Origin: Planctomycetota bacterium
Lineage (GTDB): Bacteria > Planctomycetota > Phycisphaerae > Phycisphaerales > Phycisphaeraceae
Assembly: GCA_021413865.1 (NCBI GenBank)
Contig: JAIOPN010000009.1
Coordinates: 1 to 63,751 of the forward strand
Direction: 5' to 3'
DNA length: 63,751 nt
Part shown: positions 1-63,751 of the stretch, one piece after another
Numbering within the stretch: position 1 is the first letter of the stretch
How the letters are laid out: each line of letters opens with the position of its first letter
Made by a program: the position numbers and the translations under genes
The notes under the pieces: generated by a model
What the model was told of the DNA's origin: nothing
Seen by the model: only the letters and a program-made list of their open reading frames with translations
The model's database searches: none

Positions 1-427
1 CCAGATCAAAGGACAGACGCTGGTTGGGGATTCCCTTGTACCTGCGTGCGAAGACGTGCCAGTGGTGGGCGCACAGATCCATGGCTTCAGTGTCGTTCCA
101 GAGATCGAGCGCTTCGCAGGGCGGATTCACGCAGTAGCCCGGGGCGCGGTGAAAGTTGAGGTTCACGTGGATGTCGTACTGGCGGCCCCATTCGATGGCC
201 TGATCGATCTCGGCGAGAACGTCCTCGTGGAGCACGTGGAGTTCCTGCGGGTCCGTCCAGCAAAGGTAGGACATGGGGAGGCGAACGAAGTTAAAGCCCC
301 ATTCGGCGATAAGAGCGAAGTCTTCCTCGCGGAAAGGGGCATCGTTTTCGGCGATGAACTTTTCCAGCAGATTGAAGCCGCGCCAGCGCGGCAGTTTTCT
401 GGGACTGGGCACGGGTAGCTGACTCAT
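1..427 (-). CDS. Glycoside hydrolase family 5 (cellulase-like), 3' part outside window
   Basis: The gene runs off the left edge, so only about 142 N-terminal residues are visible and no stop is seen. The visible part reads MSQLPVPSPRKLPRWRGFNL, then WGFNFVRLPMSY, a His/Arg motif (HRAPGYCVNPPCE) and FARRYKGIPN. These are typical of the first half of the GH5 TIM barrel, as in endoglucanases and related beta-glycosidases. The catalytic glutamates lie beyond the edge, so activity cannot be judged. No signal peptide is visible, suggesting a cytoplasmic enzyme unless the start lies elsewhere. The ATG at 427 is the only good start before the divergent zinc-ribbon gene. Family-level confidence is fair; the substrate is unknown. 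Confidence 0.7.
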   Translation of the reverse strand, partial: MSQLPVPSPRKLPRWRGFNLLEKFIAENDAPFREEDFALIAEWGFNFVRLPMSYLCWTDPQELHVLHEDVLAEIDQAIEWGRQYDIHVNLNFHRAPGYCVNPPCEALDLWNDTEAMDLCAHHWHVFARRYKGIPNQRLSFDL

Positions 428-532
428 ATGGCCTCCATCGGCATTGATGCGGCGCAGACAGTTGCAGTTGCCGCGACGTTTTGTAGAACCTTCGCTATGA
501 TACCTCGCGCGTAACCGAGTGGAGGAATGTGG

Positions 533-910
533 ATGAAGTGCCCGAAATGTTCTGCCGGTATGGAGTCGGTGACGTTCCAGGACGTCCAGGTTGATCGTTG
601 CACGAAGTGCCAGGGAATCTTCTTCGATGCGCGCGAGCATATCGCGCTTAAAGACATCAAGGGTTCCGAGGCGATCGACACGGGCGATGCGGCCACCGGG
701 CGCAAGATGGACAAGAAAGCCAACGTGACGTGTCCGCGCTGCAGCACCAAGATGGTGCAGGTGGCGGATGTCGACCAGCACCACATCGTTCTTGATGCCT
801 GCCCGAGTTGCCTGGGGGTGTTCTTCGACGCGGGCGAATTCCGGGATTTCAAAGTCTACAGCTTTGCCGACTACCTTAAGGGTCTCTTCAGGCACAACCC
901 GGGAAAGTAA
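533..910 (+). CDS. Zinc-ribbon protein, zf-TFIIB type
   Basis: A 125-aa protein with two zinc-ribbon halves. The N-terminal half has CPKC and CTKC pairs followed by a GIFFD/EH stretch, and the C-terminal half has CPRC and CPSC pairs followed by GVFFDAGE. This Cys-pair plus G-x-FFD-x-GE pattern is characteristic of the zf-TFIIB family of predicted zinc-binding proteins of unknown function. An ATG also occurs at 527, but the SD GGAGGA (521-526) abuts it directly and sits 6 nt before the ATG at 533, so 533 is preferred. It is transcribed divergently from the GH5 gene. The specific role is unknown. Confidence 0.8.
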   Translation: MKCPKCSAGMESVTFQDVQVDRCTKCQGIFFDAREHIALKDIKGSEAIDTGDAATGRKMDKKANVTCPRCSTKMVQVADVDQHHIVLDACPSCLGVFFDAGEFRDFKVYSFADYLKGLFRHNPGK

Positions 911-913
911 GCG

Positions 914-1609
914 CTAGTGGGGTAAGCGGACGGCCAGCCGGCGCGGCGTGGCGCCCGTGGGCGCGGTGGGGAAGCGGATATCGATGGTGGCCGCATCGCG
1001 CCAGTTGAGCTGGCCGTACGTTGCACCAACGATATGGCGGATGCGTTTGCCATCCACAACCACATCGAGGTATTCCTTCCGCGGGAAATGGTGCGGGGGG
1101 CCGGCCAGGGATGCCAGGCGCGTGCCGTCGGAGCTTACCGCGGCTTCGATGCCCAGCACGTCGCGGTGGGTTCCGGTGGCGAGGTCGAGGAGCACAAAAC
1201 AGTTCGTGGAGGGGTTGATGTGCAGTTCGATCAGGAGTTGCCGGCGCGGCGCGAGTTTGACGTCCAGGACGCCGGTGGCGGCGGCGATACCGTCGCTGTG
1301 GAGAACGAAGCGCTGTCGATAGGCTCCCGGGTTGCCGGCGAGGGGTTCGTAGACAATCAGGGATGTCGGGTCGGGACCGGGAGGGAGAGCGATTATGATG
1401 TCCCCGATTTTCTGGTAGTGGTTGGCCGAGGCGAGGACGCGGGCTTGCCGGCCGCCGGTCGTTTCGGTGAGGTCGCCATTGGGCTGGAGGGTAAGGAGAG
1501 GCGCCGCGGGTGCTGTGGGGCGGGCGGCTGTCGGGGGCGCGCTGGCGGCCGAGACCAGCGGAATCATCAGCAAGGCGGTGAACAGGAGGCGTCTGTAGTG
1601 AACGGCCAT
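914..1609 (-). CDS. Secreted protein of unknown function
   Basis: A 231-aa protein starting MAVHYRRLLFTALLMIPLVS, a clear signal peptide ending near an AASA site, then an Ala/Pro-rich linker. The body (roughly residues 45-225) is mainly beta-strand-like, with phrases such as DVVVDGKRI and AAVSSDGTRLAS that resemble beta-propeller or TolB-like repeats, but no family is recognised with certainty. Upstream in-frame codons offer only a TTG, so the ATG at 1609 is used. It converges with the zinc-ribbon gene, 3 nt apart, and lies just downstream of dnaA on the same strand, so it could be read through from dnaA. Confidence 0.6.
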   Translation of the reverse strand: MAVHYRRLLFTALLMIPLVSAASAPPTAARPTAPAAPLLTLQPNGDLTETTGGRQARVLASANHYQKIGDIIIALPPGPDPTSLIVYEPLAGNPGAYRQRFVLHSDGIAAATGVLDVKLAPRRQLLIELHINPSTNCFVLLDLATGTHRDVLGIEAAVSSDGTRLASLAGPPHHFPRKEYLDVVVDGKRIRHIVGATYGQLNWRDAATIDIRFPTAPTGATPRRLAVRLPH

Positions 1610-1680
1610 GGGCGGCAACCATGCAAAGAGCGAATGCCCTTTGTATCGGCCGAGCGCGGCGTCAGACCGGACAAATGGGT

Positions 1681-3156
1681 TTAGCCTGCGGCGGCCTGGG
1701 TCGGGACGAGGCTCTGCTCGATGCGATCCATGTGACCGGCGAAGGCCGTGTCGGTGGTGCGGTAGTCGGTGACTGTTCGGATGGCGTGAAGCACGGTCGT
1801 ATGGTCGCGGCCGCCGAAGTAGCCGCCGATTTCCTCAAGCGAATAGCGTGTCTTCTGGCGGGCGAAGTACATGCACACCTGGCGGGGGAGGGCGATGCTC
1901 TTGTGTCGTTTTTTGCTTTGGAGGTCGCTGAGCCGGACGTTGTAGAAGCGTGTGACCTGTTCGATGATCTGCTGGATGGTGACGGTGCGTTCGCTGGGGG
2001 GGATGATGTCGCCAAGGGCGGTACGGGCAAGGTCCAGGTCGTACTTCCCACCGTTGAGCATGGCATGGCCCTGGATCTTGGTGATGGCGCCTTCCAACTC
2101 GCGGGTGTTTGTTTCAATTTTCTTGGCGATGTAGGCGATCACATCATGGGGGAGGGTGATGCCGCGGAGCTTGGCTTTCTTGCCAACAATAGCGATGCGT
2201 GTTTCATAGCAGGGGCGGTCGACTCGGGCGACGAGGCCGGAATTAAAGCGGGAGACGAGGCGGTCTTCAAGGTCGGGAATCTCGTTGGGCGGGGCGTCGG
2301 AACTCAGGATAATCTGGCGACCCGACTGGAAAAGCGTGTTGAAGGTGTGGAAGAACTCTTCCTGCGAGCGTTCCTTGTTGGCCAGGAAGTGGATGTCATC
2401 GATGACGAGCACATCGACATGGCGGTAGCGGTGGCGGAACTCGCTCATCTTGCCGGACTGCACGCAGGCCAGGAAGTGGTTCATGAAGGAGTCGCACGAG
2501 AGATAAAGGATCTTCTTGTGCGGCTCGGCCTGCATGATCGTCTGGCAGATGGCCTGGAGGAGGTGGGTCTTGCCCAGGCCGACGCCACCGTGAATGAAGA
2601 GCGGGTTGTAGGCCTTGCCCGGCTGGTTGGCGACGGCGACGGAGGCGGCGTACGCCAGGTGGTTGGCCGGGCCGGTGACGAAGTTCTCGAAGCTGTAGTC
2701 GGGGCTGATGACGATGGGTTCGCCGGCGGCGTCCCACTCTTCGTGGTGGTGGTCGTCGTGCCGCTGGGCGGCCGGCGCTTGGCGCGGGGCGGGTGGCGCG
2801 GTGGTGACGACGACCGGCGTGCGCAACGTGGTGGTGACGGTATTGGCGTGCAGGGTGGCGGTGGGCTGCGCGGCCATCGGCTCGCGCGGCGACTGGACGT
2901 GGGGCGGGGCGTCGTCGGTGATGAAGCGGACGGCGACCAGGGCGCCGGTCGTCGCCTGCGCCGCCTCGTTGAACTGGTCGAGGCACTTGCGCTGCAAGTA
3001 GTTCTGCTGCACGCCGTTGAGCGTGTGCACCTTCAGCAGGCCGTTCTGCAGCTCAACGGGCTCGAGATCGTCGAACCACTGGCGGCAGATCGGCGCGTGC
3101 CGCTGACGCAGGTACGTCATGATGTCGCGCCAGAGCGCGGGATCAACCTTCGGCAT
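1681..3156 (-). CDS. dnaA: Chromosomal replication initiator protein DnaA
   Basis: A 491-aa AAA+ ATPase that binds DnaA boxes and opens the replication origin. Domain I is at residues 1-80 (W-x-RQWFD region), followed by a variable Pro/Ala/His-rich domain II (about 85-155). The AAA+ core has Walker A GGVGLGKTHLL and Walker B VLVIDDIHFL. Domain IV carries the helix-turn-helix signature GGRDHTTVLHA with SKKRHKSIALPRQ upstream. Length is normal. No run of TTATCCACA-like DnaA boxes was seen in the 240 bp upstream, so the origin is not obviously adjacent. The neighbours are not the classical dnaN/recF set. Confidence 0.97.
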   Translation of the reverse strand: MPKVDPALWRDIMTYLRQRHAPICRQWFDDLEPVELQNGLLKVHTLNGVQQNYLQRKCLDQFNEAAQATTGALVAVRFITDDAPPHVQSPREPMAAQPTATLHANTVTTTLRTPVVVTTAPPAPRQAPAAQRHDDHHHEEWDAAGEPIVISPDYSFENFVTGPANHLAYAASVAVANQPGKAYNPLFIHGGVGLGKTHLLQAICQTIMQAEPHKKILYLSCDSFMNHFLACVQSGKMSEFRHRYRHVDVLVIDDIHFLANKERSQEEFFHTFNTLFQSGRQIILSSDAPPNEIPDLEDRLVSRFNSGLVARVDRPCYETRIAIVGKKAKLRGITLPHDVIAYIAKKIETNTRELEGAITKIQGHAMLNGGKYDLDLARTALGDIIPPSERTVTIQQIIEQVTRFYNVRLSDLQSKKRHKSIALPRQVCMYFARQKTRYSLEEIGGYFGGRDHTTVLHAIRTVTDYRTTDTAFAGHMDRIEQSLVPTQAAAG

Positions 3157-3398
3157 GGCCGGCTGGCTTTCGATCTAATTCGGACAACACGCCCGCGGCT
3201 CAAACCTCGACGCCCACCAGCGTCCAACCGCGAACGATCGTTTCTACACGATACAGGTGCGACATTACGGCCACGCCCAAACGGTGTCAACCACCATTTC
3301 AACGATCAACGCCGCCGCGCAGCGCACCGGCGCGCCGCTTGTCAAGCCCTTGCAACATGGACGCAGTCGCGCCCGCTTCCTGCCGATAATACAGAGGC

Positions 3399-4601
3399 AT
3401 GAGCCGACACGATCCGGTCATCTTCGACGACGGCGCGGGACACTGGGGCCCGATGACGGACCTGCGCGCCGTCTTCGAGCTGCGCACCGGCGCGGTGACG
3501 ACGCTCGCACGCATCGAGCGCGTGCTCGGTGCGCGCTCGGCGGCGCTGCGCGTGCCCGACGCGCTGGCGGCGCTTGTCGCCGAGCGGCACGCCGGCCGCG
3601 CGGTGAACGTGGCGCCAAGCAAAGAGCCGACGCTCTTCGTCAACGGCCGGTGGCTCGCGGTCGACCACGCCGACGCGGTGCGCGGTCTAGAGCCGGGCGA
3701 GGCGCTCACCGATGAGAAGGGCGACGTCGTCGCGGCGCACGTCGAGCCGCGCCTCATCACGTTCAACAACCATGTCCCGACGCTCGACCCCGTGGTGCGC
3801 GTGCGCCGCCTCGCGGGCCGGGTGCTGATCGACCGCCCGTGGCACATCCTCGAATCGCTCGAGCGCGTGCTGCTGGCCGACCTGGAGGCGACGGACGTGC
3901 CGGTCTGGCGCGACATCCCCACGGTCTCCTGCGTGGGGGAGCACGCGATCCGCGTCGAGCCCGACGCGCGGGTGCACACGATGGTCGTGCTCAACGCGGA
4001 GAAGGGCCCGATCGTCATCGACCGCCATGCGGTGATCGGCTCGTTCGTCGTCATCGCCGGGCCGTGCTACATCGGCCCGCACACGATCATCGGCCCCGCC
4101 TCGCACATCCGCGCCAACACGGTGATCGGCGACCACTGCGTCGCCGCCGGCGAGATCAGCCACTGCGTCTTCCAGGGCTTCTCCAACAAGGCGCACACCG
4201 GCTACCTGGGGAACAGCTACGTGGGCGAGTGGGTCAACCTGGGCGCGGACACCAACGCGAGCAACCTCAAGAACACCTACGGCCCGGTGCGCATGCAGAT
4301 CACCGCCGACACCGTCGCGGAGGACTCGGGCCAGATGAAGCTCGGCCCGCTCATCGGCGACTTCACCCGCACCGCCATCGGCTCGCGGCTGATGACCGGC
4401 TCCTGCCTCTCCACCGGCACCATGCTTGCCGTTTCTGGCTTCTGCCCGAAGTTCACCCGCCGCTTCGCCTTCCTCACCGACGAGGGCGAGGAGGCATACC
4501 ACATTGACAAGTTCCTCGACGCGGCCCGCAAGGCGATGGCGCGGCGGAAATGCGAGCTGACCCCCGTGATCGAGGCGCGCCTCCGCACGCTGGCGCGCTG
4601 A
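3399..4601 (+). CDS. GlmU-like sugar nucleotidyltransferase/acetyltransferase
   Basis: A 400-aa protein. The N-terminal part (about 1-150: PVIFDDGAGHWGPMTDLRAV) matches the putative sugar-nucleotidyltransferase domain of the GlmU-family proteins found in Bacteroidetes and planctomycetes. The C-terminal half is a left-handed beta-helix of hexapeptide repeats (IVIDRHAVIGSFVVIAGPCYI, then IIGPASHIRANTVIGDHC), as in UDP-GlcNAc acyltransferases. It probably makes an N-acetylated UDP-sugar for envelope polymers. The NTP-binding loop differs from the canonical GlmU G-x-G-T-R-M loop, as is usual in this subfamily. It is divergent from dnaA and separated by about 240 bp without a gene. Confidence 0.8.
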   Translation: MSRHDPVIFDDGAGHWGPMTDLRAVFELRTGAVTTLARIERVLGARSAALRVPDALAALVAERHAGRAVNVAPSKEPTLFVNGRWLAVDHADAVRGLEPGEALTDEKGDVVAAHVEPRLITFNNHVPTLDPVVRVRRLAGRVLIDRPWHILESLERVLLADLEATDVPVWRDIPTVSCVGEHAIRVEPDARVHTMVVLNAEKGPIVIDRHAVIGSFVVIAGPCYIGPHTIIGPASHIRANTVIGDHCVAAGEISHCVFQGFSNKAHTGYLGNSYVGEWVNLGADTNASNLKNTYGPVRMQITADTVAEDSGQMKLGPLIGDFTRTAIGSRLMTGSCLSTGTMLAVSGFCPKFTRRFAFLTDEGEEAYHIDKFLDAARKAMARRKCELTPVIEARLRTLAR

Positions 4602-4778
4602 CCCTTCTCCCCCCGTGTGAGGGTGGCGGCGTCCTCGCCGACGGGTGAGGGGACTTTCGGCGGGAATTGGTCAACCCATCACGCTGTGATCCGCGGATCA
4701 TTTGCATTGCCGCACGACCCAACCGGCCGGTGATCCCCTCACTCCGGCCCTCTCCCGGGGGGAGAGGGGGGGGGGGGA
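4602..4778. repeat. Composite intergenic inverted repeat, family A
   Basis: The left arm (4602-4654) ends in GCCGACGGGTGAGGGGAC. The right arm (about 4718-4778) reads CCGGCCGGTGATCCCCTCAC followed by a CCCTCTCCC/GGGAGAGGG hairpin. Matching arms recur at 12254-12399, 25268-25422 and 48001-48176, with half copies elsewhere. Translated, the arms give the LTPALS-type pseudo-peptides often seen in bacterial genomes. A run of ten or more G residues closes this copy. It fills the gap between the GlmU-like gene and lpd, and probably also provides RNA hairpins at the 3' end of the former. Confidence 0.8.
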
Positions 4779-4839
4779 AATCCCGCGCGCGGTTCCGCTA
4801 CAATCCCCGCTTGGTCGCGCGTTTTTCAAAGGGATACCC

Positions 4840-6291
4840 ATGGCGGACGTGGAGCGGTTTGATCTGCTGGTCATCGGCGGCGGCCCGGCGGGGTACGTCG
4901 GCGCGATCCGCGCGGCGCAGCTCGGCATGAAGGTCGGCTGCGTCGAGCGCGACAAGCTCGGGGGCATCTGCAACAACTGGGGCTGCATCCCCACCAAGGC
5001 GCTGCTCGCCGGGGCGGAGTTCTACAACCGCCTGCGCCACGAGGCGGGGGAGTGGGGCATCGCCGCCGACAACATCCGCCACGACTGGTCGAAGGTGATC
5101 GCGCGCTCGCGCGGCGTCGCCGACACCGGGGCGCGCGGGGTGGGCAGCCTGTTCAAGAAACACAAGATCGCCCACCTGCAGGGCCACGCACGCATCACCT
5201 CGGACAAGAGCCCGTTCACTGTCGAGGTCCACGACAAGCCCGACCACGTCGCCCAGACCGTGCAGGCGACGCGCCTCCTGGTCTGCACCGGGGCCCAGCC
5301 GCGCGAGCTGCCCGGCACCCCGTTCGATGGCGACCGCGTCATCTCGTATAAGGAAGCGATGAGCCTGCCGGCCCAGCCCAAGTCGCTGGTCATCGTCGGT
5401 GCCGGCGCGATCGGGATGGAGTTCGCCTACTTCTACAACGCCTTCGGCACCAAGGTCACGGTCGTCGAGATGCTCGACCGGTTGCTGCCCATCGAGGACA
5501 CAGAGGTCTCCGCCGCGATCCTCCGGTCGTTCCAGAAGCAGGGCATCGACTGCAAGCCCGGGCACAAGACCGCATCCATCAAGAAGACCGACACCGGCGT
5601 GGAGGTCGTGATCGAGCCCGCCGCCGGCGCGGGTGAAAAGACCACGCTCACCGCGGACAAGGTCCTCATCGCCGTCGGCGTGAAGGGCCGTTACGACGGC
5701 CTGTTCGCGCCCAGCGTGAAGGTCGAGACGTTCAAGGACCACATCAAGGTCGATTACAAGAAGCCCGGCGCGACGTACGAAACGAGCGTGAAAGGAATCT
5801 TTGCCGTTGGCGACGTGATCGGCCCGCCGTGGCTGGCGCACCTGGCGAGCGAGGAGGCGGTCGTCTGCGTGGAGCGGATCGCCGGGCACAAGCCGGTGGA
5901 CATCGACTACGACGCGGTGCCGGGCTGCACGTACTGCGTGCCGCAGGTGGCGAGCCTGGGCAAGACCGAGCAGGCGCTGCAGGCCGAGGGCAAGAAGGCG
6001 GGCGTGGATTACAAGGTCGGCAAGTTCCCCTTCATGGCCAGCGGCAAGGCGCGGGCCGCCGGCCACACCGAGGGGTTCGTCAAGATCATCAGCGACGCGA
6101 AATACGGCGAGATCCTCGGCGTGCACATGATCGGCGACAACGTCACCGAGCTGCTGGCCGAGATGGGCCTGGCCAAGCGGCTGGAGGCGACGGTGGAAGA
6201 GATCATCGAGACGCTGCACGCGCACCCGACGCTCAGCGAAGCCGTTCACGAGGCGGCGCTAGGCACGCAGGGGCGGATGATCCATCTCTGA
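4840..6291 (+). CDS. lpdA: Dihydrolipoyl dehydrogenase (E3)
   Basis: A 483-aa flavoprotein that reoxidises dihydrolipoamide of 2-oxoacid dehydrogenases or of the glycine cleavage H-protein. The FAD-binding GGGPAGYVGAIRAAQLG is near residue 13. The redox-active disulfide is in GGICNNWGCIPTKAL, with the expected C-x4-C spacing. The NAD-binding GAGAIGMEFA is near residue 185, and the C-terminal active-site HAHPTLSEAVHEAA carries the His-Glu pair. The reading frame is open upstream into the family A repeat, but homology starts at MADVERFDLLVIG, so the ATG at 4840 is chosen. It could serve the GcvPA/PB system encoded in this window, although it is not linked to it. Confidence 0.95.
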   Translation: MADVERFDLLVIGGGPAGYVGAIRAAQLGMKVGCVERDKLGGICNNWGCIPTKALLAGAEFYNRLRHEAGEWGIAADNIRHDWSKVIARSRGVADTGARGVGSLFKKHKIAHLQGHARITSDKSPFTVEVHDKPDHVAQTVQATRLLVCTGAQPRELPGTPFDGDRVISYKEAMSLPAQPKSLVIVGAGAIGMEFAYFYNAFGTKVTVVEMLDRLLPIEDTEVSAAILRSFQKQGIDCKPGHKTASIKKTDTGVEVVIEPAAGAGEKTTLTADKVLIAVGVKGRYDGLFAPSVKVETFKDHIKVDYKKPGATYETSVKGIFAVGDVIGPPWLAHLASEEAVVCVERIAGHKPVDIDYDAVPGCTYCVPQVASLGKTEQALQAEGKKAGVDYKVGKFPFMASGKARAAGHTEGFVKIISDAKYGEILGVHMIGDNVTELLAEMGLAKRLEATVEEIIETLHAHPTLSEAVHEAALGTQGRMIHL

Positions 6292-6295
6292 TCTT

Positions 6296-6350
6296 CCCCT
6301 CGCCTCTTGGGGAGAGGGTGTCGGCGCCTTCGCCGACGGGTGAGGGGTGG
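6296..6350. repeat. Family A repeat, left arm only
   Basis: CCTCTTGGGGAGAGGGTGTC followed by GGCGCCTTCGCCGACGGGTGAGGGG, the left arm of family A in the same orientation as the copy at 12254. It lies directly after lpdA. An inverted copy sits at about 6855-6926, on the other side of the small lipoprotein gene. Confidence 0.75.
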
Positions 6351-6456
6351 CGGCCAGAGTTCAACCGGGCTCCGTAAAAGGCGGCGCTGCCACCGCATTT
6401 TTCGGAGCGCTGACGGGGCTCTCAATGCGGCGGATAATGCAACACCATCCGTAAGG

Positions 6457-6780
6457 CTACGGCCGTGTCGCGGGCTTTAATGTGACACACAGCGGCCAAG
6501 TTTTGGGAATGTCGACCTGTATCGCCTCGAATCCCGCCTTTGAAATCTGGACCCATTGCACACCTTGCATGTTCGACGGCAACACACACTCACCGTGGCC
6601 GTCGGTAATGTTTGGGCCGGCATTCATCGAGGGCGACACGGCTTCAACGTTCGCGCCCGCAATCGGTCGGCCTGCGGGGTCCACAACCTTAATGACCTCC
6701 CGCTTGCCGCAGCCGATTAATGTCAGGATCGTGATAAAGACGAGGAGGCAGTTAGCCCGTCTGAATAGTTTCCCAATCAT
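6457..6780 (-). CDS. Small lipoprotein with carboxypeptidase-regulatory-like fold
   Basis: A 107-aa protein with a lipoprotein signal (CLLVFITILTLIGCGKRE; lipobox LIGC, Cys about residue 24). The body, VVDPAGRPIAGANVEAV then DGHGECVLP, has the pattern of a carboxypeptidase-regulatory-like or transthyretin-like beta-sandwich (D-x-x-G-x-P-I-x-G-A). It is predicted to be membrane anchored and periplasmic. Base composition is lower in GC than its neighbours. The gene is bracketed by family A repeat arms in opposite orientations (6296-6350 and 6855-6926), which may mean it arrived or can move as a unit. Function is unknown. Confidence 0.7.
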   Translation of the reverse strand: MIGKLFRRANCLLVFITILTLIGCGKREVIKVVDPAGRPIAGANVEAVSPSMNAGPNITDGHGECVLPSNMQGVQWVQISKAGFEAIQVDIPKTWPLCVTLKPATRP

Positions 6781-6854
6781 TCTCCATCACCTCGGGGAGA
6801 AAACGGCACGCGCACATATATTCGACAAAATCCCGCAAACACACGCGGCGCAGT

Positions 6855-6926
6855 CGCCGGTGATCCGCCCCTCACCCGGCTCGCGGACTCGCCACCCTCT
6901 CCCCGGAGGGGAGAGGGGAAGAGCCT
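6855..6926. repeat. Family A repeat, inverted copy
   Basis: CCCCTCACCCGGCTCGCGGA followed by CTCGCCACCCTCTCC and a GGAGGGGAGAGGGG hairpin. It is the reverse complement of the left arm seen at 25268, and it lies between the lipoprotein gene and the 3' end of the Spy-like gene. Confidence 0.75.
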
Positions 6927-6944
6927 CGCCACATGGATCGAACA

Positions 6945-7694
6945 TCAGTGCGCCGCGGGTGCCGGTGCCGGCACGGGTTCCTTGGCCTTCTCGGCCTTGG
7001 GCGCCGGTGCGGCGCGGGGCGTGGGCGGGGCCTTGAGCTGGGCGCGCTGCTCGTCGGTGAGCACCTCGGCCTCGATCTTGGAATAAAGGGCGTTCAGCGC
7101 GGCCTTGCGGTCCTTGCCCTCGGCGGGCAGGATCGCGGAGGTGTCCTGCGCCAGCTGGCGGGCCTTGGCCTTCTGCTCATCACTGAGCTTCACGCGGCTG
7201 AAATGCCCCGTCGCGCCGACGTAAACCTCGTAGCCGGCCCAGGTCTTTTTCTGCTCCGGCGTGAAGACGCGCTCGACCTCCACCATGGAGTCCTTGTTCA
7301 CCTTCTCCTTGTCCGCGGCGAGCTTGTCCACCTCGGCCTTGAGCTCGGCGGCCTTGGGGTCCTTGTTCTTCTTGGCCTCGGCGAGGGCTTTCTGCGACTC
7401 GGCGAGCTTGGCGCCGTTGGCCTCGTTCCACGCCTTGACCGCCGCCTCCCGGGCCTCGACCTTCTTCTGGAGCTGCGCCTGCTGCTCGGGCGTCATCTTC
7501 AGCTCGCTGGCCATGATGGCGTACTGCCCACGCAGGCCCGGCGCTGCCTTGGGGGCCCGGCCCTCGGCCTTGGCCTTCTCCGCCTTCTCCCGCGCGGGCG
7601 GCGCGCCCTCCGCGGGCTTGGCGTCCCGTGCCCACACCGGGACATTCACCGTCAGCGCCAGCGCCGTCGTCAGCATCATCATCGTGCGTTTCAT
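6945..7694 (-). CDS. Secreted Ala/Lys-rich helical protein, Spy/CpxP-like
   Basis: A 249-aa protein with a signal peptide (MKRTMMMLTTALALTVNVPVWA). The rest is almost entirely charged helix, rich in Ala, Lys and Glu. Repeated LT-x-x-Q-type motifs (MTPEQQAQL, FTPEQKKTW, LSDEQKAKA, LTDEQRAQL) recall periplasmic Spy/CpxP-family chaperone-like proteins. The C-terminus is a low-complexity Pro/Ala tail. The SD AAGGAG lies 7 nt before the ATG. Family assignment rests on motif pattern only; a simple coiled-coil envelope protein is the alternative. Confidence 0.65.
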   Translation of the reverse strand: MKRTMMMLTTALALTVNVPVWARDAKPAEGAPPAREKAEKAKAEGRAPKAAPGLRGQYAIMASELKMTPEQQAQLQKKVEAREAAVKAWNEANGAKLAESQKALAEAKKNKDPKAAELKAEVDKLAADKEKVNKDSMVEVERVFTPEQKKTWAGYEVYVGATGHFSRVKLSDEQKAKARQLAQDTSAILPAEGKDRKAALNALYSKIEAEVLTDEQRAQLKAPPTPRAAPAPKAEKAKEPVPAPAPAAH

Positions 7695-7773
7695 GATTCA
7701 CTCCTTATTGGATAGGGGTCCCCGAAAACATAACGAGCCACCATTATAACCAACGCATCTCCGGTGGACACAT

Positions 7774-7884
7774 CCCATAGCCCCCGGCTCGGCCGGGGGG
7801 TTCCGCGAGCGATTCCCGGATACCGCAGATATGCCACGCGTGCGGTGATCCAACAAGAACCCCCCGGCCGAGCCGGGGGCTATG
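7774..7884. repeat. Inverted repeat, family B, long form
   Basis: Arms CCCATAGCCCCCGGCTCGGC and its reverse complement GCCGAGCCGGGGGCTATGGG flank about 70 bp. The interior matches, in reverse orientation, the interior of the copy at 32600-32714 (shared TTGGATCA and ATTGCTCGCGG-like stretches). Solo hairpins of the same arms occur at 14296-14329 and 61238-61270. It lies directly 3' of the Rieske gene and could terminate its transcription. Confidence 0.85.
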
Positions 7885-7892
7885 GGCGGAAT

Positions 7893-8402
7893 TCACCCCA
7901 CCGGCAGGGTGCTCGCCGGGTCGGACCATTCCCCTTTGTCGTCGCGGAAGCGGCGGGTCGGGTCCACCCGGACCTGCCCATCCTGCACGGCAAGCGTGCA
8001 GCGCTCCAGCGGGCGTTTGGCCTTGAAGCCTTCGACCTGGCGGCCGTCGGTCTTGAACTCACTCTTGTGGCAGGGGCACTTGAACACCTGCGTCTCCGCG
8101 ACCCAGTTCGTCGTGCAGCCGACGTGCGTACACGTCGCGCTCAGGGCGACGAGTTGCTTGCCGTCGCTGACCAGCCAGACGCCCTTCAGGGCCTTGTATT
8201 CGTCGTACACCCCCGCGTTCTTGTATTTGCCCGGCTCGCCGATCAGGAACGGCTCGGTGGCGAGGTTGGCCTTGTCTTTATCCTTATCCTTGTCCTTGCC
8301 GCTCTGCGTGGCCGGCGCCGGCTCGGTTTTGCTGTCGCAGCCCATGACGGTCAGCGTCACGGCGGTGGCGGCGGCGGTGAACGCGCGGCGGGTGATGTCC
8401 AT
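7893..8402 (-). CDS. Rieske [2Fe-2S] protein with Tat/lipoprotein signal
   Basis: A 169-aa protein. The N-terminus ITRRAFTAAATAVTLTVMGC combines a twin-arginine motif with a lipobox (VMGC), suggesting folded export and membrane anchoring. A linker holds a KDKDKDKDK run. The Rieske cluster ligands are intact: CTHVGC and, about 18 residues later, CPCHKSEF, the C-x-H and C-x-x-H pairs for a [2Fe-2S] centre. The protein is short and resembles the Rieske subunits of planctomycete alternative or cytochrome bc-like complexes, but no cytochrome b gene is adjacent. It probably transfers electrons at the membrane; the partner is unknown. Confidence 0.88.
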   Translation of the reverse strand: MDITRRAFTAAATAVTLTVMGCDSKTEPAPATQSGKDKDKDKDKANLATEPFLIGEPGKYKNAGVYDEYKALKGVWLVSDGKQLVALSATCTHVGCTTNWVAETQVFKCPCHKSEFKTDGRQVEGFKAKRPLERCTLAVQDGQVRVDPTRRFRDDKGEWSDPASTLPVG

Positions 8403-8524
8403 AACGGGCTCCGTCTAAACGTGTAAAGTTGTGGTGATTGTAGGACAGGTGCGGGAAGCACGAAACAGCAAACGCCTCCCACGCCCGCTTGCCACCGGGG
8501 TGCGCCGCGCCAACCATTCACCGC

Positions 8525-9652
8525 ATGAACCGCATCGCCATCAAAATGCTGCTCGGGGATCGCGCGAAGTACCTCTCGCTGGTGTTCGGCCTGGCGTTCG
8601 CCGTGCTGCTGATCACCCAGCAGGGCTCGATCTTCCTGGGGCTGATGCTCCGCGCCACGGGCATCCTGCAGAACATCGCTCAGCCCGACCTCTGGATCGC
8701 CGACCCGCACAGCGAGTACATCGGCGACATCCGCCCGCTGGACGACCACGACCTCTACCGTGTCCGCTCCGTGCCGGGCATCGCCTGGGCCTCGCCGCTC
8801 TTCGCCACCCGCGCCCGCGTGGACCTGCCCGACGGCCGGCACAAGACCGCGCAGCTCCTGGGCATCGACCGCTCGACGCTGATCGGCCAGCCGCCGCTGA
8901 TGCTCGAGGGCCGGCTCGAAGACCTCCGCCAGCCCGACGCCGTCATCATCGAGGAGTCCTCGCGCTCCAAGCTGGGCGGCGTGGGCGTGGGCGACGTGCT
9001 CAAGCTCAACGACCAGCGCGCCGTCATCGTGGGCATCTGCCGCGCCAAGATGGGCTTCGAGTCCAACGCGACGATGTACACCACCTACAACAACGCGCTG
9101 CAGTTCACCCCCGTCGGCCGGGAACGCATGAGCTTCATCCTCGCCAAGGTCAAAGAGGGCGTCCCCATCCAGCGGGTGCAGGACACGATCAACGGCATGA
9201 CCGACCTGGCCGCCTTTACCCACGACGGCATGAGCGACCGCACCATCAACTTCATCCTTAAAGAGACCGGCATCGGCATCAACTTCGGCCTGACCGTGGC
9301 GCTGGGCTTCGTCGTCGGGCTGGTCATCTCCGCCGCCACGTTCTACCAGTTCACCCTCGAAAACCTCCGCCACTTCGCCGTGCTCAAGGCCATCGGCGCC
9401 ACCACCGCCACGCTCATCCGCATGGTCATCCTGCAGGCGTTGGTCGTCGGGCTGATCGGCTACGGGATCGGCGTGGGCATCGCCGGGGCTTTCAGCCTGC
9501 TGGGCCGAAAGCCCGGCGCGGAGCTGGCGGTCTATTTCCCGTGGGAACTCATGGTCGGCGCGCTGGCGTCGATGATCCTGACCGTCAGCGCCGGCAGCGT
9601 CCTGAGCCTGCGCCGCGTCATCACCCTCGAACCGGCGGTGGTGTTCAAATGA
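8525..9652 (+). CDS. ABC transporter permease, DevC/FtsX-like
   Basis: A 375-aa membrane protein starting MNRIAIKMLLGDRAKYLSLV. There is one N-terminal membrane segment, a large periplasmic domain (about residues 45-260) and three C-terminal membrane segments, which is the FtsX/MacB-like permease layout. It closely resembles DevC of the DevBCA exporters that pass glycolipids or other amphiphiles through a TolC-type duct. The stop overlaps the start of the ATPase gene (ATGA), and the membrane-fusion gene follows, so the three form one exporter. The start at 8525 fits the family N-terminus better than the upstream in-frame start at 8489. Confidence 0.88.
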   Translation: MNRIAIKMLLGDRAKYLSLVFGLAFAVLLITQQGSIFLGLMLRATGILQNIAQPDLWIADPHSEYIGDIRPLDDHDLYRVRSVPGIAWASPLFATRARVDLPDGRHKTAQLLGIDRSTLIGQPPLMLEGRLEDLRQPDAVIIEESSRSKLGGVGVGDVLKLNDQRAVIVGICRAKMGFESNATMYTTYNNALQFTPVGRERMSFILAKVKEGVPIQRVQDTINGMTDLAAFTHDGMSDRTINFILKETGIGINFGLTVALGFVVGLVISAATFYQFTLENLRHFAVLKAIGATTATLIRMVILQALVVGLIGYGIGVGIAGAFSLLGRKPGAELAVYFPWELMVGALASMILTVSAGSVLSLRRVITLEPAVVFK

Positions 9653-10473
9653 CCGCCGCCCAGACCCAGACCGGCGGCCCGCCCGCCATCCGGCTCCGCA
9701 ACATCACCAAGTCGTTCGGCAAGGGACGCGCCGCTGTCCACGCCCTGCGCGGCATCGACATGGACGTGGCCTCCAACCAGCTCGTCATGCTCGTGGGCCC
9801 CAGCGGCTGCGGGAAGACCACGCTGGTCTCCATCATCTCCGGCGTGCTCGACGCCGACACGGGCACGGCCGAGGTGTTCGGCGTGAACTGGCCCGACCTC
9901 TCGGGCGCCGCCAAGACCAAGCGCCGCGGCGAGCTGGTGGGCTTCGTCTTCCAGCAGTTCAACCTCATCCCCATGCTCAGCGTCGTGGAGAACGTCGCCA
10001 TGCCGCTGCTGGTCCGGGGCGAGCCGATGGACCGGGCGCTGGACCGCGCCGCGGCGGAACTCAACGGGGTGGGCCTGGGCGACCGCGTCACCGCGCGGCC
10101 GGCGGAACTGTCGGGCGGCATGCAGCAGCGCGTCGCCATCGCCCGCGCCCTGGTCGGCCGGCCGAGGCTGCTGATCTGCGACGAGCCGACCGCCAACCTC
10201 GACGGCCACACCGGCCAGCACGTCATGGACCTGATCAAGACCGCCAGCCGCGGCAAGGCCGGAGATGAAAAAACAGACGGCCGCTGCGTCGTCGTCGTCA
10301 CGCACGACGCCCGCATTTTCCATTACGCCGACCACATCGAGGAGATGGAGGACGGCAAGCTCAAGTCGCCCTCCAAGGTCATCCTCGAAGAGGCCCGTCA
10401 CGTGCCTCACTACGATCGTGAAGCCAACGGCGAAACCAACGGCAACGGCGGTGCGACCGACAAAACGAAGTGA
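9649..10473 (+). CDS. ABC transporter ATP-binding protein, DevA/LolD-like
   Basis: A 274-aa ATPase. Walker A is GPSGCGKTTL (about residue 48), the signature is LSGGMQQRVAIARAL, Walker B is LLICDEPTANLD and the switch His lies in VVVTHDARIF. This is the MacB/LolD/DevA group, which powers FtsX-like permeases. The ATG overlaps the stop of the permease (ATGA at 9649-9652), indicating translational coupling. It is longer at the C-terminus than LolD, with an Asn/Gly-rich tail. It works with the permease at 8525 and the fusion protein at 10482. Confidence 0.93.
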   Translation: MTAAQTQTGGPPAIRLRNITKSFGKGRAAVHALRGIDMDVASNQLVMLVGPSGCGKTTLVSIISGVLDADTGTAEVFGVNWPDLSGAAKTKRRGELVGFVFQQFNLIPMLSVVENVAMPLLVRGEPMDRALDRAAAELNGVGLGDRVTARPAELSGGMQQRVAIARALVGRPRLLICDEPTANLDGHTGQHVMDLIKTASRGKAGDEKTDGRCVVVVTHDARIFHYADHIEEMEDGKLKSPSKVILEEARHVPHYDREANGETNGNGGATDKTK

Positions 10474-10481
10474 GAAACCCC

Positions 10482-11540
10482 ATGATCAAATGGTTCACCA
10501 TCATCCTCGCGGTCCTGGGCCTGAGCCTGGGCCTCTGGACGGTCGCCACGTCGAAGGAAGTGGTCCCCAAGCCCCCGCCAGCCGAGCCGCCGTCGATCAA
10601 CCCCTACCCGCACGGCATCGCGGCCTCCGGGCTGGTCGAGGCGCGCAGCCGCAACGTGCAGGTGCAGTCGCCCGAGGCAGGCCTGGTGACGCGGGTGCTG
10701 GTCGAGTTCAACCAGGCTGTGCACACGGGCGACCCGCTGTTCGAGCTGGACGCCCGGCTCATCGACGCGGAGATCGTCCGCGCCGAGGCGGCGTTGGCGC
10801 TGGCCAAGGTCGAGCTGGAACGCCTGCGTCAGCAGCCGCGGTCGGAAGACGTTTCGCCACTGGTCGCCGCGGTCGGCGTGGCCAAGGCGCAATCCGACGA
10901 CGCGAAGGACCAGCTCGAGCGCACACAGGACATGGTGAAAAGGAACGCGGGCACGGAGAACGAGCTGGCCCGCAAACAGTACGCGGTGGAGGAGCGGAAG
11001 GCGGCGCTGACCCAGGCGCAGGCGGAGCTGGACCGCGTGAAGGCCGGCGCGTGGAAGGAGGACATCGCCGTCGCCGTGCAGCGCGTCGCGCAGGCGCAGA
11101 GCGACGTGCAGGCGCTGCACCTGCGGCGCGACCGGCTCACGGTGCGTTCACCGATCGACGGCAGCGTGCTCAAGCGCTTCATCGAGCCGGGCGAGTTTGC
11201 GAACACCAACGCCACGAACCCGGCGATGGTGCTGGGCGATCTGTCGCGGCTGAACGTGCGGGCCCAGGTTGACGAGGAGGACGCGCCGATGCTCCGCCCG
11301 GGCGCCAAGGGGACGGTCCGCCTGCGCGGCGCGGTCAACCGCGTGCTCTCCATGAAGATGCTCCGCATCGAGCCCTGGGCGCAGCCCAAGGTGCAGATCA
11401 CCGGGCAGAACCTGGAGCGCGTGGACACGCGCGTCATCGATGTGATCTTCGAGGTCGAGGGCGACGACCTGAGCGGCATGTTCCCCGGGCAGATCGTGGA
11501 CGTGTTCATCGACGCCGAACACTCAGGAGCGGGCAAATGA
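10482..11540 (+). CDS. HlyD-family membrane fusion protein, DevB-like
   Basis: A 352-aa periplasmic adaptor. It has one N-terminal membrane anchor (IKWFTIILAVLGLSLGLWTV), then the split lipoyl domain (ASGLVEARSRNVQVQSPEAG and LTVRSPIDGSVLKRFIEPGE). Between the halves is a long alpha-helical hairpin rich in Ala/Glu/Arg/Gln (about residues 85-210), and a beta-barrel part follows. It completes the DevB-DevC-DevA-type exporter. A GTG at 10470 overlapping the ATPase stop is an alternative start. Its own stop overlaps the ATG of rmlA (11537), so polysaccharide or glycolipid sugar synthesis is physically coupled to the exporter. Confidence 0.9.
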   Translation: MIKWFTIILAVLGLSLGLWTVATSKEVVPKPPPAEPPSINPYPHGIAASGLVEARSRNVQVQSPEAGLVTRVLVEFNQAVHTGDPLFELDARLIDAEIVRAEAALALAKVELERLRQQPRSEDVSPLVAAVGVAKAQSDDAKDQLERTQDMVKRNAGTENELARKQYAVEERKAALTQAQAELDRVKAGAWKEDIAVAVQRVAQAQSDVQALHLRRDRLTVRSPIDGSVLKRFIEPGEFANTNATNPAMVLGDLSRLNVRAQVDEEDAPMLRPGAKGTVRLRGAVNRVLSMKMLRIEPWAQPKVQITGQNLERVDTRVIDVIFEVEGDDLSGMFPGQIVDVFIDAEHSGAGK

Positions 11541-12253
11541 AGGGCGTGATCCTCGCCGGCGGCACGGGCTCACGGCTGCGCCCGCTGACGCTGACGACCA
11601 ACAAGCACCTGCTCCCGGTCCACGACCGGCCGATGATCCACTACCCGATCCGCTCCCTCGTGGACGCGGGGATCGGCGACGTGTTGATCGTCACCGGCGG
11701 GGAATACGTCGGGGAGTTCCAGCGCGTGCTGGGCGACGGCGCGGCGCTGGGGCTGGCGCGGCTGACCTTCGCGGCTCAGCGCGGCGCGGGCGGCATCGCC
11801 GACGCGCTGCGGCAGGCGGAGAGTTTTGCTGTCGGTGAAAAACTGTGCGTGATCCTGGGGGACAACATCATCGGCGGAACCATCAAAGGCCCTGCCGAAC
11901 GGTTCGTGGCGCAGAAATCCGGCGCACGGGTGCTACTCAAAGCGGTCAGTGATGCGCGGCGGTACGGCGTGGCCGAGCTCGATGCGCGAGGCCGGATCAA
12001 ACGCATCCTCGAAAAGCCCGACCATCCACCCTCCGACCTGGCGGTCGTCGGCATCTATTTCTACGACGCCGACGTCTTCGACGTCATCCGCACGTTGAAG
12101 CCCAGCGCGCGGGGCGAGTTGGAGATCACCGGCGTGAACAACGCCTACGTCGCGCGTGGCACGCTCGAACACGAGATGCTCGACGGCTGGTGGACCGATG
12201 CTGGGACGCACGAGAGCCTCGCGGAGGCGGCGCGGCTGGCGCGGGGGTCCTGA
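11537..12253 (+). CDS. rmlA: Glucose-1-phosphate thymidylyltransferase-like nucleotidyltransferase
   Basis: A 238-aa enzyme that would convert glucose-1-phosphate and dTTP to dTDP-glucose, the first step to dTDP-deoxysugars. The N-terminus MKGVILAGGTGSRLRPLTLT holds the nucleotide-binding loop, and KHLLPVHDRPMIHYP, ILGDNIIGG and WWTDAGTHESL are RmlA signatures. It is about 50 residues shorter than E. coli RmlA, as in the compact short-form enzymes lacking the C-terminal allosteric extension. The ATG overlaps the stop of the fusion-protein gene, and rmlB follows after a repeat element. Assignment to this family is firm; the exact sugar is inferred. Confidence 0.88.
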   Translation: MKGVILAGGTGSRLRPLTLTTNKHLLPVHDRPMIHYPIRSLVDAGIGDVLIVTGGEYVGEFQRVLGDGAALGLARLTFAAQRGAGGIADALRQAESFAVGEKLCVILGDNIIGGTIKGPAERFVAQKSGARVLLKAVSDARRYGVAELDARGRIKRILEKPDHPPSDLAVVGIYFYDADVFDVIRTLKPSARGELEITGVNNAYVARGTLEHEMLDGWWTDAGTHESLAEAARLARGS

Positions 12254-12399
12254 TCCCCTCTCCCTCCGGGAGAGGGTGTCGGCGTCTTCGCCGACGGGTG
12301 AGGGAACCCGCGGCTGATAGGGTCTTGTGCATGCGCGCCACCCATCCGGCCGGTGATCCCCTCACCCCATCCCTCTCCCGGAGGGAGAGGGGGCAACCA
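12254..12399. repeat. Composite intergenic inverted repeat, family A, full copy
   Basis: The left arm is CCCTCTCCCTCCGGGAGAGG followed by GTGTCGGCGTCTTCGCCGAC and GGGTGAGGG. A variable interior of about 45 bp follows. The right arm is CCGGCCGGTGATCCCCTCAC followed by CCCTCTCCCGGAGGGAGAGG. It begins at the last base of rmlA and fills the rmlA-rmlB gap. Confidence 0.85.
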
Positions 12400-12427
12400 A
12401 CCACACGATCTAACCGATAATGACCCC

Positions 12428-13501
12428 ATGCCCGATCGCCCCGCGACATCCGCCCGCCCACCGCTGCGCCGTGTGCTCGTTACCGGCGGCTGCGGGTTCA
12501 TCGGCTCCAACCTTGTGCGTTACCTGCGCACGCAGCGGCCCGGCTGCCACGTCGTCAACCTCGACGCGCTGACTTATTCGGGCAACCCCGAGAACCTCGC
12601 CGACCTCGCGGGCGACACGGGCTACACCTTCGTCCACGGCGACATCCGCGACCGCGCCCTGGTCGAGCGACTGCTCGAAAGGTGCGACGCCGTCATCCAC
12701 GCCGCCGCCGAGACGCACGTGGACCGCGCCATCATGGACTCGCGCCCGTTCATGGAGACCAACGTGCTGGGCACGCAGACGATGCTCGACGCGGCGCTGC
12801 ACGCGCGGGAGCGCGGCGCGTTCGCCGGCGTCTTCCTCCACGTCAGCACCGACGAGGTGTACGGCTCGCTCCCCGCCGACCGGCCCGACCTGCGCTTCAC
12901 CGAGACCAGCCCGCTCCACCCCAACAACCCCTACGCGGCGAGCAAGGCCTCCTCCGACCTGCTCGTCGCCACCTGCCGGAACACCTTCGGCCTGGAGACG
13001 CGCGTCGCCCGCGCCTCCAACAACTTCGGCCCCTACCAGTTCCCCGAGAAAATCATCCCGCTCTTTGTCACCAACCTGGTCCAGGGCCTGAAGGTTCCGC
13101 TCTACGGCGACGGCCTGCACGTGCGCGACTGGCTCCACGTTGACGACACCTGCGAGGCGATCCTCGCCATCCTCGAGCGCGGCCGCGCCGGCGAGACGTA
13201 CAACATCGGCGGCCACAACGAGCGCTCCAATCTCGAGCTCACCCGTTCCATCCTCGCCATCCTTGGCAAAGGCGGGGAGATGATCCGCCACGTCGCCGAC
13301 CGCCCCGGCCACGACCGCCGCTACGCCACCGACACCGCCAAGATCGAGCGCGAACTGGGATGGCGCCCCACGCGCTCGGCGTGGCCCGCGGCGCTCGAGC
13401 GCACCGTCCGCTGGTACATCGACAACCCCGGCTGGTGGCAGCGCATCCGCGCCGGGGCCTACCGCGACTACTACCGCAGGCAGTACGGCGAGACGGTGTG
13501 A
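12428..13501 (+). CDS. rmlB: dTDP-glucose 4,6-dehydratase
   Basis: A 357-aa extended short-chain dehydrogenase acting after RmlA. The NAD-binding motif is VLVTGGCGFIGSNLVRYL. HAAAETHVDRAI and VSTDEVYGSL are RmlB hallmarks (Thr-Asp-Glu of the dehydratase), and the catalytic pair is in NPYAASKASSDLL (YxxxK). The reading frame is open upstream through the repeat element, so the ATG at 12428 (MPDRPATSARPP) is the sensible start. With rmlA it supplies dTDP-4-keto-6-deoxyglucose, probably for the glycoconjugate handled by the upstream exporter. Confidence 0.93.
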   Translation: MPDRPATSARPPLRRVLVTGGCGFIGSNLVRYLRTQRPGCHVVNLDALTYSGNPENLADLAGDTGYTFVHGDIRDRALVERLLERCDAVIHAAAETHVDRAIMDSRPFMETNVLGTQTMLDAALHARERGAFAGVFLHVSTDEVYGSLPADRPDLRFTETSPLHPNNPYAASKASSDLLVATCRNTFGLETRVARASNNFGPYQFPEKIIPLFVTNLVQGLKVPLYGDGLHVRDWLHVDDTCEAILAILERGRAGETYNIGGHNERSNLELTRSILAILGKGGEMIRHVADRPGHDRRYATDTAKIERELGWRPTRSAWPAALERTVRWYIDNPGWWQRIRAGAYRDYYRRQYGETV

Positions 13502-13574
13502 ACCCAGGGCGAAACTTGGTAGATTGCCACGCCCCTGTCGGCCGTGACGCCGACGCACCCCCGAGTGGAACCCC

Positions 13575-14294
13575 ATGAATATCCTGCTGGTCGGCGGGGC
13601 CGGTTACGTGGCCTCGATCATCCGTCCCGCGCTGGAGCGCGAGCACCACGTCCGCTTCTTCGACCGCGTGCCCGTCCCCGGCGCGGAGGAGCGCAGCACC
13701 GTCGGCGACGTGAACGACGAGGCCGCCATCAAGTCGGCGCTGCACGGCATCCAGTCCGTTGTTTACCTGGCGATGGGCATCAGGCCCGGCACGGTGAAGG
13801 ACGCGGGCGAGACCAAGGCCGCCTTCGACGTGAACTGCCAGGCGCTCTTCCGCTGGCTCGACCTCTCCATGCGCGCGGGCGTCCGCAATTTCGTCTTCTC
13901 CAGCTCGATGAGTGTTTACACCGCCGTGTCGCGCGACCACGGCGTGATCGACGAAGAGACGCCCGCCGACGGCTGGTGGGTGTATGCGATGACCAAGCGC
14001 TGCGCCGAGCTGATCTGCCACGGCGCATCGCAGCAGTGGCCCGACGCCACGATCGTCTCGCTCCGCCTCATGTGGCCGTTGAACGAGACGGACTGGCTCG
14101 ACCCGAAAAAGAACGCCAGGTCGCGCACCTGGCACCCGACGGGCCCCAACGACATCCGCCGGCTCTACAGCGCGGCGGTCAACTGCCGCACGCCGGGCGA
14201 CCATGTTTTGAATTGCACCGGCGACACGGAGGGGGCGGTCTTCCCGTATGCGAGATCGATGGAAGTGATCGGCTGGCGGCCGATGGGCGGGTGA
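13575..14294 (+). CDS. NAD-dependent epimerase/dehydratase
   Basis: A 239-aa short-chain dehydrogenase. The NAD(P)-binding motif GGAGYVASIIRPAL lacks the canonical third Gly (G-x-x-G-x-x-A). SSSMSVY and WVYAMTKRCAELICH provide the Ser and Y-x-x-x-K catalytic elements. It is shorter than typical sugar epimerases (about 310 aa) and related in layout to the 247-aa protein at 44496-45239. It follows rmlB by 73 bp on the same strand, so it may belong to the same sugar pathway. The substrate is unknown. Confidence 0.8.
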   Translation: MNILLVGGAGYVASIIRPALEREHHVRFFDRVPVPGAEERSTVGDVNDEAAIKSALHGIQSVVYLAMGIRPGTVKDAGETKAAFDVNCQALFRWLDLSMRAGVRNFVFSSSMSVYTAVSRDHGVIDEETPADGWWVYAMTKRCAELICHGASQQWPDATIVSLRLMWPLNETDWLDPKKNARSRTWHPTGPNDIRRLYSAAVNCRTPGDHVLNCTGDTEGAVFPYARSMEVIGWRPMGG

Positions 14295-14295
14295 A

Positions 14296-14329
14296 CCCCA
14301 TAGCCCCCGGTCGAGCCGGGGGCTATGGG
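14296..14329. terminator. Family B solo hairpin, likely bidirectional terminator
   Basis: CCCCATAGCCCCCGG-TCGA-CCGGGGGCTATGGG forms a hairpin with about 15 bp of stem between two convergent genes. There is no T-tract, so a Rho-independent mode is uncertain. The arms are the same as those of the 7774 and 32600 elements. Confidence 0.6.
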
Positions 14330-14335
14330 ACGGAG

Positions 14336-16300
14336 TCACTTCAACACGTTGTCGAGCACGACGACTTCCCGCGGCGTCGTGAAGATCACCGAGCCCTCCT
14401 CGACGCTGATGAGCCGGAAGTCCCACGGGCCCGGCGAGAGCACGCGGACGAGCTTGGGTTCCGCGCCGCGGAAGTCCCACAGGTCGAGCCGCTTGCCGTT
14501 GGGGATGATGAAATAGCCGGGTTTCCCTGCGTAAACCGCCTGCCACCCGGCGGGCAGCGGGCGCGGCTCGTCGGGTTCGGTTGAAGCAAGATCGTCGCGG
14601 AGGAGATAGACCTGCCTGCCGCCGGGCGGGTCGATCATAGCGAGCCATCGCCCCGGCGCTACGGGGCCGAGCACGTGGACCCATTCGGCGGAGGCGGGCG
14701 CGGGCCGCGTGGGGCCGACGGCCTTGAGGTCGTCGGCGCCGATGCGTCCGACCACGCCGGTCTTCTGCGTCGGGGTAGCGCTCTTGCAGTCGGCATTCAT
14801 GTTCGCGCCGACCAGCAGCGTGCGCGTTTTCTTTTCCAGGTGGAGGGACTGGACCTGGTAATCACCCAGGGGGTTGACGGCGTAGCTCGCCAGGCCTGTC
14901 TTCGTGTCGTAGCGCGTGAGGACGGAGCCCAGGTGGCCGTAGGAGTTGCTCGAGGAGTACCAGATGACCCGGCCGTCGGTGACGATGGCGACGGGGCGCA
15001 GGCCGCCGGGGGGGACGGCGACGACGCGCGGGTTCTCCGGGTATCGCGCGGATTTCTTGGGGTCGTACTCCATCAGCTCCGCGCCGGTGTAGGCGGCCAT
15101 GTACACCTTCCCGCCGGCGACGCAGAGCCGCATGATCTCCCCCTCGCCGGGGGCGACGCGGCCCAGGTCCTCGCCCTTCTTCGTCCGGATGTTCAGCGTC
15201 CAGAACCGCTGGGTGATGAAGGGGGTGCCCAGGACGTTGTCTCTGTCGATCCGGGTGATGCAGTCGGTGCTGCCGATGGAGTCGGTGTCGAGGACGCGGG
15301 AGCACTCCAGCGCGCCGGTCTTGATGTCGGCGCGGTGGAAGACGCCATAGACGGAGACGGCGACGACCTTGCCCGAGCGCGTTGTGTTGAAGCTGTGCGC
15401 GGTGGAGTTTTCCAGGGCGCAGAGGTCGCGGACGCGGCCGGTGGCGATGTCCCAGGCGGCGATCTTGATGCTGCCGGGCGTCCAGTTGCAGCCGATGTAC
15501 TCCCCGCCGTGGCGGGCGACGACGGTCATCTCGCGCTCGGGGCGCGGGCCGTCGTTTTCCATGCGGCGGGTGGCGGGGTTGTACCAGCCGTGGCGAGGGA
15601 AGTAGCGGCGGCCGCGCTCGTCGGCGGCGAGCCAGTAGGAGGTGGCGTCGCGGTCGTGCAGGTCGATCTCGCTCCTGAGAGTGACGCCCTCGAAGGCGTC
15701 TTTGCGCGGGTCCCACACGATGACGTGGTCGCCGGGCAGGTGGAGGAGGAGGCTGTGCGTGCCGTCGCCGTTGGGGAAACCAAAGCGGGAGTAGTGGCCC
15801 TCGGTGGGGAGCTTGAGGGCGGTGACGGCGCGGCGGGCGCGGGTGTCGAAGACGAAGCCGTGCGTCGCCATTGTCCCCTGCACGAACGTCGCGGCGAAGA
15901 GCTTGCCGCTGGGCTTGTCGAGGATCATGCCCTGGAAGACGAGCGACGAGGGCGCGCCGGTCTCGAAGCCCTCGAGCTTGCCGGTGGAGAGCGTGAAGCG
16001 CACCACGCGCGCCAGGTCGCCGCAGAGCCAGAGCGTGTCGTCGTCGGTCTGCACGGCCGAGTAGAAACCGCAGTTGGGCAGGGGCAGGCGGTAGATGCGC
16101 GACGCGCCGAACTCATCGACCAGCGCCGCGGTGGTGCCGACGTTGGAGTTCCATGTGGTGATCCAGAAGCGGTCCGCGCCGGTCTTGGGGTCGGGGGAGA
16201 GGCGGATGAGCGGCGTGTTGATGAAGGGGTCGCGCGTGGGCGGGATCGGGGCGCGGAGCACACGGGCTTTGACGGGACGCTTGGCGGTGCGGGTGGGCAT
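14336..16300 (-). CDS. Beta-propeller-like protein of unknown function
   Basis: A 654-aa protein without an obvious signal peptide (MPTRTAKRPVKARVLRAP). It is rich in short beta repeats of the type seen in seven-bladed propellers (GTPFITQRFWTLNI, ALMEYDPKK-like, GGEYIGCNWTPGS, AVSVYGVFHRADIKTG). Asp/Trp-containing blade ends recur about every 45-50 residues. The SD GAGGAG is 9 nt before the ATG at 16300, so the longer frame to 16345 is rejected. It is followed upstream by an enolase-superfamily gene on the same strand, with a 41-nt gap, suggesting a joint carbohydrate-related role. Function is not assignable from sequence alone. Confidence 0.65.
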   Translation of the reverse strand: MPTRTAKRPVKARVLRAPIPPTRDPFINTPLIRLSPDPKTGADRFWITTWNSNVGTTAALVDEFGASRIYRLPLPNCGFYSAVQTDDDTLWLCGDLARVVRFTLSTGKLEGFETGAPSSLVFQGMILDKPSGKLFAATFVQGTMATHGFVFDTRARRAVTALKLPTEGHYSRFGFPNGDGTHSLLLHLPGDHVIVWDPRKDAFEGVTLRSEIDLHDRDATSYWLAADERGRRYFPRHGWYNPATRRMENDGPRPEREMTVVARHGGEYIGCNWTPGSIKIAAWDIATGRVRDLCALENSTAHSFNTTRSGKVVAVSVYGVFHRADIKTGALECSRVLDTDSIGSTDCITRIDRDNVLGTPFITQRFWTLNIRTKKGEDLGRVAPGEGEIMRLCVAGGKVYMAAYTGAELMEYDPKKSARYPENPRVVAVPPGGLRPVAIVTDGRVIWYSSSNSYGHLGSVLTRYDTKTGLASYAVNPLGDYQVQSLHLEKKTRTLLVGANMNADCKSATPTQKTGVVGRIGADDLKAVGPTRPAPASAEWVHVLGPVAPGRWLAMIDPPGGRQVYLLRDDLASTEPDEPRPLPAGWQAVYAGKPGYFIIPNGKRLDLWDFRGAEPKLVRVLSPGPWDFRLISVEEGSVIFTTPREVVVLDNVLK

Positions 16301-16341
16301 GGGGAGTACTCCTCGATTTTGCGACAACCCCGGCTCGGAGA

Positions 16342-17529
16342 TCACTTGTCGGCGCGGTGGCTGTTGATGAACTCTTCATCCACGGCGACGCCGGCCCCGA
16401 CGGACATGGGGACGCTCACGGTGCCGTCGCTGTTGAGTTTGAGCGCTCCGCCGCAGATGCCGTGCGTGAGCTTGCTCTGGCTGACGTTGAACTCGACGAA
16501 GCGGGCGCGGGGCAGCGTGGCGATCAGGTGCAGGCTGTAGCCGGTGAGCAGGTCGGTGAGCCAGGAGTGCGGCACGAGGTCGATGTTCGCCCGCTCCGCC
16601 ATCTGCGCCACCTGCACGGCCACGGTGATGCCGCCGCAGCGCGAGAGGTCTGGCTGGATCACATCGACACAGCCGCGCTCGATGAAGGGCTGGAACTCCC
16701 ACACCGTGGCGAGCTGCTCCCCCGCCGCGATCGGCGCGGGGGAGTTGGCGCGGACGTACGCGTACTCATCGACGTTCTCGGGGTGGATGAAGTCCTCGAC
16801 CCAGCCGACGTCGTACTCGGCGAGTCGGTGGCAGAGCTCGAGGTTTTCGCGCCGGCTGCGCATGCGGCCGGGCGGCGGGCCGGGGTTTTTCCAGCCCACG
16901 GGGTACCAGCCCGGATCGACGAGCAGGTGGCGGTCGGGCCCCAGCGCCTCGCGCGCCGCGGCGACGAGTTCCATGTCGCGCACCGGGTCCTCGCCGAAGA
17001 CGCCCCAGCCGAACTTCACGGCGTGGAAACCTTTCTCAACGTACATCCCCGCGGCGCGGGCCATACCCTCGGGCGTGTCGCGGAAGAGCGTCGAGGCGTA
17101 GGCCATGACGCGGTCGCGGCGCACCGCGCCGAGCAGTTGGCAGAGCGGCTGGTCCGCCGCTTGCGAGCGGATGGACCAGAGGCAGTTGTCGATCGCCGAG
17201 ATGCAGTGCATGGCGATGCCGCGCCGGCCGTAGTAGGCGCTGCCGACGTACATCAGGTCCCAGAGTTTCTCGACCTGCAGCGGGTCCTGGCCGACGAGCA
17301 GGTCGCGCAGGGTGCGGAAGCCCATCACGCTCATGCCCTGCCCGGCGATGATCGCGGCGGCGGCGGGGGCGAGGGTCTCGACGTCGGACCAGCCAGTGAG
17401 GCCCTCGTCGGTGGTGACCTTGATCAGCAGTTGCCAATCGCCGTTGTCGGTCGCCTCGTCGCCGGAGGGGGTGGACTGGTAGGTCTGCTCGCCGCGGAGC
17501 AGGACGGGTTCGACGCTGGTGATGCGCAT
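16342..17529 (-). CDS. Enolase-superfamily dehydratase (mandelate racemase/muconate lactonizing group)
   Basis: A 395-aa TIM-barrel enzyme that abstracts a proton alpha to a carboxylate, typically of a sugar acid. Recognisable elements are the N-terminal capping domain (residues 1-120) and the barrel motif AVKFGWGVFGED in place of the usual KxK. Metal ligands lie at LLVDPGWY (Asp), WVEDFIHPEN (Glu) and IAAGEQ (Glu), with a later DVIQPDLSRCGGIT and PHSW (His). The start at ATG 17529 (MRITSVEPVLL) matches the family; the upstream frame extension does not. It is probably co-transcribed with the propeller gene downstream. Substrate unknown. Confidence 0.87.
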   Translation of the reverse strand: MRITSVEPVLLRGEQTYQSTPSGDEATDNGDWQLLIKVTTDEGLTGWSDVETLAPAAAAIIAGQGMSVMGFRTLRDLLVGQDPLQVEKLWDLMYVGSAYYGRRGIAMHCISAIDNCLWSIRSQAADQPLCQLLGAVRRDRVMAYASTLFRDTPEGMARAAGMYVEKGFHAVKFGWGVFGEDPVRDMELVAAAREALGPDRHLLVDPGWYPVGWKNPGPPPGRMRSRRENLELCHRLAEYDVGWVEDFIHPENVDEYAYVRANSPAPIAAGEQLATVWEFQPFIERGCVDVIQPDLSRCGGITVAVQVAQMAERANIDLVPHSWLTDLLTGYSLHLIATLPRARFVEFNVSQSKLTHGICGGALKLNSDGTVSVPMSVGAGVAVDEEFINSHRADK

Positions 17530-17609
17530 GGGTCTCACGCCTCGGGAGAGGGAAAGACAGGATATCAGGGTGCGGGGGGAGCGGGAGGAAACCGCGCGCG
17601 GCCGTTTCG

Positions 17610-17647
17610 TGGTGAAAAGCAAACAGCCCCCGGGGTACGGGGGCTGT
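17610..17647 (-). terminator. Rho-independent terminator of the PEP-CTERM gene
   Basis: Perfect 9-bp stem ACAGCCCCC/GGGGGCTGT (17623-17631 and 17639-17647) with a 7-nt loop. On the minus strand it is followed by TTTGCTTTTC. It sits about 36 nt past the stop of the gene at 17683. Confidence 0.8.
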
Positions 17648-17682
17648 CGGCGTCGTGCTCGATTGGACGGACCCGTGCGAAC

Positions 17683-18387
17683 TCAGGCCTGGCGGCGGCG
17701 GGTGGCGGTCAGAGCCAGGGTGCTCAGGGCCAGCACGGTCAGACCCGCGGTGATCGGCTCGGGGACGGCGGGTTCCTGTGAGAAACGCTGCTCGAAGCTG
17801 GTAAGGTTGGCGTAGTCGTCAAGGTCCCCGGTAAAGACGCTGATTTGCTTGGTCACCCAGATTTCGCTGCGCCCGGTGAAAGCGCCGGAGTCCGTCAGCG
17901 TGGGCACGCCGGGGTCATATGCGCTCACGGAGAGTTGGCTCAGATCGCTCGATCCCGAGGTGGTGCCGACCGACTCGATGATGGTCACGCCGGCTTCATC
18001 CTCGGGGGCATCCACGGTGAAGCCGCCCTGGAGCAGACTCAGGGAAACGTCCTTGACGCGGAGGTTCGGGTTCAGCACGGTCACGCGGAAGCCGATCTGC
18101 ACGCTCTTGGAATCGCCATCGAAGACTTCCATGGCGTTGTTAAGCACGTTGAAGTGCAGGCCGGGGCCTGGGTCCAGCCCGCCATCGTTTAGCGCGATCA
18201 CCTGGAAGTTTTCGGGGAGGGCGTCGCCGCTGAACGAGAACCGATCGAAGAGTTTGTCGCCGGCGGTGACCGTCCAGCCGTTGTCGATCAGCACCTTCAA
18301 CGTGGTGTTGACCTGGGTGGCGTGGGCGTTGCTCACGGCAACAACGAGCAGCGCGAAGGCGGTGAATAGTTGCAGGCAGCGTTTCAT
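17683..18387 (-). CDS. PEP-CTERM sorting-domain protein
   Basis: A 234-aa exported protein. It has a signal peptide (MKRCLQLFTAFALLVVAVSN, then AHA), a beta-rich body and the C-terminal sorting signal: VPEP, then the hydrophobic segment ITAGLTVLALSTLALTA and RRRQA. PEP-CTERM tails direct export and processing by an exosortase and are linked to extracellular matrix in planctomycetes. No exosortase is in the window. The SD GGAGAGGAG is 8 nt before the ATG at 18387, which is preferred over the upstream start at 18405. A strong terminator follows. The role of the body domain is unknown. Confidence 0.85.
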   Translation of the reverse strand: MKRCLQLFTAFALLVVAVSNAHATQVNTTLKVLIDNGWTVTAGDKLFDRFSFSGDALPENFQVIALNDGGLDPGPGLHFNVLNNAMEVFDGDSKSVQIGFRVTVLNPNLRVKDVSLSLLQGGFTVDAPEDEAGVTIIESVGTTSGSSDLSQLSVSAYDPGVPTLTDSGAFTGRSEIWVTKQISVFTGDLDDYANLTSFEQRFSQEPAVPEPITAGLTVLALSTLALTATRRRQA

Positions 18388-18703
18388 GGTACGGCTCCTC
18401 TCCAAGGTCTGACATGTTCAGGCAAGTGCGGCCCACGAACATCATGGGCGAACAAACACTTCCCTGGCACATACCGCAAGATCGATGCGTGTGGCGACCC
18501 TATGGCCCCCGCCACAGAGTGCAAAGTAGAAGTATCTGGACTGTGATTCAAGGCGTATTAATCGATACTTTGGACAATGTGATACTGGGAGGCTTGGGAA
18601 GAGCTGTAAATAGGGGAGGGGTAGCGAATCTGGCCATCGCGCTCCGGTGGCCATCCGCGCATCCAACCGCCGGCGTCTGGCGCGCCCCGAGGCTAACGCG
18701 CGT
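18388..18703. other. Intergenic region, 316 bp, no gene found
   Basis: This lies between the start of the PEP-CTERM gene and the stop of the RNase D gene. It is distinctly more AT-rich than its surroundings at 18500-18620 (for example GGCGTATTAATCGATACTTT). It should hold the promoter of the PEP-CTERM gene, but no convincing -35/-10 pair or small ORF was seen. Confidence 0.4.
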
Positions 18704-19960
18704 TCACCCGCCGCGCAGGATCGCCCCCGCGAGGGTTTCGCGCCAGCCGCGCAGGAGGCGGGACTCGACGCCGTTGTCCCCGCGTGCCAGGCGGCGCAGG
18801 GCGTGGGAGATTTCGCGGCGTGAGCCGTAGATCGCCGGGTCGATGCCGTGGGTCTTGCACGCCTGCTGGATGACCTCCCACGTCGCGGTGGTCATCGCCT
18901 TTTCCTCGGGGGTTTCCTCGGGCAGGTAGGCGTCGGCGGGGGCGGCGGCGTGATTGGATCGGCGGGCGTCGGCGATCAGCTCAAGCAGACTTGCCCCCTG
19001 CTCGCGCTGGATGGGGCGGGGGAAGTGCTTGAGTTCGAGGAAGTCGTCGGCGTGCCGCGGCGGGTTGCGGGACATCTCCAGGAGCAGGCCGTCCTTGAGG
19101 TAGGTGCGCGGCGGCACGTCCGCCGCGCGCGCCAGCGCGTCGCGCCACGAGACCAGCGCCATGAGGACCGCCATGCCCGGGGCGTCCATGTACCTCGTGC
19201 CGCGCACGCGCAGCGCCTGTTGGCGCGGGTCGAACCGGTAGATCGCCGGCTCGCACTGGGCGTCGCACTCCTGCAGCGCCGAGGCGGTGTTGCCGAACCC
19301 GTCGAGCCGCAGGCGCAGGCGGTCGCGGATCGCCAGGAGGAAGCGCACGTCGTCGGCGGCGTAGCGGTGCTGCTTGGCGGAGAGCGGGCGGTGGTCCCAT
19401 TGGGAAAACTTCGAGCCCTTGCCCAGCTCGACGCCGAGGAACTCGCCGATCATGCCGGCCAGCGAGATCGGGTAACGCATCCCGGCGAAACCGGCGGCGA
19501 TCTGCGTGTCGAAGACGTTCATGGGGCGGACGCCCAGGTGGCGCACCACCGGTTCGACATCCTGCCCGCCGGCGTGAACGATTTTTTCGATCGAGGGGTC
19601 CGCGACGAGCCGCCAGAAATCGATGACGTCGAAACCCGCCAGTGGGTCGATGAGCGCGACGCGCTCGACGGTGGCGACCTGGATGAGGCAGAGCTTGGGG
19701 TGGTAGCTCTGCTCGCCGATGAACTCGCTGTCGTAGGAGAATCGGCGCGCGGCGCGGAGCTCGTCGATCAGGTCGGCGAAGGCGGTCGGGTTGTCGATGA
19801 GCACCGGCTCGCCGCGGGGGATGAGCGGGTCATCGGGGAGTGTCTGGGGCGGGGATTGGTCGACGCCCGACTCCGCCAGCGCGTGCTGGGCGGCGCGTCG
19901 GCGTCCACGGTAATCGGGGGGACGGAAGGGGCGGCGGGGTTGGGCGTCGTCGTGGGTCAT
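18704..19960 (-). CDS. rnd: Ribonuclease D-like 3'-5' exonuclease with HRDC domain
   Basis: A 418-aa DEDD-family exonuclease for 3' processing of tRNA and other RNAs. Exo I is YDSEFIGE (D-x-E), Exo II HAGGQDVEPV with NVFDTQIAAGF (Asp), and Exo III HRYAADDVRFL (Y-x3-D). The C-terminal half contains an HRDC helical module (RYMDAPGMAVLMALVSWRDA) for RNA binding, plus a second helical segment. A basic, proline-rich N-terminal tail (about 70 residues) precedes the nuclease domain. The ATG at 19960 is preferred to the track start at 20017, which would overlap lpxB. It is divergent from lpxB with 55 bp between. Confidence 0.9.
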   Translation of the reverse strand: MTHDDAQPRRPFRPPDYRGRRRAAQHALAESGVDQSPPQTLPDDPLIPRGEPVLIDNPTAFADLIDELRAARRFSYDSEFIGEQSYHPKLCLIQVATVERVALIDPLAGFDVIDFWRLVADPSIEKIVHAGGQDVEPVVRHLGVRPMNVFDTQIAAGFAGMRYPISLAGMIGEFLGVELGKGSKFSQWDHRPLSAKQHRYAADDVRFLLAIRDRLRLRLDGFGNTASALQECDAQCEPAIYRFDPRQQALRVRGTRYMDAPGMAVLMALVSWRDALARAADVPPRTYLKDGLLLEMSRNPPRHADDFLELKHFPRPIQREQGASLLELIADARRSNHAAAPADAYLPEETPEEKAMTTATWEVIQQACKTHGIDPAIYGSRREISHALRRLARGDNGVESRLLRGWRETLAGAILRGG

Positions 19961-20015
19961 GCGCGGCGGCGGATCGAGGTAGGAGTGCGGCGCAGCGGTT
20001 ACACTGGGCCATCCC

Positions 20016-21209
20016 ATGGCGGAAACTCAGGGCATTCTATTCACCGCGTTCGAGCCCAGCGGCGATGCGCTGGCGGCGAAGATGATAGCGCGTCTGCGGC
20101 AGGTCCGCCCGGACCTGCACATCTGGGGCTACGGCGGTCCGAGGATGGAGGCCGCCGGCGCGGAACTCCTGGAGACGACGACGCGCCACGCCGTCATGCT
20201 CGTGGGCGCGGCGCAGCAGGCGATGGCGCACCGCAAGCGGCTGGAGCGGCTGCGCGCAACGCTGCAGCGCAGGCCCATCGCGGCGCTGGTCCCGGTTGAT
20301 TCGCCGGCGGCGAACTGGTCCATCTGCGATTTGGTCAGGCGCACGCAGCCCGGGGCGAAGATCGTGCACCTGGCGGCGCCGCAGTTGTGGGCCTGGGCGC
20401 CCTGGCGCGTCCGCAAGCTGCGCCGGCTGACGGATCATGTGCTCTGCCTCTTGCCGTTCGAGCCGGAGTGGTTCGCCAGGCACAACGTCCCGGCGACATT
20501 CGTGGGCCACCCGATCTTCGAGAACGGCACCGGCGCGCCGCGGTCGGACATGGACGGCCTGCCGGTCAAGGGCTCGGGCGGCTGGCCGCGCATCGCCCTG
20601 CTCCCCGGGTCGCGCCCCGGCGAGTGGCAGAAGAACTGGCCGACGATGCTCCGGGCCTACACGAACCTGCTGGGGCGATACCTCGACCTGGTCGGGGTGG
20701 TCGCGGCGGTGGACGCGCCGGCCGCCGAGGCGTTGACGGAGATCGCCACGCGGATGGAGCCCGACGTGGCGGGCGTGGCGCGTGGGCTGCAACTCGCGGT
20801 CGGACGCGCCGACGACGTCATCGCCTGGGCCGACGTGGTGCTCGCCGTCTCGGGCACCGTCACGCTCCAGGTCGCCGCGCACCGCAAGCCCATGATCGTC
20901 CTCTACAACGTCAACCCCTTCGCCTGGCACCTGGCGGCGCGCTGGTTCGTCTGGACCCGCACGTTCTCGCTGCCCAACCTCATCGCCCAGTCGATGGGCA
21001 TGCAGAAACCGGTGACCGAACTCGTGCCGCACTTCGGCTCGCCCCGCCCGGTGGCGGACCATCTTGATCAGCTCATCCGCGACGAGGAGACGCGCACCTC
21101 GCAGATCGCGGCGCTGGATCAGGTCTGCGTGCCTTTTGCCGGGCATCCGTTCGCGGAGTTGGCGGCGGCGAAGCTGCTCGAGGTGATGGAAGGCAAGGCC
21201 GCTTCCTGA
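20016..21209 (+). CDS. lpxB: Lipid-A-disaccharide synthase
   Basis: A 397-aa GT19 glycosyltransferase that joins UDP-2,3-diacylglucosamine and lipid X into the lipid A disaccharide at the inner membrane. The N-terminal FTAFEPSGDALAAKMI corresponds to the G-E-x-S-G-D signature, here with Pro. HIWGYGGPRMEAAG, PQLWAWAPWRVRKL, TFVGHPIFEN and IALLPGSRPGEWQKNWP are LpxB landmarks. The region around AVSGTVTLQVA near residue 285 is also typical. Presence of LpxB argues for an LPS-type outer membrane. Divergent from rnd. Confidence 0.9.
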   Translation: MAETQGILFTAFEPSGDALAAKMIARLRQVRPDLHIWGYGGPRMEAAGAELLETTTRHAVMLVGAAQQAMAHRKRLERLRATLQRRPIAALVPVDSPAANWSICDLVRRTQPGAKIVHLAAPQLWAWAPWRVRKLRRLTDHVLCLLPFEPEWFARHNVPATFVGHPIFENGTGAPRSDMDGLPVKGSGGWPRIALLPGSRPGEWQKNWPTMLRAYTNLLGRYLDLVGVVAAVDAPAAEALTEIATRMEPDVAGVARGLQLAVGRADDVIAWADVVLAVSGTVTLQVAAHRKPMIVLYNVNPFAWHLAARWFVWTRTFSLPNLIAQSMGMQKPVTELVPHFGSPRPVADHLDQLIRDEETRTSQIAALDQVCVPFAGHPFAELAAAKLLEVMEGKAAS

Positions 21210-21221
21210 TCCGGGGGTCTT

Positions 21222-21313
21222 TGTAGGGTGGTGCTGAGTCCGCGAAGCCCACCATCTGCGTATTCGTGTGCCGAAGAGCGGTGGGCTTCGCGGACTCAGC
21301 ACCACCCTACAAG
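21222..21313. repeat. Long inverted repeat, family D
   Basis: The arms TGTAGGGTGGTGCTGAGTCC followed by GCGAAGCCCACC pair with GGTGGGCTTCGCGGACTCAG followed by CACCACCCTACA. The stem is about 33 bp with a loop of about 25 bp. It lies just after lpxB and could act as its terminator or processing hairpin. It is the only copy in the window. Confidence 0.85.
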
Positions 21314-21406
21314 AAGGACGCCCGTTTGCGGGCGCGACGCGTTCGGCTCTACACTCTCCGCCCGGTTCCTTCGCAACCCAGACACCCCCACGAGAAAGAG
21401 ACAAGC

Positions 21407-22294
21407 ATGAAACTGTGCGTAAGCACCTACAGCCTGTGGCGCTGGCGGGCCGACAACAACAAGTCGCTCGAGGAATGCATCGACTGGATCGCCGAGCAGG
21501 GCGTCAAGGCGGTCGAGTTCTCCGGCCTGGATGAAAAGGCCAAGACGGACCCGATCGGCCGGGCGACCGAGCTCAAGGCGTACTGCGCCAAGCGCGGCCT
21601 GGCAATCGCCGGGTACAGCGTGGGCGGCGAGTTCCTCTGCCCCCCCGAGGCACAGCGGGCGATGATCGAGCAGACCAAGCGCGAGGTTGACGTCGCCGCC
21701 GCCCTGGGCGTCAAGAACATGCGGCACGACGTGTCGCGTGGCTTTGGCGACAACGCCAAGGGGCTCAAGATCCCCAAGACCTTCGCCGCCGCGCTGAAGG
21801 TGATCGTCCCGGGCGTCCGCGAGGTGACCGAGTACGGCGCCACCAAGGGCGTGAAAACGAGCCTGGAGAACCACGGCTTCTACATGCAGGCCTCCGAGCG
21901 GGTCGAGAAGCTGATCAAGGCGGTCAAGCACAAGAACTACGGCCTGACCATGGACATGGGCAACTTCCTCTGCGTGAACGAGAACCCGGTGAAGGCCGTC
22001 CGCCGCGTGGCGAAGTATGCCATCATGTGCCACGTCAAGGACTTCCACATCAAGCCCAAGAGCATGGTCCCCCCCTCGGGCTGGTTCAACACCCCCACGC
22101 CGATCGCCCTGCGCGGCGCGATCTGCGGCCACGGGGCGATCGACATCCCCGCCGAGCTGAAGCTCATCAAGAAGGCCGGGTACAAGGGCTACCTCTCCCT
22201 CGAGTTCGAGGGCATGGAAGAGTCGTCCTGGGCGGTGAAGCTGGGGTTGGAATACCTGACCCGCGAGCTCAAGGCGATCAAGGCCCTGGATTGA
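21407..22294 (+). CDS. Sugar phosphate isomerase/epimerase (AP-endonuclease-2 fold)
   Basis: A 295-aa TIM-barrel protein starting MKLCVSTYSLWRWRADNNKS. Barrel-end metal ligands appear as TSLENHGFY (Glu, His), LTMDMGNFLC (Asp), HVKDFHI (His-x-x-Asp-x-His) and LSLEFEGMEE (Glu), the set used by xylose-isomerase-like sugar isomerases. No signal peptide is visible, so it is cytoplasmic. The frame is open upstream into the family D repeat, but family alignment and position favour the ATG at 21407. A strong terminator (22327-22366) follows. Substrate unknown. Confidence 0.85.
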   Translation: MKLCVSTYSLWRWRADNNKSLEECIDWIAEQGVKAVEFSGLDEKAKTDPIGRATELKAYCAKRGLAIAGYSVGGEFLCPPEAQRAMIEQTKREVDVAAALGVKNMRHDVSRGFGDNAKGLKIPKTFAAALKVIVPGVREVTEYGATKGVKTSLENHGFYMQASERVEKLIKAVKHKNYGLTMDMGNFLCVNENPVKAVRRVAKYAIMCHVKDFHIKPKSMVPPSGWFNTPTPIALRGAICGHGAIDIPAELKLIKKAGYKGYLSLEFEGMEESSWAVKLGLEYLTRELKAIKALD

Positions 22295-22326
22295 GCGTGA
22301 TTCCCGGTTTATTTGAGCCCATAAAC

Positions 22327-22366
22327 AAGAAGCCCACGCCGCAAAGCGTGGGCTTCTTTGTTTTTA
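22327..22366. terminator. Bidirectional Rho-independent terminator
   Basis: The 13-bp perfect stem AAGAAGCCCACGC/GCGTGGGCTTCTT has a 6-nt loop and is followed by TTTGTTTTT on the plus strand and TTCTTGTTTAT on the minus strand. It serves both the isomerase gene and flgM, which converge here. Confidence 0.92.
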
Positions 22367-22389
22367 GGTTTTTGCGGTCGATCGGAGAG

Positions 22390-22665
22390 TCAGGCGAGGT
22401 CTTCGCCGAGCTTGTCGATGGCGGCCTCGATCTTGTCGTCGGTCTCGTAGTTGCCCTTGGCGATCTCACCACGGACGCGGTCAACCACGTCCTGGCGGAC
22501 GTCGGGGAGCTCTGCGAGCTTGCTCAAGAGCTGTGCCGCCTGGGAAAACTCAACGCGGTCGCTCGGCCGAGTCGTGGTGGTGGTGGACTTATCCTGCACG
22601 GCCGGGCGGGCACCTTGGGTGGGGGTGGTAACACCCGATCGGCTGACGGGGGTGATTTCGCTCAT
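22390..22665 (-). CDS. flgM: FlgM-like anti-sigma-28 factor
   Basis: A 91-aa protein whose C-terminal 55 residues match FlgM: RVEFSQAAQLLSKLAEL, DVRQDVVDRVRGEIAKGNYE and the final IEAAIDKLGEDL helix. FlgM holds the flagellar sigma factor FliA inactive until the hook-basal body is complete. The N-terminal third is Thr-rich and disordered. The SD AGGAG is 9 nt upstream. No other flagellar gene is in the window. A 51-aa ORF lies 48 nt upstream on the same strand and may be co-transcribed. The assignment is convincing although the protein is small. Confidence 0.82.
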   Translation of the reverse strand: MSEITPVSRSGVTTPTQGARPAVQDKSTTTTTRPSDRVEFSQAAQLLSKLAELPDVRQDVVDRVRGEIAKGNYETDDKIEAAIDKLGEDLA

Positions 22666-22701
22666 GGGACCGACTCCTGAGGCACCTTCCGGGATGGACC
22701 C

Positions 22702-22718
22702 GTTGATCCTCGATCAAC
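22702..22718. promoter_or_regulatory. Palindrome GTTGATC-CTC-GATCAAC
   Basis: Perfect 7-bp inverted repeat with a 3-bp spacer, about 40 bp before flgM, overlapping the end of the 51-aa ORF. The same half-site recurs at 52261-52275 with opposite polarity. It could be an operator or a short RNA hairpin. Confidence 0.35.
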
Positions 22719-22869
22719 ACGCCAGACCGGTGAAACATTGCGGTAGCTGTTCGTCCCTCTCCAGTGCGTCAACACTGAAGATATCGCCCAACACGGACCC
22801 GTGGCTTGAAGGAATGTCCTCGCCCGGGTCAACTGGGTAATGCCAATCTGATCCTAAACTTATGCGCAT
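22714..22869 (-). CDS. Hypothetical 51-aa protein upstream of flgM
   Basis: An ORF too short for usual cut-offs. It starts MRISLGSDWHYPVDPGEDIP and continues through an acidic stretch (VLGDIFSVDALERDEQ) to a Cys-containing end (CFTGLAC). A good SD, GGAGG, lies 7 nt before the ATG. Composition is balanced and not repeat derived. It ends 48 nt before flgM on the same strand and sits downstream of a TATAAT box at 22970. No family was recognised; the acidic nature might suit a regulatory or chaperone-like partner, but this is speculation. Confidence 0.5.
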   Translation of the reverse strand: MRISLGSDWHYPVDPGEDIPSSHGSVLGDIFSVDALERDEQLPQCFTGLAC

Positions 22870-22969
22870 CTAACGCCTCCGTGCGTCCGAGAAGAGCCAC
22901 CGTGCCGGGAGTGATCCGACAAGACCGTGCAATCGAACACGGGGACACCATACTGCTGGCCTCAATGAC

Positions 22970-22998
22970 ATTATAGGCGTTCCGTTTGAAAATGGTTC
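22970..22998 (-). promoter_or_regulatory. Candidate sigma-70 promoter for the small ORF and flgM
   Basis: On the minus strand a perfect -10 box TATAAT (22970-22975) is preceded by the AT-rich stretch TTTTCAAACGGAACGCC. The -35 at 17-bp spacing (AACCAT) is poor. It points towards the 51-aa ORF and flgM. No sigma-28 consensus was seen. Confidence 0.4.
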
Positions 22999-23117
22999 AT
23001 TCGTAGAAAAAATCTCTGCGGCGTCAGCCATCGGGCTCGCCCGGCGCTGTTCCGGGCGCACGGGGATTCGCCGTCGCCGGGGGGTCACGTCGGCCGAGAC
23101 CAACGGCGAACAACGCC

Positions 23118-25256
23118 TCACTCCGCCTTGCGGTTCATCAGCCAGCCAAGCTCTTCGAGACGCATCAGCTTCGCCCCGGCCAGCACCACCACCGCCCCGA
23201 CCGCGCACATGGCGACGAGCTCCGCGCGGAGCTCCCAGCGGTTGAGCGTCATCGGGTCGTAGAGCCAGGTGATCGGCAGGACGGCCGCGGTCATCGCTCC
23301 GGTCAAGATCGCGGTGCGGAGCCAGCTCGCCCAGACGCTCCGGTCCACCGGCGAGTCGGTGTAGCGCTGCATCTCGCGGATCAGGAGCGGGCACTGCACC
23401 ATCGCGGCGATGGCGGTGGACCAGGCCAGCCCGGCGGCGTGGAGAGGCCAAACCAAGATCAGGTTCAGCGCGAAGTTGAGCACGACCATCTTGATGGAGA
23501 GCCGCAGGGGGGTGCGGGTGTCCTTCATGGCGTAGAAGCCGCGGGTCAGGACGTGGGTCATGGAGTACGCCCAGATGGCCGGCGCGTAGCCGGCGAGAAT
23601 CGCGGCGCAGCGGATCGAGTCCTCTGGCGTGAACGAGCCGCGCTCGTAGATCGCGCGGCAGAGCGGGACGCGGATGAGGATGAGCCCGACGCTGGCGGGC
23701 AGGCCGATGAACATGGTGAGGCGCAGACCGTGCTGGAGGATGGTGCGGAAGTGGGCGGTGCCTTTGTCGCTGCGTTCGGCGGCGGCGTGGGCGAGGGCGG
23801 GGAAGATGGCGGTGGCGATCGCCAGGCCGAACACGCCCAGCGGGAACTGGTAGAGCCGCTGCGACCAGTTGAGCGCCGCGACGCCGCCGGTCGCGATCGG
23901 GTAATGGCGCGTGATGCCCAGAAAGGTAAACGTCTTGGCCGGGTCCTCGCTGGAGAGGACGTAGGCGATCAGGTTGTCCATGAATGTGTTGATCTGGAAC
24001 ACCGCCAGGCCGAAGAGCATCGGCAGCATCGCCGCCATGACGAGCTTGAAGGAGGGCCAGGCGTCGCGGACGTGCGTGGTGAGCGGCTCGTGCTTGAGCA
24101 CGGCCATGAGCTGCCAGACGAGTTGCACCGCGCCGGCGATCACGACGGAAATACCCACGATGTAGGCCGCGTGGCGGAGGCCCGCGTCGTCGTGCACGCC
24201 GCGCACCGCCCAGAGGTTGCCGGCGATCATCACGACGTTGAGGAAGATCGGCGTGGAGGCCGGCGCGCCGAACTTGCCGTGCGACTGCAGCACGCCGCCG
24301 AAGTGCGCCACGAGGCAGATCATGGGCATGTAGGGGAGCATGACCATGGTGAGCTTGATGGCCAGGGCGGTGTCGGGGTCCCACGCGCCGTGGGCGTAGA
24401 GCGCGGCGACCAGCAGCAGCTCGCCGAGGATCGTGATCGATCCGAGCACGACGATCATGACCATGTAGATGAGCGAGGAGAGCTTGCGTGCGGTGGGGGG
24501 GTCGTTGCGGAGCAGGTCGGTGTAAACCGGGAGGAACGAGGCCGCCAGCGCGCCCTCGCCGAAGAGGCGGCGGAAGAGGTTGGGGACAAGGAAGCCCATG
24601 GAGAAGGCGTCGGAGACCCCGCCCAGGCCGAAGGTGGCGGCCTGCACGGCGTCGCGGATCAGGCCGGTGATGCGGGAGAGGAAGGTCAACGCGCTGACGA
24701 GCATGGCCGCGCCGACGAAGCCGGAGCGCGGCGCGTGCATCTGTTCCTCGGTGGGCACGGGCACGACCGCGTCGCCCTCGACGTTGGAGGCCGGCGCGAC
24801 CGCCTCGCCGATGAACTTCCGCGTCACGGCGTAGGCGATGAACGCCCCCAGCACGCCCGCAGCGACACCGACCCAGTCCCCGTAAAGATCGTGGAGCGAG
24901 ACCTCGCGCCCTTCACAAAAATACTGTGTCACCTCGTCGATCGGTGCGTAGATGAACGCGACCGCCGCGCCGACGGCGAGGTTGACCGCGAACCGCTTGG
25001 CTTTCCCCGCGAGACAGGCACCGATGATGAGGAACGCCAGCCCGCCGAACGCACCGGAGTGCAGCCACTTGTCGAACCCGACGCCGGCGATGTCGGGCCG
25101 ATCGATGTGGAGGTTGGGCCAGTGCGTCGCGGCCGCGAGCAGGGGCCAGTAGATGAGCAGCGCCCAGCGGGCCGCGCGGAGGGTGAAGTCGCCGATCTCC
25201 TGCCGGCGTGAGCCGTTGAGGGGGGCCGAGGATGTGGTGCGGGGTGCGGAGTGCAT
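23118..25256 (-). CDS. murJ: VanZ-MurJ fusion: lipid II flippase with N-terminal VanZ-like domain
   Basis: A 712-aa polytopic membrane protein. Residues 1 to about 150 form a VanZ-like unit: WALLIYWPLLAAATHWPN, DKWLHSGAFGGLAFLIIG, and DEVTQYFCEGREVSLHDLYG with WVGVAAGVLGA. From about 175 on it is a full MurJ/MviN flippase, with LTFLSRITGLIRDAVQAATFG, SDAFSMGFLVPNLFRRLFGE and GALAASFLPVY, and 14 expected membrane segments. MurJ moves lipid II across the inner membrane for peptidoglycan. The ATG at 25256 avoids the repeat element upstream. MurJ is normally about 510 aa; the VanZ extension is unusual. Confidence 0.9.
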   Translation of the reverse strand: MHSAPRTTSSAPLNGSRRQEIGDFTLRAARWALLIYWPLLAAATHWPNLHIDRPDIAGVGFDKWLHSGAFGGLAFLIIGACLAGKAKRFAVNLAVGAAVAFIYAPIDEVTQYFCEGREVSLHDLYGDWVGVAAGVLGAFIAYAVTRKFIGEAVAPASNVEGDAVVPVPTEEQMHAPRSGFVGAAMLVSALTFLSRITGLIRDAVQAATFGLGGVSDAFSMGFLVPNLFRRLFGEGALAASFLPVYTDLLRNDPPTARKLSSLIYMVMIVVLGSITILGELLLVAALYAHGAWDPDTALAIKLTMVMLPYMPMICLVAHFGGVLQSHGKFGAPASTPIFLNVVMIAGNLWAVRGVHDDAGLRHAAYIVGISVVIAGAVQLVWQLMAVLKHEPLTTHVRDAWPSFKLVMAAMLPMLFGLAVFQINTFMDNLIAYVLSSEDPAKTFTFLGITRHYPIATGGVAALNWSQRLYQFPLGVFGLAIATAIFPALAHAAAERSDKGTAHFRTILQHGLRLTMFIGLPASVGLILIRVPLCRAIYERGSFTPEDSIRCAAILAGYAPAIWAYSMTHVLTRGFYAMKDTRTPLRLSIKMVVLNFALNLILVWPLHAAGLAWSTAIAAMVQCPLLIREMQRYTDSPVDRSVWASWLRTAILTGAMTAAVLPITWLYDPMTLNRWELRAELVAMCAVGAVVVLAGAKLMRLEELGWLMNRKAE

Positions 25257-25267
25257 AGGGAAGAAAA

Positions 25268-25422
25268 ATCGCAGGCTCTTCCCCTCTCCCACCGGGAGAG
25301 GGTGGCGAGTCCGCGAGCCGGGTGAGGGGATCCGCGGCCGGAAGGGTCATGCGGGATCGCACGGGCCACGCGGCCGGTGATCCCCTCACCCCTGCCCTCT
25401 CCCGGAGGGAGAGGGGGCAAAG
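25268..25422. repeat. Composite intergenic inverted repeat, family A, full copy
   Basis: The left arm is CCCTCTCCCACCGGGAGAGG followed by GTGGCGAGTCCGCGAGCCGG and GTGAGGGGATCC. The right arm is GCGGCCGGTGATCCCCTCAC followed by CCTGCCCTCTCCCGGAGGGA. It sits between parA and murJ; in the parA transcript it would form a 3' hairpin. Confidence 0.85.
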
Positions 25423-25431
25423 AAGCACACG

Positions 25432-26325
25432 CTACGCACCACGCGCTCCCATCCCCGCCACGCTCTGCGCGAGCTGGCGGTAATCGTGGGCGCCGGGGCA
25501 CTGCGGGGCGTAGGTGAAGATCGTCTGCCCGAAGCTGGGGCACTCGGCGAGCTTGATGTTGCGGCGGATCGGCGGCTGGAGCACCACCGCGTCGCGCCAC
25601 GGCACCTCCATCGGCCGGGCCGCCTCGAGGAAGCCCGCCAGGTCCGCCAGCACCTCGCCCGCCAGGATCGTCTGCGCCTCGTGCATGCAGAGCACGATCC
25701 CCGTCACGCGCAGCGACGGGTTCACCCCCTGCTGCACCAGCCCCACCGTCTGCAACAATTTGGAGAGCCCCTGCAACGCCAGGTAGTGCGCCTGCATGGG
25801 GACGAAAACCTCCGTCGCCAGGGCGAGCGCGTTGACGGTGAGCAGGCCCAGGCTCGGCGGGCAATCGATCATCACGTAATCAAAACCCTGCGCCAGCAGC
25901 GCCGCGGTCTTTTCGCGCAGCACGCCCTGCGCCCTGCCCTCGGCCGCGAGCGACGCCAATTCGGACTCGACGCCGGCCAGATTCGTCTCCGCCGGCAGGA
26001 TGGACATGCGTTCACCAACCTGCTGCGCCACGTCAACCGCCGAGACGGCCGGGTCGGTGAGCATGTCATAGACGGAGCGCTCGAGCGTCTCGGGATCGAC
26101 GCCCATGTGGAGCGTCAGGTGTGCCTGCGGGTCGAGGTCGATGAAGAGCACGCGTGCGCCCTGCTCGGCCAGCGCCGCGCCGAGGTTGGCGGTGGTGGTC
26201 GTCTTGCCGACACCGCCCTTCTGGTTCATGAAGGCGACGACGCGCGGCCCGCGCCCGGACCCCCCGGGCGCACCGGTAGCGTTCGACGGCGTGGCGGCGG
26301 GTGGATGGACGGGCGGATCACTCAA
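25432..26325 (-). CDS. ParA/Soj-family chromosome-partition ATPase
   Basis: A 297-aa ATPase with the deviant Walker A KGGVGKTTTTANLGAALAE (about residue 35), Walker A' VLFIDLDPQAHLT and Walker B YVMIDCPPSLGLLTVNAL. This is the ParA/Soj group that positions chromosomes or other cargo on the nucleoid. A Pro/Ala-rich leader precedes the core. The start is TTG at 26325, supported by the SD GGAGG 8 nt upstream; no ATG is available before the Walker motif except at the Met just before it. No parB lies next to it, so it may be an orphan ParA serving another cargo. Confidence 0.85.
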   Translation of the reverse strand: MSDPPVHPPAATPSNATGAPGGSGRGPRVVAFMNQKGGVGKTTTTANLGAALAEQGARVLFIDLDPQAHLTLHMGVDPETLERSVYDMLTDPAVSAVDVAQQVGERMSILPAETNLAGVESELASLAAEGRAQGVLREKTAALLAQGFDYVMIDCPPSLGLLTVNALALATEVFVPMQAHYLALQGLSKLLQTVGLVQQGVNPSLRVTGIVLCMHEAQTILAGEVLADLAGFLEAARPMEVPWRDAVVLQPPIRRNIKLAECPSFGQTIFTYAPQCPGAHDYRQLAQSVAGMGARGA

Positions 26326-26454
26326 GACCGACGCCTCCGTGCGTCAATTGGGGTTGAGCCGAGTATAGCAAGGTCTCCCGTGGTTTCTCCGGCCATAACG
26401 GGTAAAATGACCCGCTTGCCCATATGTGTCCGCCGCCCTTGGGGTGAAACCGAT

Positions 26455-26853
26455 ATGACGACCACCGCCGCCACCGCCGACCCGCTTGTGCTCGCCAAGG
26501 CGAAGCTCGCCGCCGGGACGCTGATCCCCGCCGACCTCGACGCGCTGGTCATCGCGGCCCGCACCGGCAGGCATGGCCGCGTGCGCCAGCGCATCATGTA
26601 CCTGCACGCGGCCCACCCGACCATCCGCGCCGAGGTGCTCAGCACCGCGATCCACGAACCCGTGCCCGGCTCGGTCACGCAGATCGACCCGCTTGCGCCC
26701 CCCTCGCCCTACGCGACCGTCTTCGACGCCATCCTCGACGGCTGGCGCGTCATCCACTTCCCCAACCAGCTCGCGCCGTTCGACGACCGCGAGATCGACG
26801 TCGTGGGTTACGAGTTCGTCCTCGAAAAGCTGGAGGCCTATCCCGATGCCTGA
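26455..26853 (+). CDS. Small conserved partner protein of PhyH dioxygenase (copy 1)
   Basis: A 132-aa cytoplasmic protein of no known family. The C-terminal 85 residues closely match the product of 32240-32536: RQRIMYLHA, the IHEP-x-PGS turn, then GWRVIHFPNQLAPFDDREID and GYEFVLEKLE. The N-terminal 45 residues (helical, Ala-rich) are specific to this copy. Its stop overlaps the ATG of the following PhyH gene by 8 nt, so both are translationally coupled; the homologue at 32240 also precedes a PhyH gene. It is inferred to be a subunit or stabilising partner of the dioxygenase. Confidence 0.75.
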   Translation: MTTTAATADPLVLAKAKLAAGTLIPADLDALVIAARTGRHGRVRQRIMYLHAAHPTIRAEVLSTAIHEPVPGSVTQIDPLAPPSPYATVFDAILDGWRVIHFPNQLAPFDDREIDVVGYEFVLEKLEAYPDA

Positions 26854-27688
26854 CACCACCACAACCGCCGCGCCGCCGCCCGCGCCCCCCGCGCTGCGTC
26901 AAGAAGACCTGCTCACCGATGAACAGGTGATGCACTTCATCAACCGCGGATATCACCTGGTCGAGCCCGATTTCGCGCCGGGGTTCAACGAGGCGACGCT
27001 CGCCGCGCTGGAGGCGACGACCGACCACGGCAACGGTGTGCTGGACGCCGTGCCCGCGCTCTACCAGGTGTACAACCACCCCAAGGTGCGCGGCGCGCTG
27101 GTCAGCCTGCTCGGCCCCGACATGCGGATGAACGAACACCGCCACTGCCACGTCATCTCGCCCGGCAACCAGAGCCAGGGCTGGCACCAGGACGGCACGA
27201 ACGTCCGTCACCACCAGACGTGGACCGTGCTCGCAATGTACTACCCGCAGACCGTCACGCCGGACATGGGGCCCACCGTCATCCTCCCCGGCACGCACTT
27301 CCGCAACGCCCCCACCGACCGCATGGTGAACTACACCAACGTCAAGGGGTGCCGGTTCCTCACCGTGAAGGCGGGCACGGTGGCGATCACGCACTACGAC
27401 CTCTGGCACGCCGGCACCGTCAACCGCTCGCAGCGCAAACGCTACATGCTCAAGTTCCTCTTCGACCGCAAGACCGCGCCGGAGAAACTCGGCAAGCCCT
27501 CGTGGAACCACGACCCGGTCGGCGGCGACAAGCTCGCCCAGGGCATGGTCGGTGAGATGGTCGGCCCGATCACGCACTACGGCTCGGACTACTACAAGGA
27601 GTGGGAGCTCCGCCGCGAGATGTGGGAGTGGTACATGGGCCGCGGCAAACGCCTCCCCGCGGGGGCGTTCAAGGATTTGCTGAGCTGA
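26846..27688 (+). CDS. Phytanoyl-CoA dioxygenase-like Fe(II)/2-oxoglutarate oxygenase
   Basis: A 280-aa double-stranded beta-helix oxygenase. The iron ligands are visible as H-x-D in GWHQDGTNVRHH and the distal His in ITHYDLWHAG. GPTVILPGTHFRNAP is the typical strand after the first ligands, and the downstream Arg (NRSQRKRYMLKFLF) would bind 2-oxoglutarate. Its start lies inside the end of the small-protein gene (8-nt overlap). The next gene is a close paralogue, indicating tandem duplication. Substrate is unknown; PhyH homologues hydroxylate lipids, ectoine and various natural products. Confidence 0.88.
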   Translation: MPDTTTTAAPPPAPPALRQEDLLTDEQVMHFINRGYHLVEPDFAPGFNEATLAALEATTDHGNGVLDAVPALYQVYNHPKVRGALVSLLGPDMRMNEHRHCHVISPGNQSQGWHQDGTNVRHHQTWTVLAMYYPQTVTPDMGPTVILPGTHFRNAPTDRMVNYTNVKGCRFLTVKAGTVAITHYDLWHAGTVNRSQRKRYMLKFLFDRKTAPEKLGKPSWNHDPVGGDKLAQGMVGEMVGPITHYGSDYYKEWELRREMWEWYMGRGKRLPAGAFKDLLS

Positions 27689-27734
27689 TTTGCCGGGTAC
27701 AATTCACTACTCAATCCCTCAGTGAGACCCCGCG

Positions 27735-28583
27735 ATGACCGCCACCGCCACGACCGTTACGCCCTCCCCCGTCACGCCGCGCCCCTGGACGGCCAAGCCG
27801 ATCGACAGGCAGTACCTGCTCAGCGACGAGCAGGTCGCCAAGTTCGTCGTGCACGGCTACATGCTCGTCACGCCCGAGCACCGTGCCGGCGTGAACGAGA
27901 CGATCGACGCGCAGCTCTCGGCCATGACCCGCAACCCGGGCAACGACATCCTCGACGAGGTCCCGCTTCTTTATGAGGTGTACAACCACCCGATGGTCCG
28001 CGGCGCGCTGGCGAGCCTGCTGGGCCACGACGTCGCCATGCACGAACACCGCCACTGGCACAACCGCGGCCCCGGCCCATGGTCGCAGGGCTGGCACCAG
28101 GACAGCACCAACGAGCGCCACCACCAGGTCCGCGTCGTCCTGGGCCTGTACTACCCGCACGACGTCACCCCCGAGATGGGCCCGACCGTCATCCTCCCCG
28201 GCTCGCACTTCCGCAACTGCCCGACCGACCGCATGGCGACCTACGGCAACATCCGCGGGCAGGTCCCTGTCACCGTGAAGGCGGGCACCGTCGCGATCAC
28301 GCACTACGACATCTGGCACGGCGGGTCGATCAACCGCTCCAGCCGCGTCCGCCACATGCTCAAGTTCCTCTTCAACCGAACCAGCGAGCCGACCGGCCCG
28401 GCGTGGAACCACGACCCGGTCAAGGGCCCGGCGATCGCGTCGGAGTACTTCGGCCACTGGAGCCCCAACACCGGCCAGAGCGACAGCTACAAAGAGCGCG
28501 GCCTCCGCGCCGAGTGCTGGAACCACCTGATGGGCAAGACCAAGGCGCCCGTCGAGACGAAGGCGTCGTCGGGCGGGTATTGA
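27735..28583 (+). CDS. Phytanoyl-CoA dioxygenase-like oxygenase, tandem paralogue
   Basis: A 282-aa paralogue of the preceding gene. Shared stretches include LLSDEQV, EVYNHPMVRGAL, GWHQDSTNERHH (H-x-D), GPTVILPGSHFRN and ITHYDIWHGG (distal His), so all three iron ligands are present. The C-terminal 50 residues differ from copy 1, which may change substrate choice. It lies 46 nt downstream of copy 1 with no strong SD, so both are probably one transcript. The substrate is unknown. Confidence 0.88.
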   Translation: MTATATTVTPSPVTPRPWTAKPIDRQYLLSDEQVAKFVVHGYMLVTPEHRAGVNETIDAQLSAMTRNPGNDILDEVPLLYEVYNHPMVRGALASLLGHDVAMHEHRHWHNRGPGPWSQGWHQDSTNERHHQVRVVLGLYYPHDVTPEMGPTVILPGSHFRNCPTDRMATYGNIRGQVPVTVKAGTVAITHYDIWHGGSINRSSRVRHMLKFLFNRTSEPTGPAWNHDPVKGPAIASEYFGHWSPNTGQSDSYKERGLRAECWNHLMGKTKAPVETKASSGGY

Positions 28584-28596
28584 GCGGCCTCCATTC

Positions 28597-28706
28597 CGGA
28601 CGAGCCGCGACCGTGAGGGAGCGGTATTCTTTTCCTGACTCATCCGCTCTCCGCATCACAGAACAAAGCGAACCGGAACCGCTCCCTTATGGTCGCGGCT
28701 CGTCCA
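28597..28706. repeat. Long inverted repeat, family F
   Basis: The arm CGGACGAGCCGCGACCGTGA plus GGGAGCGG pairs with CCGCTCCCTTATGGTCGCGG plus CTCGTCCAG, allowing one or two mismatches. The stem is about 27 bp with an interior of about 55 bp. It lies after the PhyH pair and before the glycogen synthase gene, and is the only copy seen here. Confidence 0.8.
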
Positions 28707-28810
28707 GAGCCGATAACCGCGCCAGCGCTCCGCTCCCCCGCGTTGCGTTACAATGATCGTTCCGCGATCAATCGGTGTGTACCCGGGAGGGGTGCTCGAC
28801 AGGGGCGATC

Positions 28811-30673
28811 ATGGGCAGGTCTGCCAGCGACGACAGCGACCAGGGCGACGATATCCCCGACGAAGCAACCGAGCCACGGCCCGGGCGGACGCGGCGCGCC
28901 GAGCCGTTGCTCATGGAAGTCGCGTGGGAAGTCTGTAACCAGTTGGGCGGCATCTACACGGTGCTGCGCTCCAAGGTGCCCAGCATGCTCGCGCGCTGGG
29001 GCACACGTTACGTGCTGATCGGGCCGTACAACGCCGCCTCCGCCGCCGTCGAGTTCGAGGCCACCCCCCTCTCGGGCGCGGTCGGCCAGGTCGTCAAGCA
29101 GATGCGCGACCTGGGCATCGGCGTGCATTACGGGCGCTGGCTCGTCACCGGCCGGCCGCACGTCGTGCTCATCAACTACCTCGACGTCTTCCCCCGACTG
29201 CACGAGGTTAAATACCGCCTGTGGCGCGACCACGGCATCTCGATGCCCGGCGACGACGAGCTGCTGAACAACGTCGTCGCGTTCGGCGAGCTGGCGCGGA
29301 TGTTCCTGAGCCTGCTGGCGAACAAGGAGGGCGGCCGGCGCACGCTGGTGGCGCACTTCCACGAGTGGATGGCGGGCGTGCCGATCCCGATGCTGCGCAA
29401 CGAGAAGTGGCCCGGGGCGATCGTCTTCACCACGCACGCGACGCTGCTGGGCCGGTACCTGGCGATGAACGACAAGCAGTTCTACGACCACCTGCCGTTC
29501 TACGACGCCCCCGCCGAGGCCGTGAAATACCGCTGTGATGCGCAGTACAAGATCGAGCGCGCCGCCGCGCACGGGGCGCACGTCTTCACCACCGTGAGCG
29601 ACGTCACCGCCGAGGAGTGCCGCCACCTGCTGGGCCGTCAGCCCGAGGTGCTGCTGCCCAACGGCCTGAACATCCAGCGTTTCGCCGCGTTGCACGAGTT
29701 CCAGAACCTCCACCGCATCTACAAGCAGAAGATCCACCGCTTCACCATGGGGCATTTCTTCCCCAGCTACTCCTTCGACCTGGACAAGACGCTCTACTTC
29801 TTCACCTCCGGCCGGTACGAGTACAGCAACAAGGGCATGGACCTCACGCTCGAGGCGCTGGCGCGGCTGAACTGGCGGCTCAAGCAGGCGAACACCGGCG
29901 TGACGGTCGTCTTCTTCATCATCACCCGGCGCCCGCACCGCTCGATCAACGTCGCCACACTGCAGAACCACGCGATGCTCGACGAGATCCGCACCGTCGT
30001 CGAGTCGATCCGCGACCAGCTCACCGAGCCGCTCTTCCACTCCGCCGCCGCCGGGAAAATCCCCGACCTCAACACGCTGGTGGACGAGTACTGGCTCCTG
30101 CGCCTCCGCCGGACGATCCACGCCTGGAAGCGCGACCAGCTCCCCGTCGTCGCCACCCACGACCTGGTCGATCAGAACGACGAGGCGCTCAACCAGATCC
30201 GCAACTGCCGTTTGTTCAACCACCAGCACGACGCGGTCAAGGTCATCTACCACGCCGACTTCATCACGCCCGCCAACCCGCTCTTCGGCATGGAATACGA
30301 CCAGTTCGTGCGTGGCTGCCACCTGGGCGTCTTCCCGTCGTACTACGAGCCCTGGGGCTACACCCCGCTGGAGTCCATCGCGCTGGGCGTGCCCGCGATC
30401 ACGAGTGATCTGTCGGGCTTCGGGTCGTACCTCGTGCAGCTCCTGCCCGACCACGAGGACCGCGGGCTGTACGTGCTGCGGCGGCGCTACGCCTCGTTCA
30501 ACGACTCTGCCGACGAGCTGGCCGACCGCATGTTCCGCTTCGCCAACCTCAACCGCCGCGAGCGCATCGCCCTGCGCAACAACGTCGAGTCCTTCAGCGA
30601 GCACTTCGACTGGCACAACCTGGCCCGCCGCTACCACGAGGCCCACGACCTGGCGATCGACCGCGCGGGGTGA
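28811..30673 (+). CDS. Glycogen synthase, eukaryote-like GT3 family
   Basis: A 620-aa glycosyltransferase of the animal/fungal glycogen-synthase type, not the bacterial GlgA type. Landmarks are EVAWEVCNQLGGIYTVLRSK near the N-terminus, HFHEWMAG, FTTHATLLGRYLA, YKIERAAAHGAHVFTTVSDV, LLPNGLNIQRF, SGRYEYSNKGMDLTLEALAR and FPSYYEPWGYTPLESIALG (the E-x7-E retaining motif). It elongates alpha-1,4-glucan from UDP-glucose. A disordered, acidic leader of about 35 residues precedes the core. The ATG at 28811 is chosen over 28775. Similar genes are known in Bacteroidetes and planctomycetes. No branching enzyme is nearby. Confidence 0.9.
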   Translation: MGRSASDDSDQGDDIPDEATEPRPGRTRRAEPLLMEVAWEVCNQLGGIYTVLRSKVPSMLARWGTRYVLIGPYNAASAAVEFEATPLSGAVGQVVKQMRDLGIGVHYGRWLVTGRPHVVLINYLDVFPRLHEVKYRLWRDHGISMPGDDELLNNVVAFGELARMFLSLLANKEGGRRTLVAHFHEWMAGVPIPMLRNEKWPGAIVFTTHATLLGRYLAMNDKQFYDHLPFYDAPAEAVKYRCDAQYKIERAAAHGAHVFTTVSDVTAEECRHLLGRQPEVLLPNGLNIQRFAALHEFQNLHRIYKQKIHRFTMGHFFPSYSFDLDKTLYFFTSGRYEYSNKGMDLTLEALARLNWRLKQANTGVTVVFFIITRRPHRSINVATLQNHAMLDEIRTVVESIRDQLTEPLFHSAAAGKIPDLNTLVDEYWLLRLRRTIHAWKRDQLPVVATHDLVDQNDEALNQIRNCRLFNHQHDAVKVIYHADFITPANPLFGMEYDQFVRGCHLGVFPSYYEPWGYTPLESIALGVPAITSDLSGFGSYLVQLLPDHEDRGLYVLRRRYASFNDSADELADRMFRFANLNRRERIALRNNVESFSEHFDWHNLARRYHEAHDLAIDRAG

Positions 30674-30733
30674 TCCGTTTCCCGACCGTCCGTGTTATCA
30701 TCGCCCGCGTCTTACCCCTCTCAGGAGCTCCCC

Positions 30734-30943
30734 ATGGCACGTCTCGTCCGCCACGACGCCGTCGGCCCCATCGAGGTCAAGCCCCAGGAAAAAAGCGTCT
30801 GGGTCTGCGCGTGCGGCCTGTCGCAGAGCCTGCCCTTCTGCGACGGCTCCCACAACGCCGCGAAGAAGAACGAAAAGCCCGGCACCCTGTGCATCTACGA
30901 CAAGGCGCGCAAGGCCGTCGTCGAGACCAAGCCTGACGCGTGA
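30734..30943 (+). CDS. CDGSH-type iron-sulfur protein
   Basis: A 69-aa protein with one complete CDGSH motif (CACGLSQSLPFCDGSH), the three-Cys one-His ligand set of a [2Fe-2S] cluster as in mitoNEET-like proteins. Bacterial forms are small soluble redox or Fe-S transfer proteins. The SD AGGAG lies just upstream of the ATG at 30734. It follows the glycogen synthase by 60 nt on the same strand, but no functional link is evident. The 19-bp direct repeat begins 7 nt after its stop. Confidence 0.9.
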   Translation: MARLVRHDAVGPIEVKPQEKSVWVCACGLSQSLPFCDGSHNAAKKNEKPGTLCIYDKARKAVVETKPDA

Positions 30944-30949
30944 CCGGTC

Positions 30950-30968
30950 GCGCCGCGGGATGAAACAG
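30950..30968. repeat. 19-bp direct repeat, left copy, flanking the DUF695-like gene
   Basis: GCGCCGCGGGATGAAACAG, identical to 31434-31452. The two copies bracket the gene at 30981-31409 at a distance of 484 bp, with the left copy just after the CDGSH gene. Confidence 0.85.
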
Positions 30969-30980
30969 GGTTAGCCCCTC

Positions 30981-31409
30981 ATGACTTGGCGAACCGCACT
31001 GCTAACCATCGGCGGCAAGTCGGCCCATTCAATGGTCGACGACCGTTTTGCATCGCAGCTCCCGACCGGGCAACTGCAAACTCTCCACTGGTTCGGGGTC
31101 TACTGCACCCGCGATCCGGGGCCGGCGTTCTGGCATCCACAAGAACAGGATGCTTTGGACGCGGTGGAGAATGATCTCATCAGATTGTTTGGCCAATTCG
31201 GACATGGCTGGGCGGTGTACGTACAGCGTTTGGACTCGCGCGGGGTCCGTGAGTATTACGTCTATTCGGGAACCGGTGCGAGCTTGGGTAATGTGCTTCC
31301 CGCGTTGCAAGCGTTGCATTCTGGCCGCCGGTTGGAGCACGAGACCATGCAGGATCCGACTTGGTCACAGTACAAAATATGGCTCCAGCGGCTGACGGCC
31401 GTCGGATAA
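30981..31409 (+). CDS. DUF695-like protein
   Basis: A 142-aa soluble protein. The order WFGVYCTRD, then an acidic helix (EQDALDAVENDLIRLF), a VYVQRLDSRGVREYYVYSG strand pair and a C-terminal DPTWSQYKIWLQ resembles DUF695 domains, whose function is unknown. It has weaker codon bias and lower GC than its neighbours. Identical 19-bp direct repeats lie on either side, so it looks like an inserted cassette between the CDGSH gene and the convergent PhyH gene. Family assignment by pattern only. Confidence 0.65.
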   Translation: MTWRTALLTIGGKSAHSMVDDRFASQLPTGQLQTLHWFGVYCTRDPGPAFWHPQEQDALDAVENDLIRLFGQFGHGWAVYVQRLDSRGVREYYVYSGTGASLGNVLPALQALHSGRRLEHETMQDPTWSQYKIWLQRLTAVG

Positions 31410-31433
31410 CCGGCCGCTGCCGTGGACGAGTCT

Positions 31434-31452
31434 GCGCCGCGGGATGAAACAG
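31434..31452. repeat. 19-bp direct repeat, right copy
   Basis: GCGCCGCGGGATGAAACAG, identical to 30950-30968. It ends 2 nt before the stop codon of the convergent PhyH gene. Confidence 0.85.
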
Positions 31453-31454
31453 AT

Positions 31455-32195
31455 TTATGCGTTGACCGGGGGAACCGGCGCGAACGGCAGCGGTTTGCGC
31501 GTGCCGACGCTGGGCGTCCGCATCAGCGCCCGCTGCATCTCGGTGGTCGCCATCGGCCGGTATTTGTCGCACCAGTCGGTTTCCGTCCATGTCGAGTGGC
31601 CGGGCGAATACTTGTAGAGCAGCGACCTGCGCCGGTTGGGCGAGACCCATTTCCGCGTGCCGTGCACCAGCGCCTCGGTAAAGATCAGCATGTCGCCCGC
31701 CTTGAGCGAGGGCTGGACGACCAGCGGCGAGGTGTGGTCCGGGTGCCAGTCGAGGTTGGACTTGTGGCTGCCCGGGAGGCAGTGGAACCCGCCGTCGCCG
31801 GGGTTCACGTCTTCGAGCGCATACATCACGACGACCAGGCCGTTGTACATCTTGCCGGCGTGCCACTGGTACTGGTGCTCGCCGTGGTCGGTGCGCGGCC
31901 CGCCGTGGACGTTGTCCCGGGCGGGATTGTCTTTGGCGAGCTGGATGCCGTACGCATGGTCAAGGCGGAACCACTCCCCGATCATGGTGCGGAGGATGTC
32001 GAGCGTGCGCGGGTGCTCCATCAGCTCGAAGAAGATGGGGTCGTAGCCGAGAAAATCGAAACCGAACTCGACCTTCGGATCGATCTTGGCGTCGATGATG
32101 CGGTTCATCTCGCGCAGCCGATCGGGGGCGATCAGGTTGCGGTAGATGATCACGCCGTTGAGGTCGAACTCGTAGATTTCGGGTTGGGTCATCAT
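31455..32195 (-). CDS. Phytanoyl-CoA dioxygenase-like protein, WHAG variant
   Basis: A 246-aa PhyH-fold protein. HCLPGSHKSNLDWHPDH and HGTRKWVSPNRRRSLLYKYS give the distal His and the 2-oxoglutarate Arg region. The first ligand motif reads YQWHAGKMYNGL, with Gly where H-x-D would place Asp. Either another residue completes the metal site, as in Fe/alpha-KG halogenases, or the enzyme is altered. The start is uncertain (ATG ATG at 32195/32192); no clear SD is seen because a family A hairpin sits just upstream. The small partner gene (32240-32536) precedes it on the same strand, mirroring the 26455-27688 arrangement. Confidence 0.85.
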   Translation of the reverse strand: MMTQPEIYEFDLNGVIIYRNLIAPDRLREMNRIIDAKIDPKVEFGFDFLGYDPIFFELMEHPRTLDILRTMIGEWFRLDHAYGIQLAKDNPARDNVHGGPRTDHGEHQYQWHAGKMYNGLVVVMYALEDVNPGDGGFHCLPGSHKSNLDWHPDHTSPLVVQPSLKAGDMLIFTEALVHGTRKWVSPNRRRSLLYKYSPGHSTWTETDWCDKYRPMATTEMQRALMRTPSVGTRKPLPFAPVPPVNA

Positions 32196-32211
32196 GTTGG
32201 CTGGTCCCATC

Positions 32212-32236
32212 CCTCTCCCCTTGCGGGAGAGGGGCT
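32212..32236. repeat. Family A hairpin fragment
   Basis: CCCTCTCCCCTTGCGGGAGA then GGGG: the core hairpin of family A without the long arms. It lies in the 44-bp gap between the small partner gene and its PhyH gene. Confidence 0.65.
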
Positions 32237-32239
32237 CAA

Positions 32240-32536
32240 TCACCCCTCGACGGGCTCCCACTTCTCGAGGATGAACTCGTAGCCCAGCACGTCGATCTCC
32301 CTGTCGTCGAAGGGCGCCATCTGGAGGGGGAAGTGGATGACGCGCCAGCCGTCGATGATTGCCTCGTGGACGGTGTTGTAGGTGGGGTCCTTCTGCATCG
32401 GGTCCATCTGCGACATGCCACCGGGGCGCGGCTCATGCAGCGCCGCGCCGACCAGCGCCGAGCCGATGTTGGGCGTGGTGGCGTGGAGGTAGAGCAATCT
32501 CTGGCGGCAGTGTGCTGCGGTGGTCGTGGTGGTCAT
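32240..32536 (-). CDS. Small conserved partner protein of PhyH dioxygenase (copy 2)
   Basis: A 98-aa homologue of the protein at 26455-26853. Shared blocks are CRQRLLYLHA, ALHEP-x-PG, then GWRVIHFPLQMAPFDDREID and GYEFILEKWE. It lacks the 45-residue N-terminal extension of copy 1. It is the first gene of a minus-strand pair with a PhyH gene 44 nt downstream. The PhyH partners of the two copies belong to different subgroups, so the association is not merely a recent duplication. Function is unknown. Confidence 0.75.
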   Translation of the reverse strand: MTTTTTAAHCRQRLLYLHATTPNIGSALVGAALHEPRPGGMSQMDPMQKDPTYNTVHEAIIDGWRVIHFPLQMAPFDDREIDVLGYEFILEKWEPVEG

Positions 32537-32599
32537 GTGGGTTCTCCCGTGGGGATCGCGGATTCTATCGTGAGGCGGAGCATCGCGTCGGCGGCTCCA

Positions 32600-32714
32600 C
32601 CCATAGCCCCCGGCTCGGCCGGGGGGTTCTTCGTTGGATCAACGTACGCGCGGCGCGCTCCCGGTGGCCGGTGATTGCTCGCGGTACCCCCCCGGCCGAG
32701 CCGGGGGCTATGGG
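32600..32714. repeat. Inverted repeat, family B, long form
   Basis: The same arms as 7774-7884 (CCCATAGCCCCCGGCTCGGC and complement) enclose about 70 bp that match the interior of that copy in reverse orientation. It lies between the 3' end of the sialidase-like gene and the small partner gene. Confidence 0.85.
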
Positions 32715-32716
32715 AT

Positions 32717-33835
32717 TCACTTCACGCGGATTTTGTGCCAACGGATGTTCGAGGCGTTCTCCTCGACGCACCAGAAGGCCGACAGCACCGTGCCGTCGGG
32801 CAGGCGGGTGACCGTCGGGCAGCCGAACTTCAGCGAGGTGAACTGCTCCATCTTGTTCTTCGCGTCGCGGCTGTAGGAGGCATCGCCCTGCACGCCCCAG
32901 ACCGGCTCGTCCGCCAACCGAATCCATTTATCGCCCTCGATCTTGCCCAGGTGCGCCCAGAGGCCCTTCACGTCGGCGCGGCGGTAGATGACGAGGAAGT
33001 GGTTGTCCGGCAGGGCGACGGGCGTGGCGGTCTCGCCCAGCAGCGGGGCATCGACGACCGGGCTGAATGTCCTCCCGCCGTCGCGTGAGAAGGCGAAACC
33101 GTTGGGCAGGTTCGCGCTGGTGGCGAAGCTGAAGCGCCAGCAGAGCGCCATGATCCGGCCATCGCTGAGCGTGATGTATTTCTGCTCCCACGTCGTGGTG
33201 CGCGTCGCGGTGCCGTCGTGGACGACGGTGACGTGCGGCCATGTTTTTCCCGCGTCGTCGGAGGCGAGGGTGAGCCCCTTGAGACCGATGCCGTAGCTCC
33301 CCTGCCAGTCCGGCCAGGTGGAGGTGGGCACGATCCAGCGGTTGGCGTCGAGATAGATGAGCGGCGAGCAGACCTCGAGGTGGTCCCACTTGGTGGAGTT
33401 GTTCATCGGCCGTGGGGTGGACCACGTGCGCCCCTGGTCCTTCGACTCGACAAGGATCATGCGGCCCGGAACGAAGCCCTGGGTCTTGGAGTTGCCCAAT
33501 CCCTCGTCGCTCACCGTGCGGTCGAACTCGCAGCCGAAGCCCATGATCCGCCCGTCCGGCGCGCGTGAGAGGCGGCAGGTGGTCGAGACCGGGTGCTTCG
33601 ACTCATCGGGTTTGAAGATCAGGCTCGGCTCGGACCAGGTCTGCCCGCCGTCGGCCGACCGGCTGCAATAGGACCTTACATCCACGGCCTCGAACGCCTG
33701 CCCGGTGTCGAACCCCGCCAGCAGCTCGCCGCCGGGCAACTGCACCAGCGAGGGGAAATAGGCGTGCCGCGAGACCAGGTGCGGCTTGGGGTTGCGGTAA
33801 ACCAGTCCGGTGGAAAGAATCTCGATGCTGGGCAC
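32717..33835 (-). CDS. BNR-repeat sialidase-like protein
   Basis: A 372-aa six-bladed propeller of the sialidase/neuraminidase clan. Four Asp-boxes (S-x-D-x-G-x-T-W/F) are visible: SADGGQTWS, SKDQGRTWS, SDDAGKTWP and SRDGGRTFS. No signal peptide is apparent. The only in-frame alternatives are GTG at 33835, with GGAG 8 nt upstream, and TTG at 33901; GTG is chosen. The catalytic Arg triad of true sialidases is not evident from inspection, so it may be another exo-glycosidase or lyase, or non-catalytic. It ends directly at a family B repeat. Confidence 0.8.
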   Translation of the reverse strand: MPSIEILSTGLVYRNPKPHLVSRHAYFPSLVQLPGGELLAGFDTGQAFEAVDVRSYCSRSADGGQTWSEPSLIFKPDESKHPVSTTCRLSRAPDGRIMGFGCEFDRTVSDEGLGNSKTQGFVPGRMILVESKDQGRTWSTPRPMNNSTKWDHLEVCSPLIYLDANRWIVPTSTWPDWQGSYGIGLKGLTLASDDAGKTWPHVTVVHDGTATRTTTWEQKYITLSDGRIMALCWRFSFATSANLPNGFAFSRDGGRTFSPVVDAPLLGETATPVALPDNHFLVIYRRADVKGLWAHLGKIEGDKWIRLADEPVWGVQGDASYSRDAKNKMEQFTSLKFGCPTVTRLPDGTVLSAFWCVEENASNIRWHKIRVK

Positions 33836-33947
33836 GACGGGTACTCCATGTCCGTGGGGCGTTTGACCGATCGTTGTAAGGCCGATGATCCCCGACCGCA
33901 AACCCTGATCTATAGTCCCTCCCGCGCCCCGTCTCTCGAGCCGTCAC

Positions 33948-35162
33948 ATGACCCAGCCCGACACCGCCGACTGGAAACGCACGACCTTCCTCGACGGGCT
34001 CCGCGGCCTGGCGGCGTTCTACGTCCTGGTCGGCCACGCCCGCTACCTCCTCCACGAGGGCAACCCCGACGGCTTCGCTAAACACGCGGCGGAGTATTCG
34101 ACGCTCAACAAGATGCTGTTTTACGCCCTCTCGGTGTTCCGCTGGGGCCACGAGGGGGTGCTCTTTTTCTTTGTCCTCTCGGGGTTCGTGATCCACCTGC
34201 GGTACGCCCGGAAGGTCCAGGCCGAGGGGATGAACGCCCAATTCGGCTGGCCGGGCTACGTCTGGCGCCGCATACGCCGCCTGTATCCGCCGCTGCTCCT
34301 GGCCATCGCGCTGACCTGGGCGCTGGATTCGGTAGGCACGAGCGCCGGTTACGCGATCTATTCCGGACAAACGCCCTACGGCCAGATCAACAGCGAGTTC
34401 GGCCGCGCCGCGTCCGGCCATACCCCGGCCATACTGCTGGGCAACCTCGCGTTCCTGATGAAGATCTACGTCCCCGCCTTCGGCACCGACGGGCCGCTCT
34501 GGTCGCTCATGTACGAGTGGTGGTTCTACATGATCTTCCCGCTCTTCTGGCTCCTCTCGCGGCGCTCGATTGCGCTGGCGACGGCGGTGATGGCCGCGAT
34601 GTATGTGCTGACGCGGTTCCGCGCCGTCGGCGAGCTGGCCGACCAGATTGTCCCGATGAAGGTGCCCTTCCAGGTCTTCACGATGATGATCATCTGGTGG
34701 TTCGGTGTGCTGCTGGCGGACATCTACGCCGGCCGTCTGCGCATCCCGTTCGCCGCGCTGGCGCCGCTGACCGTGCTGGTGCCGGTCGGGCTGCTCTGCA
34801 ACGACCGGCTGGGCCAGTGGGGTGGGCTGGTGGTCGGGCTTGGGTTCGTCGGCGTGATCGCCTCGGGCTTCACGCTCCAGCGCGCCGGGTTCAACCTCGC
34901 GGTGCTCAACATGCTCAAACCCCTGGGGAACATGTCCTACACGCTCTACGTCTGCCACATGCCGATCATCGCCTTTCTCAGCGGGTGGCTGATGAGCCGG
35001 AGCCCCGGGTCGCTCCTGCCGCGGCACTTCGGCTGGGTCCCGGTGGGCGTCGTCATCGCGGTGGTCTTCTCGTGGTTGGCGCACTTCGTCGTGGAGAAAC
35101 CCTTCACGCGCGAGGGGAAGAAGAAAACCGCCGAAGCGCCGGCGACGACCGGCGACGCGTAA
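33948..35162 (+). CDS. Membrane acyltransferase, acyltransferase-3 family
   Basis: A 404-aa integral membrane protein with about ten hydrophobic segments. The N-terminal TTFLDGLRGLAAFYVLVGHA holds the conserved Arg and the catalytic His of the acyltransferase-3 family, which O-acetylates or O-acylates envelope sugars. VLFFFVLSGFVIHLRYARK and the final HFVVEKPFTREGKK are also typical. It is predicted to modify LPS or exopolysaccharide in the inner membrane. It converges with the SGNH hydrolase gene, with a family C hairpin between; acyltransferase-3/SGNH neighbours are functionally suggestive. Confidence 0.88.
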   Translation: MTQPDTADWKRTTFLDGLRGLAAFYVLVGHARYLLHEGNPDGFAKHAAEYSTLNKMLFYALSVFRWGHEGVLFFFVLSGFVIHLRYARKVQAEGMNAQFGWPGYVWRRIRRLYPPLLLAIALTWALDSVGTSAGYAIYSGQTPYGQINSEFGRAASGHTPAILLGNLAFLMKIYVPAFGTDGPLWSLMYEWWFYMIFPLFWLLSRRSIALATAVMAAMYVLTRFRAVGELADQIVPMKVPFQVFTMMIIWWFGVLLADIYAGRLRIPFAALAPLTVLVPVGLLCNDRLGQWGGLVVGLGFVGVIASGFTLQRAGFNLAVLNMLKPLGNMSYTLYVCHMPIIAFLSGWLMSRSPGSLLPRHFGWVPVGVVIAVVFSWLAHFVVEKPFTREGKKKTAEAPATTGDA

Positions 35163-35180
35163 ACGGCTGTTTTTTGTCTG

Positions 35181-35248
35181 GTGGGGTGGGCGTCCCGCCC
35201 GCCTCCGCGCATCGCACCTGAGGCAGGCGGGACGCCTGCCCCACCAAA
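35181..35248. terminator. Family C inverted repeat between convergent genes
   Basis: GGTGGGGTGGGCGTCCCGCC and GGCGGGACGCCTGCCCCACC form a stem of about 20 bp around a loop of about 27 nt. It lies between convergent stops at 35162 and 35255, where it can terminate both transcripts. TTTTTT precedes it at 35171, serving the minus strand poorly. Confidence 0.6.
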
Positions 35249-35254
35249 CCATCA

Positions 35255-36016
35255 TCACTTCGCGGGTGCCGGGTTTTCGGCGTGTGGTCCGCTCACCAGC
35301 GGCGCAACGATGTCGCGCCAGATCGCGTACGCCTTGGCGTTGATGTGCACGTTGTCGCGGACGAACTCGGCACGGAGGTGGCCGTTCGCGTCGGTGAAGT
35401 GGCCGTGCAGATCGACATATTCTGCCCCGAGCAGGGCGGCCTTATGACGCACCTCGTTGTTCAGCGAGGCGATGTCGCCGGCGATGTCGCGCAGCCCCTC
35501 CGCCGCGGGCGCGAGCACGGGCAGCACGCTCTGCACATAGACGCGCGGCGGCGGCGAGGAGGCACGCAGGCGGTGCACGATGTTGGTCACCCGCTCGGCG
35601 ACCGCGTCGGGCGTCGAGCCCTGCAGCAGGTCGTTGATCCCGATCATCACGAAAACCGCGGCGGGCCGTGTGGCGATGACGTCGTCGAGCCGTTTGGACA
35701 GGTCGAGTGTGGTGTCGCCGTCGAGGGCCCGGTTGTGGACGCGGTGCCCCGGGAACGCCTCGGCCCAGGGGAAGCCGTTGGTGATGCTGTCGCCGAGGAA
35801 GACCACATCACCCGGCTCGTGTGGCACGAGGCGGAACACCGTGGCGCGGTCGTCCTTCCACCGCGCGGGTGCGTACTCGTTCTCGACGACCCCCATCTTC
35901 CCGATCAGCCACGACCACCCGCCGCGCGGGGCCGCCACGCGCCACGCCGCCGCCACAAGCGCCACGTTCACCAGCAGTGAGATCACCAGGAGTGTCGGCA
36001 GAAGCCGGAGTCGCAT
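35255..36016 (-). CDS. SGNH/GDSL-type esterase, membrane anchored
   Basis: A 253-aa protein with an N-terminal membrane anchor or signal (LPTLLVISLLVNVALVAAAW). The SGNH blocks are complete: block I VVFLGDSITNGF (Ser), block II with an HNRALDGDTT Gly, block III GINDLL (Asn) and block V DNVHINAKAY (Asp and His). Such enzymes deacylate or acyl-transfer on envelope carbohydrates or lipids. It is convergent with an acyltransferase-3 gene, which often works with SGNH domains. Confidence 0.88.
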   Translation of the reverse strand: MRLRLLPTLLVISLLVNVALVAAAWRVAAPRGGWSWLIGKMGVVENEYAPARWKDDRATVFRLVPHEPGDVVFLGDSITNGFPWAEAFPGHRVHNRALDGDTTLDLSKRLDDVIATRPAAVFVMIGINDLLQGSTPDAVAERVTNIVHRLRASSPPPRVYVQSVLPVLAPAAEGLRDIAGDIASLNNEVRHKAALLGAEYVDLHGHFTDANGHLRAEFVRDNVHINAKAYAIWRDIVAPLVSGPHAENPAPAK

Positions 36017-36026
36017 GCAGGGGCTC

Positions 36027-36416
36027 TCAGCCGAACATGATCGGCGTCACCGGCGCGTCGGACCAGTACCCCCGGGCCAGCGCCTCGGTCCGCACCGTGT
36101 CGAGCACGCGCATCATCAGTGTCACGTCGCGATCGATGTTTGCCAACTCCGGTTCGTCCGAGGAGGCGTCGCCGTTCTCGTCGACGAAGCTGCCTTCGAG
36201 CAGGTGCTGACGGATTTCGGGTTCGAGCGACTCGATCGGCTGGTCGTGCGCCGCTTCGACGATGCGCATCGTATCGGGCAGGAACTTACGCAGCATCCAC
36301 AACCCGTCCACCACCGGTTTCCCGCCGGCCGACTTGTCGTGTGCCATCACCAGCTTCGCCCATTCCTGCGACAGTGCGTCCTGCGCGAGCGCTTCGAGAG
36401 AATCGAGCGTGAACAT
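36027..36416 (-). CDS. Hypothetical acidic protein
   Basis: A 129-aa, mostly helical acidic protein (MFTLDSLEALAQDALSQEWA start, ELANIDRDVTLMMRVLDTVR near the end). No signal peptide, membrane segment or known motif. The SD AAAGGAGGT is close to perfect, 5-6 nt before the ATG, suggesting efficient translation. It lies 10 nt upstream of the SGNH gene on the same strand, so they are probably co-transcribed. Family not recognised. Confidence 0.7.
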   Translation of the reverse strand: MFTLDSLEALAQDALSQEWAKLVMAHDKSAGGKPVVDGLWMLRKFLPDTMRIVEAAHDQPIESLEPEIRQHLLEGSFVDENGDASSDEPELANIDRDVTLMMRVLDTVRTEALARGYWSDAPVTPIMFG

Positions 36417-36622
36417 CGCGGACCTCCTTTCGCGGCTACCGGATTCTCAAACCCCAATCGTGACGCATGGATAGATGAATGATCAATGATGGCGATCAAT
36501 GCGCGTCAGACGATATTGGGTTTTCAGGTCCGGCCGAGGAGGCGTTCCGGCCGATTCACCCTCTCTATTATTAGAACTTATCGAACAGGCGGCCGCGAAT
36601 CAATGGTTATTTTTACCTATTT

Positions 36623-37123
36623 TCACATTCTCTCATCCGGTAGTGCGACCCGCAGGGCATTTTCGGCCGGGGAACCGGGCGGGAGGATGTCGCCGACGAT
36701 CTGCGCCACCGCCTGCCGCTGACCGGGCCAGACGAACAACCGATCCGCATGGTCACGCGGCACCCAGCGCAGGGCGTCGTGGGCGTCGTCGAGTTTCGGC
36801 TCGACGCCCGGTGAGACCTCGGCGGCGAAGCCCGGGCTGAGCATCACGCTGTCCAGCGCGTGCAGGAAAAAGGCGTTGACGGTTTCAAGCTGCCACGCCG
36901 CGATCAGCCCCGACCCGACGGCGTAACCGGTCTCCTCCTTCAGCTCACGCAGAGCCGCGGCGGCGGCCGTCTCCCCCTCTTCGATATGCCCCATCACCGG
37001 CTGCCACGAGCCGACCATCGCCCCCTTGGACCGGCGGAGCTGCAGGAACTCCACCGCCCCCTGCGCGACGCGCCGAAAGACATACACCTCGACAATGTCG
37101 GTCCTCACCTTCGGGCCTGGCAT
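36623..37123 (-). CDS. Nudix hydrolase, dATP-pyrophosphohydrolase-like
   Basis: A 166-aa enzyme with a complete Nudix box, GHIEEGETAAAAALRELKEE then TGY (G-x5-E-x7-REU-x-EE-x-GU). The N-terminal VRTDIVEVYVFRR and MVGSWQPVMG match dATP pyrophosphohydrolases and dihydroneopterin-triphosphate hydrolases (NudB-like). It probably cleaves a nucleoside diphosphate-X compound. It follows aroDE on the same strand with 27 nt between, and is followed by an AT-rich 200-bp gap. Confidence 0.88.
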   Translation of the reverse strand: MPGPKVRTDIVEVYVFRRVAQGAVEFLQLRRSKGAMVGSWQPVMGHIEEGETAAAAALRELKEETGYAVGSGLIAAWQLETVNAFFLHALDSVMLSPGFAAEVSPGVEPKLDDAHDALRWVPRDHADRLFVWPGQRQAVAQIVGDILPPGSPAENALRVALPDERM

Positions 37124-37150
37124 GGTGCGAGTATATCGGCGCGCGGCGGA

Positions 37151-38824
37151 TCACCCGCGCGCTAATTTCTTCGCGAGCACCGCGCGGAAGACCTCAAGCG
37201 GGGCTTCCGCATGCGTCCATTCCCAGAATTGTTCCTTTGCCTGATACACGAACATGTCCACGCCCGATACGGTGACACAACCGGCGGCCTTCGCCTCGCG
37301 CAGCAGGCGCGTCTCAATTGGGTTGTAGATCGTGTCGAACACTACCGTCTCCGGACCCCAACTCTTCATTTCCGTCACAGGGATCGGCGTCTCATTTATG
37401 TTGGGATACATGCCGATCGGTGTGCAGTTGATGAATATCTCGCAGCAGGAATCACACAGTTTGTCCAGCCGGGCAGCGACAACTTTACCACCACCGAATG
37501 CTGCTCGAACATTTTTCCCATCAAATTGCGCCGCCAGAGCCTGCGCTTTCTCCATTGTGCGGTTATAAATCACGACTGTCGCGCCATAGCTTGCGAAGCC
37601 CGCAACGACAGCCCGTGCTGCGCCGCCCGCCCCGATTACTGCCACACGCTTACCGCGCAAATCTCCTCGGTTGATTCGGATCGCATCACAGACCGCGTCG
37701 AGCGCGGCAGCGAAGTCGGTGTTGAATGCTAAAAGCGAGCCGTCGTCGCGCACGTGCAGCGTGTTGGCGGCGCCGATGCTTTCGCAGAGCGGTTCGATCA
37801 TCCCACCGCGATCCTTGACGAAGCGGATCAGGTTTTCCTTGTGCGGGATCGTGACCGACGCGCCGCGGAAGTGCAGCCCTTCCGTGTCGACCCACGAGCC
37901 GACGGTGGCCTTGAAATGTTCGTACTCCGGCGGGATGGGCATGGGCAGGTACACGCCGTCGTGCCCGGCGGCGTCGAAGCCGGCGTTGTGGACGGCGGGG
38001 CTCATGGAGTGGCCGACGGGGTGGCCGATCACGCCGTACACCCGCGTCGCCGGACCGATGCGGTCCCATCGGTAGAGGCGCTTGAGCTGATCGACGGTCG
38101 GCTGGCCGGGCGCGGTGCCCGAGCCGGCGTCGAGCGCGGCGAAGGTCAGGAAGGCGCCGAATTTTTTGGCGAGCACACGGCTGGCCAACCCTTCTTCGCC
38201 CATGCAGAGCGCGATGGCCGGCTTGTGCTTCTGGCGCAGGATGTCGAACGCCTCGAGGTTGTCGCGCAGCGAGCGCGCCTTCCACGCGACCTTCACGATG
38301 CGGCAGGCCGGGGCGGCCACCATCGCCTCGATGCGCTGGTAGAGGTCGGCCGGCCGCGTCTTGAAGTCGTGGCTGGAGAGGATCAGCCCCGTGTCGGTTG
38401 GGCGGACCTGTCCGGGGTGATCAACGACCAGGCCGATTTTCTGGCGCAGGTTCGCGGAACTCTGGTAGGCGGCGAGTTCGACGTCGATGTACGCGGGGCG
38501 TCGGCCGCCCGACGCGCCGCCGGTTTCGCCCAGCCCCACGTGCTCGAGGAGGCTGATCCGCGCCTGCTCGTCGCCGTCGTACTGCCCGCCCTCCCAGGTC
38601 GGCCGACAGGTGATGATGCAGGGCAACGCGCTGCGGTTGACCAGCTCGATCACCCGGGCCGCATTGTCGGCGAAGAGGTCGATGCGGAACTCGACCAGGT
38701 CGGCCCCGGCCTCGGCGGCGCGCGCCGCCGCCGCCAGTGCCTGCTCAAGCGTGTGGACCAGGATGGAAACGGTCAACCGCGTCACGGGGACAGTGTATGC
38801 GGGAGATGTCGCGCGGTCAGACAT
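37151..38824 (-). CDS. aroDE: Bifunctional 3-dehydroquinate dehydratase / shikimate dehydrogenase
   Basis: A 557-aa fusion carrying two consecutive shikimate-pathway steps. Residues about 15-240 are a type I AroD: DLVEFRIDLFAD, LILSSHDFKTRPADL (active-site His) and RIVKVAWKA (Schiff-base Lys). Residues about 255-555 are AroE: VYGVIGHPVGHSMSPAVHNA, VTIPHKENLI (catalytic Lys), LLAFNTDFAAALDA (Asp) and the NADP motif VAVIGAGGAARAVVAG. This domain order is that of plant and Chlamydia fusions. The ATG at 38824 is used; a GTG about 13 codons later is possible. Just upstream sits a long inverted repeat. Confidence 0.95.
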   Translation of the reverse strand: MSDRATSPAYTVPVTRLTVSILVHTLEQALAAAARAAEAGADLVEFRIDLFADNAARVIELVNRSALPCIITCRPTWEGGQYDGDEQARISLLEHVGLGETGGASGGRRPAYIDVELAAYQSSANLRQKIGLVVDHPGQVRPTDTGLILSSHDFKTRPADLYQRIEAMVAAPACRIVKVAWKARSLRDNLEAFDILRQKHKPAIALCMGEEGLASRVLAKKFGAFLTFAALDAGSGTAPGQPTVDQLKRLYRWDRIGPATRVYGVIGHPVGHSMSPAVHNAGFDAAGHDGVYLPMPIPPEYEHFKATVGSWVDTEGLHFRGASVTIPHKENLIRFVKDRGGMIEPLCESIGAANTLHVRDDGSLLAFNTDFAAALDAVCDAIRINRGDLRGKRVAVIGAGGAARAVVAGFASYGATVVIYNRTMEKAQALAAQFDGKNVRAAFGGGKVVAARLDKLCDSCCEIFINCTPIGMYPNINETPIPVTEMKSWGPETVVFDTIYNPIETRLLREAKAAGCVTVSGVDMFVYQAKEQFWEWTHAEAPLEVFRAVLAKKLARG

Positions 38825-38825
38825 G

Positions 38826-38931
38826 GGTGCCACACTGCATCCCGGAGGGTGCGGTGTGTCTTTGGTCCGGCTGAGAAATCTGAGGGTCCATCAAGACACA
38901 CCGCACCTAAGAAGGATGCAGTGTGGCACCC
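38826..38931. repeat. Long inverted repeat, family E
   Basis: The arm GGTGCCACACTGCATCC plus GGTGCGGTGTGTCTT pairs with AAGACACACCGCACC plus GGATGCAGTGTGGCACC. The stem is about 33 bp with small bulges and an interior of about 30 bp. It sits 3' of the ketosynthase gene and only 2 bp before the aroDE start codon. Confidence 0.85.
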
Positions 38932-38944
38932 GGACAGACTTGCG

Positions 38945-40369
38945 CTAACGCGCGACCCGCCTTATCGCCGCTCCCGCGACGTGCCCGCCGAACCCGGCGG
39001 CGAAGACGGCGTGGGTGGAGGTACGGTTCAATGTTCGCGACCCAGACTTGATCGGGAACTGTGTTGCGATCGGCCGCTCCAGCCAAGGCATGGGCGGTAC
39101 ACGTCCGCTCTTGGCGCTCAGGCACGCCAGGACGAGCGAGACCAGGCCCGACGCGCCCAGCCCATGCCCGAGAGCGCCTTTCGAGGCGTAGATCGATGGC
39201 ATGAGTCCAGAGTCATTCTGTCCAGAGTCCAGAGTCGAGGAAGCGCAGGATCGCCTCTGGGTGAGAGATTCCTCATACACCGCCAGTTCCGCCGCGTCGT
39301 TCTCCGGCGTCCCGGTCGCGTGGGGGTGAAGGACGTCCACGTGCCCCACCCCAAAAATATCCTCCGCCACCCGCCGCAGTGCCGGCATCCCCGGCGCGGC
39401 CCGGATCAGGTCGTGGCCTTCACAGGCGATGGCGGTCGTGACCAATTCGACGAGTGAAGAGAGTCCAGAGTCATTCTGTCCAGAGTCCAGAGTCGAAGAG
39501 ACGGGAGGTTGAGTTGTCGGGTGTTTCTTCGTCTCTCGACTCTGGACTCCGGACTCGGGACTCGGGACTACTTCTAAAACCACTGCCGCCGCCAGCTCCG
39601 CGAGCATGAACCCGGAACGTCGTTCATCCAACGGCCGGGCGGCGTACTGTTCCGCGGCCAGAACGGGCAACACACCCAACCGTTCATAGCTATGGATGAA
39701 CATCGGTAGGAGCGCCGCCTCGGAGGTGACTACGAGGATGCGTTTGGGTCCGGGATGGCCATCCGGACCGGTCTCGTGGAGCAGGCGTTGCCGGGCCTGA
39801 TGAACGGCGGTCAGGCTGGAGGCGCAGGCCGCCACCGTGGTGGTGATATCTCCAATGTTGAGGCGGTGTTGCAGGTGATGGGCGAGGTATCCCACCGGGC
39901 CCATGGCGTGGGCGTCGGCGTACTTGGGGTTGATGAGGCCGCCCATCCCAAGCCGGTCTGAGCCCGCCTTGCGTTTGGCGGCGGCATCCTTCCCCGCGTA
40001 GCCCCCCTTGATCTCCGTGAGGTTCACCCCTGCCGCCCGGCTCATCGCCACCACTGCCCCCTTGCTCACCCCCAAAATCGCGGGGATCGGGTCTTCGCCA
40101 TGACCGGTGTTCACCCCGGCCATGAAAAGCGCCTCCCGCGCCGCCCGTTCCGCCAGGTCGATCGCCGGGTCCTGCGTCGCGTGCTGGGCGACGACCACGC
40201 CCCCCAGCGCCCGGACCAGGTCCACCGGAGCGATGTCCGAGGGCAGCCGTTCGGCGCGGTCGCTCAGCGTCCGTCCGGCGAGCAGCGCGGAAAAGGTCTC
40301 CCAGGCGCCAAGGCCCAGAGGGGTGACCAAGCCGAAACCGGTGATAAGGATGCGTGTATTGGGGGGCAT
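38945..40369 (-). CDS. Beta-ketoacyl synthase (FabF/KAS II-like) with repeat-derived insertions
   Basis: A 474-aa thiolase-fold condensing enzyme. The triad is intact: Cys182 (TVAACASSL), His350 (LHPHATGTP) and His402 (ASKGALGHGLG). It would extend acyl-ACP chains or belong to a secondary-lipid pathway. Two segments not expected in the family, about residues 270-304 and 373-390, are encoded by 36-bp repeats and share the peptide STLDSGQNDSGL. They lie in loops near the second active-site half. The reading frame stays open, so the enzyme may work. The ATG at 40369 (MPPNTRILITGFGLV) fits the family; no acyl carrier gene is adjacent. Confidence 0.85.
   Translation of the reverse strand: MPPNTRILITGFGLVTPLGLGAWETFSALLAGRTLSDRAERLPSDIAPVDLVRALGGVVVAQHATQDPAIDLAERAAREALFMAGVNTGHGEDPIPAILGVSKGAVVAMSRAAGVNLTEIKGGYAGKDAAAKRKAGSDRLGMGGLINPKYADAHAMGPVGYLAHHLQHRLNIGDITTTVAACASSLTAVHQARQRLLHETGPDGHPGPKRILVVTSEAALLPMFIHSYERLGVLPVLAAEQYAARPLDERRSGFMLAELAAAVVLEVVPSPESGVQSRETKKHPTTQPPVSSTLDSGQNDSGLSSLVELVTTAIACEGHDLIRAAPGMPALRRVAEDIFGVGHVDVLHPHATGTPENDAAELAVYEESLTQRRSCASSTLDSGQNDSGLMPSIYASKGALGHGLGASGLVSLVLACLSAKSGRVPPMPWLERPIATQFPIKSGSRTLNRTSTHAVFAAGFGGHVAGAAIRRVAR
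39203..39238. repeat. 36-bp direct repeat inside the ketosynthase gene, copy 1
   Basis: GAGTCCAGAGTCATTCTGTC followed by CAGAGTCCAGAGTCGA, identical to 39461-39496. It consists of short internal CCAGAGT units and is read in frame in the ketosynthase gene. Confidence 0.9.
39461..39496. repeat. 36-bp direct repeat inside the ketosynthase gene, copy 2
   Basis: Identical to 39203-39238. A related inverted segment, CTCGACTCTGGACTCCGGAC followed by TCGGGACTCGGGACT, lies at 39533-39569, so copy 2 and this segment can form a hairpin. Confidence 0.9.
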
Positions 40370-40705
40370 CGCGTCTGCGGGGTGCGGAAGGGCGGACTCT
40401 AACACAACCACAAATCCCTTGGCAGTGCCGCGACCCGCCCAGTATAATGGCCCCCTAACAGGGGCCGGGACGCCCCAGCACCTACGCCGCCTCACTGTGA
40501 TGGGACCATGGATGGTGAATCACCCATCGGGTTCGTGGACAGGGGAGAGACAGGGTTCACTCGGGCGGCGATCGTTCTTTATGAACTGCGAAGGATTTGC
40601 AAGGGTTCAGCCGAGTCGAGAGCCTCGACGGTAGCGAACGATCGCTGTTCCTCCCGTCATGCTGATTCCAGGGGCGTTCAGGGGCTCGGCAAGGCCGATT
40701 GAAGC
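40370..40705. other. Divergent intergenic region, 336 bp
   Basis: This separates the ketosynthase and the oxidoreductase genes, which are transcribed away from each other, so both promoters should be here. GCGATCGTTC (40568-40577) and GAACGATCGC (about 40637-40646) form a 10-bp inverted repeat 57 bp apart. A 64-codon ORF at 40508-40702 does not look coding. No terminator or RNA gene was recognised. Confidence 0.4.
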
Positions 40706-43700
40706 ATGAAGATCGACCCCCGCTTCATCAAGGAGTCCGGCCCGGAGGTCTTCACCGGCAATGAGCTGCTGGTGAAGGGGGCTCTGGAGACCGAAGGGGG
40801 CGTTCACCTCCTGACCGGCTACCCCGGGTCGCCCATTGCCGGTTATTTCGACGCCCTGGAAACGCTCGCCCCGCTGCTCGAAGAGCGCGGGATGGTCGCC
40901 CGGCTGGCGGGGAATGAGGCGATCTCGGTCGCCATGGTCAACGGCGCCCAGATGGCGGGTTGCCGGGCGATGACGGCCTTCAAGTCGGTCGGCCTGCACG
41001 TGGCCTCCGACGCTCTGGCGCTGGGCGTCATGTCGGGCACGCAGAACGACTCGGGCGGGCTGATCATCGTGGGTGACGACCCCTGGTCGGACTCGACGCA
41101 GGTGCCCGCCGACTCGCGCTTTCTGGCCGAGCACTGCCGGCTGCCGATCATCGAGCCCTGCAACCCGCAGGAGGTGAAGGACTGGGTCAACCTGGCGTTC
41201 AAGCTCGGCCGGGCGGGGCAGATTTATGTCGGCTACAGCATGACCGTCTCGACCGCCGACGGCGGGGGGACGGTCGAGTGCCGGCCCAACCATTACCCGC
41301 TGGTGAACGAGAAACAGAAGAAGACGCTCAGCTACGCCCGCGACATCGAGCCGACCCTGGAGCGGGCGGTGCTGCTGCCGCCTCGCACGGCCCGGCGCGA
41401 GGCGGCGAGCGAGGGGCGATTGGCGGCGGTGAAGAGCGAGGCGCGGCGGCTGGGCATCAACCGGATATTGCACCGCCCGGTCAAGGGCGAGGTGGTGCCG
41501 ATGGGCTTCATCGCCTACGGCTGCTCCTACGCCTACCTGGCGCACGCGATGCAGGAGATGGGCCTGGCCGGCCGGTTCCCGATTTTGAAACTCGGCATGG
41601 CATACCCGCTCGACGAGCAGATCGTCACCGAGTTCGCCCGCCTCTGCCGGCAGGTCTTCGTCATCGAGGAACGCAGGCCCTTTGTCGAACGGCAGGTGGT
41701 CGAGGCGCTCCACCCGCTCATTCAGTCCGGCGAACTGAGCGTCGAGGTGTACGGCAAGCAATTCCCCAAACCGTTCCACGGCATCCCTTCGACGCGCGGG
41801 TTGAATCCGTCGATCCTCATCGAGCGGCTTGTCCCGATCATCAAGCAGCACCCGACGCTGCCGATCGAGCTCACCAACGGCCGTCTCACCGCCGAGATTG
41901 ACCGCATCGTCGCGACGGCGACGTACGGCGTGACCATCCCCGACCGCACGCCCACCTTCTGCCCCGGCTGCCCGCACCGCGATTCTTCCTCCGTGCTGCT
42001 CGAGCTCCGCCGCGACCTGCTCGACCCGCAGTACATGCTCGAGCGGCACAAGCGCAAGCCCGTGGACCTGGTGGCGCACGGCGACACGGGCTGCTACACG
42101 ATGCTCATGTTCGAGCCAAACAAGCCGCTCATGCACAACTACTCGGGCATGGGGCTCGGCGGGGCGACGGGCTCGGGCGTCGATCCCTTCATCGACAACA
42201 AGCAGCTCGTCTTCATGGGCGACGGCACGTTCTTCCACTCCGGCCAGTCCGCCATTTCGCACTCCATCAAGTCCGGCCAGGACATCGCCTACATCATCCT
42301 CGACAACAAGACCACCGCGATGACCGGCCACCAGGCGAACGCGGGCGTCGAGATCGACCTCATGGGACGGACGACCTTCGCCCAGGACATCGAACGCATC
42401 GTGGCGGCGATGATCCCCAAGAAGCTCGCCAAGGACGTGCGCGTGGTCCGCGCCGACCCCGCCGATCGGGAGCGGTATCGGAAGCTGCTGGAGCAGTCGC
42501 TGCTGGCCGACGGGGTGAAGGTCGTGATCGCCGACAAGGAGTGCGGCATCACCTTCCACCGCCGCGCCCGCGCCAAGGAGCGCGAGGCGCTGTGGGAGCA
42601 CGGGTTCCTGGCCAAAAAGACGCACATGAACGTCGCCACCGAGGTGTGCGAAAACTGCCTCGAATGCACGACGCAGACGGGCTGCCCCGGCCTCAAGTCG
42701 GTCGAGACGGACTACGGCGCGAAGGTGCAGACGGACTTCTCCACCTGCGTCAACGACGGCGCGTGCCAGCGCATCAACGCGTGCCCGTCGTTCGAGGAAG
42801 TGACCATCCTCCGCAAGCAGCCGCCGCGCAACCCGGACGAGCACGTGGACCTGACCGACCTGCCCGACCCGCCCCGGCCGCTGCACGCGGACCAGGACAC
42901 GTGGCGCTGCTACCTCGCGGGCGTGGGCGGCATGGGCATCGGCCTGTGCACGGCGATCCTCGTCGCCGCCGGCCACGACATGGGCTACGACGTGCAGTTC
43001 CTCGACAAGAAAGGCCTGGCGATCCGCAACGGCGGCGTCTGCTCGCAGCTCGTCTTCTCCCGCAAGACCCGGGACGCGCTCCACGCGACCACGCCGCTCA
43101 TCCCCTACGGCAAGGCCGACCTGATCATCGGCGTGGACCTCCTCGAGGCCACCCGCGCGATCGATCCCAAACACCCCTTCCGCGTCGCCTCGCCCGACCG
43201 CACGGTGGCCGTCGTCAACACCGCCAAGACGCCGACGATCCTTACCCTCATGGGCCGCGAGGACTTCGACCCCGAGCAGCTCCAGACCGCGCTCCGCCGC
43301 TGCACACGTGAGGGCCACTTCGTGGGCTTCAACGTCGGCGACCTGTGCGAGCGCGTGCTCGACTCCAAGCTCTACGCCAACATCATGATGCTGGGCATGG
43401 CCTACCAGAAGGGGTACCTGCCCCTGCAACTCGACGTGATCAAGAGGGCGATCCGCACCCTCGCCCGCGCCGAGGCGGAGCGGAACCTCCGCGCCTTCGC
43501 CATCGGACGGCGGATCATCCTCCGCCCCGACCTCTTCGTCGTCGAGCCGACCCACGAGGTCGAGTCCTCGCGCAGGGCCTTCCGCCGCAAGGCCAACTCG
43601 CTCCGCGCCACCTTCGGCAACGGCGCCCGCGGCAAGCGCATCTCCAAGCAGTTCCGCGTCCTCATGAAGCAGACCTTCCGCGCCACGCGCGGGAAGTTCG

Positions 43701-44422
43701 TTGACGACGCGCTGCTCCGCGACGTCATCATCCGCGCCTACGACTGCCTCATCTGGGGCGGCGTCGACTACTGCCGCCGCTACTGCCAGCGGCTCGTCGA
43801 GGTGTTCGGGAAGGACTCGCCCGAGCAGGGCTACGCCCTCACCCGCGCGGTCGTGTGGAACCTGGCCCGCGTCATGCTCATCAAGGACGAGGTGTACGTC
43901 TCCGCCCTGCTGACCAACCCCGAGAAGTACCGCCGCGACCGGCTGCGGTTCAACGTGAATCCCGAGCGCGGCGACCGCATCGTTTACCGCCACCACAACC
44001 GCCCCGAGTTCGACCTGTTGGGCATGCGCATCCGTTTCGAGGTCAAGAGCCGTGACTGGCAGCTCCGCCTGATGAGCAGGATGCGGTTCCTCCGCGCGGT
44101 GCTGCCGTCGTGGCACAAGCGGGAGAAGGCGTTCCGCGACTGGTACGAGACGCTGGTGGACCGCATCGACGCCGATGTGCTGGCCGACCCGCGCAACTAC
44201 CAGCGCTGGACGGCCGTGATGGGCACGCCCGCCGCCGCCACGGGCTACCGCGAGGTGCGTTACCCCAAGATGGAGGCCGCCCGCCGCCGCGCCGACGCGC
44301 TGCTCGCCACCGACCTGGACCTCTTCGAGCCCCCCGCCACCGCCCGGCCCGAGCCCGTTCCCGATTTCACCGTCACCTCCGACGACTCCGGCGCCCGCAC
44401 CGTCCACCTCCCCCTCATCTGA
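40706..44422 (+). CDS. Indolepyruvate ferredoxin oxidoreductase, single-chain
   Basis: A 1238-aa enzyme oxidatively decarboxylating aryl-pyruvates to acyl-CoA with ferredoxin as acceptor. The order is a pyrimidine-binding domain (LLTGYPGSPIAGYFDAL), a TPP domain from about residue 415 (TFCPGCPHRDSS, GDTGCYTMLM, GDGTFFHSGQSA), a Cys-rich segment at about 647-698 (CENCLECTTQTGCPG, CVNDGACQRINACP) that may bind Fe-S clusters, then the IorB-like gamma domain from about 735 (YLAGVGGMGIG, KKGLAIRNGGVCSQL). A C-terminal 300-residue extension matches the DUF6537-type tail of long forms. It fuses what archaea encode as IorA and IorB. It is the largest gene here. Confidence 0.93.
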   Translation: MKIDPRFIKESGPEVFTGNELLVKGALETEGGVHLLTGYPGSPIAGYFDALETLAPLLEERGMVARLAGNEAISVAMVNGAQMAGCRAMTAFKSVGLHVASDALALGVMSGTQNDSGGLIIVGDDPWSDSTQVPADSRFLAEHCRLPIIEPCNPQEVKDWVNLAFKLGRAGQIYVGYSMTVSTADGGGTVECRPNHYPLVNEKQKKTLSYARDIEPTLERAVLLPPRTARREAASEGRLAAVKSEARRLGINRILHRPVKGEVVPMGFIAYGCSYAYLAHAMQEMGLAGRFPILKLGMAYPLDEQIVTEFARLCRQVFVIEERRPFVERQVVEALHPLIQSGELSVEVYGKQFPKPFHGIPSTRGLNPSILIERLVPIIKQHPTLPIELTNGRLTAEIDRIVATATYGVTIPDRTPTFCPGCPHRDSSSVLLELRRDLLDPQYMLERHKRKPVDLVAHGDTGCYTMLMFEPNKPLMHNYSGMGLGGATGSGVDPFIDNKQLVFMGDGTFFHSGQSAISHSIKSGQDIAYIILDNKTTAMTGHQANAGVEIDLMGRTTFAQDIERIVAAMIPKKLAKDVRVVRADPADRERYRKLLEQSLLADGVKVVIADKECGITFHRRARAKEREALWEHGFLAKKTHMNVATEVCENCLECTTQTGCPGLKSVETDYGAKVQTDFSTCVNDGACQRINACPSFEEVTILRKQPPRNPDEHVDLTDLPDPPRPLHADQDTWRCYLAGVGGMGIGLCTAILVAAGHDMGYDVQFLDKKGLAIRNGGVCSQLVFSRKTRDALHATTPLIPYGKADLIIGVDLLEATRAIDPKHPFRVASPDRTVAVVNTAKTPTILTLMGREDFDPEQLQTALRRCTREGHFVGFNVGDLCERVLDSKLYANIMMLGMAYQKGYLPLQLDVIKRAIRTLARAEAERNLRAFAIGRRIILRPDLFVVEPTHEVESSRRAFRRKANSLRATFGNGARGKRISKQFRVLMKQTFRATRGKFVDDALLRDVIIRAYDCLIWGGVDYCRRYCQRLVEVFGKDSPEQGYALTRAVVWNLARVMLIKDEVYVSALLTNPEKYRRDRLRFNVNPERGDRIVYRHHNRPEFDLLGMRIRFEVKSRDWQLRLMSRMRFLRAVLPSWHKREKAFRDWYETLVDRIDADVLADPRNYQRWTAVMGTPAAATGYREVRYPKMEAARRRADALLATDLDLFEPPATARPEPVPDFTVTSDDSGARTVHLPLI

Positions 44423-44495
44423 GCCGCTCGCGGCTTAGCGTCTTCTCGCTATCCTTCTATTTCCCGGTCACACCGGTGAAATAAGGAAGTTCCAC

Positions 44496-45239
44496 ATGCG
44501 CGTGCTCGTGACAGGATCGGCCGGTTACACCGGCAGCGGGATGGTGGCCGTCATCGCGGGGGAGCACCACGTGCGCGGCGCGGACATCCGCCCCAGCGAG
44601 GGCGTGCAGGAATCGGTCGTCGCCGACATCACCGATCTGGAGGTGTGCCGCCGGATCACCGCGGGCGTCGAGGCGGTGGTGATGTGCCACATGGCCAAGA
44701 ACCCCGACGGCTACAAAACGCCCGTCGCGGCCATCGACATCAACCTCAAGGGCACCGCCAACCTCTACCACGCCATGAGCGAGAACGGCGTCCCCCGCGC
44801 GGTGCTGATCTCTTCCGTCGCGGTGCTCGCCCCCGAGCCGCACCCCATGGCCGAGCCGGGCGTCGGGCCGTACAGCATCGCCTGCACCCAGCCCAAGACC
44901 ACGCTCTACGGCATCACCAAGGTTTTCCAGGAACAGCTCGCCTGCTTCTACCACGCCACCACCGGCATCGTGACGACGATGCTCCGCCCGGGCTGGATGG
45001 TGTACGAGGACAAGCTGCTGACCAAGTACGGCGAGAAGATGGAGCGGTACTACGACAGCCTGATCGACCCGCGCGACATCGGCCACGCCGTGCTCGGCGC
45101 GCTGCGGCTGAGCGACCCGCGCATCGAGGCCTTCCGCATCTCCTCCGATGAAAAGGTTCCCGGCATGGCGCAGGCGATGACGCGCTTGAACTGGAAGCCG
45201 CGGCACCTCTTCGCAGCGCTGCCGCGCGTGAAAGAATGA
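44496..45239 (+). CDS. NAD-dependent epimerase/dehydratase
   Basis: A 247-aa short-chain dehydrogenase. MRVLVTGSAGYTGSGMV holds the nucleotide-binding loop, LISSVAVL gives the Ser, and the active-site motif YGITKVFQEQ contains the Y-x-x-x-K pair. It is similar in size and style to the protein at 13575-14294 (HHVRGADI near the start in place of HHVRFFDR). The SD AAGGAAG is upstream. It is followed by a family C hairpin. It may act on a sugar nucleotide, but the substrate is not evident. Confidence 0.85.
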   Translation: MRVLVTGSAGYTGSGMVAVIAGEHHVRGADIRPSEGVQESVVADITDLEVCRRITAGVEAVVMCHMAKNPDGYKTPVAAIDINLKGTANLYHAMSENGVPRAVLISSVAVLAPEPHPMAEPGVGPYSIACTQPKTTLYGITKVFQEQLACFYHATTGIVTTMLRPGWMVYEDKLLTKYGEKMERYYDSLIDPRDIGHAVLGALRLSDPRIEAFRISSDEKVPGMAQAMTRLNWKPRHLFAALPRVKE

Positions 45240-45248
45240 TTTTGATCC

Positions 45249-45330
45249 GGTGGGGCAGGCGTCCCGCCTGTCTCTTCTTTTGAATTTGGTTTGACGCCAG
45301 CGCAGAGGCAGGCGGGACGCCTGCCCCACC
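45249..45330. terminator. Family C inverted repeat between convergent genes
   Basis: GGTGGGGCAGGCGTCCCGCC and GGCGGGACGCCTGCCCCACC, a stem of about 22 bp with an interior of about 40 bp. It lies between convergent stops at 45239 and 45340. It is closely similar to 35181-35248 and probably acts as a bidirectional terminator. Confidence 0.6.
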
Positions 45331-45339
45331 GGGCGCATC

Positions 45340-45741
45340 TCACACCACCGACTCAAACGCCCCGACGTGGTGCCTGATCACCGCCGCGCCGCGCGGCGGG
45401 AGCACCACCGCGACCACGTCGAACCGGATCGCCCGATCGGTCCATTTCTTCCGCCGCGCCAGTTCCGACGCCAGTGCGGTGAGCTTGCGGCGCTTGTGGT
45501 TGTTGACGTGGACCTCCGGCGGCACGCCGTCGCCGGACGCCGACTTCACCTCGACGATGACGATGGTCTTCCCGTCGGGCGCCAGCGCGAGCAGGTCGAT
45601 CTCGCCGAGTTTCGTGCGCATGTTCCGCGCGAGGATGCGGTAGCCGGCCTGTTTCAGGTGACGCGCCGCCGCCCGCTCGCCGCGCGCACCCAGGCTCTGG
45701 TCAAGCCTGAGGGAGCGCAGAACCTTTTGCATCCATGCCAT
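45340..45741 (-). CDS. YraN/UPF0102 family predicted nuclease
   Basis: A 133-aa protein with the restriction-endonuclease-like fold of the YraN family: LGARGERAAARHLKQAGYRI, RNMRTKLGEIDLLAL (Glu-Ile-Asp) and VIVEVKSASGDG (E-x-K) are the catalytic-type motifs. YraN proteins are linked to DNA recombination or repair, but their role is unproven. The ATG at 45741 is preferred over upstream starts that run into the CACTGGTC repeat cluster. It sits downstream of the aldehyde dehydrogenase gene on the same strand. Confidence 0.88.
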   Translation of the reverse strand: MAWMQKVLRSLRLDQSLGARGERAAARHLKQAGYRILARNMRTKLGEIDLLALAPDGKTIVIVEVKSASGDGVPPEVHVNNHKRRKLTALASELARRKKWTDRAIRFDVVAVVLPPRGAAVIRHHVGAFESVV

Positions 45742-45764
45742 GCGGTGAGCCGGGTGTCGGGTGT

Positions 45765-45844
45765 CACTGGTCTGGCGTACTCGCCCGACCAGTGCTCTTG
45801 GGGACATGTTTGACCGCACTGGTCAATGAGTACATCGACCAGTG
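45765..45844. repeat. Cluster of four alternating CACTGGTC/GACCAGTG octamers
   Basis: CACTGGTC at 45765-45772 and 45817-45824, and its reverse complement GACCAGTG at 45787-45794 and 45837-45844. The inner pair extends to a hairpin with GTACTC at one end and GAGTAC at the other. It lies between the aldehyde dehydrogenase stop and the yraN start. Confidence 0.8.
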
Positions 45845-45861
45845 GTACCCACTCCTCCCGA

Positions 45862-47340
45862 TCAATCCTTCGCGATCACGACCGTCTTGACCTCGGTGTA
45901 GTTGTCCAGGCCCTTCTCGCCCAGTTCACGGCCCATGCCGGACATCTTGAACCCGCCGAAGGGCGCGGCCGCGTCGAAGACGTCGTAGCAATTGACCCAC
46001 ACCGTGCCGGCGCGGACGCGGTGCGCGATCGCGTGCGCCTTGCCCACGTCGCGCGTCCAGACCGCCGCCGCCAGGCCGTAGAACGTGTTGTTCGCCCGGT
46101 CCACCACCTCGTTGATGTCGCGGAACTTGAGCACGCTGAGCACAGGCCCGAAGATCTCGTCGGTGGCGATGGACATCTTGTCGGTCACGTTGTCGAAGAC
46201 GGTGGGCTGGATGAAGAAGCCCTTGTCGCCGTCGCGGCCGCCGCCGGTGAGGCAGCGGGCGCCCTCCTTCTTGCCGGCCTCGATGTAGTGGAGGATCTTG
46301 TCGTACTGCGCCTTGTCCACCTGCGGGCCCTGGTCGGTGGCCGGGTCGAAGGGGTCGCCGATCTTGCGCTTCTTCACGGAGTGGAGCAGCTTGGCGACGA
46401 ACTCGTCGTGCACCGATTCCTCGATGAACAGCCGCGAGCCCGCGCAGCAGCACTGCCCCTGGTTGAAGAAGAGCCCGAAGTGCGCCCCCTCGACGGCGGC
46501 GTCGAGGTCGGCGTCGGCGAAGACGACGTTGGGGCTCTTGCCGCCCAGCTCGAAGGTGACACGCTTGAGCGTCTGCGACGCCGCCTTCATGATGACCTGC
46601 GCCGTGCGGTACTCGCCGGTGAAGGCGATCTTGTCCACGCCCGGGTGCTCCACGAGCGCCGCCCCGGCCGTTGGGCCGAAGCCCGGGACGATGTTGATCA
46701 CGCCGGCGGGGAAGCCCGCCTCCATCGCCAGTTCACCCAATCGCAGCGCGGTGAGCGGCGTCTGTTCCGCGGGCTTGAGCACGATCGTGCACCCCGCCGC
46801 CAGCGCCGGGCCCCACTTCCAGGCGATCATCAGCAGCGGGAAGTTCCACGGGATGATCTGCCCCGCCACGCCGACGGGCTCGCGCCGGGTGTAGGTGAAG
46901 TAATTGCCGCGCACGGGGATGACCTGCCCGTGGATCTTGTCCGCCCACCCCGCGTAGTAGCGGAAGCAGTCGATGACCAGCGGCAGGTCGGCGGCGAGGC
47001 TGTCCTTGATGGGCTTGCCGTTGTCGAGCGTCTCGAGCGCGGCCAGCTCTTCCTTGTTCTTCTCGATGAGGTCCGCCAGCTTGTAGAGCAGCCGGCCGCG
47101 GTGGCGCGCATCCATCGCCGGCCAGGGCCCGGTCTCGAACGCTTTGCGCGCCGCCTTCACCGCCAGGTCGATGTCCGTCCGGTCCCCCTCGGCGACGTCG
47201 GCGATCTTCATCTCCGTCGCCGGGTCGATGGTGGCAAACGTTTTGCCGCTGACGCTGTCGCGCCACTGCCCGTCGATCAGCAGGCGGGTCTGGCGCACGC
47301 GCGGGCGCGCCGTGACGGGTGCGGTCAATGTCGCTGTCAT
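45862..47340 (-). CDS. NAD(P)-dependent aldehyde dehydrogenase
   Basis: A 492-aa ALDH-superfamily enzyme oxidising an aldehyde to its acid. [20 protein letters not shown] and [11 protein letters not shown] form the nucleotide site, [12 protein letters not shown] has the general-base Glu, and [14 protein letters not shown] contains the catalytic Cys. The NAD-loop motif usually reading F-T-G-S-x-x-V-G is here [11 protein letters not shown], a departure. It resembles class 1/2 and betaine aldehyde dehydrogenases. The SD AAGGAGA is placed well before the ATG. The physiological aldehyde is unknown. Confidence 0.92.
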
Positions 47341-47454
47341 GGGATGTCTCCTTGATCGGGGTACGACTCAGGGGTCACATCGTATTTTAGACCGTTACCA
47401 CCCCGGAGGGGCAAGGAATATCTTTGCTACGATGCGCCCAACAAGGAGCCAGCC

Positions 47455-48000
47455 ATGGGAATGTCACTGGGCGTGGGCGTCGGGCTGATCGTCGCGGGGC
47501 TTATCGTCGGCCTGCTCAGCGGACTGCTGGGCATCGGCGGGGGCCTTCTGGTCATCCCGATCCTGGTCATGCTCTTCGGCTTCACGCAGAAACAGGCCGC
47601 GGGCACCAGCCTGGCGATGCTGCTCCCGCCGATCGGCATCTTCGCCTTCCTGACCTATTACCGCGCCGGTCACGTGAACATCTGGGCCGCGGTGATCCTC
47701 GCCCTCACCTTCGCCCTGGGCGCTTGGCTGGGGGCCGCGCTGGTGTCGAACGACTTCATCTCTGAATCGGTCCTGCGCCGCGTTTTCGCGTTCTTTGCCT
47801 TTTACGCCGCCGGCAACATGCTATTCCACAGCGACAGCCTGACGTGGGCGACGCTCAAGACCATCCCGATCATGGCCGTCGCGGGGCTCACTTATTTCCT
47901 GCTCCGCATCATCGGCCGGCGGTGGAAGAAAGAGTTCAACCTCGGCGAGGTCTTCCGACGCCAGGCCGTGCGGCCCATCGTGATGGAGTTCGAGATTTAG
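47455..48000 (+). CDS. TauE/SafE-type membrane protein, short form
   Basis: A 181-aa membrane protein with about five hydrophobic segments. GLLSGLLGIGGGLLVIPIL and the following AAGTSLAMLLPPIG are the hallmark of the TauE/SafE (DUF81) sulfite/anion exporter family. It is only one repeat unit plus a partial second (normal length about 250), ending in a basic tail EVFRRQAVRPIVMEFEI. It may function as a dimer or be a truncated relative. The SD AAGGAG lies upstream. Substrate not assignable. Confidence 0.82.
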   Translation: MGMSLGVGVGLIVAGLIVGLLSGLLGIGGGLLVIPILVMLFGFTQKQAAGTSLAMLLPPIGIFAFLTYYRAGHVNIWAAVILALTFALGAWLGAALVSNDFISESVLRRVFAFFAFYAAGNMLFHSDSLTWATLKTIPIMAVAGLTYFLLRIIGRRWKKEFNLGEVFRRQAVRPIVMEFEI

Positions 48001-48176
48001 CCCCCTCTCCCTCCGGGAGAGGGCTGGGGTGAGGGGATCACCGGCCGGATGGGACGCGCGATCGCGCATGCAATCCCGCGGATGAAAGCGTGATAGACCG
48101 ATCCATCCCCACCGGGCGTCCCCTCACCCGTCGGCGAAGACGCCGCCACCCTCTCCCGGTGGGAGAGGGGTCGGAG
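48001..48176. repeat. Composite intergenic inverted repeat, family A, full copy, reversed
   Basis: CCCTCTCCCTCCGGGAGAGG and GGTGAGGGGATCACCGGCCG on the left; CCCCTCACCCGTCGGCGAAG and CCACCCTCTCCCGGTGGGAG on the right. It is the reverse complement of the 12254 layout. It lies between convergent genes (TauE-like, gcvPB), so it may also terminate transcription. Confidence 0.85.
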
Positions 48177-48195
48177 TTGTGAAACAGCCGTCAAA

Positions 48196-49671
48196 TCACG
48201 CCTGCGCGGTGAGCACCGGCGTGCGCGCGGCGGCGACCTCGTCGAGGCGGCGCACCGGGGCGCGGTTCGGCGCGTCTTTGAGCAGCGCGGGCGTCTGCTC
48301 GATCTCGTCGGCGATCAGGTTCATCACCTCGACGAAGCGGTCCAGCGCGGCTTTGCCCTCGGTCTCGGTGGGCTCGACCATGAGGCAGTCGTGGATCGGC
48401 CAGTGCATGGTCGGCGGGTGGATGCCGTAATCGATCAGCCGCTTGGCGATGTCGATCAGCGTCACGCCGCGCGACAGCAGCGACTTGGGCACGGTGACGA
48501 ACTCGTGGGCGCAGTAGTGTTTCCGTTCCGGGCTGAAGTAGGGCATCTCGAAGCGGTCGCTCAGCCGCGCGGCGAGGTAATTGGCGTTGAGCACGGAGAC
48601 CTGCCCGACGTTGCGGATGCCGTCGGGCCCGCAGGCGGCGATGTAGGTCCAGCAGCGCAGCAGCACGCCGAACTGGCCGAAGAACGAGCGCACCTTGCCG
48701 ATCGACTTGGGCCGGTTGTGGTCGAGGAAATATGAACCGTCGGATTTCTTTTCAACCTGGGGCACGGGCAGATAGGGCGCGAGGAACTTGCGCACGGCGA
48801 TCGGCCCCGAGCCCGGGCCGCCGCAGCCGTGGGGTGTGCTGAAGGTCTTGTGCGTGTTGTAGTGCATGACGTCCACGCCGAAGTCGCCCGGGCGGGAGAC
48901 GCCGACGATGGCGTTCATATTGGCGCCGTCGAGGTAGAGCAGGGCGCCCGCGTCGTGGAGGATTTTTGCGATCTCGACGATGGTGCCGTCGAACAGGCCG
49001 ACGGTGTTGGGGTTGGTGATCATCAGCGCCGCGGTCTCGCCGTCAACGAGCTTGCGGAGGGCGTCGAGGTCGACCATGCCGTGGGCGTTGGAGGGGACCT
49101 TGACGACGTTGGCGCCGCACATGGCGCAGGAAGCGGGGTTGGTGCCGTGCGCGGTGTCGGGGGCGAGGACTTTGCGGCGGTGCGGGGCGTTGCCGCCCTT
49201 GGGGTCGTTGAAGTAGGCGCGGATAACCTTGAGGGCGGCGTACTCGCCGTGCGCCCCGGCACAGGGCTGAAGGGAGACCTCGTCGAGCCCCGCGATCTCG
49301 GCGAGCCAGAGCCGCAGATCGTAAAGCATCTTCAGCGCGCCCTGGGCGTCGGCGTCGTCCTGCAGCGGGTGCAGCCCCGTGAACGAGGGCATCGCGGCGG
49401 CGGCCTCGTTGAGTTTGGGGTTGTACTTCATCGTGCAGGAGCCGAGCGGGTAGAAGTTCGCGTCCACCGAGAAATTGCGGGAGGCCAGGTGCGTGTAGTG
49501 GCGCACCAGGTCGAGCTGGCCGACCTCGGGCAGCGCCGGCGGCCTGTCGGCGACGAGCCCGGCGGGCAGCGCGGCGCGGGGGACATCCAGCGCCGGCAGG
49601 TCGGTGGCGCGGGCGCCGTGCGTGGAGCGCTCGAAGATCAGGGGCATGGAACTCTGTTTTGCCTCGCTCAC
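48196..49671 (-). CDS. gcvPB: Glycine dehydrogenase (decarboxylating) subunit 2
   Basis: A 491-aa PLP enzyme subunit of the two-part P-protein, which decarboxylates glycine and loads the aminomethyl group on lipoyl-GcvH. SRNFSVDANFYPLGSCTMKY and the PLP lysine in MHYNTHKTFSTPHGCGGPG are diagnostic. The start is GTG at 49671, in a GTGA overlap with the stop of the preceding DUF2442 gene and with AAGGA 8 nt before; an ATG at 49647 is the alternative. Its partner gcvPA lies 0.7 kb upstream, separated by a DUF4160-DUF2442 pair. No gcvH or gcvT is in the window. Confidence 0.95.
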   Translation of the reverse strand: MSEAKQSSMPLIFERSTHGARATDLPALDVPRAALPAGLVADRPPALPEVGQLDLVRHYTHLASRNFSVDANFYPLGSCTMKYNPKLNEAAAAMPSFTGLHPLQDDADAQGALKMLYDLRLWLAEIAGLDEVSLQPCAGAHGEYAALKVIRAYFNDPKGGNAPHRRKVLAPDTAHGTNPASCAMCGANVVKVPSNAHGMVDLDALRKLVDGETAALMITNPNTVGLFDGTIVEIAKILHDAGALLYLDGANMNAIVGVSRPGDFGVDVMHYNTHKTFSTPHGCGGPGSGPIAVRKFLAPYLPVPQVEKKSDGSYFLDHNRPKSIGKVRSFFGQFGVLLRCWTYIAACGPDGIRNVGQVSVLNANYLAARLSDRFEMPYFSPERKHYCAHEFVTVPKSLLSRGVTLIDIAKRLIDYGIHPPTMHWPIHDCLMVEPTETEGKAALDRFVEVMNLIADEIEQTPALLKDAPNRAPVRRLDEVAAARTPVLTAQA

Positions 49672-50168
49672 GCTTCGATCCTTTTTTCAATCGAGACTAT
49701 CCGCTCGAGTTTGCCGGTTTTTCGGTGGATGTAGACGTCGGATAGTCCCATCATGCGACCCAGCGAAAGCGCCTCCGCCTGCGCCATCTGCTTGGTCCGG
49801 TAGGAGCTTTTGAAAGGATTATGTTTCGCGGTGATGACCCAGCCCCTGCGCTTCTCAAAACGCACGTGAAAATTAGGATCACCGCCCTTGGCGTGTTTGG
49901 GGGGAATAGCCGGGGGACGCGGGAATTGCTCGTGCTCACCGAGCACGATCTGTTCCGTTTCGAGATCGAGATCGAGATCAGGCCAGTGGATGTACAACCC
50001 GCCTCCCACCAGTCGATAGTGGCCTCGCTCCTTCGGCTTGGCGCGGGTGAGAGTCGGGTACAGCTTCAACGGAGACCGTACCCGCCGCCCGTCCGCCAAG
50101 ATCAAGTGGATCGCATCGGTCGAAAACTCGACCTTGATCGCCCTATGTTCTGCGTTTCCATTCGGCAT
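49668..50168 (-). CDS. DUF2442 protein with C-terminal DUF2188-like domain
   Basis: A 166-aa protein. Residues about 5-70 (AIKVEFSTDAIHLILADGRR, LVGGGLYIHWPDLDLDL) fit DUF2442, the usual partner of DUF4160 in paired toxin-antitoxin-like loci. Residues about 105-160 (RRGWVITAKHNPFKSSYRTK, AEALSLGRMMG, VYIHRKTGKLERIVS) fit DUF2188. The ATG at 50168 has GGAG 8 nt upstream. It overlaps the end of the DUF4160 gene by 26 nt, and its stop overlaps the gcvPB start (GTGA). Assignments are by pattern; the toxin-antitoxin role is a proposal for the family, not proved. Confidence 0.78.
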   Translation of the reverse strand: MPNGNAEHRAIKVEFSTDAIHLILADGRRVRSPLKLYPTLTRAKPKERGHYRLVGGGLYIHWPDLDLDLETEQIVLGEHEQFPRPPAIPPKHAKGGDPNFHVRFEKRRGWVITAKHNPFKSSYRTKQMAQAEALSLGRMMGLSDVYIHRKTGKLERIVSIEKRIEA

Positions 50169-50385
50169 GCCACTTCTCCAGAATCTCGCCCCGGTTTCGG
50201 ACCAACAGTTCACGTATTTTTTTCAGATCCCCCGCTGAGCAGCCTTGATGATCCATGCATTCAAAATCCGTCAAACTCCACTTGCTGACGCATCCCCCAT
50301 ACTCCGCATGAACGTGGGCCGGATGCTTATGCTCCCTTGAGGGCACGAAGAATCGTATGCCTTCAACATTCAGCAATACAGCCAT
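50143..50385 (-). CDS. DUF4160 family protein
   Basis: An 80-aa protein: GIRFFVPSREHKHPAHVHAE (the conserved P-H-x-H), then CSAGDLKKIRELLVRNRGEI and LEKWHAEWKR, all hallmarks of DUF4160. It is preceded by the gcvPA stop in the arrangement GTGATG, so either the GTG at 50388 or the ATG at 50385 starts translation by coupling to gcvPA. It overlaps the DUF2442 gene downstream by 26 nt. DUF4160 and DUF2442 pairs are common, mobile and often considered toxin-antitoxin systems; here they sit within a metabolic operon. Confidence 0.82.
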   Translation of the reverse strand: MAVLLNVEGIRFFVPSREHKHPAHVHAEYGGCVSKWSLTDFECMDHQGCSAGDLKKIRELLVRNRGEILEKWHAEWKRRT

Positions 50386-51770
50386 CACCGCGTCTCCCGC
50401 AGCAGCGCCGCGAGCGACTCGATCTCCTTCGCGGTGCGCTTCTCCGTGACCGCCACCAGCAGTTGCTTTTCATCGCCGACGCCCAGCAACGAGCAGTCGA
50501 GCCCCGGCAGGATACGCGGGTTTTTCACGCGGCCGGCGTCGATGATTTTCCGCGCCGGCACCGGGCAGTTCACCACGAACTCGTGGAAGAACGGCCCGTT
50601 GTACGCCAGCGAGTAACCGGGCAGCTTCGCGATCAGCGCCGCCGCGTGGTGCGCCTTGTGGTAGCACTGCTCGGCGGTCTCGCGCAGCCCGGCGGGGCCC
50701 ATCGCGCTCATATAGATCGTCGCCCGCACGGCCAGCAGGCCTTGGTTCGTGCAGACGTTGCTCGTCGCTTTGTCGCGGCGGATGTGCTGCTCACGCGTCT
50801 GCAGCGTGAGGCAGAACGCTCGCCGGCCTTCGGTGTCGGTCGTCTGGCCCACGAGCCGGCCGGGCATGCGGCGCATCAGGGCGTTCTTCGCGGCGAACAG
50901 GCCCAGCCACGGCCCGCCGAATTGCAGCGGCACGCCCATCGGCTGGCCCTCGCCGGCGGCGATGTCCGCGCCGCAGTCGCCCGGCCGCTTGAGCAGCCCG
51001 CACGCCATCGGGTTGAACACCGCCACACCCAGCGTGCCGGCGGGCTGCCCGTCGGGGGTCTTGCCCGCGTGCGCAGCGCCGAAATGGCCGGACCAATCCT
51101 CGATCAACCCCAGCACGTTGGGCGATTGCACCACGACGCACGCCGTGTCGCCCTTGCCCTCGTCGAGCATCCGCTTCGCCGCTGCCGCGTCGGTCACGCC
51201 GTTGGCCAACGGGATTTCGATGTACTGCACCGGCAGGTCGGTCAGGTAGGTCTTGATCACGGCCCGGTAGTGCGGGTGCAGACCGGCGGAGATCAGCACG
51301 CGCCGACGCCCCGTCGCGTTGAGCGCCATCGAGACGCCCTCGGCGATCGCGGTCGCCCCCTCGTAGAGCGAGGCGTTGGCGACGTCCATCCCGGTCAGCC
51401 GGCAGACCTGCGTCTGGAACTCGAAGAAGGCCTGCAGCGAGCCCTGCGACGCCTCGGCCTGGTAGGGCGTGTAGGCGGTGACGAACTCACCCTTGCCCGC
51501 CAGGGCATCGACCACGCTGGGGATGAAGTGGTCGTACGCCCCGCCGCCCATGAAACAGGCGGCGTCCGGCGCGACGGCCGGATGATTGGCCGCGCCCATC
51601 ACGGCCAGCTCGCGCTGCAACTCCAGCTCGCTGCGCGCCGGCGGCAGGTTGAGCGGCCGGTGCAGCCGCGCGGAGTCGGGCAGCGTGGCGTAGAGGTCTT
51701 CGATGTTCTCGACGCCGATCGTCCGCAGCATCTCGGCGCGTTCGTCGGCGGTGATCTGGACGTAATCCAT
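50385..51770 (-). CDS. gcvPA: Glycine dehydrogenase (decarboxylating) subunit 1
   Basis: A 461-aa N-terminal half of the split P-protein. It starts MDYVQITADERAEMLRTIGV. FMGGGAYDHFIPSVVDAL, FVTAYTPYQAEASQGSLQAF and SNVCTNQGLLAVRATIYMSA are typical. Length is normal and the C-terminus is complete, so the inserted downstream pair has not truncated it. The ATG at 51770 is chosen; the open frame continues to 51980 without family similarity. It works as a heterotetramer with GcvPB. LpdA at 4840 could supply the L-protein. Confidence 0.95.
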   Translation of the reverse strand: MDYVQITADERAEMLRTIGVENIEDLYATLPDSARLHRPLNLPPARSELELQRELAVMGAANHPAVAPDAACFMGGGAYDHFIPSVVDALAGKGEFVTAYTPYQAEASQGSLQAFFEFQTQVCRLTGMDVANASLYEGATAIAEGVSMALNATGRRRVLISAGLHPHYRAVIKTYLTDLPVQYIEIPLANGVTDAAAAKRMLDEGKGDTACVVVQSPNVLGLIEDWSGHFGAAHAGKTPDGQPAGTLGVAVFNPMACGLLKRPGDCGADIAAGEGQPMGVPLQFGGPWLGLFAAKNALMRRMPGRLVGQTTDTEGRRAFCLTLQTREQHIRRDKATSNVCTNQGLLAVRATIYMSAMGPAGLRETAEQCYHKAHHAAALIAKLPGYSLAYNGPFFHEFVVNCPVPARKIIDAGRVKNPRILPGLDCSLLGVGDEKQLLVAVTEKRTAKEIESLAALLRETR

Positions 51771-52008
51771 GGACGGTCTCACAGCGGCGGGTTCGTAGCC
51801 GGTTCGGGAGTGTAAGACGCCCGCGCCGCCGTCGCAAAAACGCCGTGTTGTTCCCCGGATCAAAGCCGCCATGAGCCGGCGGGCTGATGGACGAGTCGGA
51901 GCCAGACGCCCCAAGGCCCCGCGGGTTGAGCCCCATGCGGCGCGGAAGGCGACCGGGGAACCGCGGCTGGAGCGCGACATCCCCTCTAAGCGCTGCGCGA
52001 TGAGGTTT

Positions 52009-52125
52009 CTACTGTGGCCATCGCATCGTCAGCGGTGTGCCGTCGATGAATCGGCTGAGTTGTTGTTGGACGAGGCGTTGCAGGTGGTCGTCGGAGTGGT
52101 CGTAGAGCCCGTCCAGGTCGGGCAT
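52009..52125 (-). CDS. Hypothetical 38-aa ORF or gene remnant
   Basis: It reads MPDLDGLYDHSDDHLQRLVQ, then a Gln-rich QQLSRFIDG and a short end. The composition is protein-like (amphipathic helix) and unlike random GC-rich shadow ORFs. The frame stays open upstream (SARHA before the Met), so it may be the tail of a decayed longer gene. No SD is visible at the Met. Weakly supported. Confidence 0.25.
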   Translation of the reverse strand: MPDLDGLYDHSDDHLQRLVQQQLSRFIDGTPLTMRWPQ

Positions 52126-52185
52126 GGCGTGACGAGCCGATACCCCGCAACCGACACAAGGCTAAACCGTTCGTCCTCATTGGGA

Positions 52186-52218
52186 ATTGGACCAAGGTCC
52201 AATCCTCCTAAAGAGGAT
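52186..52218. promoter_or_regulatory. Two adjacent palindromes
   Basis: ATTGGACC-AA-GGTCCAAT (52186-52203) runs directly into ATCCTC-CTAAA-GAGGAT (52202-52218). It could be an operator or an RNA double hairpin downstream of potD or upstream of the 38-aa ORF. Confidence 0.4.
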
Positions 52219-52260
52219 GGTTAGAGTGAGGGCGACGGATAACAAGAGGAGAGACTCTTG

Positions 52261-52275
52261 GATCAACCGTTGATC
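52261..52275. promoter_or_regulatory. Palindrome GATCAAC-C-GTTGATC
   Basis: Perfect 7-bp inverted repeat with a 1-bp spacer. The half-site is the same as at 22702-22718 but in the opposite order. Unknown role. Confidence 0.3.
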
Positions 52276-52387
52276 GAAGACGCCCTTACATGTTACTCCC
52301 CGACATTTCGGCCATCCTTCGGCCCATCGATCATTCAGGAATCACGTACACTGACGGCTGGTGTCGGCGCAGCAAGCCTCCGTCCGT

Positions 52388-53437
52388 TCACTTCGCCTTG
52401 ATCTCCGTCCAGTACCGGTCCATGGCCTGCGTCGCTTCGCCGAGGTCTTCCATGGTCTCGCACTGCTTGAGGGTTTCCTCGGAGGGGTAGATCGCCGCGT
52501 TGTTGAGGATGTCGGCGTGGATGAACTTCCGCGCGGCGGTGTTGGGGCTGGCGTAGTGGACGCCGTTGACGATCTCGGCGTTGATCTCCGGCTCGTGGAC
52601 GAAGTTGATGAACGCCAGCGCCGCCTCGGAGTGTTTGGCCTTGGCCAGGATGCAGAGGCTGTCGATCGCCTGGGTCGCGCCCTCTTTGGGGACCACGTAG
52701 GCGAACTTGGCGGGCTCTTTGGCCGCGAGCTTGGCGAGCTGCCCGTTGTAGCCGTGGGCCAGCACCACGTCCCCCGCGGCGAGGATGTTGTCAAAGTCAT
52801 TGCTGTTGTAGGTCTTGACCAGCTCCTTCTGGGCCATGAGCAGCTTGGCGGCCGCTTCGAGGTCCGCCGGGTCGGTCGAGTTGAGCGACTTGCCCATCGA
52901 CTTGAGCGCCACCGCGAAACACTCCCGCATGTCGTCGAGCAGGAGGACCTTGCCGGCGTATTTCTTGTCGAAAACGATCTTCCAGCTCTCCACCGGTTCG
53001 GTCACCTGCTGTTTGTTGTAGCCCAGCCCCGTCGTGCCCCAGAGGTACGGCACGGAATATCGGTTGCCCGGATCAAACCCGCGGCTGAGGAACCGCGCGT
53101 CGATGTTCCCGAGGTTAGGAACCTTGGCGTGGTCGATCGGGAGGATCAGCTTCTCGGCGATCAACACGCGGACCATGTAGTCCGAGGGCACGCAGAGGTC
53201 GTACTCGGCGACGCCCGACCTGAGCTTGGCCAGCAGCGTCTCGTTCGAGTCGTAGTTGTCAACGTTGACCTTGATACCGGTGCGCTGGGTGAACTTGTCC
53301 AGCACGCTCTGCGGGAGATACTCCGACCAGATGTAGAGGTTGAGCACCTTCTCTTCCCGCGGCGCGCCGGGCTTGTCGCAGCCCACCAGATTGACGGCCG
53401 CGATCAGGCACGCGAGGACCAGGATGATCTTCTTCAT
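52388..53437 (-). CDS. potD: Spermidine/putrescine-binding lipoprotein
   Basis: A 349-aa substrate-binding protein. The lipoprotein signal is MKKIILVLACLIAAVNLVGC. LNLYIWSEYLPQSVLDKFTQ, EYDLCVPSDYMVRVL, YSVPYLWGTTGLGYN and VPKEGATQAIDSLCIL are PotD/PotF family landmarks, the last containing the acidic/aromatic ligand pocket. It captures polyamines outside the inner membrane for the PotABC transporter. It is the last gene of potA-potB-potC-potD, 3 nt after potC, so the operon order is the E. coli one. Confidence 0.95.
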   Translation of the reverse strand: MKKIILVLACLIAAVNLVGCDKPGAPREEKVLNLYIWSEYLPQSVLDKFTQRTGIKVNVDNYDSNETLLAKLRSGVAEYDLCVPSDYMVRVLIAEKLILPIDHAKVPNLGNIDARFLSRGFDPGNRYSVPYLWGTTGLGYNKQQVTEPVESWKIVFDKKYAGKVLLLDDMRECFAVALKSMGKSLNSTDPADLEAAAKLLMAQKELVKTYNSNDFDNILAAGDVVLAHGYNGQLAKLAAKEPAKFAYVVPKEGATQAIDSLCILAKAKHSEAALAFINFVHEPEINAEIVNGVHYASPNTAARKFIHADILNNAAIYPSEETLKQCETMEDLGEATQAMDRYWTEIKAK

Positions 53438-53440
53438 GGG

Positions 53441-54244
53441 TCAGGGCTTCTTGTTGGGTTTCTGGATCAGCATCTGCGCGGCGACGATGAGCACGACGGT
53501 GAAGAGCAGGAGCAGGGAGGAGAGGGCGTTGACCTTGGGCGTCACGCCGGTCTTGAGCATCGAGTATATCTTCAGGGGCAGGGTCGTTGACTCAACGCCG
53601 GCGACGAACGAGGTCACCAGGTAGTCGTCGAGCGAGATGATGAACACCAGCATCGCCCCGGCGAGAATCCCCGGCAGCAGTTGCGGCAGCGTGACGCGGA
53701 AAAAGACGGCCAGCGGCGGAGCGCCCAGGTCGGCGGCGGCGGCTTCGAGGTTCGGGTCCATCCCCGCGAGCCTGGCGCGCACCAGGATCGCCGCGTAGGA
53801 GACCGAGAAGACCACATGGGCGGCGACGACGGTCCAGAGGCTCAGCGTCAGGTGGATCACGCCGAAGAAGCTCATCATCGCCACGCCCAGGACGACCTCC
53901 GGGATGATCAGCGGCAGGTAGAGCAGCCCCTGCGTGACCAGCCTGCCGCGGAACGAGTAGCGCGCCAGCGCCAGGCCCGCGGGCGTCCCCAGCAGCACGG
54001 CCAGGAGCGTTGAGTAGCCGGCGACTTTCAGGCTGTTGAAGGCGGCCTTGCGGATCGACTCGTCGCGCAATAATTCGCGGTACCAGTCGAGCGTGAACCC
54101 CTCCCACGCCACGGTCTGCTTGGCGCGGTTGAACGAGAAGACCACGAGGATCAGGATCGGGGCGTAAAGGAACAGATAGACCATCGCCGTGTGCGCCGCG
54201 AGGAGCCGGTGGCCCAGCGGGGATGGGCGGATCGGGTCGCTCAC
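53441..54244 (-). CDS. potC: Polyamine ABC transporter permease PotC
   Basis: A 267-aa inner-membrane permease with six predicted segments and the EAA loop MDPNLEAAAADLGAPPLAVF that docks to the ATPase. It starts with GTG at 54244, overlapping the potB stop (GTGA). The open frame extends far upstream, but that part is the out-of-frame shadow of potB. LYAPILILVVFSFNRAK near the N-terminus and LDDYLVTSFVAG are PotC-typical. Confidence 0.93.
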   Translation of the reverse strand: MSDPIRPSPLGHRLLAAHTAMVYLFLYAPILILVVFSFNRAKQTVAWEGFTLDWYRELLRDESIRKAAFNSLKVAGYSTLLAVLLGTPAGLALARYSFRGRLVTQGLLYLPLIIPEVVLGVAMMSFFGVIHLTLSLWTVVAAHVVFSVSYAAILVRARLAGMDPNLEAAAADLGAPPLAVFFRVTLPQLLPGILAGAMLVFIISLDDYLVTSFVAGVESTTLPLKIYSMLKTGVTPKVNALSSLLLLFTVVLIVAAQMLIQKPNKKP

Positions 54245-55131
54245 AGCAGGTCCTCCCCGCGCCGCCGGGCGTAAACGGCGTAACCCAGCAGCAGCGCCAG
54301 GACCAGCACCATCAGCTCGAACGCGATCGCCGAGCCGAACGGCGGGTCCATCGACGAGCCGAACTGGTTCTGGATCAGGTTGCCCACGAGCATGACCTTC
54401 CCCCCGCCCAGCACGTCGGAGACGACGAACTGCCCGATGCTCGGGATGAACACCAGCACGGCCCCCGCGGCGATGCCCGGAGCGGTCATGGGCACGGTCA
54501 CGCGCCAGAAGGTGCTGCGCCGCCCGGCACCCAGGTCGGAGGCGGCCTCCAGGAGCGTGCGGTCCAGCTTCTCGATCGAGGCGTACAGCGGCAGGATCAT
54601 GAAGGGCAGCTCGCCGTAGATCAGCCCGAGCGTGACCGAGAAGTTGTTGAAGAGCAGGTCCAGCGGGTGGTCGATCAGCCCCGCGCCCAGCAGCGTGGTG
54701 TTGAGCAGCCCCTCGGCGCGCAGGATGAGCATCCACGCGTAGGTCCGCACCAGGAAACTGGTCCAGAACGGGATCACGGCCAATGCCAGCAGCAGGTTCT
54801 TCCGCCGCGCCGGGGCGACCAGGGCGATGTAATACGCGGCCGGGTAGCTGACCACGAGCGTCAGCGCGGTGGTCAGCACCGCCATCCAGAGCGACCGCCA
54901 GAAGATCAACAGGTAGAGCCGGTCGAACGAGCGGGCGTAGTTCGCCATGAACGCGCCGGAGCGCAGGTACAGCCACACGTCGCCGATCGGCGCGAACGCT
55001 CCGTAGGGCCCGCGCCGGGCGAAGCTGGTCAGCAGCACGATCGCCAGCGGCGCGAGGAACAGCACCCCCAGCACGAGCCAGGTCGGCCCGACCAGTAACA
55101 GCGGCCTGCCCCGTTTTGATGCGTCAGACAT
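54241..55131 (-). CDS. potB: Polyamine ABC transporter permease PotB
   Basis: A 296-aa inner-membrane permease partner of PotC. The EAA loop reads LDRTLLEAASDLGAGRRSTF. LPFMILPLYASIEKL and FIPSIGQFVVSDVLGGGKVM are PotB landmarks. The ATG at 55131 (MSDASKRGRPLLLVGPTWLV) is chosen; it overlaps the potA end by 8 nt. It overlaps potC by 4 nt at its 3' end, so the operon is tightly coupled. Confidence 0.93.
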   Translation of the reverse strand: MSDASKRGRPLLLVGPTWLVLGVLFLAPLAIVLLTSFARRGPYGAFAPIGDVWLYLRSGAFMANYARSFDRLYLLIFWRSLWMAVLTTALTLVVSYPAAYYIALVAPARRKNLLLALAVIPFWTSFLVRTYAWMLILRAEGLLNTTLLGAGLIDHPLDLLFNNFSVTLGLIYGELPFMILPLYASIEKLDRTLLEAASDLGAGRRSTFWRVTVPMTAPGIAAGAVLVFIPSIGQFVVSDVLGGGKVMLVGNLIQNQFGSSMDPPFGSAIAFELMVLVLALLLGYAVYARRRGEDLL

Positions 55132-56272
55132 GCGACGCCTCTTGTGGAGGTGGTGCGGGCAATGGCGCGGGCGCGGAAGGCTCAACGATCACCGCGTGGG
55201 CGAGGTCCCAGCAGAGATACGCCCTGCCGCCGGCGACGATGCCCGCGTCACCCGCCGGCGATGAATCGTTCTGCTCGTACACGGTGAACCGCTCGCCGGC
55301 CGCGCTGCGCACGATCCACGTCGTGCTGACGCCCTGGTAAACGCGCTGCTCGACGGCGACTTCCATGCACGCCCCGGCCGCGCGCGCCGGCGGCGTCGGG
55401 TGCAGGCGCATCTTCTCCGGCCGCACGATGAAGCGCACGCTCTGCCCGGGCACGAACGTCCGCCCCGGGGCGCGGAGCGGCAGGTCCAGCCCCTGGCAGG
55501 CAACGAGGATCGCCGACCCATCAATGCGGCGCACCGTGCCCGTAAAGAAATTGGCCGCGCCCATGAACTCGGCGACGAACTCCGTCCGCGGGCTCTCGAA
55601 CACCTCGCGGGCCGCATCGACCTGCTCGACCCTCCCGGCGTTCATCACCGCCAGGCGGTCGCTCATCGTCAGGGCCTCTTCCTGATCGTGGGTGACCAGC
55701 ACGAAGGTGATGCCGAGCTTGCGCTGGAGGTTTTTGAGCTCGACCTGCATCTCCTTGCGGAGCTTCTGGTCCAGCGCCCCCAGCGGCTCGTCGAGGAGCA
55801 GCACTTCGGGCTGGAGCACCAAAGCGCGCGCCAGCGCCACGCGCTGGCGTTGCCCGCCGCTGAGCTGGTCCGGCCGGCGCGACTCCAGGCCACCCAGGCG
55901 CACCAGCGCCAGGGCGTCGGCGACCATGGCGGGGAACCGGCCCCGCGGCACGCCCTTGTAGCGCAGGCCGAACGCGATGTTGTCGCCCACCGAGAGGTGC
56001 GGGAAGAGGGCGTAATGCTGGAAGACCATGTGGACCGGCCGGTGGTGCGCGGGCACGGCGGTCATGTCGCGCCCGTGGATCCGCACCGCGCCGGCGGAGG
56101 AGGTCTCCAGGCCGGCGATGATCCGCAGGAGCGTCGTCTTGCCGCACCCGCTGGGGCCGAGCAGCGAGAAGAACTCCCCACGGCGGATGTCCAGCGAGAC
56201 CCGATCGACCGCGGCCAGGCCGCCGAAATGCTTGGAGACAGACTGGATCTCGACGCTCGGGTCGTTGGCCAT
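55124..56272 (-). CDS. potA: Polyamine ABC transporter ATPase PotA
   Basis: A 382-aa ATPase of the spermidine/putrescine importer. Walker A is LLGPSGCGKTTLLRIIAG, the signature LSGGQRQRVALARAL, Walker B VLLLDEPLGALD, and the His switch VLVTHDQEEAL. A TOBE regulatory domain follows from about residue 245 (FMGAANFFTGTVRRI), ending in a Pro-rich tail. It is the first gene of the potABCD operon. Its upstream region shares a 336-bp divergent gap with the prepilin-like gene. Confidence 0.95.
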   Translation of the reverse strand: MANDPSVEIQSVSKHFGGLAAVDRVSLDIRRGEFFSLLGPSGCGKTTLLRIIAGLETSSAGAVRIHGRDMTAVPAHHRPVHMVFQHYALFPHLSVGDNIAFGLRYKGVPRGRFPAMVADALALVRLGGLESRRPDQLSGGQRQRVALARALVLQPEVLLLDEPLGALDQKLRKEMQVELKNLQRKLGITFVLVTHDQEEALTMSDRLAVMNAGRVEQVDAAREVFESPRTEFVAEFMGAANFFTGTVRRIDGSAILVACQGLDLPLRAPGRTFVPGQSVRFIVRPEKMRLHPTPPARAAGACMEVAVEQRVYQGVSTTWIVRSAAGERFTVYEQNDSSPAGDAGIVAGGRAYLCWDLAHAVIVEPSAPAPLPAPPPQEASHV

Positions 56273-56608
56273 CGGCGGGCTCGGGTCAATGGAGGATGTG
56301 GGTCATGGGATGATCCAGCGATGAGCCCCGCCTTACCGCCGGGGCTTCACCCTGCCTGCGAAGGCCGAGAACCGACGCGAACGAGTATATAGGTTGAATC
56401 CGGTGGGGCGGGCGTTCCGCCCGCCCCACCGGACACCCCAACATTTCAGAGTAACCCAATACGGCAGCAACTCATTCAGACAAAAGAGGTTGTGTTGATT
56501 GCTCCGGACAAGTAAACTTTACCGCACCAATAGAGCATTGGCCGAGGGTAAAATCGCGGGCGGGTGGTGTCGCACGACTCGGATACCACCACCGCGGCCT
56601 CTTCCGTC
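56273..56608. other. Divergent intergenic region with family C short hairpin
   Basis: A 336-bp gap holding promoters for potA and the prepilin-like gene. At 56402-56431, GGTGGGGCGGGCG-TTCC-CGCCCGCCCCACC is a near-perfect solo hairpin of family C. The stretch 56455-56545 is AT-richer (AAGTAAACTTTACC, partly palindromic). No small ORF was convincing. Confidence 0.5.
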
Positions 56609-57298
56609 ATGCCTTGCCCAACGAACCAACGCCGCCCCGCCTTCACGCTCATCGAGCTGTTGGTCACCCTGTCCATCATCGCCCTGCTGATCGGCATCCT
56701 GCTGCCGGTGCTCGCCAATGCCCGCGCCAGGGCGCGCGTCACCGAGTGCTCCGCCCAGCTCAAGCAGTTGGGCCTGGCGACGGGCTCATACCTCAACGAC
56801 TACAAGGAAGTCTTCTACTGGCTGGGCAAGTCCGTGGATAACGAGGGCATGGACTGGTACGTCTGGGGCGGGACCGAGACCGTGCTCAACAAGAGCCAGA
56901 ACGGCGTTTACCCCGAGGGGCTCTTCAACCACTTCAAGCCCCGCCCGCTCAACCCCTACGTCGGCACGCTCAACGCCTTCCACTGCCCCGGCGACACGAT
57001 GCGCTGGTTCTGGTCCAGCGCGCAGGGCGACAGCCTCTTCGAGTGGGTCGGCAACAGCTACCAGTTCAATACCGTGGCCTACACCAGCGCCAACACCATC
57101 GGTCTGGCGGGCGTCCGCCTCACCCAGGTCCGCCAGCCGACGCACACCGTGCTCTATGGCGACGCGGCGCTGCTCCAGTACTACACCGACACCAAGTACT
57201 GGCACCCCGACCACAAGGGCAACGTGGTCTTCGTCGACGGCCACGCCGAGTTCATGGGCTTCCCCTGGGAAGGCCCGGACTACACCTGGAACCCCTGA
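56609..57298 (+). CDS. Prepilin-like protein with H-x-DG end motif
   Basis: A 229-aa type II pseudopilin-like protein. The N-terminal prepilin signal is RRPAFTLIELLVTLSIIALL; the residue before the Phe cleavage site is Ala instead of the usual Gly. The rest is the soluble planctomycete-type domain ending in VVFVDGHAEFM, the motif behind the H-x-DG naming of these expanded families. It is expected to be exported and processed by prepilin peptidase. The GTG at 56564 is an alternative start. It is followed after 35 bp by the CNNM-like gene. Confidence 0.85.
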   Translation: MPCPTNQRRPAFTLIELLVTLSIIALLIGILLPVLANARARARVTECSAQLKQLGLATGSYLNDYKEVFYWLGKSVDNEGMDWYVWGGTETVLNKSQNGVYPEGLFNHFKPRPLNPYVGTLNAFHCPGDTMRWFWSSAQGDSLFEWVGNSYQFNTVAYTSANTIGLAGVRLTQVRQPTHTVLYGDAALLQYYTDTKYWHPDHKGNVVFVDGHAEFMGFPWEGPDYTWNP

Positions 57299-57333
57299 GC
57301 GCGACGCCCCTCTCGACCGGATACGCCTGAGCA

Positions 57334-58722
57334 ATGGGTTTAGTAGAACTGATCGTGATCGTGGCGATGCTGGGGTTTAACAGCCTCTTCGCCGCCTATG
57401 AACTGGCGCTGGCGTCGGTCAAGCTGGACCGGCTCAGGCTGCTGGCGCGCCAAGGCAAGCGCGGGGCCCGCACCGCCGTCATCATGAAGGGGCGGATGGA
57501 GGGCAGCCTGGCGCTGGTGCAGTTGGGCATGACCCTCTCGGGCGCGATCGCCGCCGCCACCGGCGGCGCCAACGCCGCCGAGGCCATCACCCCCTGGCTG
57601 ATCCATCGCTTCGAGCTCTCGCACCAGGTGGCCTACATCCTGGCGATGATGATGTTCGTCGTGCCCCTGTCGGCCATCACGATCGTGCTGGGCGAGCTGG
57701 TCCCCAAGGTCTTCGCGATCAAGAACCCGGTGAAGGTCTGCCTGGCGCTGAGCCCGATCATGCGGGTGTTCGCGGTCATGGCGTTCCCGGCGGTGATGTT
57801 CTTCGAGCACGTGACCAAGTTCGTGATGCGGCTGATGGACCCGCACTTCGACCGCTTCCCCGCCGACTCCCTGCAGGAAGGCCTCAACGAGCTGCGCGCC
57901 CAGGTCCACCTGCTCCGCGCCATCCAGGTCATCGGCACGCAGGAGGAGCAGATCATCCTCCAGGCCAGCAGGCTCTCGACGCTCCACGTCGGCCAGATCA
58001 TGCTGCCCGCCGACGACATTGTCATGCTCCACGCCGATGGACCCCTCACCGAGAACCTCGTGCTGGCGCACCTGGACCTGCACACCCGCTTCCCCGTCAC
58101 CGAAACACCCGGCGACCCGCAGCGCATCATCGGCTATATCAATTTCAAGGAGCTGGTCCTCCTGGCCAAGACCCACCCGCACAACCCCTCCCTCCGCGAG
58201 ATCATCCGCCCCCTGCCCAGCCTGAACGTGGACCTCATCGTCAGCGAGGCGCTACGGCAGATGGTCGCCGAGCACGTCCACCTGGCGCTGGTCCGCGACA
58301 AAGAGGGGAAAATCCTGGGCATGCTCACACAGGAAGACGTCTTCGAGGAACTGGTGGGCTCCATCGAGGACGAGTTCGACCGCATGCCCCGCCACATCAC
58401 GCCCTCGGGCAAGCAGTGGGTGGTCGGCGGCGGCGCGACGCTGGGCAAGCTGCGCCAGGCGATGGCGCGGCCCTCGCTCTGCGCCGGCCGCGACGACGGC
58501 ACGACCGTGGACGACTGGCTCAACGCAGGCCGTGAGCACCGCCTGCGCGGCGGCGACACGGTCGAATACGAGGGTGTCACCGTCACCGTCCGCAAGGTGC
58601 GCCGCGGCAAGATCACCGAGGCTGTCATCGACACGGGCCTGCGCGGCGGTGAAGCGACGCAGCCCCAGACCCCACCCGGCGTCGAGACGACGGACCCGGT
58701 GATCACCAGGGTGTCCCCATGA
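57334..58722 (+). CDS. CNNM/CorC-type membrane protein with CBS pair
   Basis: A 462-aa protein of the hemolysin-C/CNNM family. The N-terminal DUF21 membrane domain (residues 1-190) has GFNSLFAAYELALASVKLDR and ALVQLGMTLSGAIAAATGG. A CBS pair follows (about 205-340: VGQIMLPADDIVMLHADGPL, LGMLTQEDVFEELVGSIEDE), then the CorC/HlyC C-terminal domain (about 350-440). Relatives are implicated in magnesium/cobalt efflux. Its stop overlaps the start of the methyltransferase gene by 4 nt. Confidence 0.9.
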   Translation: MGLVELIVIVAMLGFNSLFAAYELALASVKLDRLRLLARQGKRGARTAVIMKGRMEGSLALVQLGMTLSGAIAAATGGANAAEAITPWLIHRFELSHQVAYILAMMMFVVPLSAITIVLGELVPKVFAIKNPVKVCLALSPIMRVFAVMAFPAVMFFEHVTKFVMRLMDPHFDRFPADSLQEGLNELRAQVHLLRAIQVIGTQEEQIILQASRLSTLHVGQIMLPADDIVMLHADGPLTENLVLAHLDLHTRFPVTETPGDPQRIIGYINFKELVLLAKTHPHNPSLREIIRPLPSLNVDLIVSEALRQMVAEHVHLALVRDKEGKILGMLTQEDVFEELVGSIEDEFDRMPRHITPSGKQWVVGGGATLGKLRQAMARPSLCAGRDDGTTVDDWLNAGREHRLRGGDTVEYEGVTVTVRKVRRGKITEAVIDTGLRGGEATQPQTPPGVETTDPVITRVSP

Positions 58723-59363
58723 CCAACGCACCCACGGGCGGCGACGCCTACCTCGACCCCTACCGCCGGTCCCACGCACAGCACGGCGCGGGCTTCGACG
58801 TCACGCTCTGGGCCAACCCGCGCAGCCAGCGGCTGCGCTTCGAGGTGTTCACGCAGATGCACTTCTTCGGCGGCCGGCGCGTCCTCGACGCCGGCTGCAG
58901 CCGCGGCGACTTCGCCGCATACCTCGTCGAACGCGACATCCCCTTCGCACGCTACATCGGCATCGACGCGCTGTGCGAGGTCGTGGACTTCGCCAACAAG
59001 CGCAACCTGCCCCGCTGCGAGTTCCACTGCGGCGACTTCGTCACCAAACCCGAATTGCTCCGCACCGGCGAGCCCGATGTGGTCTGCATCTCCGGCTCGC
59101 TCAACACCATGACCGACACGCAGGTCTTCGCCGTGCTCGGGGCCGCGTGGGCCGCCGCCGGGCAGACGCTCATGTTCAACTTTCTCTCCGACCGCGCCGC
59201 CCCCAACGCCCCGGCGCAGGTGGATTACTCCCGCCGGCTCGACACCATGCGGTTGCTCGACTGGGCGCTCTCGCTCACCTCGCAGGTCCAGTTCCGCCAG
59301 GACTACTTCCGGCTAGGTCACGACGCGACGATCGTGATGGAGAAGGCCGGCCCGTCGAAGTAA
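58719..59363 (+). CDS. SAM-dependent methyltransferase
   Basis: A 214-aa class I methyltransferase. Motif I is RRVLDAGCSRGDFAAYL, followed by IGIDALCEVV (acidic residue for ribose) and CEFHCGDFVTKP (motif III region). DVVCISGSLNTMTD precedes the substrate half. It is coupled to the CNNM gene (ATGA-type overlap at 58719-58722) and converges with PhyH genes. The methyl acceptor is unknown. Confidence 0.88.
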   Translation: MTNAPTGGDAYLDPYRRSHAQHGAGFDVTLWANPRSQRLRFEVFTQMHFFGGRRVLDAGCSRGDFAAYLVERDIPFARYIGIDALCEVVDFANKRNLPRCEFHCGDFVTKPELLRTGEPDVVCISGSLNTMTDTQVFAVLGAAWAAAGQTLMFNFLSDRAAPNAPAQVDYSRRLDTMRLLDWALSLTSQVQFRQDYFRLGHDATIVMEKAGPSK

Positions 59364-59407
59364 CCATCCGGCTCTGTCGAAATCGGGCGCGTCTCAAATC
59401 CGCGGTG

Positions 59408-60268
59408 TCACGGCGTCGCCGTGGGGGAGAGCTCCGTCACAGGGGTGGACATCTCCCAATCCTGCTTCTTCGTGCGGCGCTCGGCGCAGATCGGGCCGAC
59501 GTGCTTCATCCACGCCGCGAACTCGGGTGTGTTCATGAAGTCGTGGAGCGTGGCGCGTTTGCGGTAGGGCACGTAGTTGCCGATGTGCCAGAGGGAGTTG
59601 CGGTAGAGCAGGAAGTCGCCGGCGTCGAGGTGGACCTGCGTGGCGCCGGGGAGGGACTTGCAGTATTCGAGGCAGGCGCGCTCGCGTTCCTCGTCGCAGG
59701 TGCAGGCCGAGAGGTCCGGGCCGTTGATCGGCCGGGTGGGGAACCGCGCGGTCTCGCCGGGCAGGTCGCGGCGCATGTGGCTGCCGGGGACGACCCACGT
59801 CGAGAGGTCTTCATACAAGGCGCAGTTGACCTGGTTGAAGAGGCGGAGGTTGGTGATCTGCGGCTCCCACTCGGCCAGGGGCAGGCCGGTCATGTTGTCG
59901 CGCCAGTCACGGTGCCACGCGGTGCACCAGGATTCGGCGGCGGGCTCGATCAGGATGCCCAGCCCGCAATCCTTGCCCTCACGGATGCCCCACCAGTTCT
60001 CGTGGGGGAGAACCGTGTCCACCGCCTTTCGCAGGTCGGGCAGGTTGGAGTAGTCGCGGAACGGCTGGAGGTTCAGCTCGTTGGGGTAGCGGGTGACGGG
60101 CTGGAGGCGCTGGGCGCTGGGGCCGGCCGCCTTGCGCGCGACCTCGCGCGCCTTGTCGGCCTCGCGGCGCAGGTCGCGGATCAGCGTCGGCGGGATGATC
60201 CGCCGGAACACGACAAAGCCGTTGAGGTGGTAGCTCCTGAGATCGTCGTCGGTCACTTGGTAGGCCAT
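59408..60268 (-). CDS. Phytanoyl-CoA dioxygenase-like oxygenase
   Basis: A 286-aa PhyH-fold enzyme starting MAYQVTDDDLRSYHLNGFVV. The first iron ligands are in CTAWHRDWRDN (H-x-x-D or H-R-D), and WVVPGSHMRRDLPGE and LWHIGNYVPYRKRATLH give the distal His and the Arg. A long Cys-containing loop (CTCDEERERACLEYC) is specific to it. It lies 46 nt downstream of a close paralogue (60315-61154) on the same strand, a second tandem PhyH pair in the window. Substrate unknown. Confidence 0.88.
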   Translation of the reverse strand: MAYQVTDDDLRSYHLNGFVVFRRIIPPTLIRDLRREADKAREVARKAAGPSAQRLQPVTRYPNELNLQPFRDYSNLPDLRKAVDTVLPHENWWGIREGKDCGLGILIEPAAESWCTAWHRDWRDNMTGLPLAEWEPQITNLRLFNQVNCALYEDLSTWVVPGSHMRRDLPGETARFPTRPINGPDLSACTCDEERERACLEYCKSLPGATQVHLDAGDFLLYRNSLWHIGNYVPYRKRATLHDFMNTPEFAAWMKHVGPICAERRTKKQDWEMSTPVTELSPTATP

Positions 60269-60314
60269 GGGATTCCTCAAGAACAGAGGTAGTAGGGGGT
60301 TGGGGATTGTAGTT

Positions 60315-61154
60315 TCAGGCAACCGCGGGGGCGGCGGCGGCGGCGGGCTGGAGGTCGGCCTTGCGCGTCCAGCGCGGCGAGCCGCCCTTGATCCACTGCC
60401 GCCACCACGCCTCGTACTCGGGCGTGAAGACGGCGTCGTGGAGCGTGGCGCGTTTTTTGTACGGCGTGTAGTTGCCCGTGTGCCAGCCGATGGGGCGGTA
60501 CATGGCGAAGTCGCCCGCGTTGAGCCGCAGCTGCACCGCGCCGGGCATGCCCATCGTGTAGTTCAGGCAGAGCCGCTCGCGCTCAACCGGGTCCGTCACC
60601 TTGCCGAACGGCTGCCAGTTTTTGTCGGGTGAATTGTTGGCGGCGAAGACCTCGCCGGGCATGTCGCGCATCCGCAGGTTGCTGCCGGGCACGAACCAGG
60701 TGCAGTCGTCGTCGTACAGCGGGCAGTTCACCTGGTTGGCGCTGTTCCAGTCGAGCATGATGTCCACGAACTCCTCGACGGGCAGGCGCGAGGTGGCGAG
60801 CGTCATGTCGCGGTGCCAGGCGGTGCACCAGGGCATCGTCGTCGGGCTCAGGAGGATACCCATCGCGTTGAGGTTGCCGGTGTAGTGGCGCGGCGAGAGC
60901 ACCTGGTCCAGCGCCTCGCGCAGCTCGGGGAGTTGGGCGTACTCGCGGAAGGGCTTGAGGTCGAGCAGGCCCTCGTGCTTGTCCACGGGCTGGAGGCGCT
61001 GCGCGTTGACGTCGGTCTTGTGGGCGAAGTCGGCGGCCTTGTCCGCCTCGCGGCGCAGGTCGCGCACGAGCGAGACGGGCACGACCTGGCGGAACACGAT
61101 GTAACCGTCCCGGTAGTAACCGGTGATCTGCTCTTCGCTTAGTTTGTAGGCCAT
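60315..61154 (-). CDS. Phytanoyl-CoA dioxygenase-like oxygenase, tandem paralogue
   Basis: A 279-aa paralogue of the downstream gene: MAYKLSEEQITGYYRDGYIV at the start, DLRREADKA, SAQRLQPV-like NAQRLQPV, CTAWHRDMTLA (iron ligands), WFVPGSNLRMRDMPGE, and WHTGNYTPYKKRATLHD (distal His/Arg). The C-terminus is a poly-Ala/Pro tail. GGGAG precedes the ATG. A family B hairpin and a cobalamin riboswitch lie upstream but point the other way. The substrate is unknown. Confidence 0.88.
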   Translation of the reverse strand: MAYKLSEEQITGYYRDGYIVFRQVVPVSLVRDLRREADKAADFAHKTDVNAQRLQPVDKHEGLLDLKPFREYAQLPELREALDQVLSPRHYTGNLNAMGILLSPTTMPWCTAWHRDMTLATSRLPVEEFVDIMLDWNSANQVNCPLYDDDCTWFVPGSNLRMRDMPGEVFAANNSPDKNWQPFGKVTDPVERERLCLNYTMGMPGAVQLRLNAGDFAMYRPIGWHTGNYTPYKKRATLHDAVFTPEYEAWWRQWIKGGSPRWTRKADLQPAAAAAPAVA

Positions 61155-61237
61155 GGCGTCGCTCCCACCCGCGTCCCGGGACGTAACAGCATGCCCCGCG
61201 AGCGGCGGGTGTCAAGGGGTTAGCCAGATCACTTTTC

Positions 61238-61270
61238 CCATAGCCCCCGGCCGACCCGGGGGCTATGGGG
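61238..61270. repeat. Family B solo hairpin
   Basis: CCCATAGCCCCCGG-CCGA-CCCGGGGGCTATGGG. The same arms as 14296-14329. It lies between the divergent PhyH gene and the riboswitch. Confidence 0.75.
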
Positions 61271-61334
61271 CGGAGGGACGTACATGCGCCGAGACCCTTG
61301 CATCTTCCGCCGCGACGGGATAAGTTCGCTCCCG

Positions 61335-61582
61335 GACCGATAGGTGCCCGCGGGAGTACCGCCCTTGAGGCGGCTTGCGGGTGAAAAGGGAAGTGGGGTG
61401 CGGAACGGCTGGTGGAAACACCGGTTGTTCCAACTCCCCCGCGGACGCGCCGCCGTAAAGGGCGGATCAGGGTGCGAAGTGCACCGCTGACCCAGGGCCG
61501 ACGAAACGCCACTGACGATCCCGCAATGGGGCCGTCGGGAAGGCGCAAAGGCCTCAGCCCCAAGCCGGAAGACCTGCCTGTC
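61335..61582 (+). ncRNA. Cobalamin (B12) riboswitch
   Basis: The conserved elements of the cobalamin aptamer are present in order on the plus strand: ATAGGTGCC at 61340, GGTGAAAAGGGAA at about 61380-61392, a P5/P6-like arm ending CCCCCGC near 61440, GCCACTG at 61508-61514, GGGAAGGCG at 61537-61545, and CCCCAAGCCGGAAGACCTGC (the B12 box region) at 61559-61578. The length of about 245 nt is normal to long. The downstream 150 nt contain CTGTTC-GAACAG and other short stems that could be the expression platform before the ATG at 61734. The sequence pattern is specific; confidence is high that it is this class. Confidence 0.9.
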
Positions 61583-61733
61583 GAGTGCCGTTGTGTGTCC
61601 TCGCGAATGGGACGCCGCGGGCTCGATCTGTTCATTTCCCCTTTGAACAGTTCCCCCCGGCAAAAAACTCCCACGTGAGGGCGGTCTCTTCACACAAGGG
61701 GTTGCCCCGCGCGAATCGGGGCAGGGAGTCTGT

Positions 61734-62324
61734 ATGCAGGTCCGCGGTCCTATCGTGTCCTTTTCCAGTTTCCGTGGTCTGCTCGTTGCCGTGGCGCTGA
61801 TGGCGGGGGTGCTGTTCCTCGCCACGCCCAACGCCCGCGCGGCGACCGTCACCCCCGTCGGCACCGGGGACAGTTGGGCGGGCGTCGTAGTCCAGTTTCA
61901 GAACGGCCACACCTATGCCTTCCAGGTTTTCTACACCGGCCCGACGACGACGGGCATCAATTTGCTGGACATCCTCGACAGCGGATTGGGCGCTGACTTC
62001 ACGCTCACGGCGCCCGACTTCCCGCCCTTCGGCCGGTTCGTGGACGGCATCGGCTACCTGACCGACAGCAACAGCGGCTACGGCGGCGGCGACAACTGGT
62101 GGCACTACTGGACCAAGGACGCCGGCGCTCCCGCGTGGTACCTGGGCCTGGGCGCCGAGGACCCGGGCGCGACCACCCGCGTCATCCACAACGGCGACCT
62201 CGATGGCTGGGTGTACGGCAGCGAGACCGCGCCCTCCATCTCCTCCATCCCCGAGCCGACCGCCATCCTGATCCTCGGAACCGCCGTGCCCATGCTGCTC
62301 GCACGCCGACGAACCCGTCGATGA
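61734..62324 (+). CDS. PEP-CTERM protein with transcobalamin-like (DUF4430-like) domain
   Basis: A 196-aa exported protein. The signal peptide ends near NARAA (residues 1-37). Residues about 60-163 follow the DUF4430/transcobalamin C-terminal pattern: TTTGINLLDIL, FGRFVDGIGYL, NWWHYWTKDAGAPAWYLGLG and IHNGDLDGWVYG. In transcobalamin and intrinsic factor this beta-domain contacts the vitamin. The tail SSIPEPTAILILGTAVPMLL with RRRTRR is a PEP-CTERM sorting signal. The SD AGGGAG precedes the ATG. A B12 riboswitch lies directly upstream and a prepilin-like gene overlaps downstream, suggesting B12 binding at the surface (inference). Confidence 0.82.
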   Translation: MQVRGPIVSFSSFRGLLVAVALMAGVLFLATPNARAATVTPVGTGDSWAGVVVQFQNGHTYAFQVFYTGPTTTGINLLDILDSGLGADFTLTAPDFPPFGRFVDGIGYLTDSNSGYGGGDNWWHYWTKDAGAPAWYLGLGAEDPGATTRVIHNGDLDGWVYGSETAPSISSIPEPTAILILGTAVPMLLARRRTRR

Positions 62325-63139
62325 GTGTTTGCGTTCCATCACGCGGCCGCGCCTCCGCCCCCGGTGTCGGGGGGGGCGGAGGCCGGCGCGCGTTTACGCT
62401 GGTCGAGCTGATGGTCGTCATCTCGATCATCGCGATCCTGATGGGCCTGCTCATGCCCGCGTTGGGCGCGGGGCGGGACTCGGCGCGGGCCACGCGCTGC
62501 CTGGCGAACCTCTCCTCGCTGGGCCGGGGGATGGGCATGTACCACAACGACTTCAAGGAGTATTTCATCCCCGGCTATCGCGCCAACTGGCCGGTCGCGG
62601 GACGCACCACCTATTTCTGGGGCTCGATCAAGCCCGGTGGCTCGGTCGAGCGCTCCGCCAGCGGGTTCATGACCTACCTCTCCGAAACGAGCGAGGCCTT
62701 CACCTGCCCGATGCAGCCCTGGGGGAGCTACATCCCCCAGGCCGGCGCCAACGAGACGACGACCAACTTCGGCTACAACGGCTGGTGCCTCGACCCGCCC
62801 TGGTGGAACCGCAAGGACTCGGGCGGCAACCCGATGCCGCGTAAACGCCTGGCCGACGTCACGCGGCCCGACCAGCTCTTCGTCTTCGCCGACTCGGCGA
62901 TGTTCTGGAAGCCCGCGGGCATCCCCGTCCTCCAGAACAGCACCTCGCTCGACCCCGTCTCCTTCAACGGCACGGCCAACACAACGCCCACCACCCATTT
63001 CCGGCACCACGGCCGGGCCAACGCGCTCACCGCCGACGCCGCCGCCCGCGCCTACGACACCGAGGGCGTGGCCATGTTCAACCCGGAAAAAAACACCGGG
63101 TTCGTCGGGGCCGACAACAAGCCGCACTACGACCAGTGA
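62321..63139 (+). CDS. Prepilin-like protein in the riboswitch operon
   Basis: A 272-aa pseudopilin-like protein: RRAFTLVELMVVISIIAILM is a standard prepilin signal with Ala before the Phe. The soluble part contains CLANLSSLGRGMGMYHNDFK and TTHFRHHGRANALTADAAAR, an H-x-DG-type ending with Ala-Asp. The ATG overlaps the stop of the PEP-CTERM gene (ATGA), so the two are translationally coupled and both under the cobalamin riboswitch. It may be a minor pilin assembling or presenting the partner; no secretion ATPase is near. Confidence 0.85.
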   Translation: MSVCVPSRGRASAPGVGGGGGRRAFTLVELMVVISIIAILMGLLMPALGAGRDSARATRCLANLSSLGRGMGMYHNDFKEYFIPGYRANWPVAGRTTYFWGSIKPGGSVERSASGFMTYLSETSEAFTCPMQPWGSYIPQAGANETTTNFGYNGWCLDPPWWNRKDSGGNPMPRKRLADVTRPDQLFVFADSAMFWKPAGIPVLQNSTSLDPVSFNGTANTTPTTHFRHHGRANALTADAAARAYDTEGVAMFNPEKNTGFVGADNKPHYDQ

Positions 63140-63201
63140 TGGCGATGGGGCACCGGGCGGGTGTGTGCCGCCCCTTCCGCCGGTATAGTTGATGCACCGC
63201 C

Positions 63202-63615
63202 ATGAAACACGCAATCACGCTGATCCTGTGCTTCCTCCTCGTCGCCGCCCTGAGCGGCTGCTCGCGCGAGGAGTACAAACAGGGCGGGCTGGGCGTCGAT
63301 TCGGTGTGGGGCAAGAAAATCAACGCGATGCTCAGCGAGCTGCGCGCCCAGGGCATCAACAAGATCGACGACATCCTCGCCGCGCAGGCGAACCCGGGGC
63401 TGAACGCCGATGAGCTGTCACGCGTGCGCAACTCGGTGACGCGCCTGATCGAGGCGCCCTCCGCCAAGCTCATCAGCGTCGATTCGTTTGGCGACCAAGC
63501 CATCCGCGCGGGCTTCGAGATCACCATCTCCAAGGACGGCAAGGAAGTGCCGACACAGGTGTACATGCTCCTGACGAACATGGACAACAAGCTCTACTGG
63601 CTCGGGCCGAACTAG
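63202..63615 (+). CDS. Small lipoprotein of unknown function
   Basis: A 137-aa lipoprotein (ITLILCFLLVAALSGCSREE; lipobox LSGC). The mature part is a helical segment (MLSELRAQGINKIDDILAAQ) followed by a beta-rich end (AGFEITISKDGKEVPTQVYM). No family recognised. It lies 62 nt after the prepilin-like gene on the same strand and could still belong to the riboswitch transcript, but has its own gap with possible promoter (GGTATAGTTGATG at 63181). Confidence 0.75.
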   Translation: MKHAITLILCFLLVAALSGCSREEYKQGGLGVDSVWGKKINAMLSELRAQGINKIDDILAAQANPGLNADELSRVRNSVTRLIEAPSAKLISVDSFGDQAIRAGFEITISKDGKEVPTQVYMLLTNMDNKLYWLGPN

Positions 63616-63727
63616 AGCATCCCCAACGCATGCGTAGCGCGTACGGCGCATGTTCGGTATTGCGCTCTTGAGGTTGCCGCGTTAGATTCGCTCCACGCCC
63701 GGGTTTGAACGGGTGATGGAGCCAGGG

Positions 63728-63751
63728 ATGGGCGCATCGTATTCGCAGGAC
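63728..63751 (+). CDS. Possible IS630-type transposase, first eight codons
   Basis: MGASYSQD reads to the edge. Many IS630-family transposases begin with a similar M-x-x-x-YSQDLR sequence. GGAGCCAGGG just upstream can serve as SD. The 110 bp before it (from about 63618) would include the left IS end, though no terminal repeat can be confirmed without the other end. Eight residues only; a tentative call. Confidence 0.4.

Follow-up and report, generated by a model that had tools for sequence, protein, structure and literature searches.

The transcobalamin-like (TCN-like) clade of the SLBB β-grasp superfamily, most of which has signal peptides, includes planctomycete members, and B12 scavenging has been predicted for it; two conserved glycines mark the clade, and its β-hairpin sits after the helix (PMC1796856, Burroughs et al. 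2007). Riboswitch-controlled capture of B12 outside the cell has been described for Bacteroides BtuH and BtuGH (PDB 7biz, 8blw; PMC8941943). Secreted B12 binders of the BtuJ/DUF4465 family occur across phyla, and among those tested is one from the planctomycete Mucisphaera calidilacus, which belongs to the Phycisphaerae (PMC12751083; PMC13398666).

The window analyzed here, a stretch of 63,751 nucleotides from a member of the Phycisphaeraceae, carries a cobalamin riboswitch followed by a run of genes (Table 1) that compares with each of these systems in part. It is likely, as judged from fold and regulation, that the core of this run is a B12-repressed operon that catches B12 outside the cell. 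It shares riboswitch-controlled extracellular capture with BtuH/BtuGH, whereas its putative binder has another fold and would be anchored through a PEP-CTERM-like tail where BtuH/BtuGH use a lipid, and no TonB receptor was detected in the host genome. Membership in the β-jelly-roll family BtuJ/DUF4465 was rejected, as neither the 196-aa protein nor any of 71 members sharing its domain matched DUF4465 at E ≤ 1. Compared with the TCN-like clade, the window protein adds a cobalamin riboswitch, a PEP-CTERM-like tail and a pseudopilin partner, words that are absent from the main text of PMC1796856.

Table 1. Features of the riboswitch-led gene run in the window.
Feature	Position	Strand	Details
Cobalamin (B12) riboswitch aptamer	61325..61595	+	RF00174 match, 62.2 bits, E 5.5e-13
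Leader, probable expression platform	61596..61733	+	Between aptamer and ATG, 138 nt
Secreted protein, 196 aa, with a signal peptide, a transcobalamin-beta-like domain and a PEP-CTERM-like tail (IPEP...RRRTRR)	61734..62324	+	ATG 61734 to stop 62324
Transcobalamin/intrinsic-factor beta-domain-like beta-grasp domain, residues 37-168	61842..62237	+	AlphaFold2 and VIA-align
PEP-CTERM-like sorting tail, sub-threshold	62247..62321	+	TIGR02595 14.6 bits, cut-off 16
272-aa pseudopilin	62321..63139	+	ATG 62321 to stop 63139
Pseudopilin C-terminal tail GFVGADNKPHYDQ	63098..63136	+	Seen repeatedly in B12-locus pseudopilins
137-aa probable lipoprotein, fourth gene of the run	63202..63615	+	Homologous lipoproteins in three genomes

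The initial annotation had described a well-formed B12 aptamer and proposed a covariance search as a check. The significant RF00174 match obtained bears this description out: it spans model positions 1–189 of 189 and lies above the gathering score of 31.5, which places the element in the cobalamin riboswitch family. A scan of the whole 4.37-Mb genome, in which 150 of 276 first-look candidates were scored and sub-threshold divergent aptamers could escape, gave no RF00174 match besides this one. The leader probably serves as the regulatory switch. On reading the sequence, a GC hairpin (CCCCG...CGGGG) was seen immediately 5′ of the GGGAG ribosome-binding site, and positions 61570–61745 fold with an energy of −75.7 kcal/mol (z −2.4; 4 of 200 shuffles were equally good). 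Because this hairpin abuts the ribosome-binding site and a search of the leader returned no terminator-like site, shut-off is probably translational. A search for a sigma-70-type promoter-like site also found none, which counts against the operon reading.

The signal peptide previously claimed for the 196-aa protein is evident by eye. Its sorting tail, first described as VPEP-type, reads IPEP and falls below the TIGR02595 cut-off; several relatives score above that cut-off, and exosortase matches (PF09721) occur in the host genome at C47 and at C5. Sequence searches with the protein gave little. No Pfam family exceeded its cut-off (best, DUF4386, 14.8 vs 27.6 bits) and nothing in NCBIfam did so for the protein body. 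Neither the protein nor any of the 71 domain members matched DUF4430 (PF14478) at E ≤ 1, and a search of 61 genomes at E ≤ 0.01 gave a match in none of them. Comparing profiles with a DUF4430-like protein of Streptomyces returned nothing. When PDB sequences were searched by phmmer and by profile, the queries (the protein, A1, A2 and A5, and also single neighbor proteins) gave chance matches or nothing.

Structure comparison was more telling. AlphaFold2 modeled the 132-residue body with a pLDDT of 93.6 and a pTM of 0.88, and with this predicted model as the query, ranks 1–14 of VIA-align in the PDB were all β-domains of intrinsic factor, haptocorrin or transcobalamin (Z 12.0–13.6; rmsd 2.0–2.5 Å over 100–107 residues; 8–14% identity). 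All 14 entries are mammalian B12 carriers, including 5np4, titled as human transcobalamin β-domain bound to cyanocobalamin. With the domain as query, Foldseek by itself found nothing in the PDB at E ≤ 0.001, its best E being 0.026; the case for the fold rests on the VIA-align ranking. The model is a β-grasp that superposes on the transcobalamin/intrinsic factor β-domain; its strands 53–56, 59–60, 69–72 and 75–78 follow helix 38–52, in the stretch to which PMC1796856 assigns the β-hairpin of the TCN-like clade. Nearly invariant glycines occur in the domain alignment. The NWWHYW block pointed out in the initial annotation is present and conserved, W87, W90 and W123 (numbered within the 132-residue domain) being invariant across 71 aligned sequences and Y89 a further conserved aromatic residue. 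Thus, the proposed match to the transcobalamin β-domain was recovered, and the label "DUF4430-like" holds by fold and fails by sequence. In contrast to intrinsic factor/transcobalamin proteins proper, the 196-aa protein consists of the β-like domain alone, without the α/α toroid.

The pairing of aptamer and domain recurs widely. Of 80 relatives retrieved from named genomes, 76 are preceded on their own strand by a cobalamin aptamer, and two of the four exceptions lie at contig ends. Among the first 10 relatives, the upstream aptamer scored above gathering in five and below it in four of the remaining five; further relatives had one in 11/12 cases. No aptamer was found ahead of the gene in L055, L074 and L133, and 11 of the 20 loci in one Rfam scan had no match at E ≤ 1. 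A model (R1) built from 12 aptamers, namely 11 sub-gathering Rfam matches and one read by eye (L008), was run over 755 kb, where the weakest upstream match scored 57.6 bits and the best elsewhere 16.4. Eleven of the 60 R1 matches come from records that were also used in training, and L135/L136 are one record; with training records removed, 49/51 were found. The loci also include the duplicate records L014/L078, L015/L117, L017/L118 and L018/L113. Searches of viral contigs found no relative of the 196-aa protein, and searches of plasmids found none of the distant relative L064. Conserved synteny, the third point on which the initial annotation had staked its proposal, is thus seen both in the upstream aptamer and in a pseudopilin pairing kept in window-type operons, a type defined by gene order and similarity rather than as a proven clade. 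Because the covariance match, the structural match and the synteny were all found, there is good support for riboswitch-controlled extracellular B12 capture in which the transcobalamin-like domain would be the binder, whereas the surface presentation by a pseudopilin that had been proposed along with it is only partly supported.

The pseudopilin gene begins inside the stop codon of the 196-aa gene, in agreement with the ATGA overlap first reported, and its product is prepilin-like as described: its N-methylation motif exceeds the cut-offs of PF07963 (28.8 vs 21.2 bits) and TIGR02532 (26.3 vs 16.3 bits). It scores below the level of a GspG major pseudopilin (TIGR01710, 34.4 vs 88.85 bits). The run further includes the gene for the probable lipoprotein, which lies beyond the segment covered by the initial annotation (61335–63139). 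Three other genomes (L003/L013, L055 and L060) encode homologous lipoproteins, of 28–33% identity, 3′ of their pseudopilin genes.

It is quite possible, although we lean the other way, that capture is read correctly and the pseudopilin stands outside uptake, either as a secretion helper for surface proteins or as a co-regulated bystander drawn from the genome's pool of pseudopilins. At E ≤ 10, the host genome contains 20 pseudopilin-like matches, of which 12 are below 0.001, and it has 16 T2SSE-type ATPase matches (15 above cut-off), so type II/IV machinery evidently serves other ends too. Moreover, a strong pseudopilin neighbor is missing from 62 other relatives, of which 60 have an aptamer and six have fewer than 400 bases downstream. 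A pseudopilin is therefore not needed for the core function, and the notion that it is universal was rejected. Against a bystander role, a pseudopilin is shared by window-type operons of Phycisphaerae and Kiritimatiellae, that is, of two phyla, with varying gene order; a same-strand partner lies within 3 kb in 6/6 non-f3 loci of a first set, 9/12 of a second set and 11/14 window-like genome-contig loci. In addition, a C-terminal tail of the type GF[VLI][SG]..N..Y[DN] occurs in 12 of 17 pseudopilins of B12 loci. Among 13 readable pseudopilin-like ORFs of the host, a count that leaves out 7 of the 20 paralogue places as having no readable ORF, the tail is confined to the window pseudopilin and unseen in the other 12.

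A bolder form of the capture reading would make the pseudopilin part of a TonB-independent uptake machine, in which a dedicated, B12-repressed pseudopilus-like assembly carries or retrieves the binder and brings B12 through the outer membrane; we regard this tentatively, as rather doubtful. No TonB receptor (PF00593) was matched in the 95%-complete host genome (0 matches, 0 candidates), in a search that detects receptors in E. coli, Caulobacter and Bacteroides controls, so that no receptor for BtuB-type TonB-dependent uptake was found there. Across the order, PF00593 is commoner in carriers (53/129) than in non-carriers (71/271; Fisher p = 0.004), a tally that combines two lists assumed to draw the same 400 genomes. 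In the window's family the figures are 4/12 and 17/37 (p = 0.52). Replacement of BtuB by the system was accordingly rejected as a general rule; it may hold for the host genome alone. The pili-like fibers of planctomycete crateriform structures are likewise pilus-like appendages that bind an external nutrient which then reaches the periplasm; they differ in binding a polysaccharide (dextran), and no gene assignment for them was found in PMC5394234. Any tie between these fibers and the window pseudopilin is speculative.

The domain might instead have the transcobalamin β fold and bind another ligand or act as a surface scaffold, with the riboswitch present for some other reason such as cobalt handling. 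Many ligands are handled by proteins of the β-grasp fold (PMC1796856), the VIA-align list includes at Z 11.8 an entry with the title of a putative metal-binding protein (3u7z), and one of two similar BtuK proteins failed to bind B12 (PMC12751083). However, mammalian B12 carriers head the ranking far above the first other fold, Urm1-type β-grasp proteins at Z 7.2, and cobalamin aptamers accompany most relatives, as counted above. In Streptomyces homologues, the domain is joined to α/α-toroid repeats, the other half of transcobalamin, with a CbiQ-type gene nearby and an aptamer upstream. Such actinobacterial proteins, named SCO2321/SCO2322-like from sub-cut-off NCBIfam matches, have the window's domain in common and differ in the fused toroid repeats, in anchoring and in linkage to the gene of an inner-membrane ECF-type (CbiQ) transporter; an upstream aptamer was found at 3/4 of these loci by Rfam and at the fourth by model R1.

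BtuH-like neighbors also argue against another ligand. A BtuH-like gene adjoins in 18 of the 109 tabulated loci (17 distinct records), each time together with a pseudopilin, and in L063 the transcobalamin-like and BtuH-like domains occur in one 504-aa ORF. The resemblance, which a fold search supports, rests on rank and on 23–24% identity to BtuH/BtuGH (Z 12.8–13.2); Foldseek aligns these proteins loosely (TMq 0.37), and the next ranks go to CBM32/discoidin-type folds and PAPP-A (Z 10.8). For the window operon, a search within 3 kb revealed no BtuH-like gene. Taken with the fold ranking and the aptamers, a ligand other than B12 appears improbable. It is scarcely credible that the riboswitch, although genuine, goes with a chance neighbor and that B12 regulation of the 196-aa protein is a coincidence: the 138-nt leader with its putative switching structure leaves some room for this reading, which is spoken against, as a general statement, by the same-strand upstream aptamers of the relatives and by the steep drop in R1 score elsewhere.

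Based on these data, we propose a plausible route for B12 capture by the window operon. When cellular B12 is low, the leader would open and the operon be expressed, as in known riboswitches; when B12 is plentiful, the operon would be shut, probably at translation. The β-domain, judging from fold and regulation, would bind cobamides outside the inner membrane, and the exosortase-type tail would keep the binder at the surface. More tentatively, the pseudopilin may be part of an assembly resembling a type II/IV pilus, which would either present the binder or pull loaded B12 toward or across the outer membrane. The BtuF/BtuC-like ABC proteins of the host would then take over; such a pair is encoded in the genome, below the NCBIfam cut-offs for BtuF and BtuC. 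As for the host's need of B12, MetH, methylmalonyl-CoA mutase and MeaB are present, and CbiC had no match in the genome.

Whereas B12 scavenging by planctomycete TCN-like domains had already been predicted (PMC1796856), the riboswitch operon and its coupling to a pseudopilin look new. The 2007 prediction of bacterial transcobalamin-like scavenging from fold and context is now tied to cobalamin riboswitches, and the domain likely represents a further class of surface B12 binder beside BtuG, BtuH, BtuJ and BtuK, from environmental phyla. The findings point to a little-known bacterial route for catching B12 extracellularly and are relevant to the origin of animal B12 carriers in prokaryotes. With a specific pseudopilin named alongside its likely nutrient, passage of a large nutrient through the outer membrane becomes testable in a planctomycete with no detectable TonB receptor. 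If a TonB-independent pseudopilus does operate here, it would provide a direct molecular handle on fiber-based nutrient uptake in planctomycetes.

The gene run that closes the window is headed by a cobalamin aptamer, the single RF00174 match found in the 4.37-Mb genome when 150 of the 276 candidates from a first look were scored. The covariance model thereby confirmed the riboswitch proposed in the initial annotation, and the signal peptide and the overlapping prepilin-like gene were likewise recovered. The proposed PEP-CTERM tail is present, with exosortase matches at two loci in the genome, but it is of the IPEP rather than the VPEP type and falls just under the TIGR02595 cut-off. An adjacent pair of phytanoyl-CoA dioxygenase (PhyH) family genes (59408-61154, minus strand) lies divergent from the operon.

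Features of the cobalamin-linked operon in the window
Feature	Position	Strand	Remarks
RF00174 cobalamin aptamer	61325-61595	same as the genes after it	62.2 bits, E 5.5e-13; heads the gene run closing the window
196-aa protein	61734-62324		signal peptide evident by eye; IPEP-type tail
272-aa pseudopilin	62321-63139		ATGA overlap with the 196-aa gene; prepilin motif above cut-off
Probable lipoprotein gene	63202-63615		follows the pseudopilin gene in the same-strand run

The body of the 196-aa protein, initially described as DUF4430-like, had no Pfam or NCBIfam match above cut-off, and PF14478 (DUF4430) matched 0/71 domain members at E<=1, nor did it match anywhere in 61 genomes. AlphaFold2 modeling of residues 37-168, using an alignment of the window protein with 70 homologues from named records, gave a pLDDT of 93.6 and a pTM of 0.88. 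Foldseek returned no match to this model at E<=0.001; its top match was cobalamin-bound human intrinsic factor (E 0.026, probability 1.00), followed at ranks 2-3 by chains of 3u7z, an entry labelled DUF4430. In VIA-align, ranks 1-14 were all intrinsic factor, haptocorrin or transcobalamin, matched in the beta-domain (Z 12.0-13.6, rmsd 2.0-2.5 A, 100-107 residues), and below them came 3u7z (Z 11.8) and then a fall to Urm1-type proteins (7.2). As modeled, the body resembles transcobalamin in fold but not in sequence, and the DUF4430 likeness likewise holds for the fold only. Among the 14 top entries is 5np4, by its title a complex of cyanocobalamin with the human transcobalamin beta-domain; thus, the beta-domain alone can hold the vitamin. 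A second, longer subgroup with the consensus FDDIxxWVGSGANxAALVIDWNDG..WGYRWDG is homologous to the domain (hhalign probability 99.1, E 1.8e-18).

The link between the cobalamin riboswitch and the transcobalamin-like domain is general. Relatives of the protein occur in 129/400 genomes of the order. A first search of 80 other genomes yielded 10 with a relative: RF00174 scored above gathering in five, cobalamin-clan matches under gathering were found in four (E 2.9e-5 to 0.037), and part of the aptamer core was visible by eye in the fifth remaining locus, L008. Among 20 further loci, nine had an Rfam match at E<=1, all to the cobalamin clan, and 11 had none; for more distant relatives, RF00174 exceeded gathering in 11/12. 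Contigs of named genomes encoded a relative in 81 stretches, and 76 of the 80 loci retained carry an upstream aptamer on the gene strand. This was the case for 60/62 loci in the subset searched with R1, a model built from 12 aptamers, for 6/7 in another subset, for L071 and for L078 (same record as L004), but not for L074; in Kiritimatiellae the aptamer heads the operon in 4/4, and in Streptomyces RF00174 exceeded gathering in 3/4, the fourth being found with R1. Two of the four misses (L126 and L134) begin <=40 bases from a contig end. Eleven of the 12 R1 training sequences recur among its 60 matches, and excluding them leaves 49/51; over 755 kb, the weakest upstream match scored 57.6 bits versus 16.4 for the best other. 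Many of the planctomycete aptamers in L005-L007 and L031-L050 lie under Rfam gathering scores yet are clearly conserved, and standard annotation could therefore overlook them.

Several further features were seen at these loci. L056 has two cobalamin aptamers in 3.4 kb (4662-4940 and 7760-8031, plus strand), with BtuH-like genes ~0.2 and 1.3 kb after; L080 (13976-14174) has Acido-Lenti-1 RNA matches, one per strand, just below or below gathering. Planctomycete-type loci L090, L095, L108, L126 and L136 lie in records titled Limnohabitans, Bacteroidia, Chitinophaga and Hyphomonas, probably mislabelled MAGs.

The pseudopilin was counted when on the same strand within 3 kb of the transcobalamin-like gene. 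In the first set (L013-L022), it is present in 6/6 non-f3 loci and 0/4 f3 loci. It occurs in 9/12 of L053-L064 (L054 lacks downstream sequence), 0/6 of L065-L070, 11/14 of L071-L081/L119/L132/L134 (L077 has just 26 downstream bases) and 0/4 Streptomyces loci, with a single weak match in the other 62 loci, six of which have <400 downstream bases. Kiritimatiellae loci begin with the aptamer and continue with the BtuH-like, pseudopilin and transcobalamin-like genes in that order. The window shares with three other genomes the order transcobalamin-like, pseudopilin, lipoprotein, and an aptamer lies ahead in all of these except L055. A C-terminal GF[VLI][SG]..N..Y[DN]-type tail is shared by 12/17 B12-locus pseudopilins, and in the window genome it is found in 1/13 readable pseudopilin-like ORFs, that of the B12 operon (20 places, 7 unread). 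These counts, gene orders and shared tail indicate that the pseudopilin is conserved, and probably specialised, as a partner in one subset of the family rather than throughout it; of the initially proposed synteny, the aptamer is widespread but the pseudopilin is restricted. A second DUF1559-type pseudopilin in the window (56564-57298, plus strand) has a sub-threshold H-X9-DG tail and no B12-type tail. In L057, L020 and L022, a small gene for a BFD-like [2Fe-2S] protein was seen by eye after the pseudopilin of the B12 locus; that of L057 (3495-3719, minus strand) scores 21.6 bits with PF04324, below the cut-off of 26.

Neighbouring genes and fusions supply further context. In Streptomyces L149, the domain and toroid repeats of the squalene-cyclase/prenyltransferase type are joined in one 949-aa protein, which thereby holds both transcobalamin halves in changed order, and a CbiQ gene is two genes away. 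Three additional RF00174 aptamers surround divergent toroid-type and DUF4430-like genes at L149:4295-7490, a dense B12 regulon. A secreted neighbour of one family, A5, occurs in 18/109 tabulated loci (17 distinct records), and at L063:5634-7148 (minus strand) the transcobalamin-like and A5 (BtuH-like) domains are fused in a single 504-aa ORF. With the A5 model (10 sequences, pLDDT 84.7), only 8blw_B (E 5.1e-6), titled BtuG1, and BtuH2 7biz (E 1.3e-4) fell below 0.001 in Foldseek, with loose alignments (TMq 0.37). The same two took VIA ranks 1-2 (Z 13.2 and 12.8, 23-24% identity), followed by PAPP-A (10.8) and CBM32-type domains. BtuG1 is now named BtuGH (PMC12751083), and Bacteroides BtuH2 is described as a B12 binder that aids B12 transport (PMC8941943). 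This genomic context supports a B12 role for the transcobalamin-like domain.

Transcobalamin-like SLBB domains in planctomycetes, and the prediction of B12 scavenging, are already known from Burroughs et al. 2007, who placed them generally in predicted operons with CbiO/CbiQ (PMC1796856); the words riboswitch, pilin and PEP-CTERM are absent from its main text. DUF4465 proteins, one from Mucisphaera calidilacus, also bind B12 (PMC13398666) but belong to another family. Among the openly available journal papers that our literature searches listed, no title or abstract opening describes such an operon.

The window genome encodes MetH, methylmalonyl-CoA mutase and MeaB, with no match to CbiC or, in an assembly 95% complete, to a TonB-dependent receptor; the organism thus seems to depend on B12 import and to have no BtuB. 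Receptor absence was rejected as a general rule, PF00593 being found in 53/129 carriers versus 71/271 non-carriers among the 400 genomes of the order. One FecCD permease adjoins a BtuF-like lipoprotein, both under the NCBIfam BtuF/BtuC cut-offs, and 15 of 16 T2SSE-type matches are above cut-off.

The computations establish the aptamer, the predicted fold, the gene order and the conservation. Based on established riboswitch biology, B12 would shut operon expression. The 138-nt leader folds strongly (z -2.4); it has a GC hairpin directly before the ribosome-binding site, and no terminator-like site was found within it, which suggests translational control. Planctomycete pili-like fibres have been reported to bind dextran (PMC5394234). 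We speculate that a pseudopilus might display or retrieve the transcobalamin-like binder. To our knowledge, no gene has been linked to the dextran-binding fibres. In the operon, the transcobalamin-like domain would bind cobamide at the cell surface.
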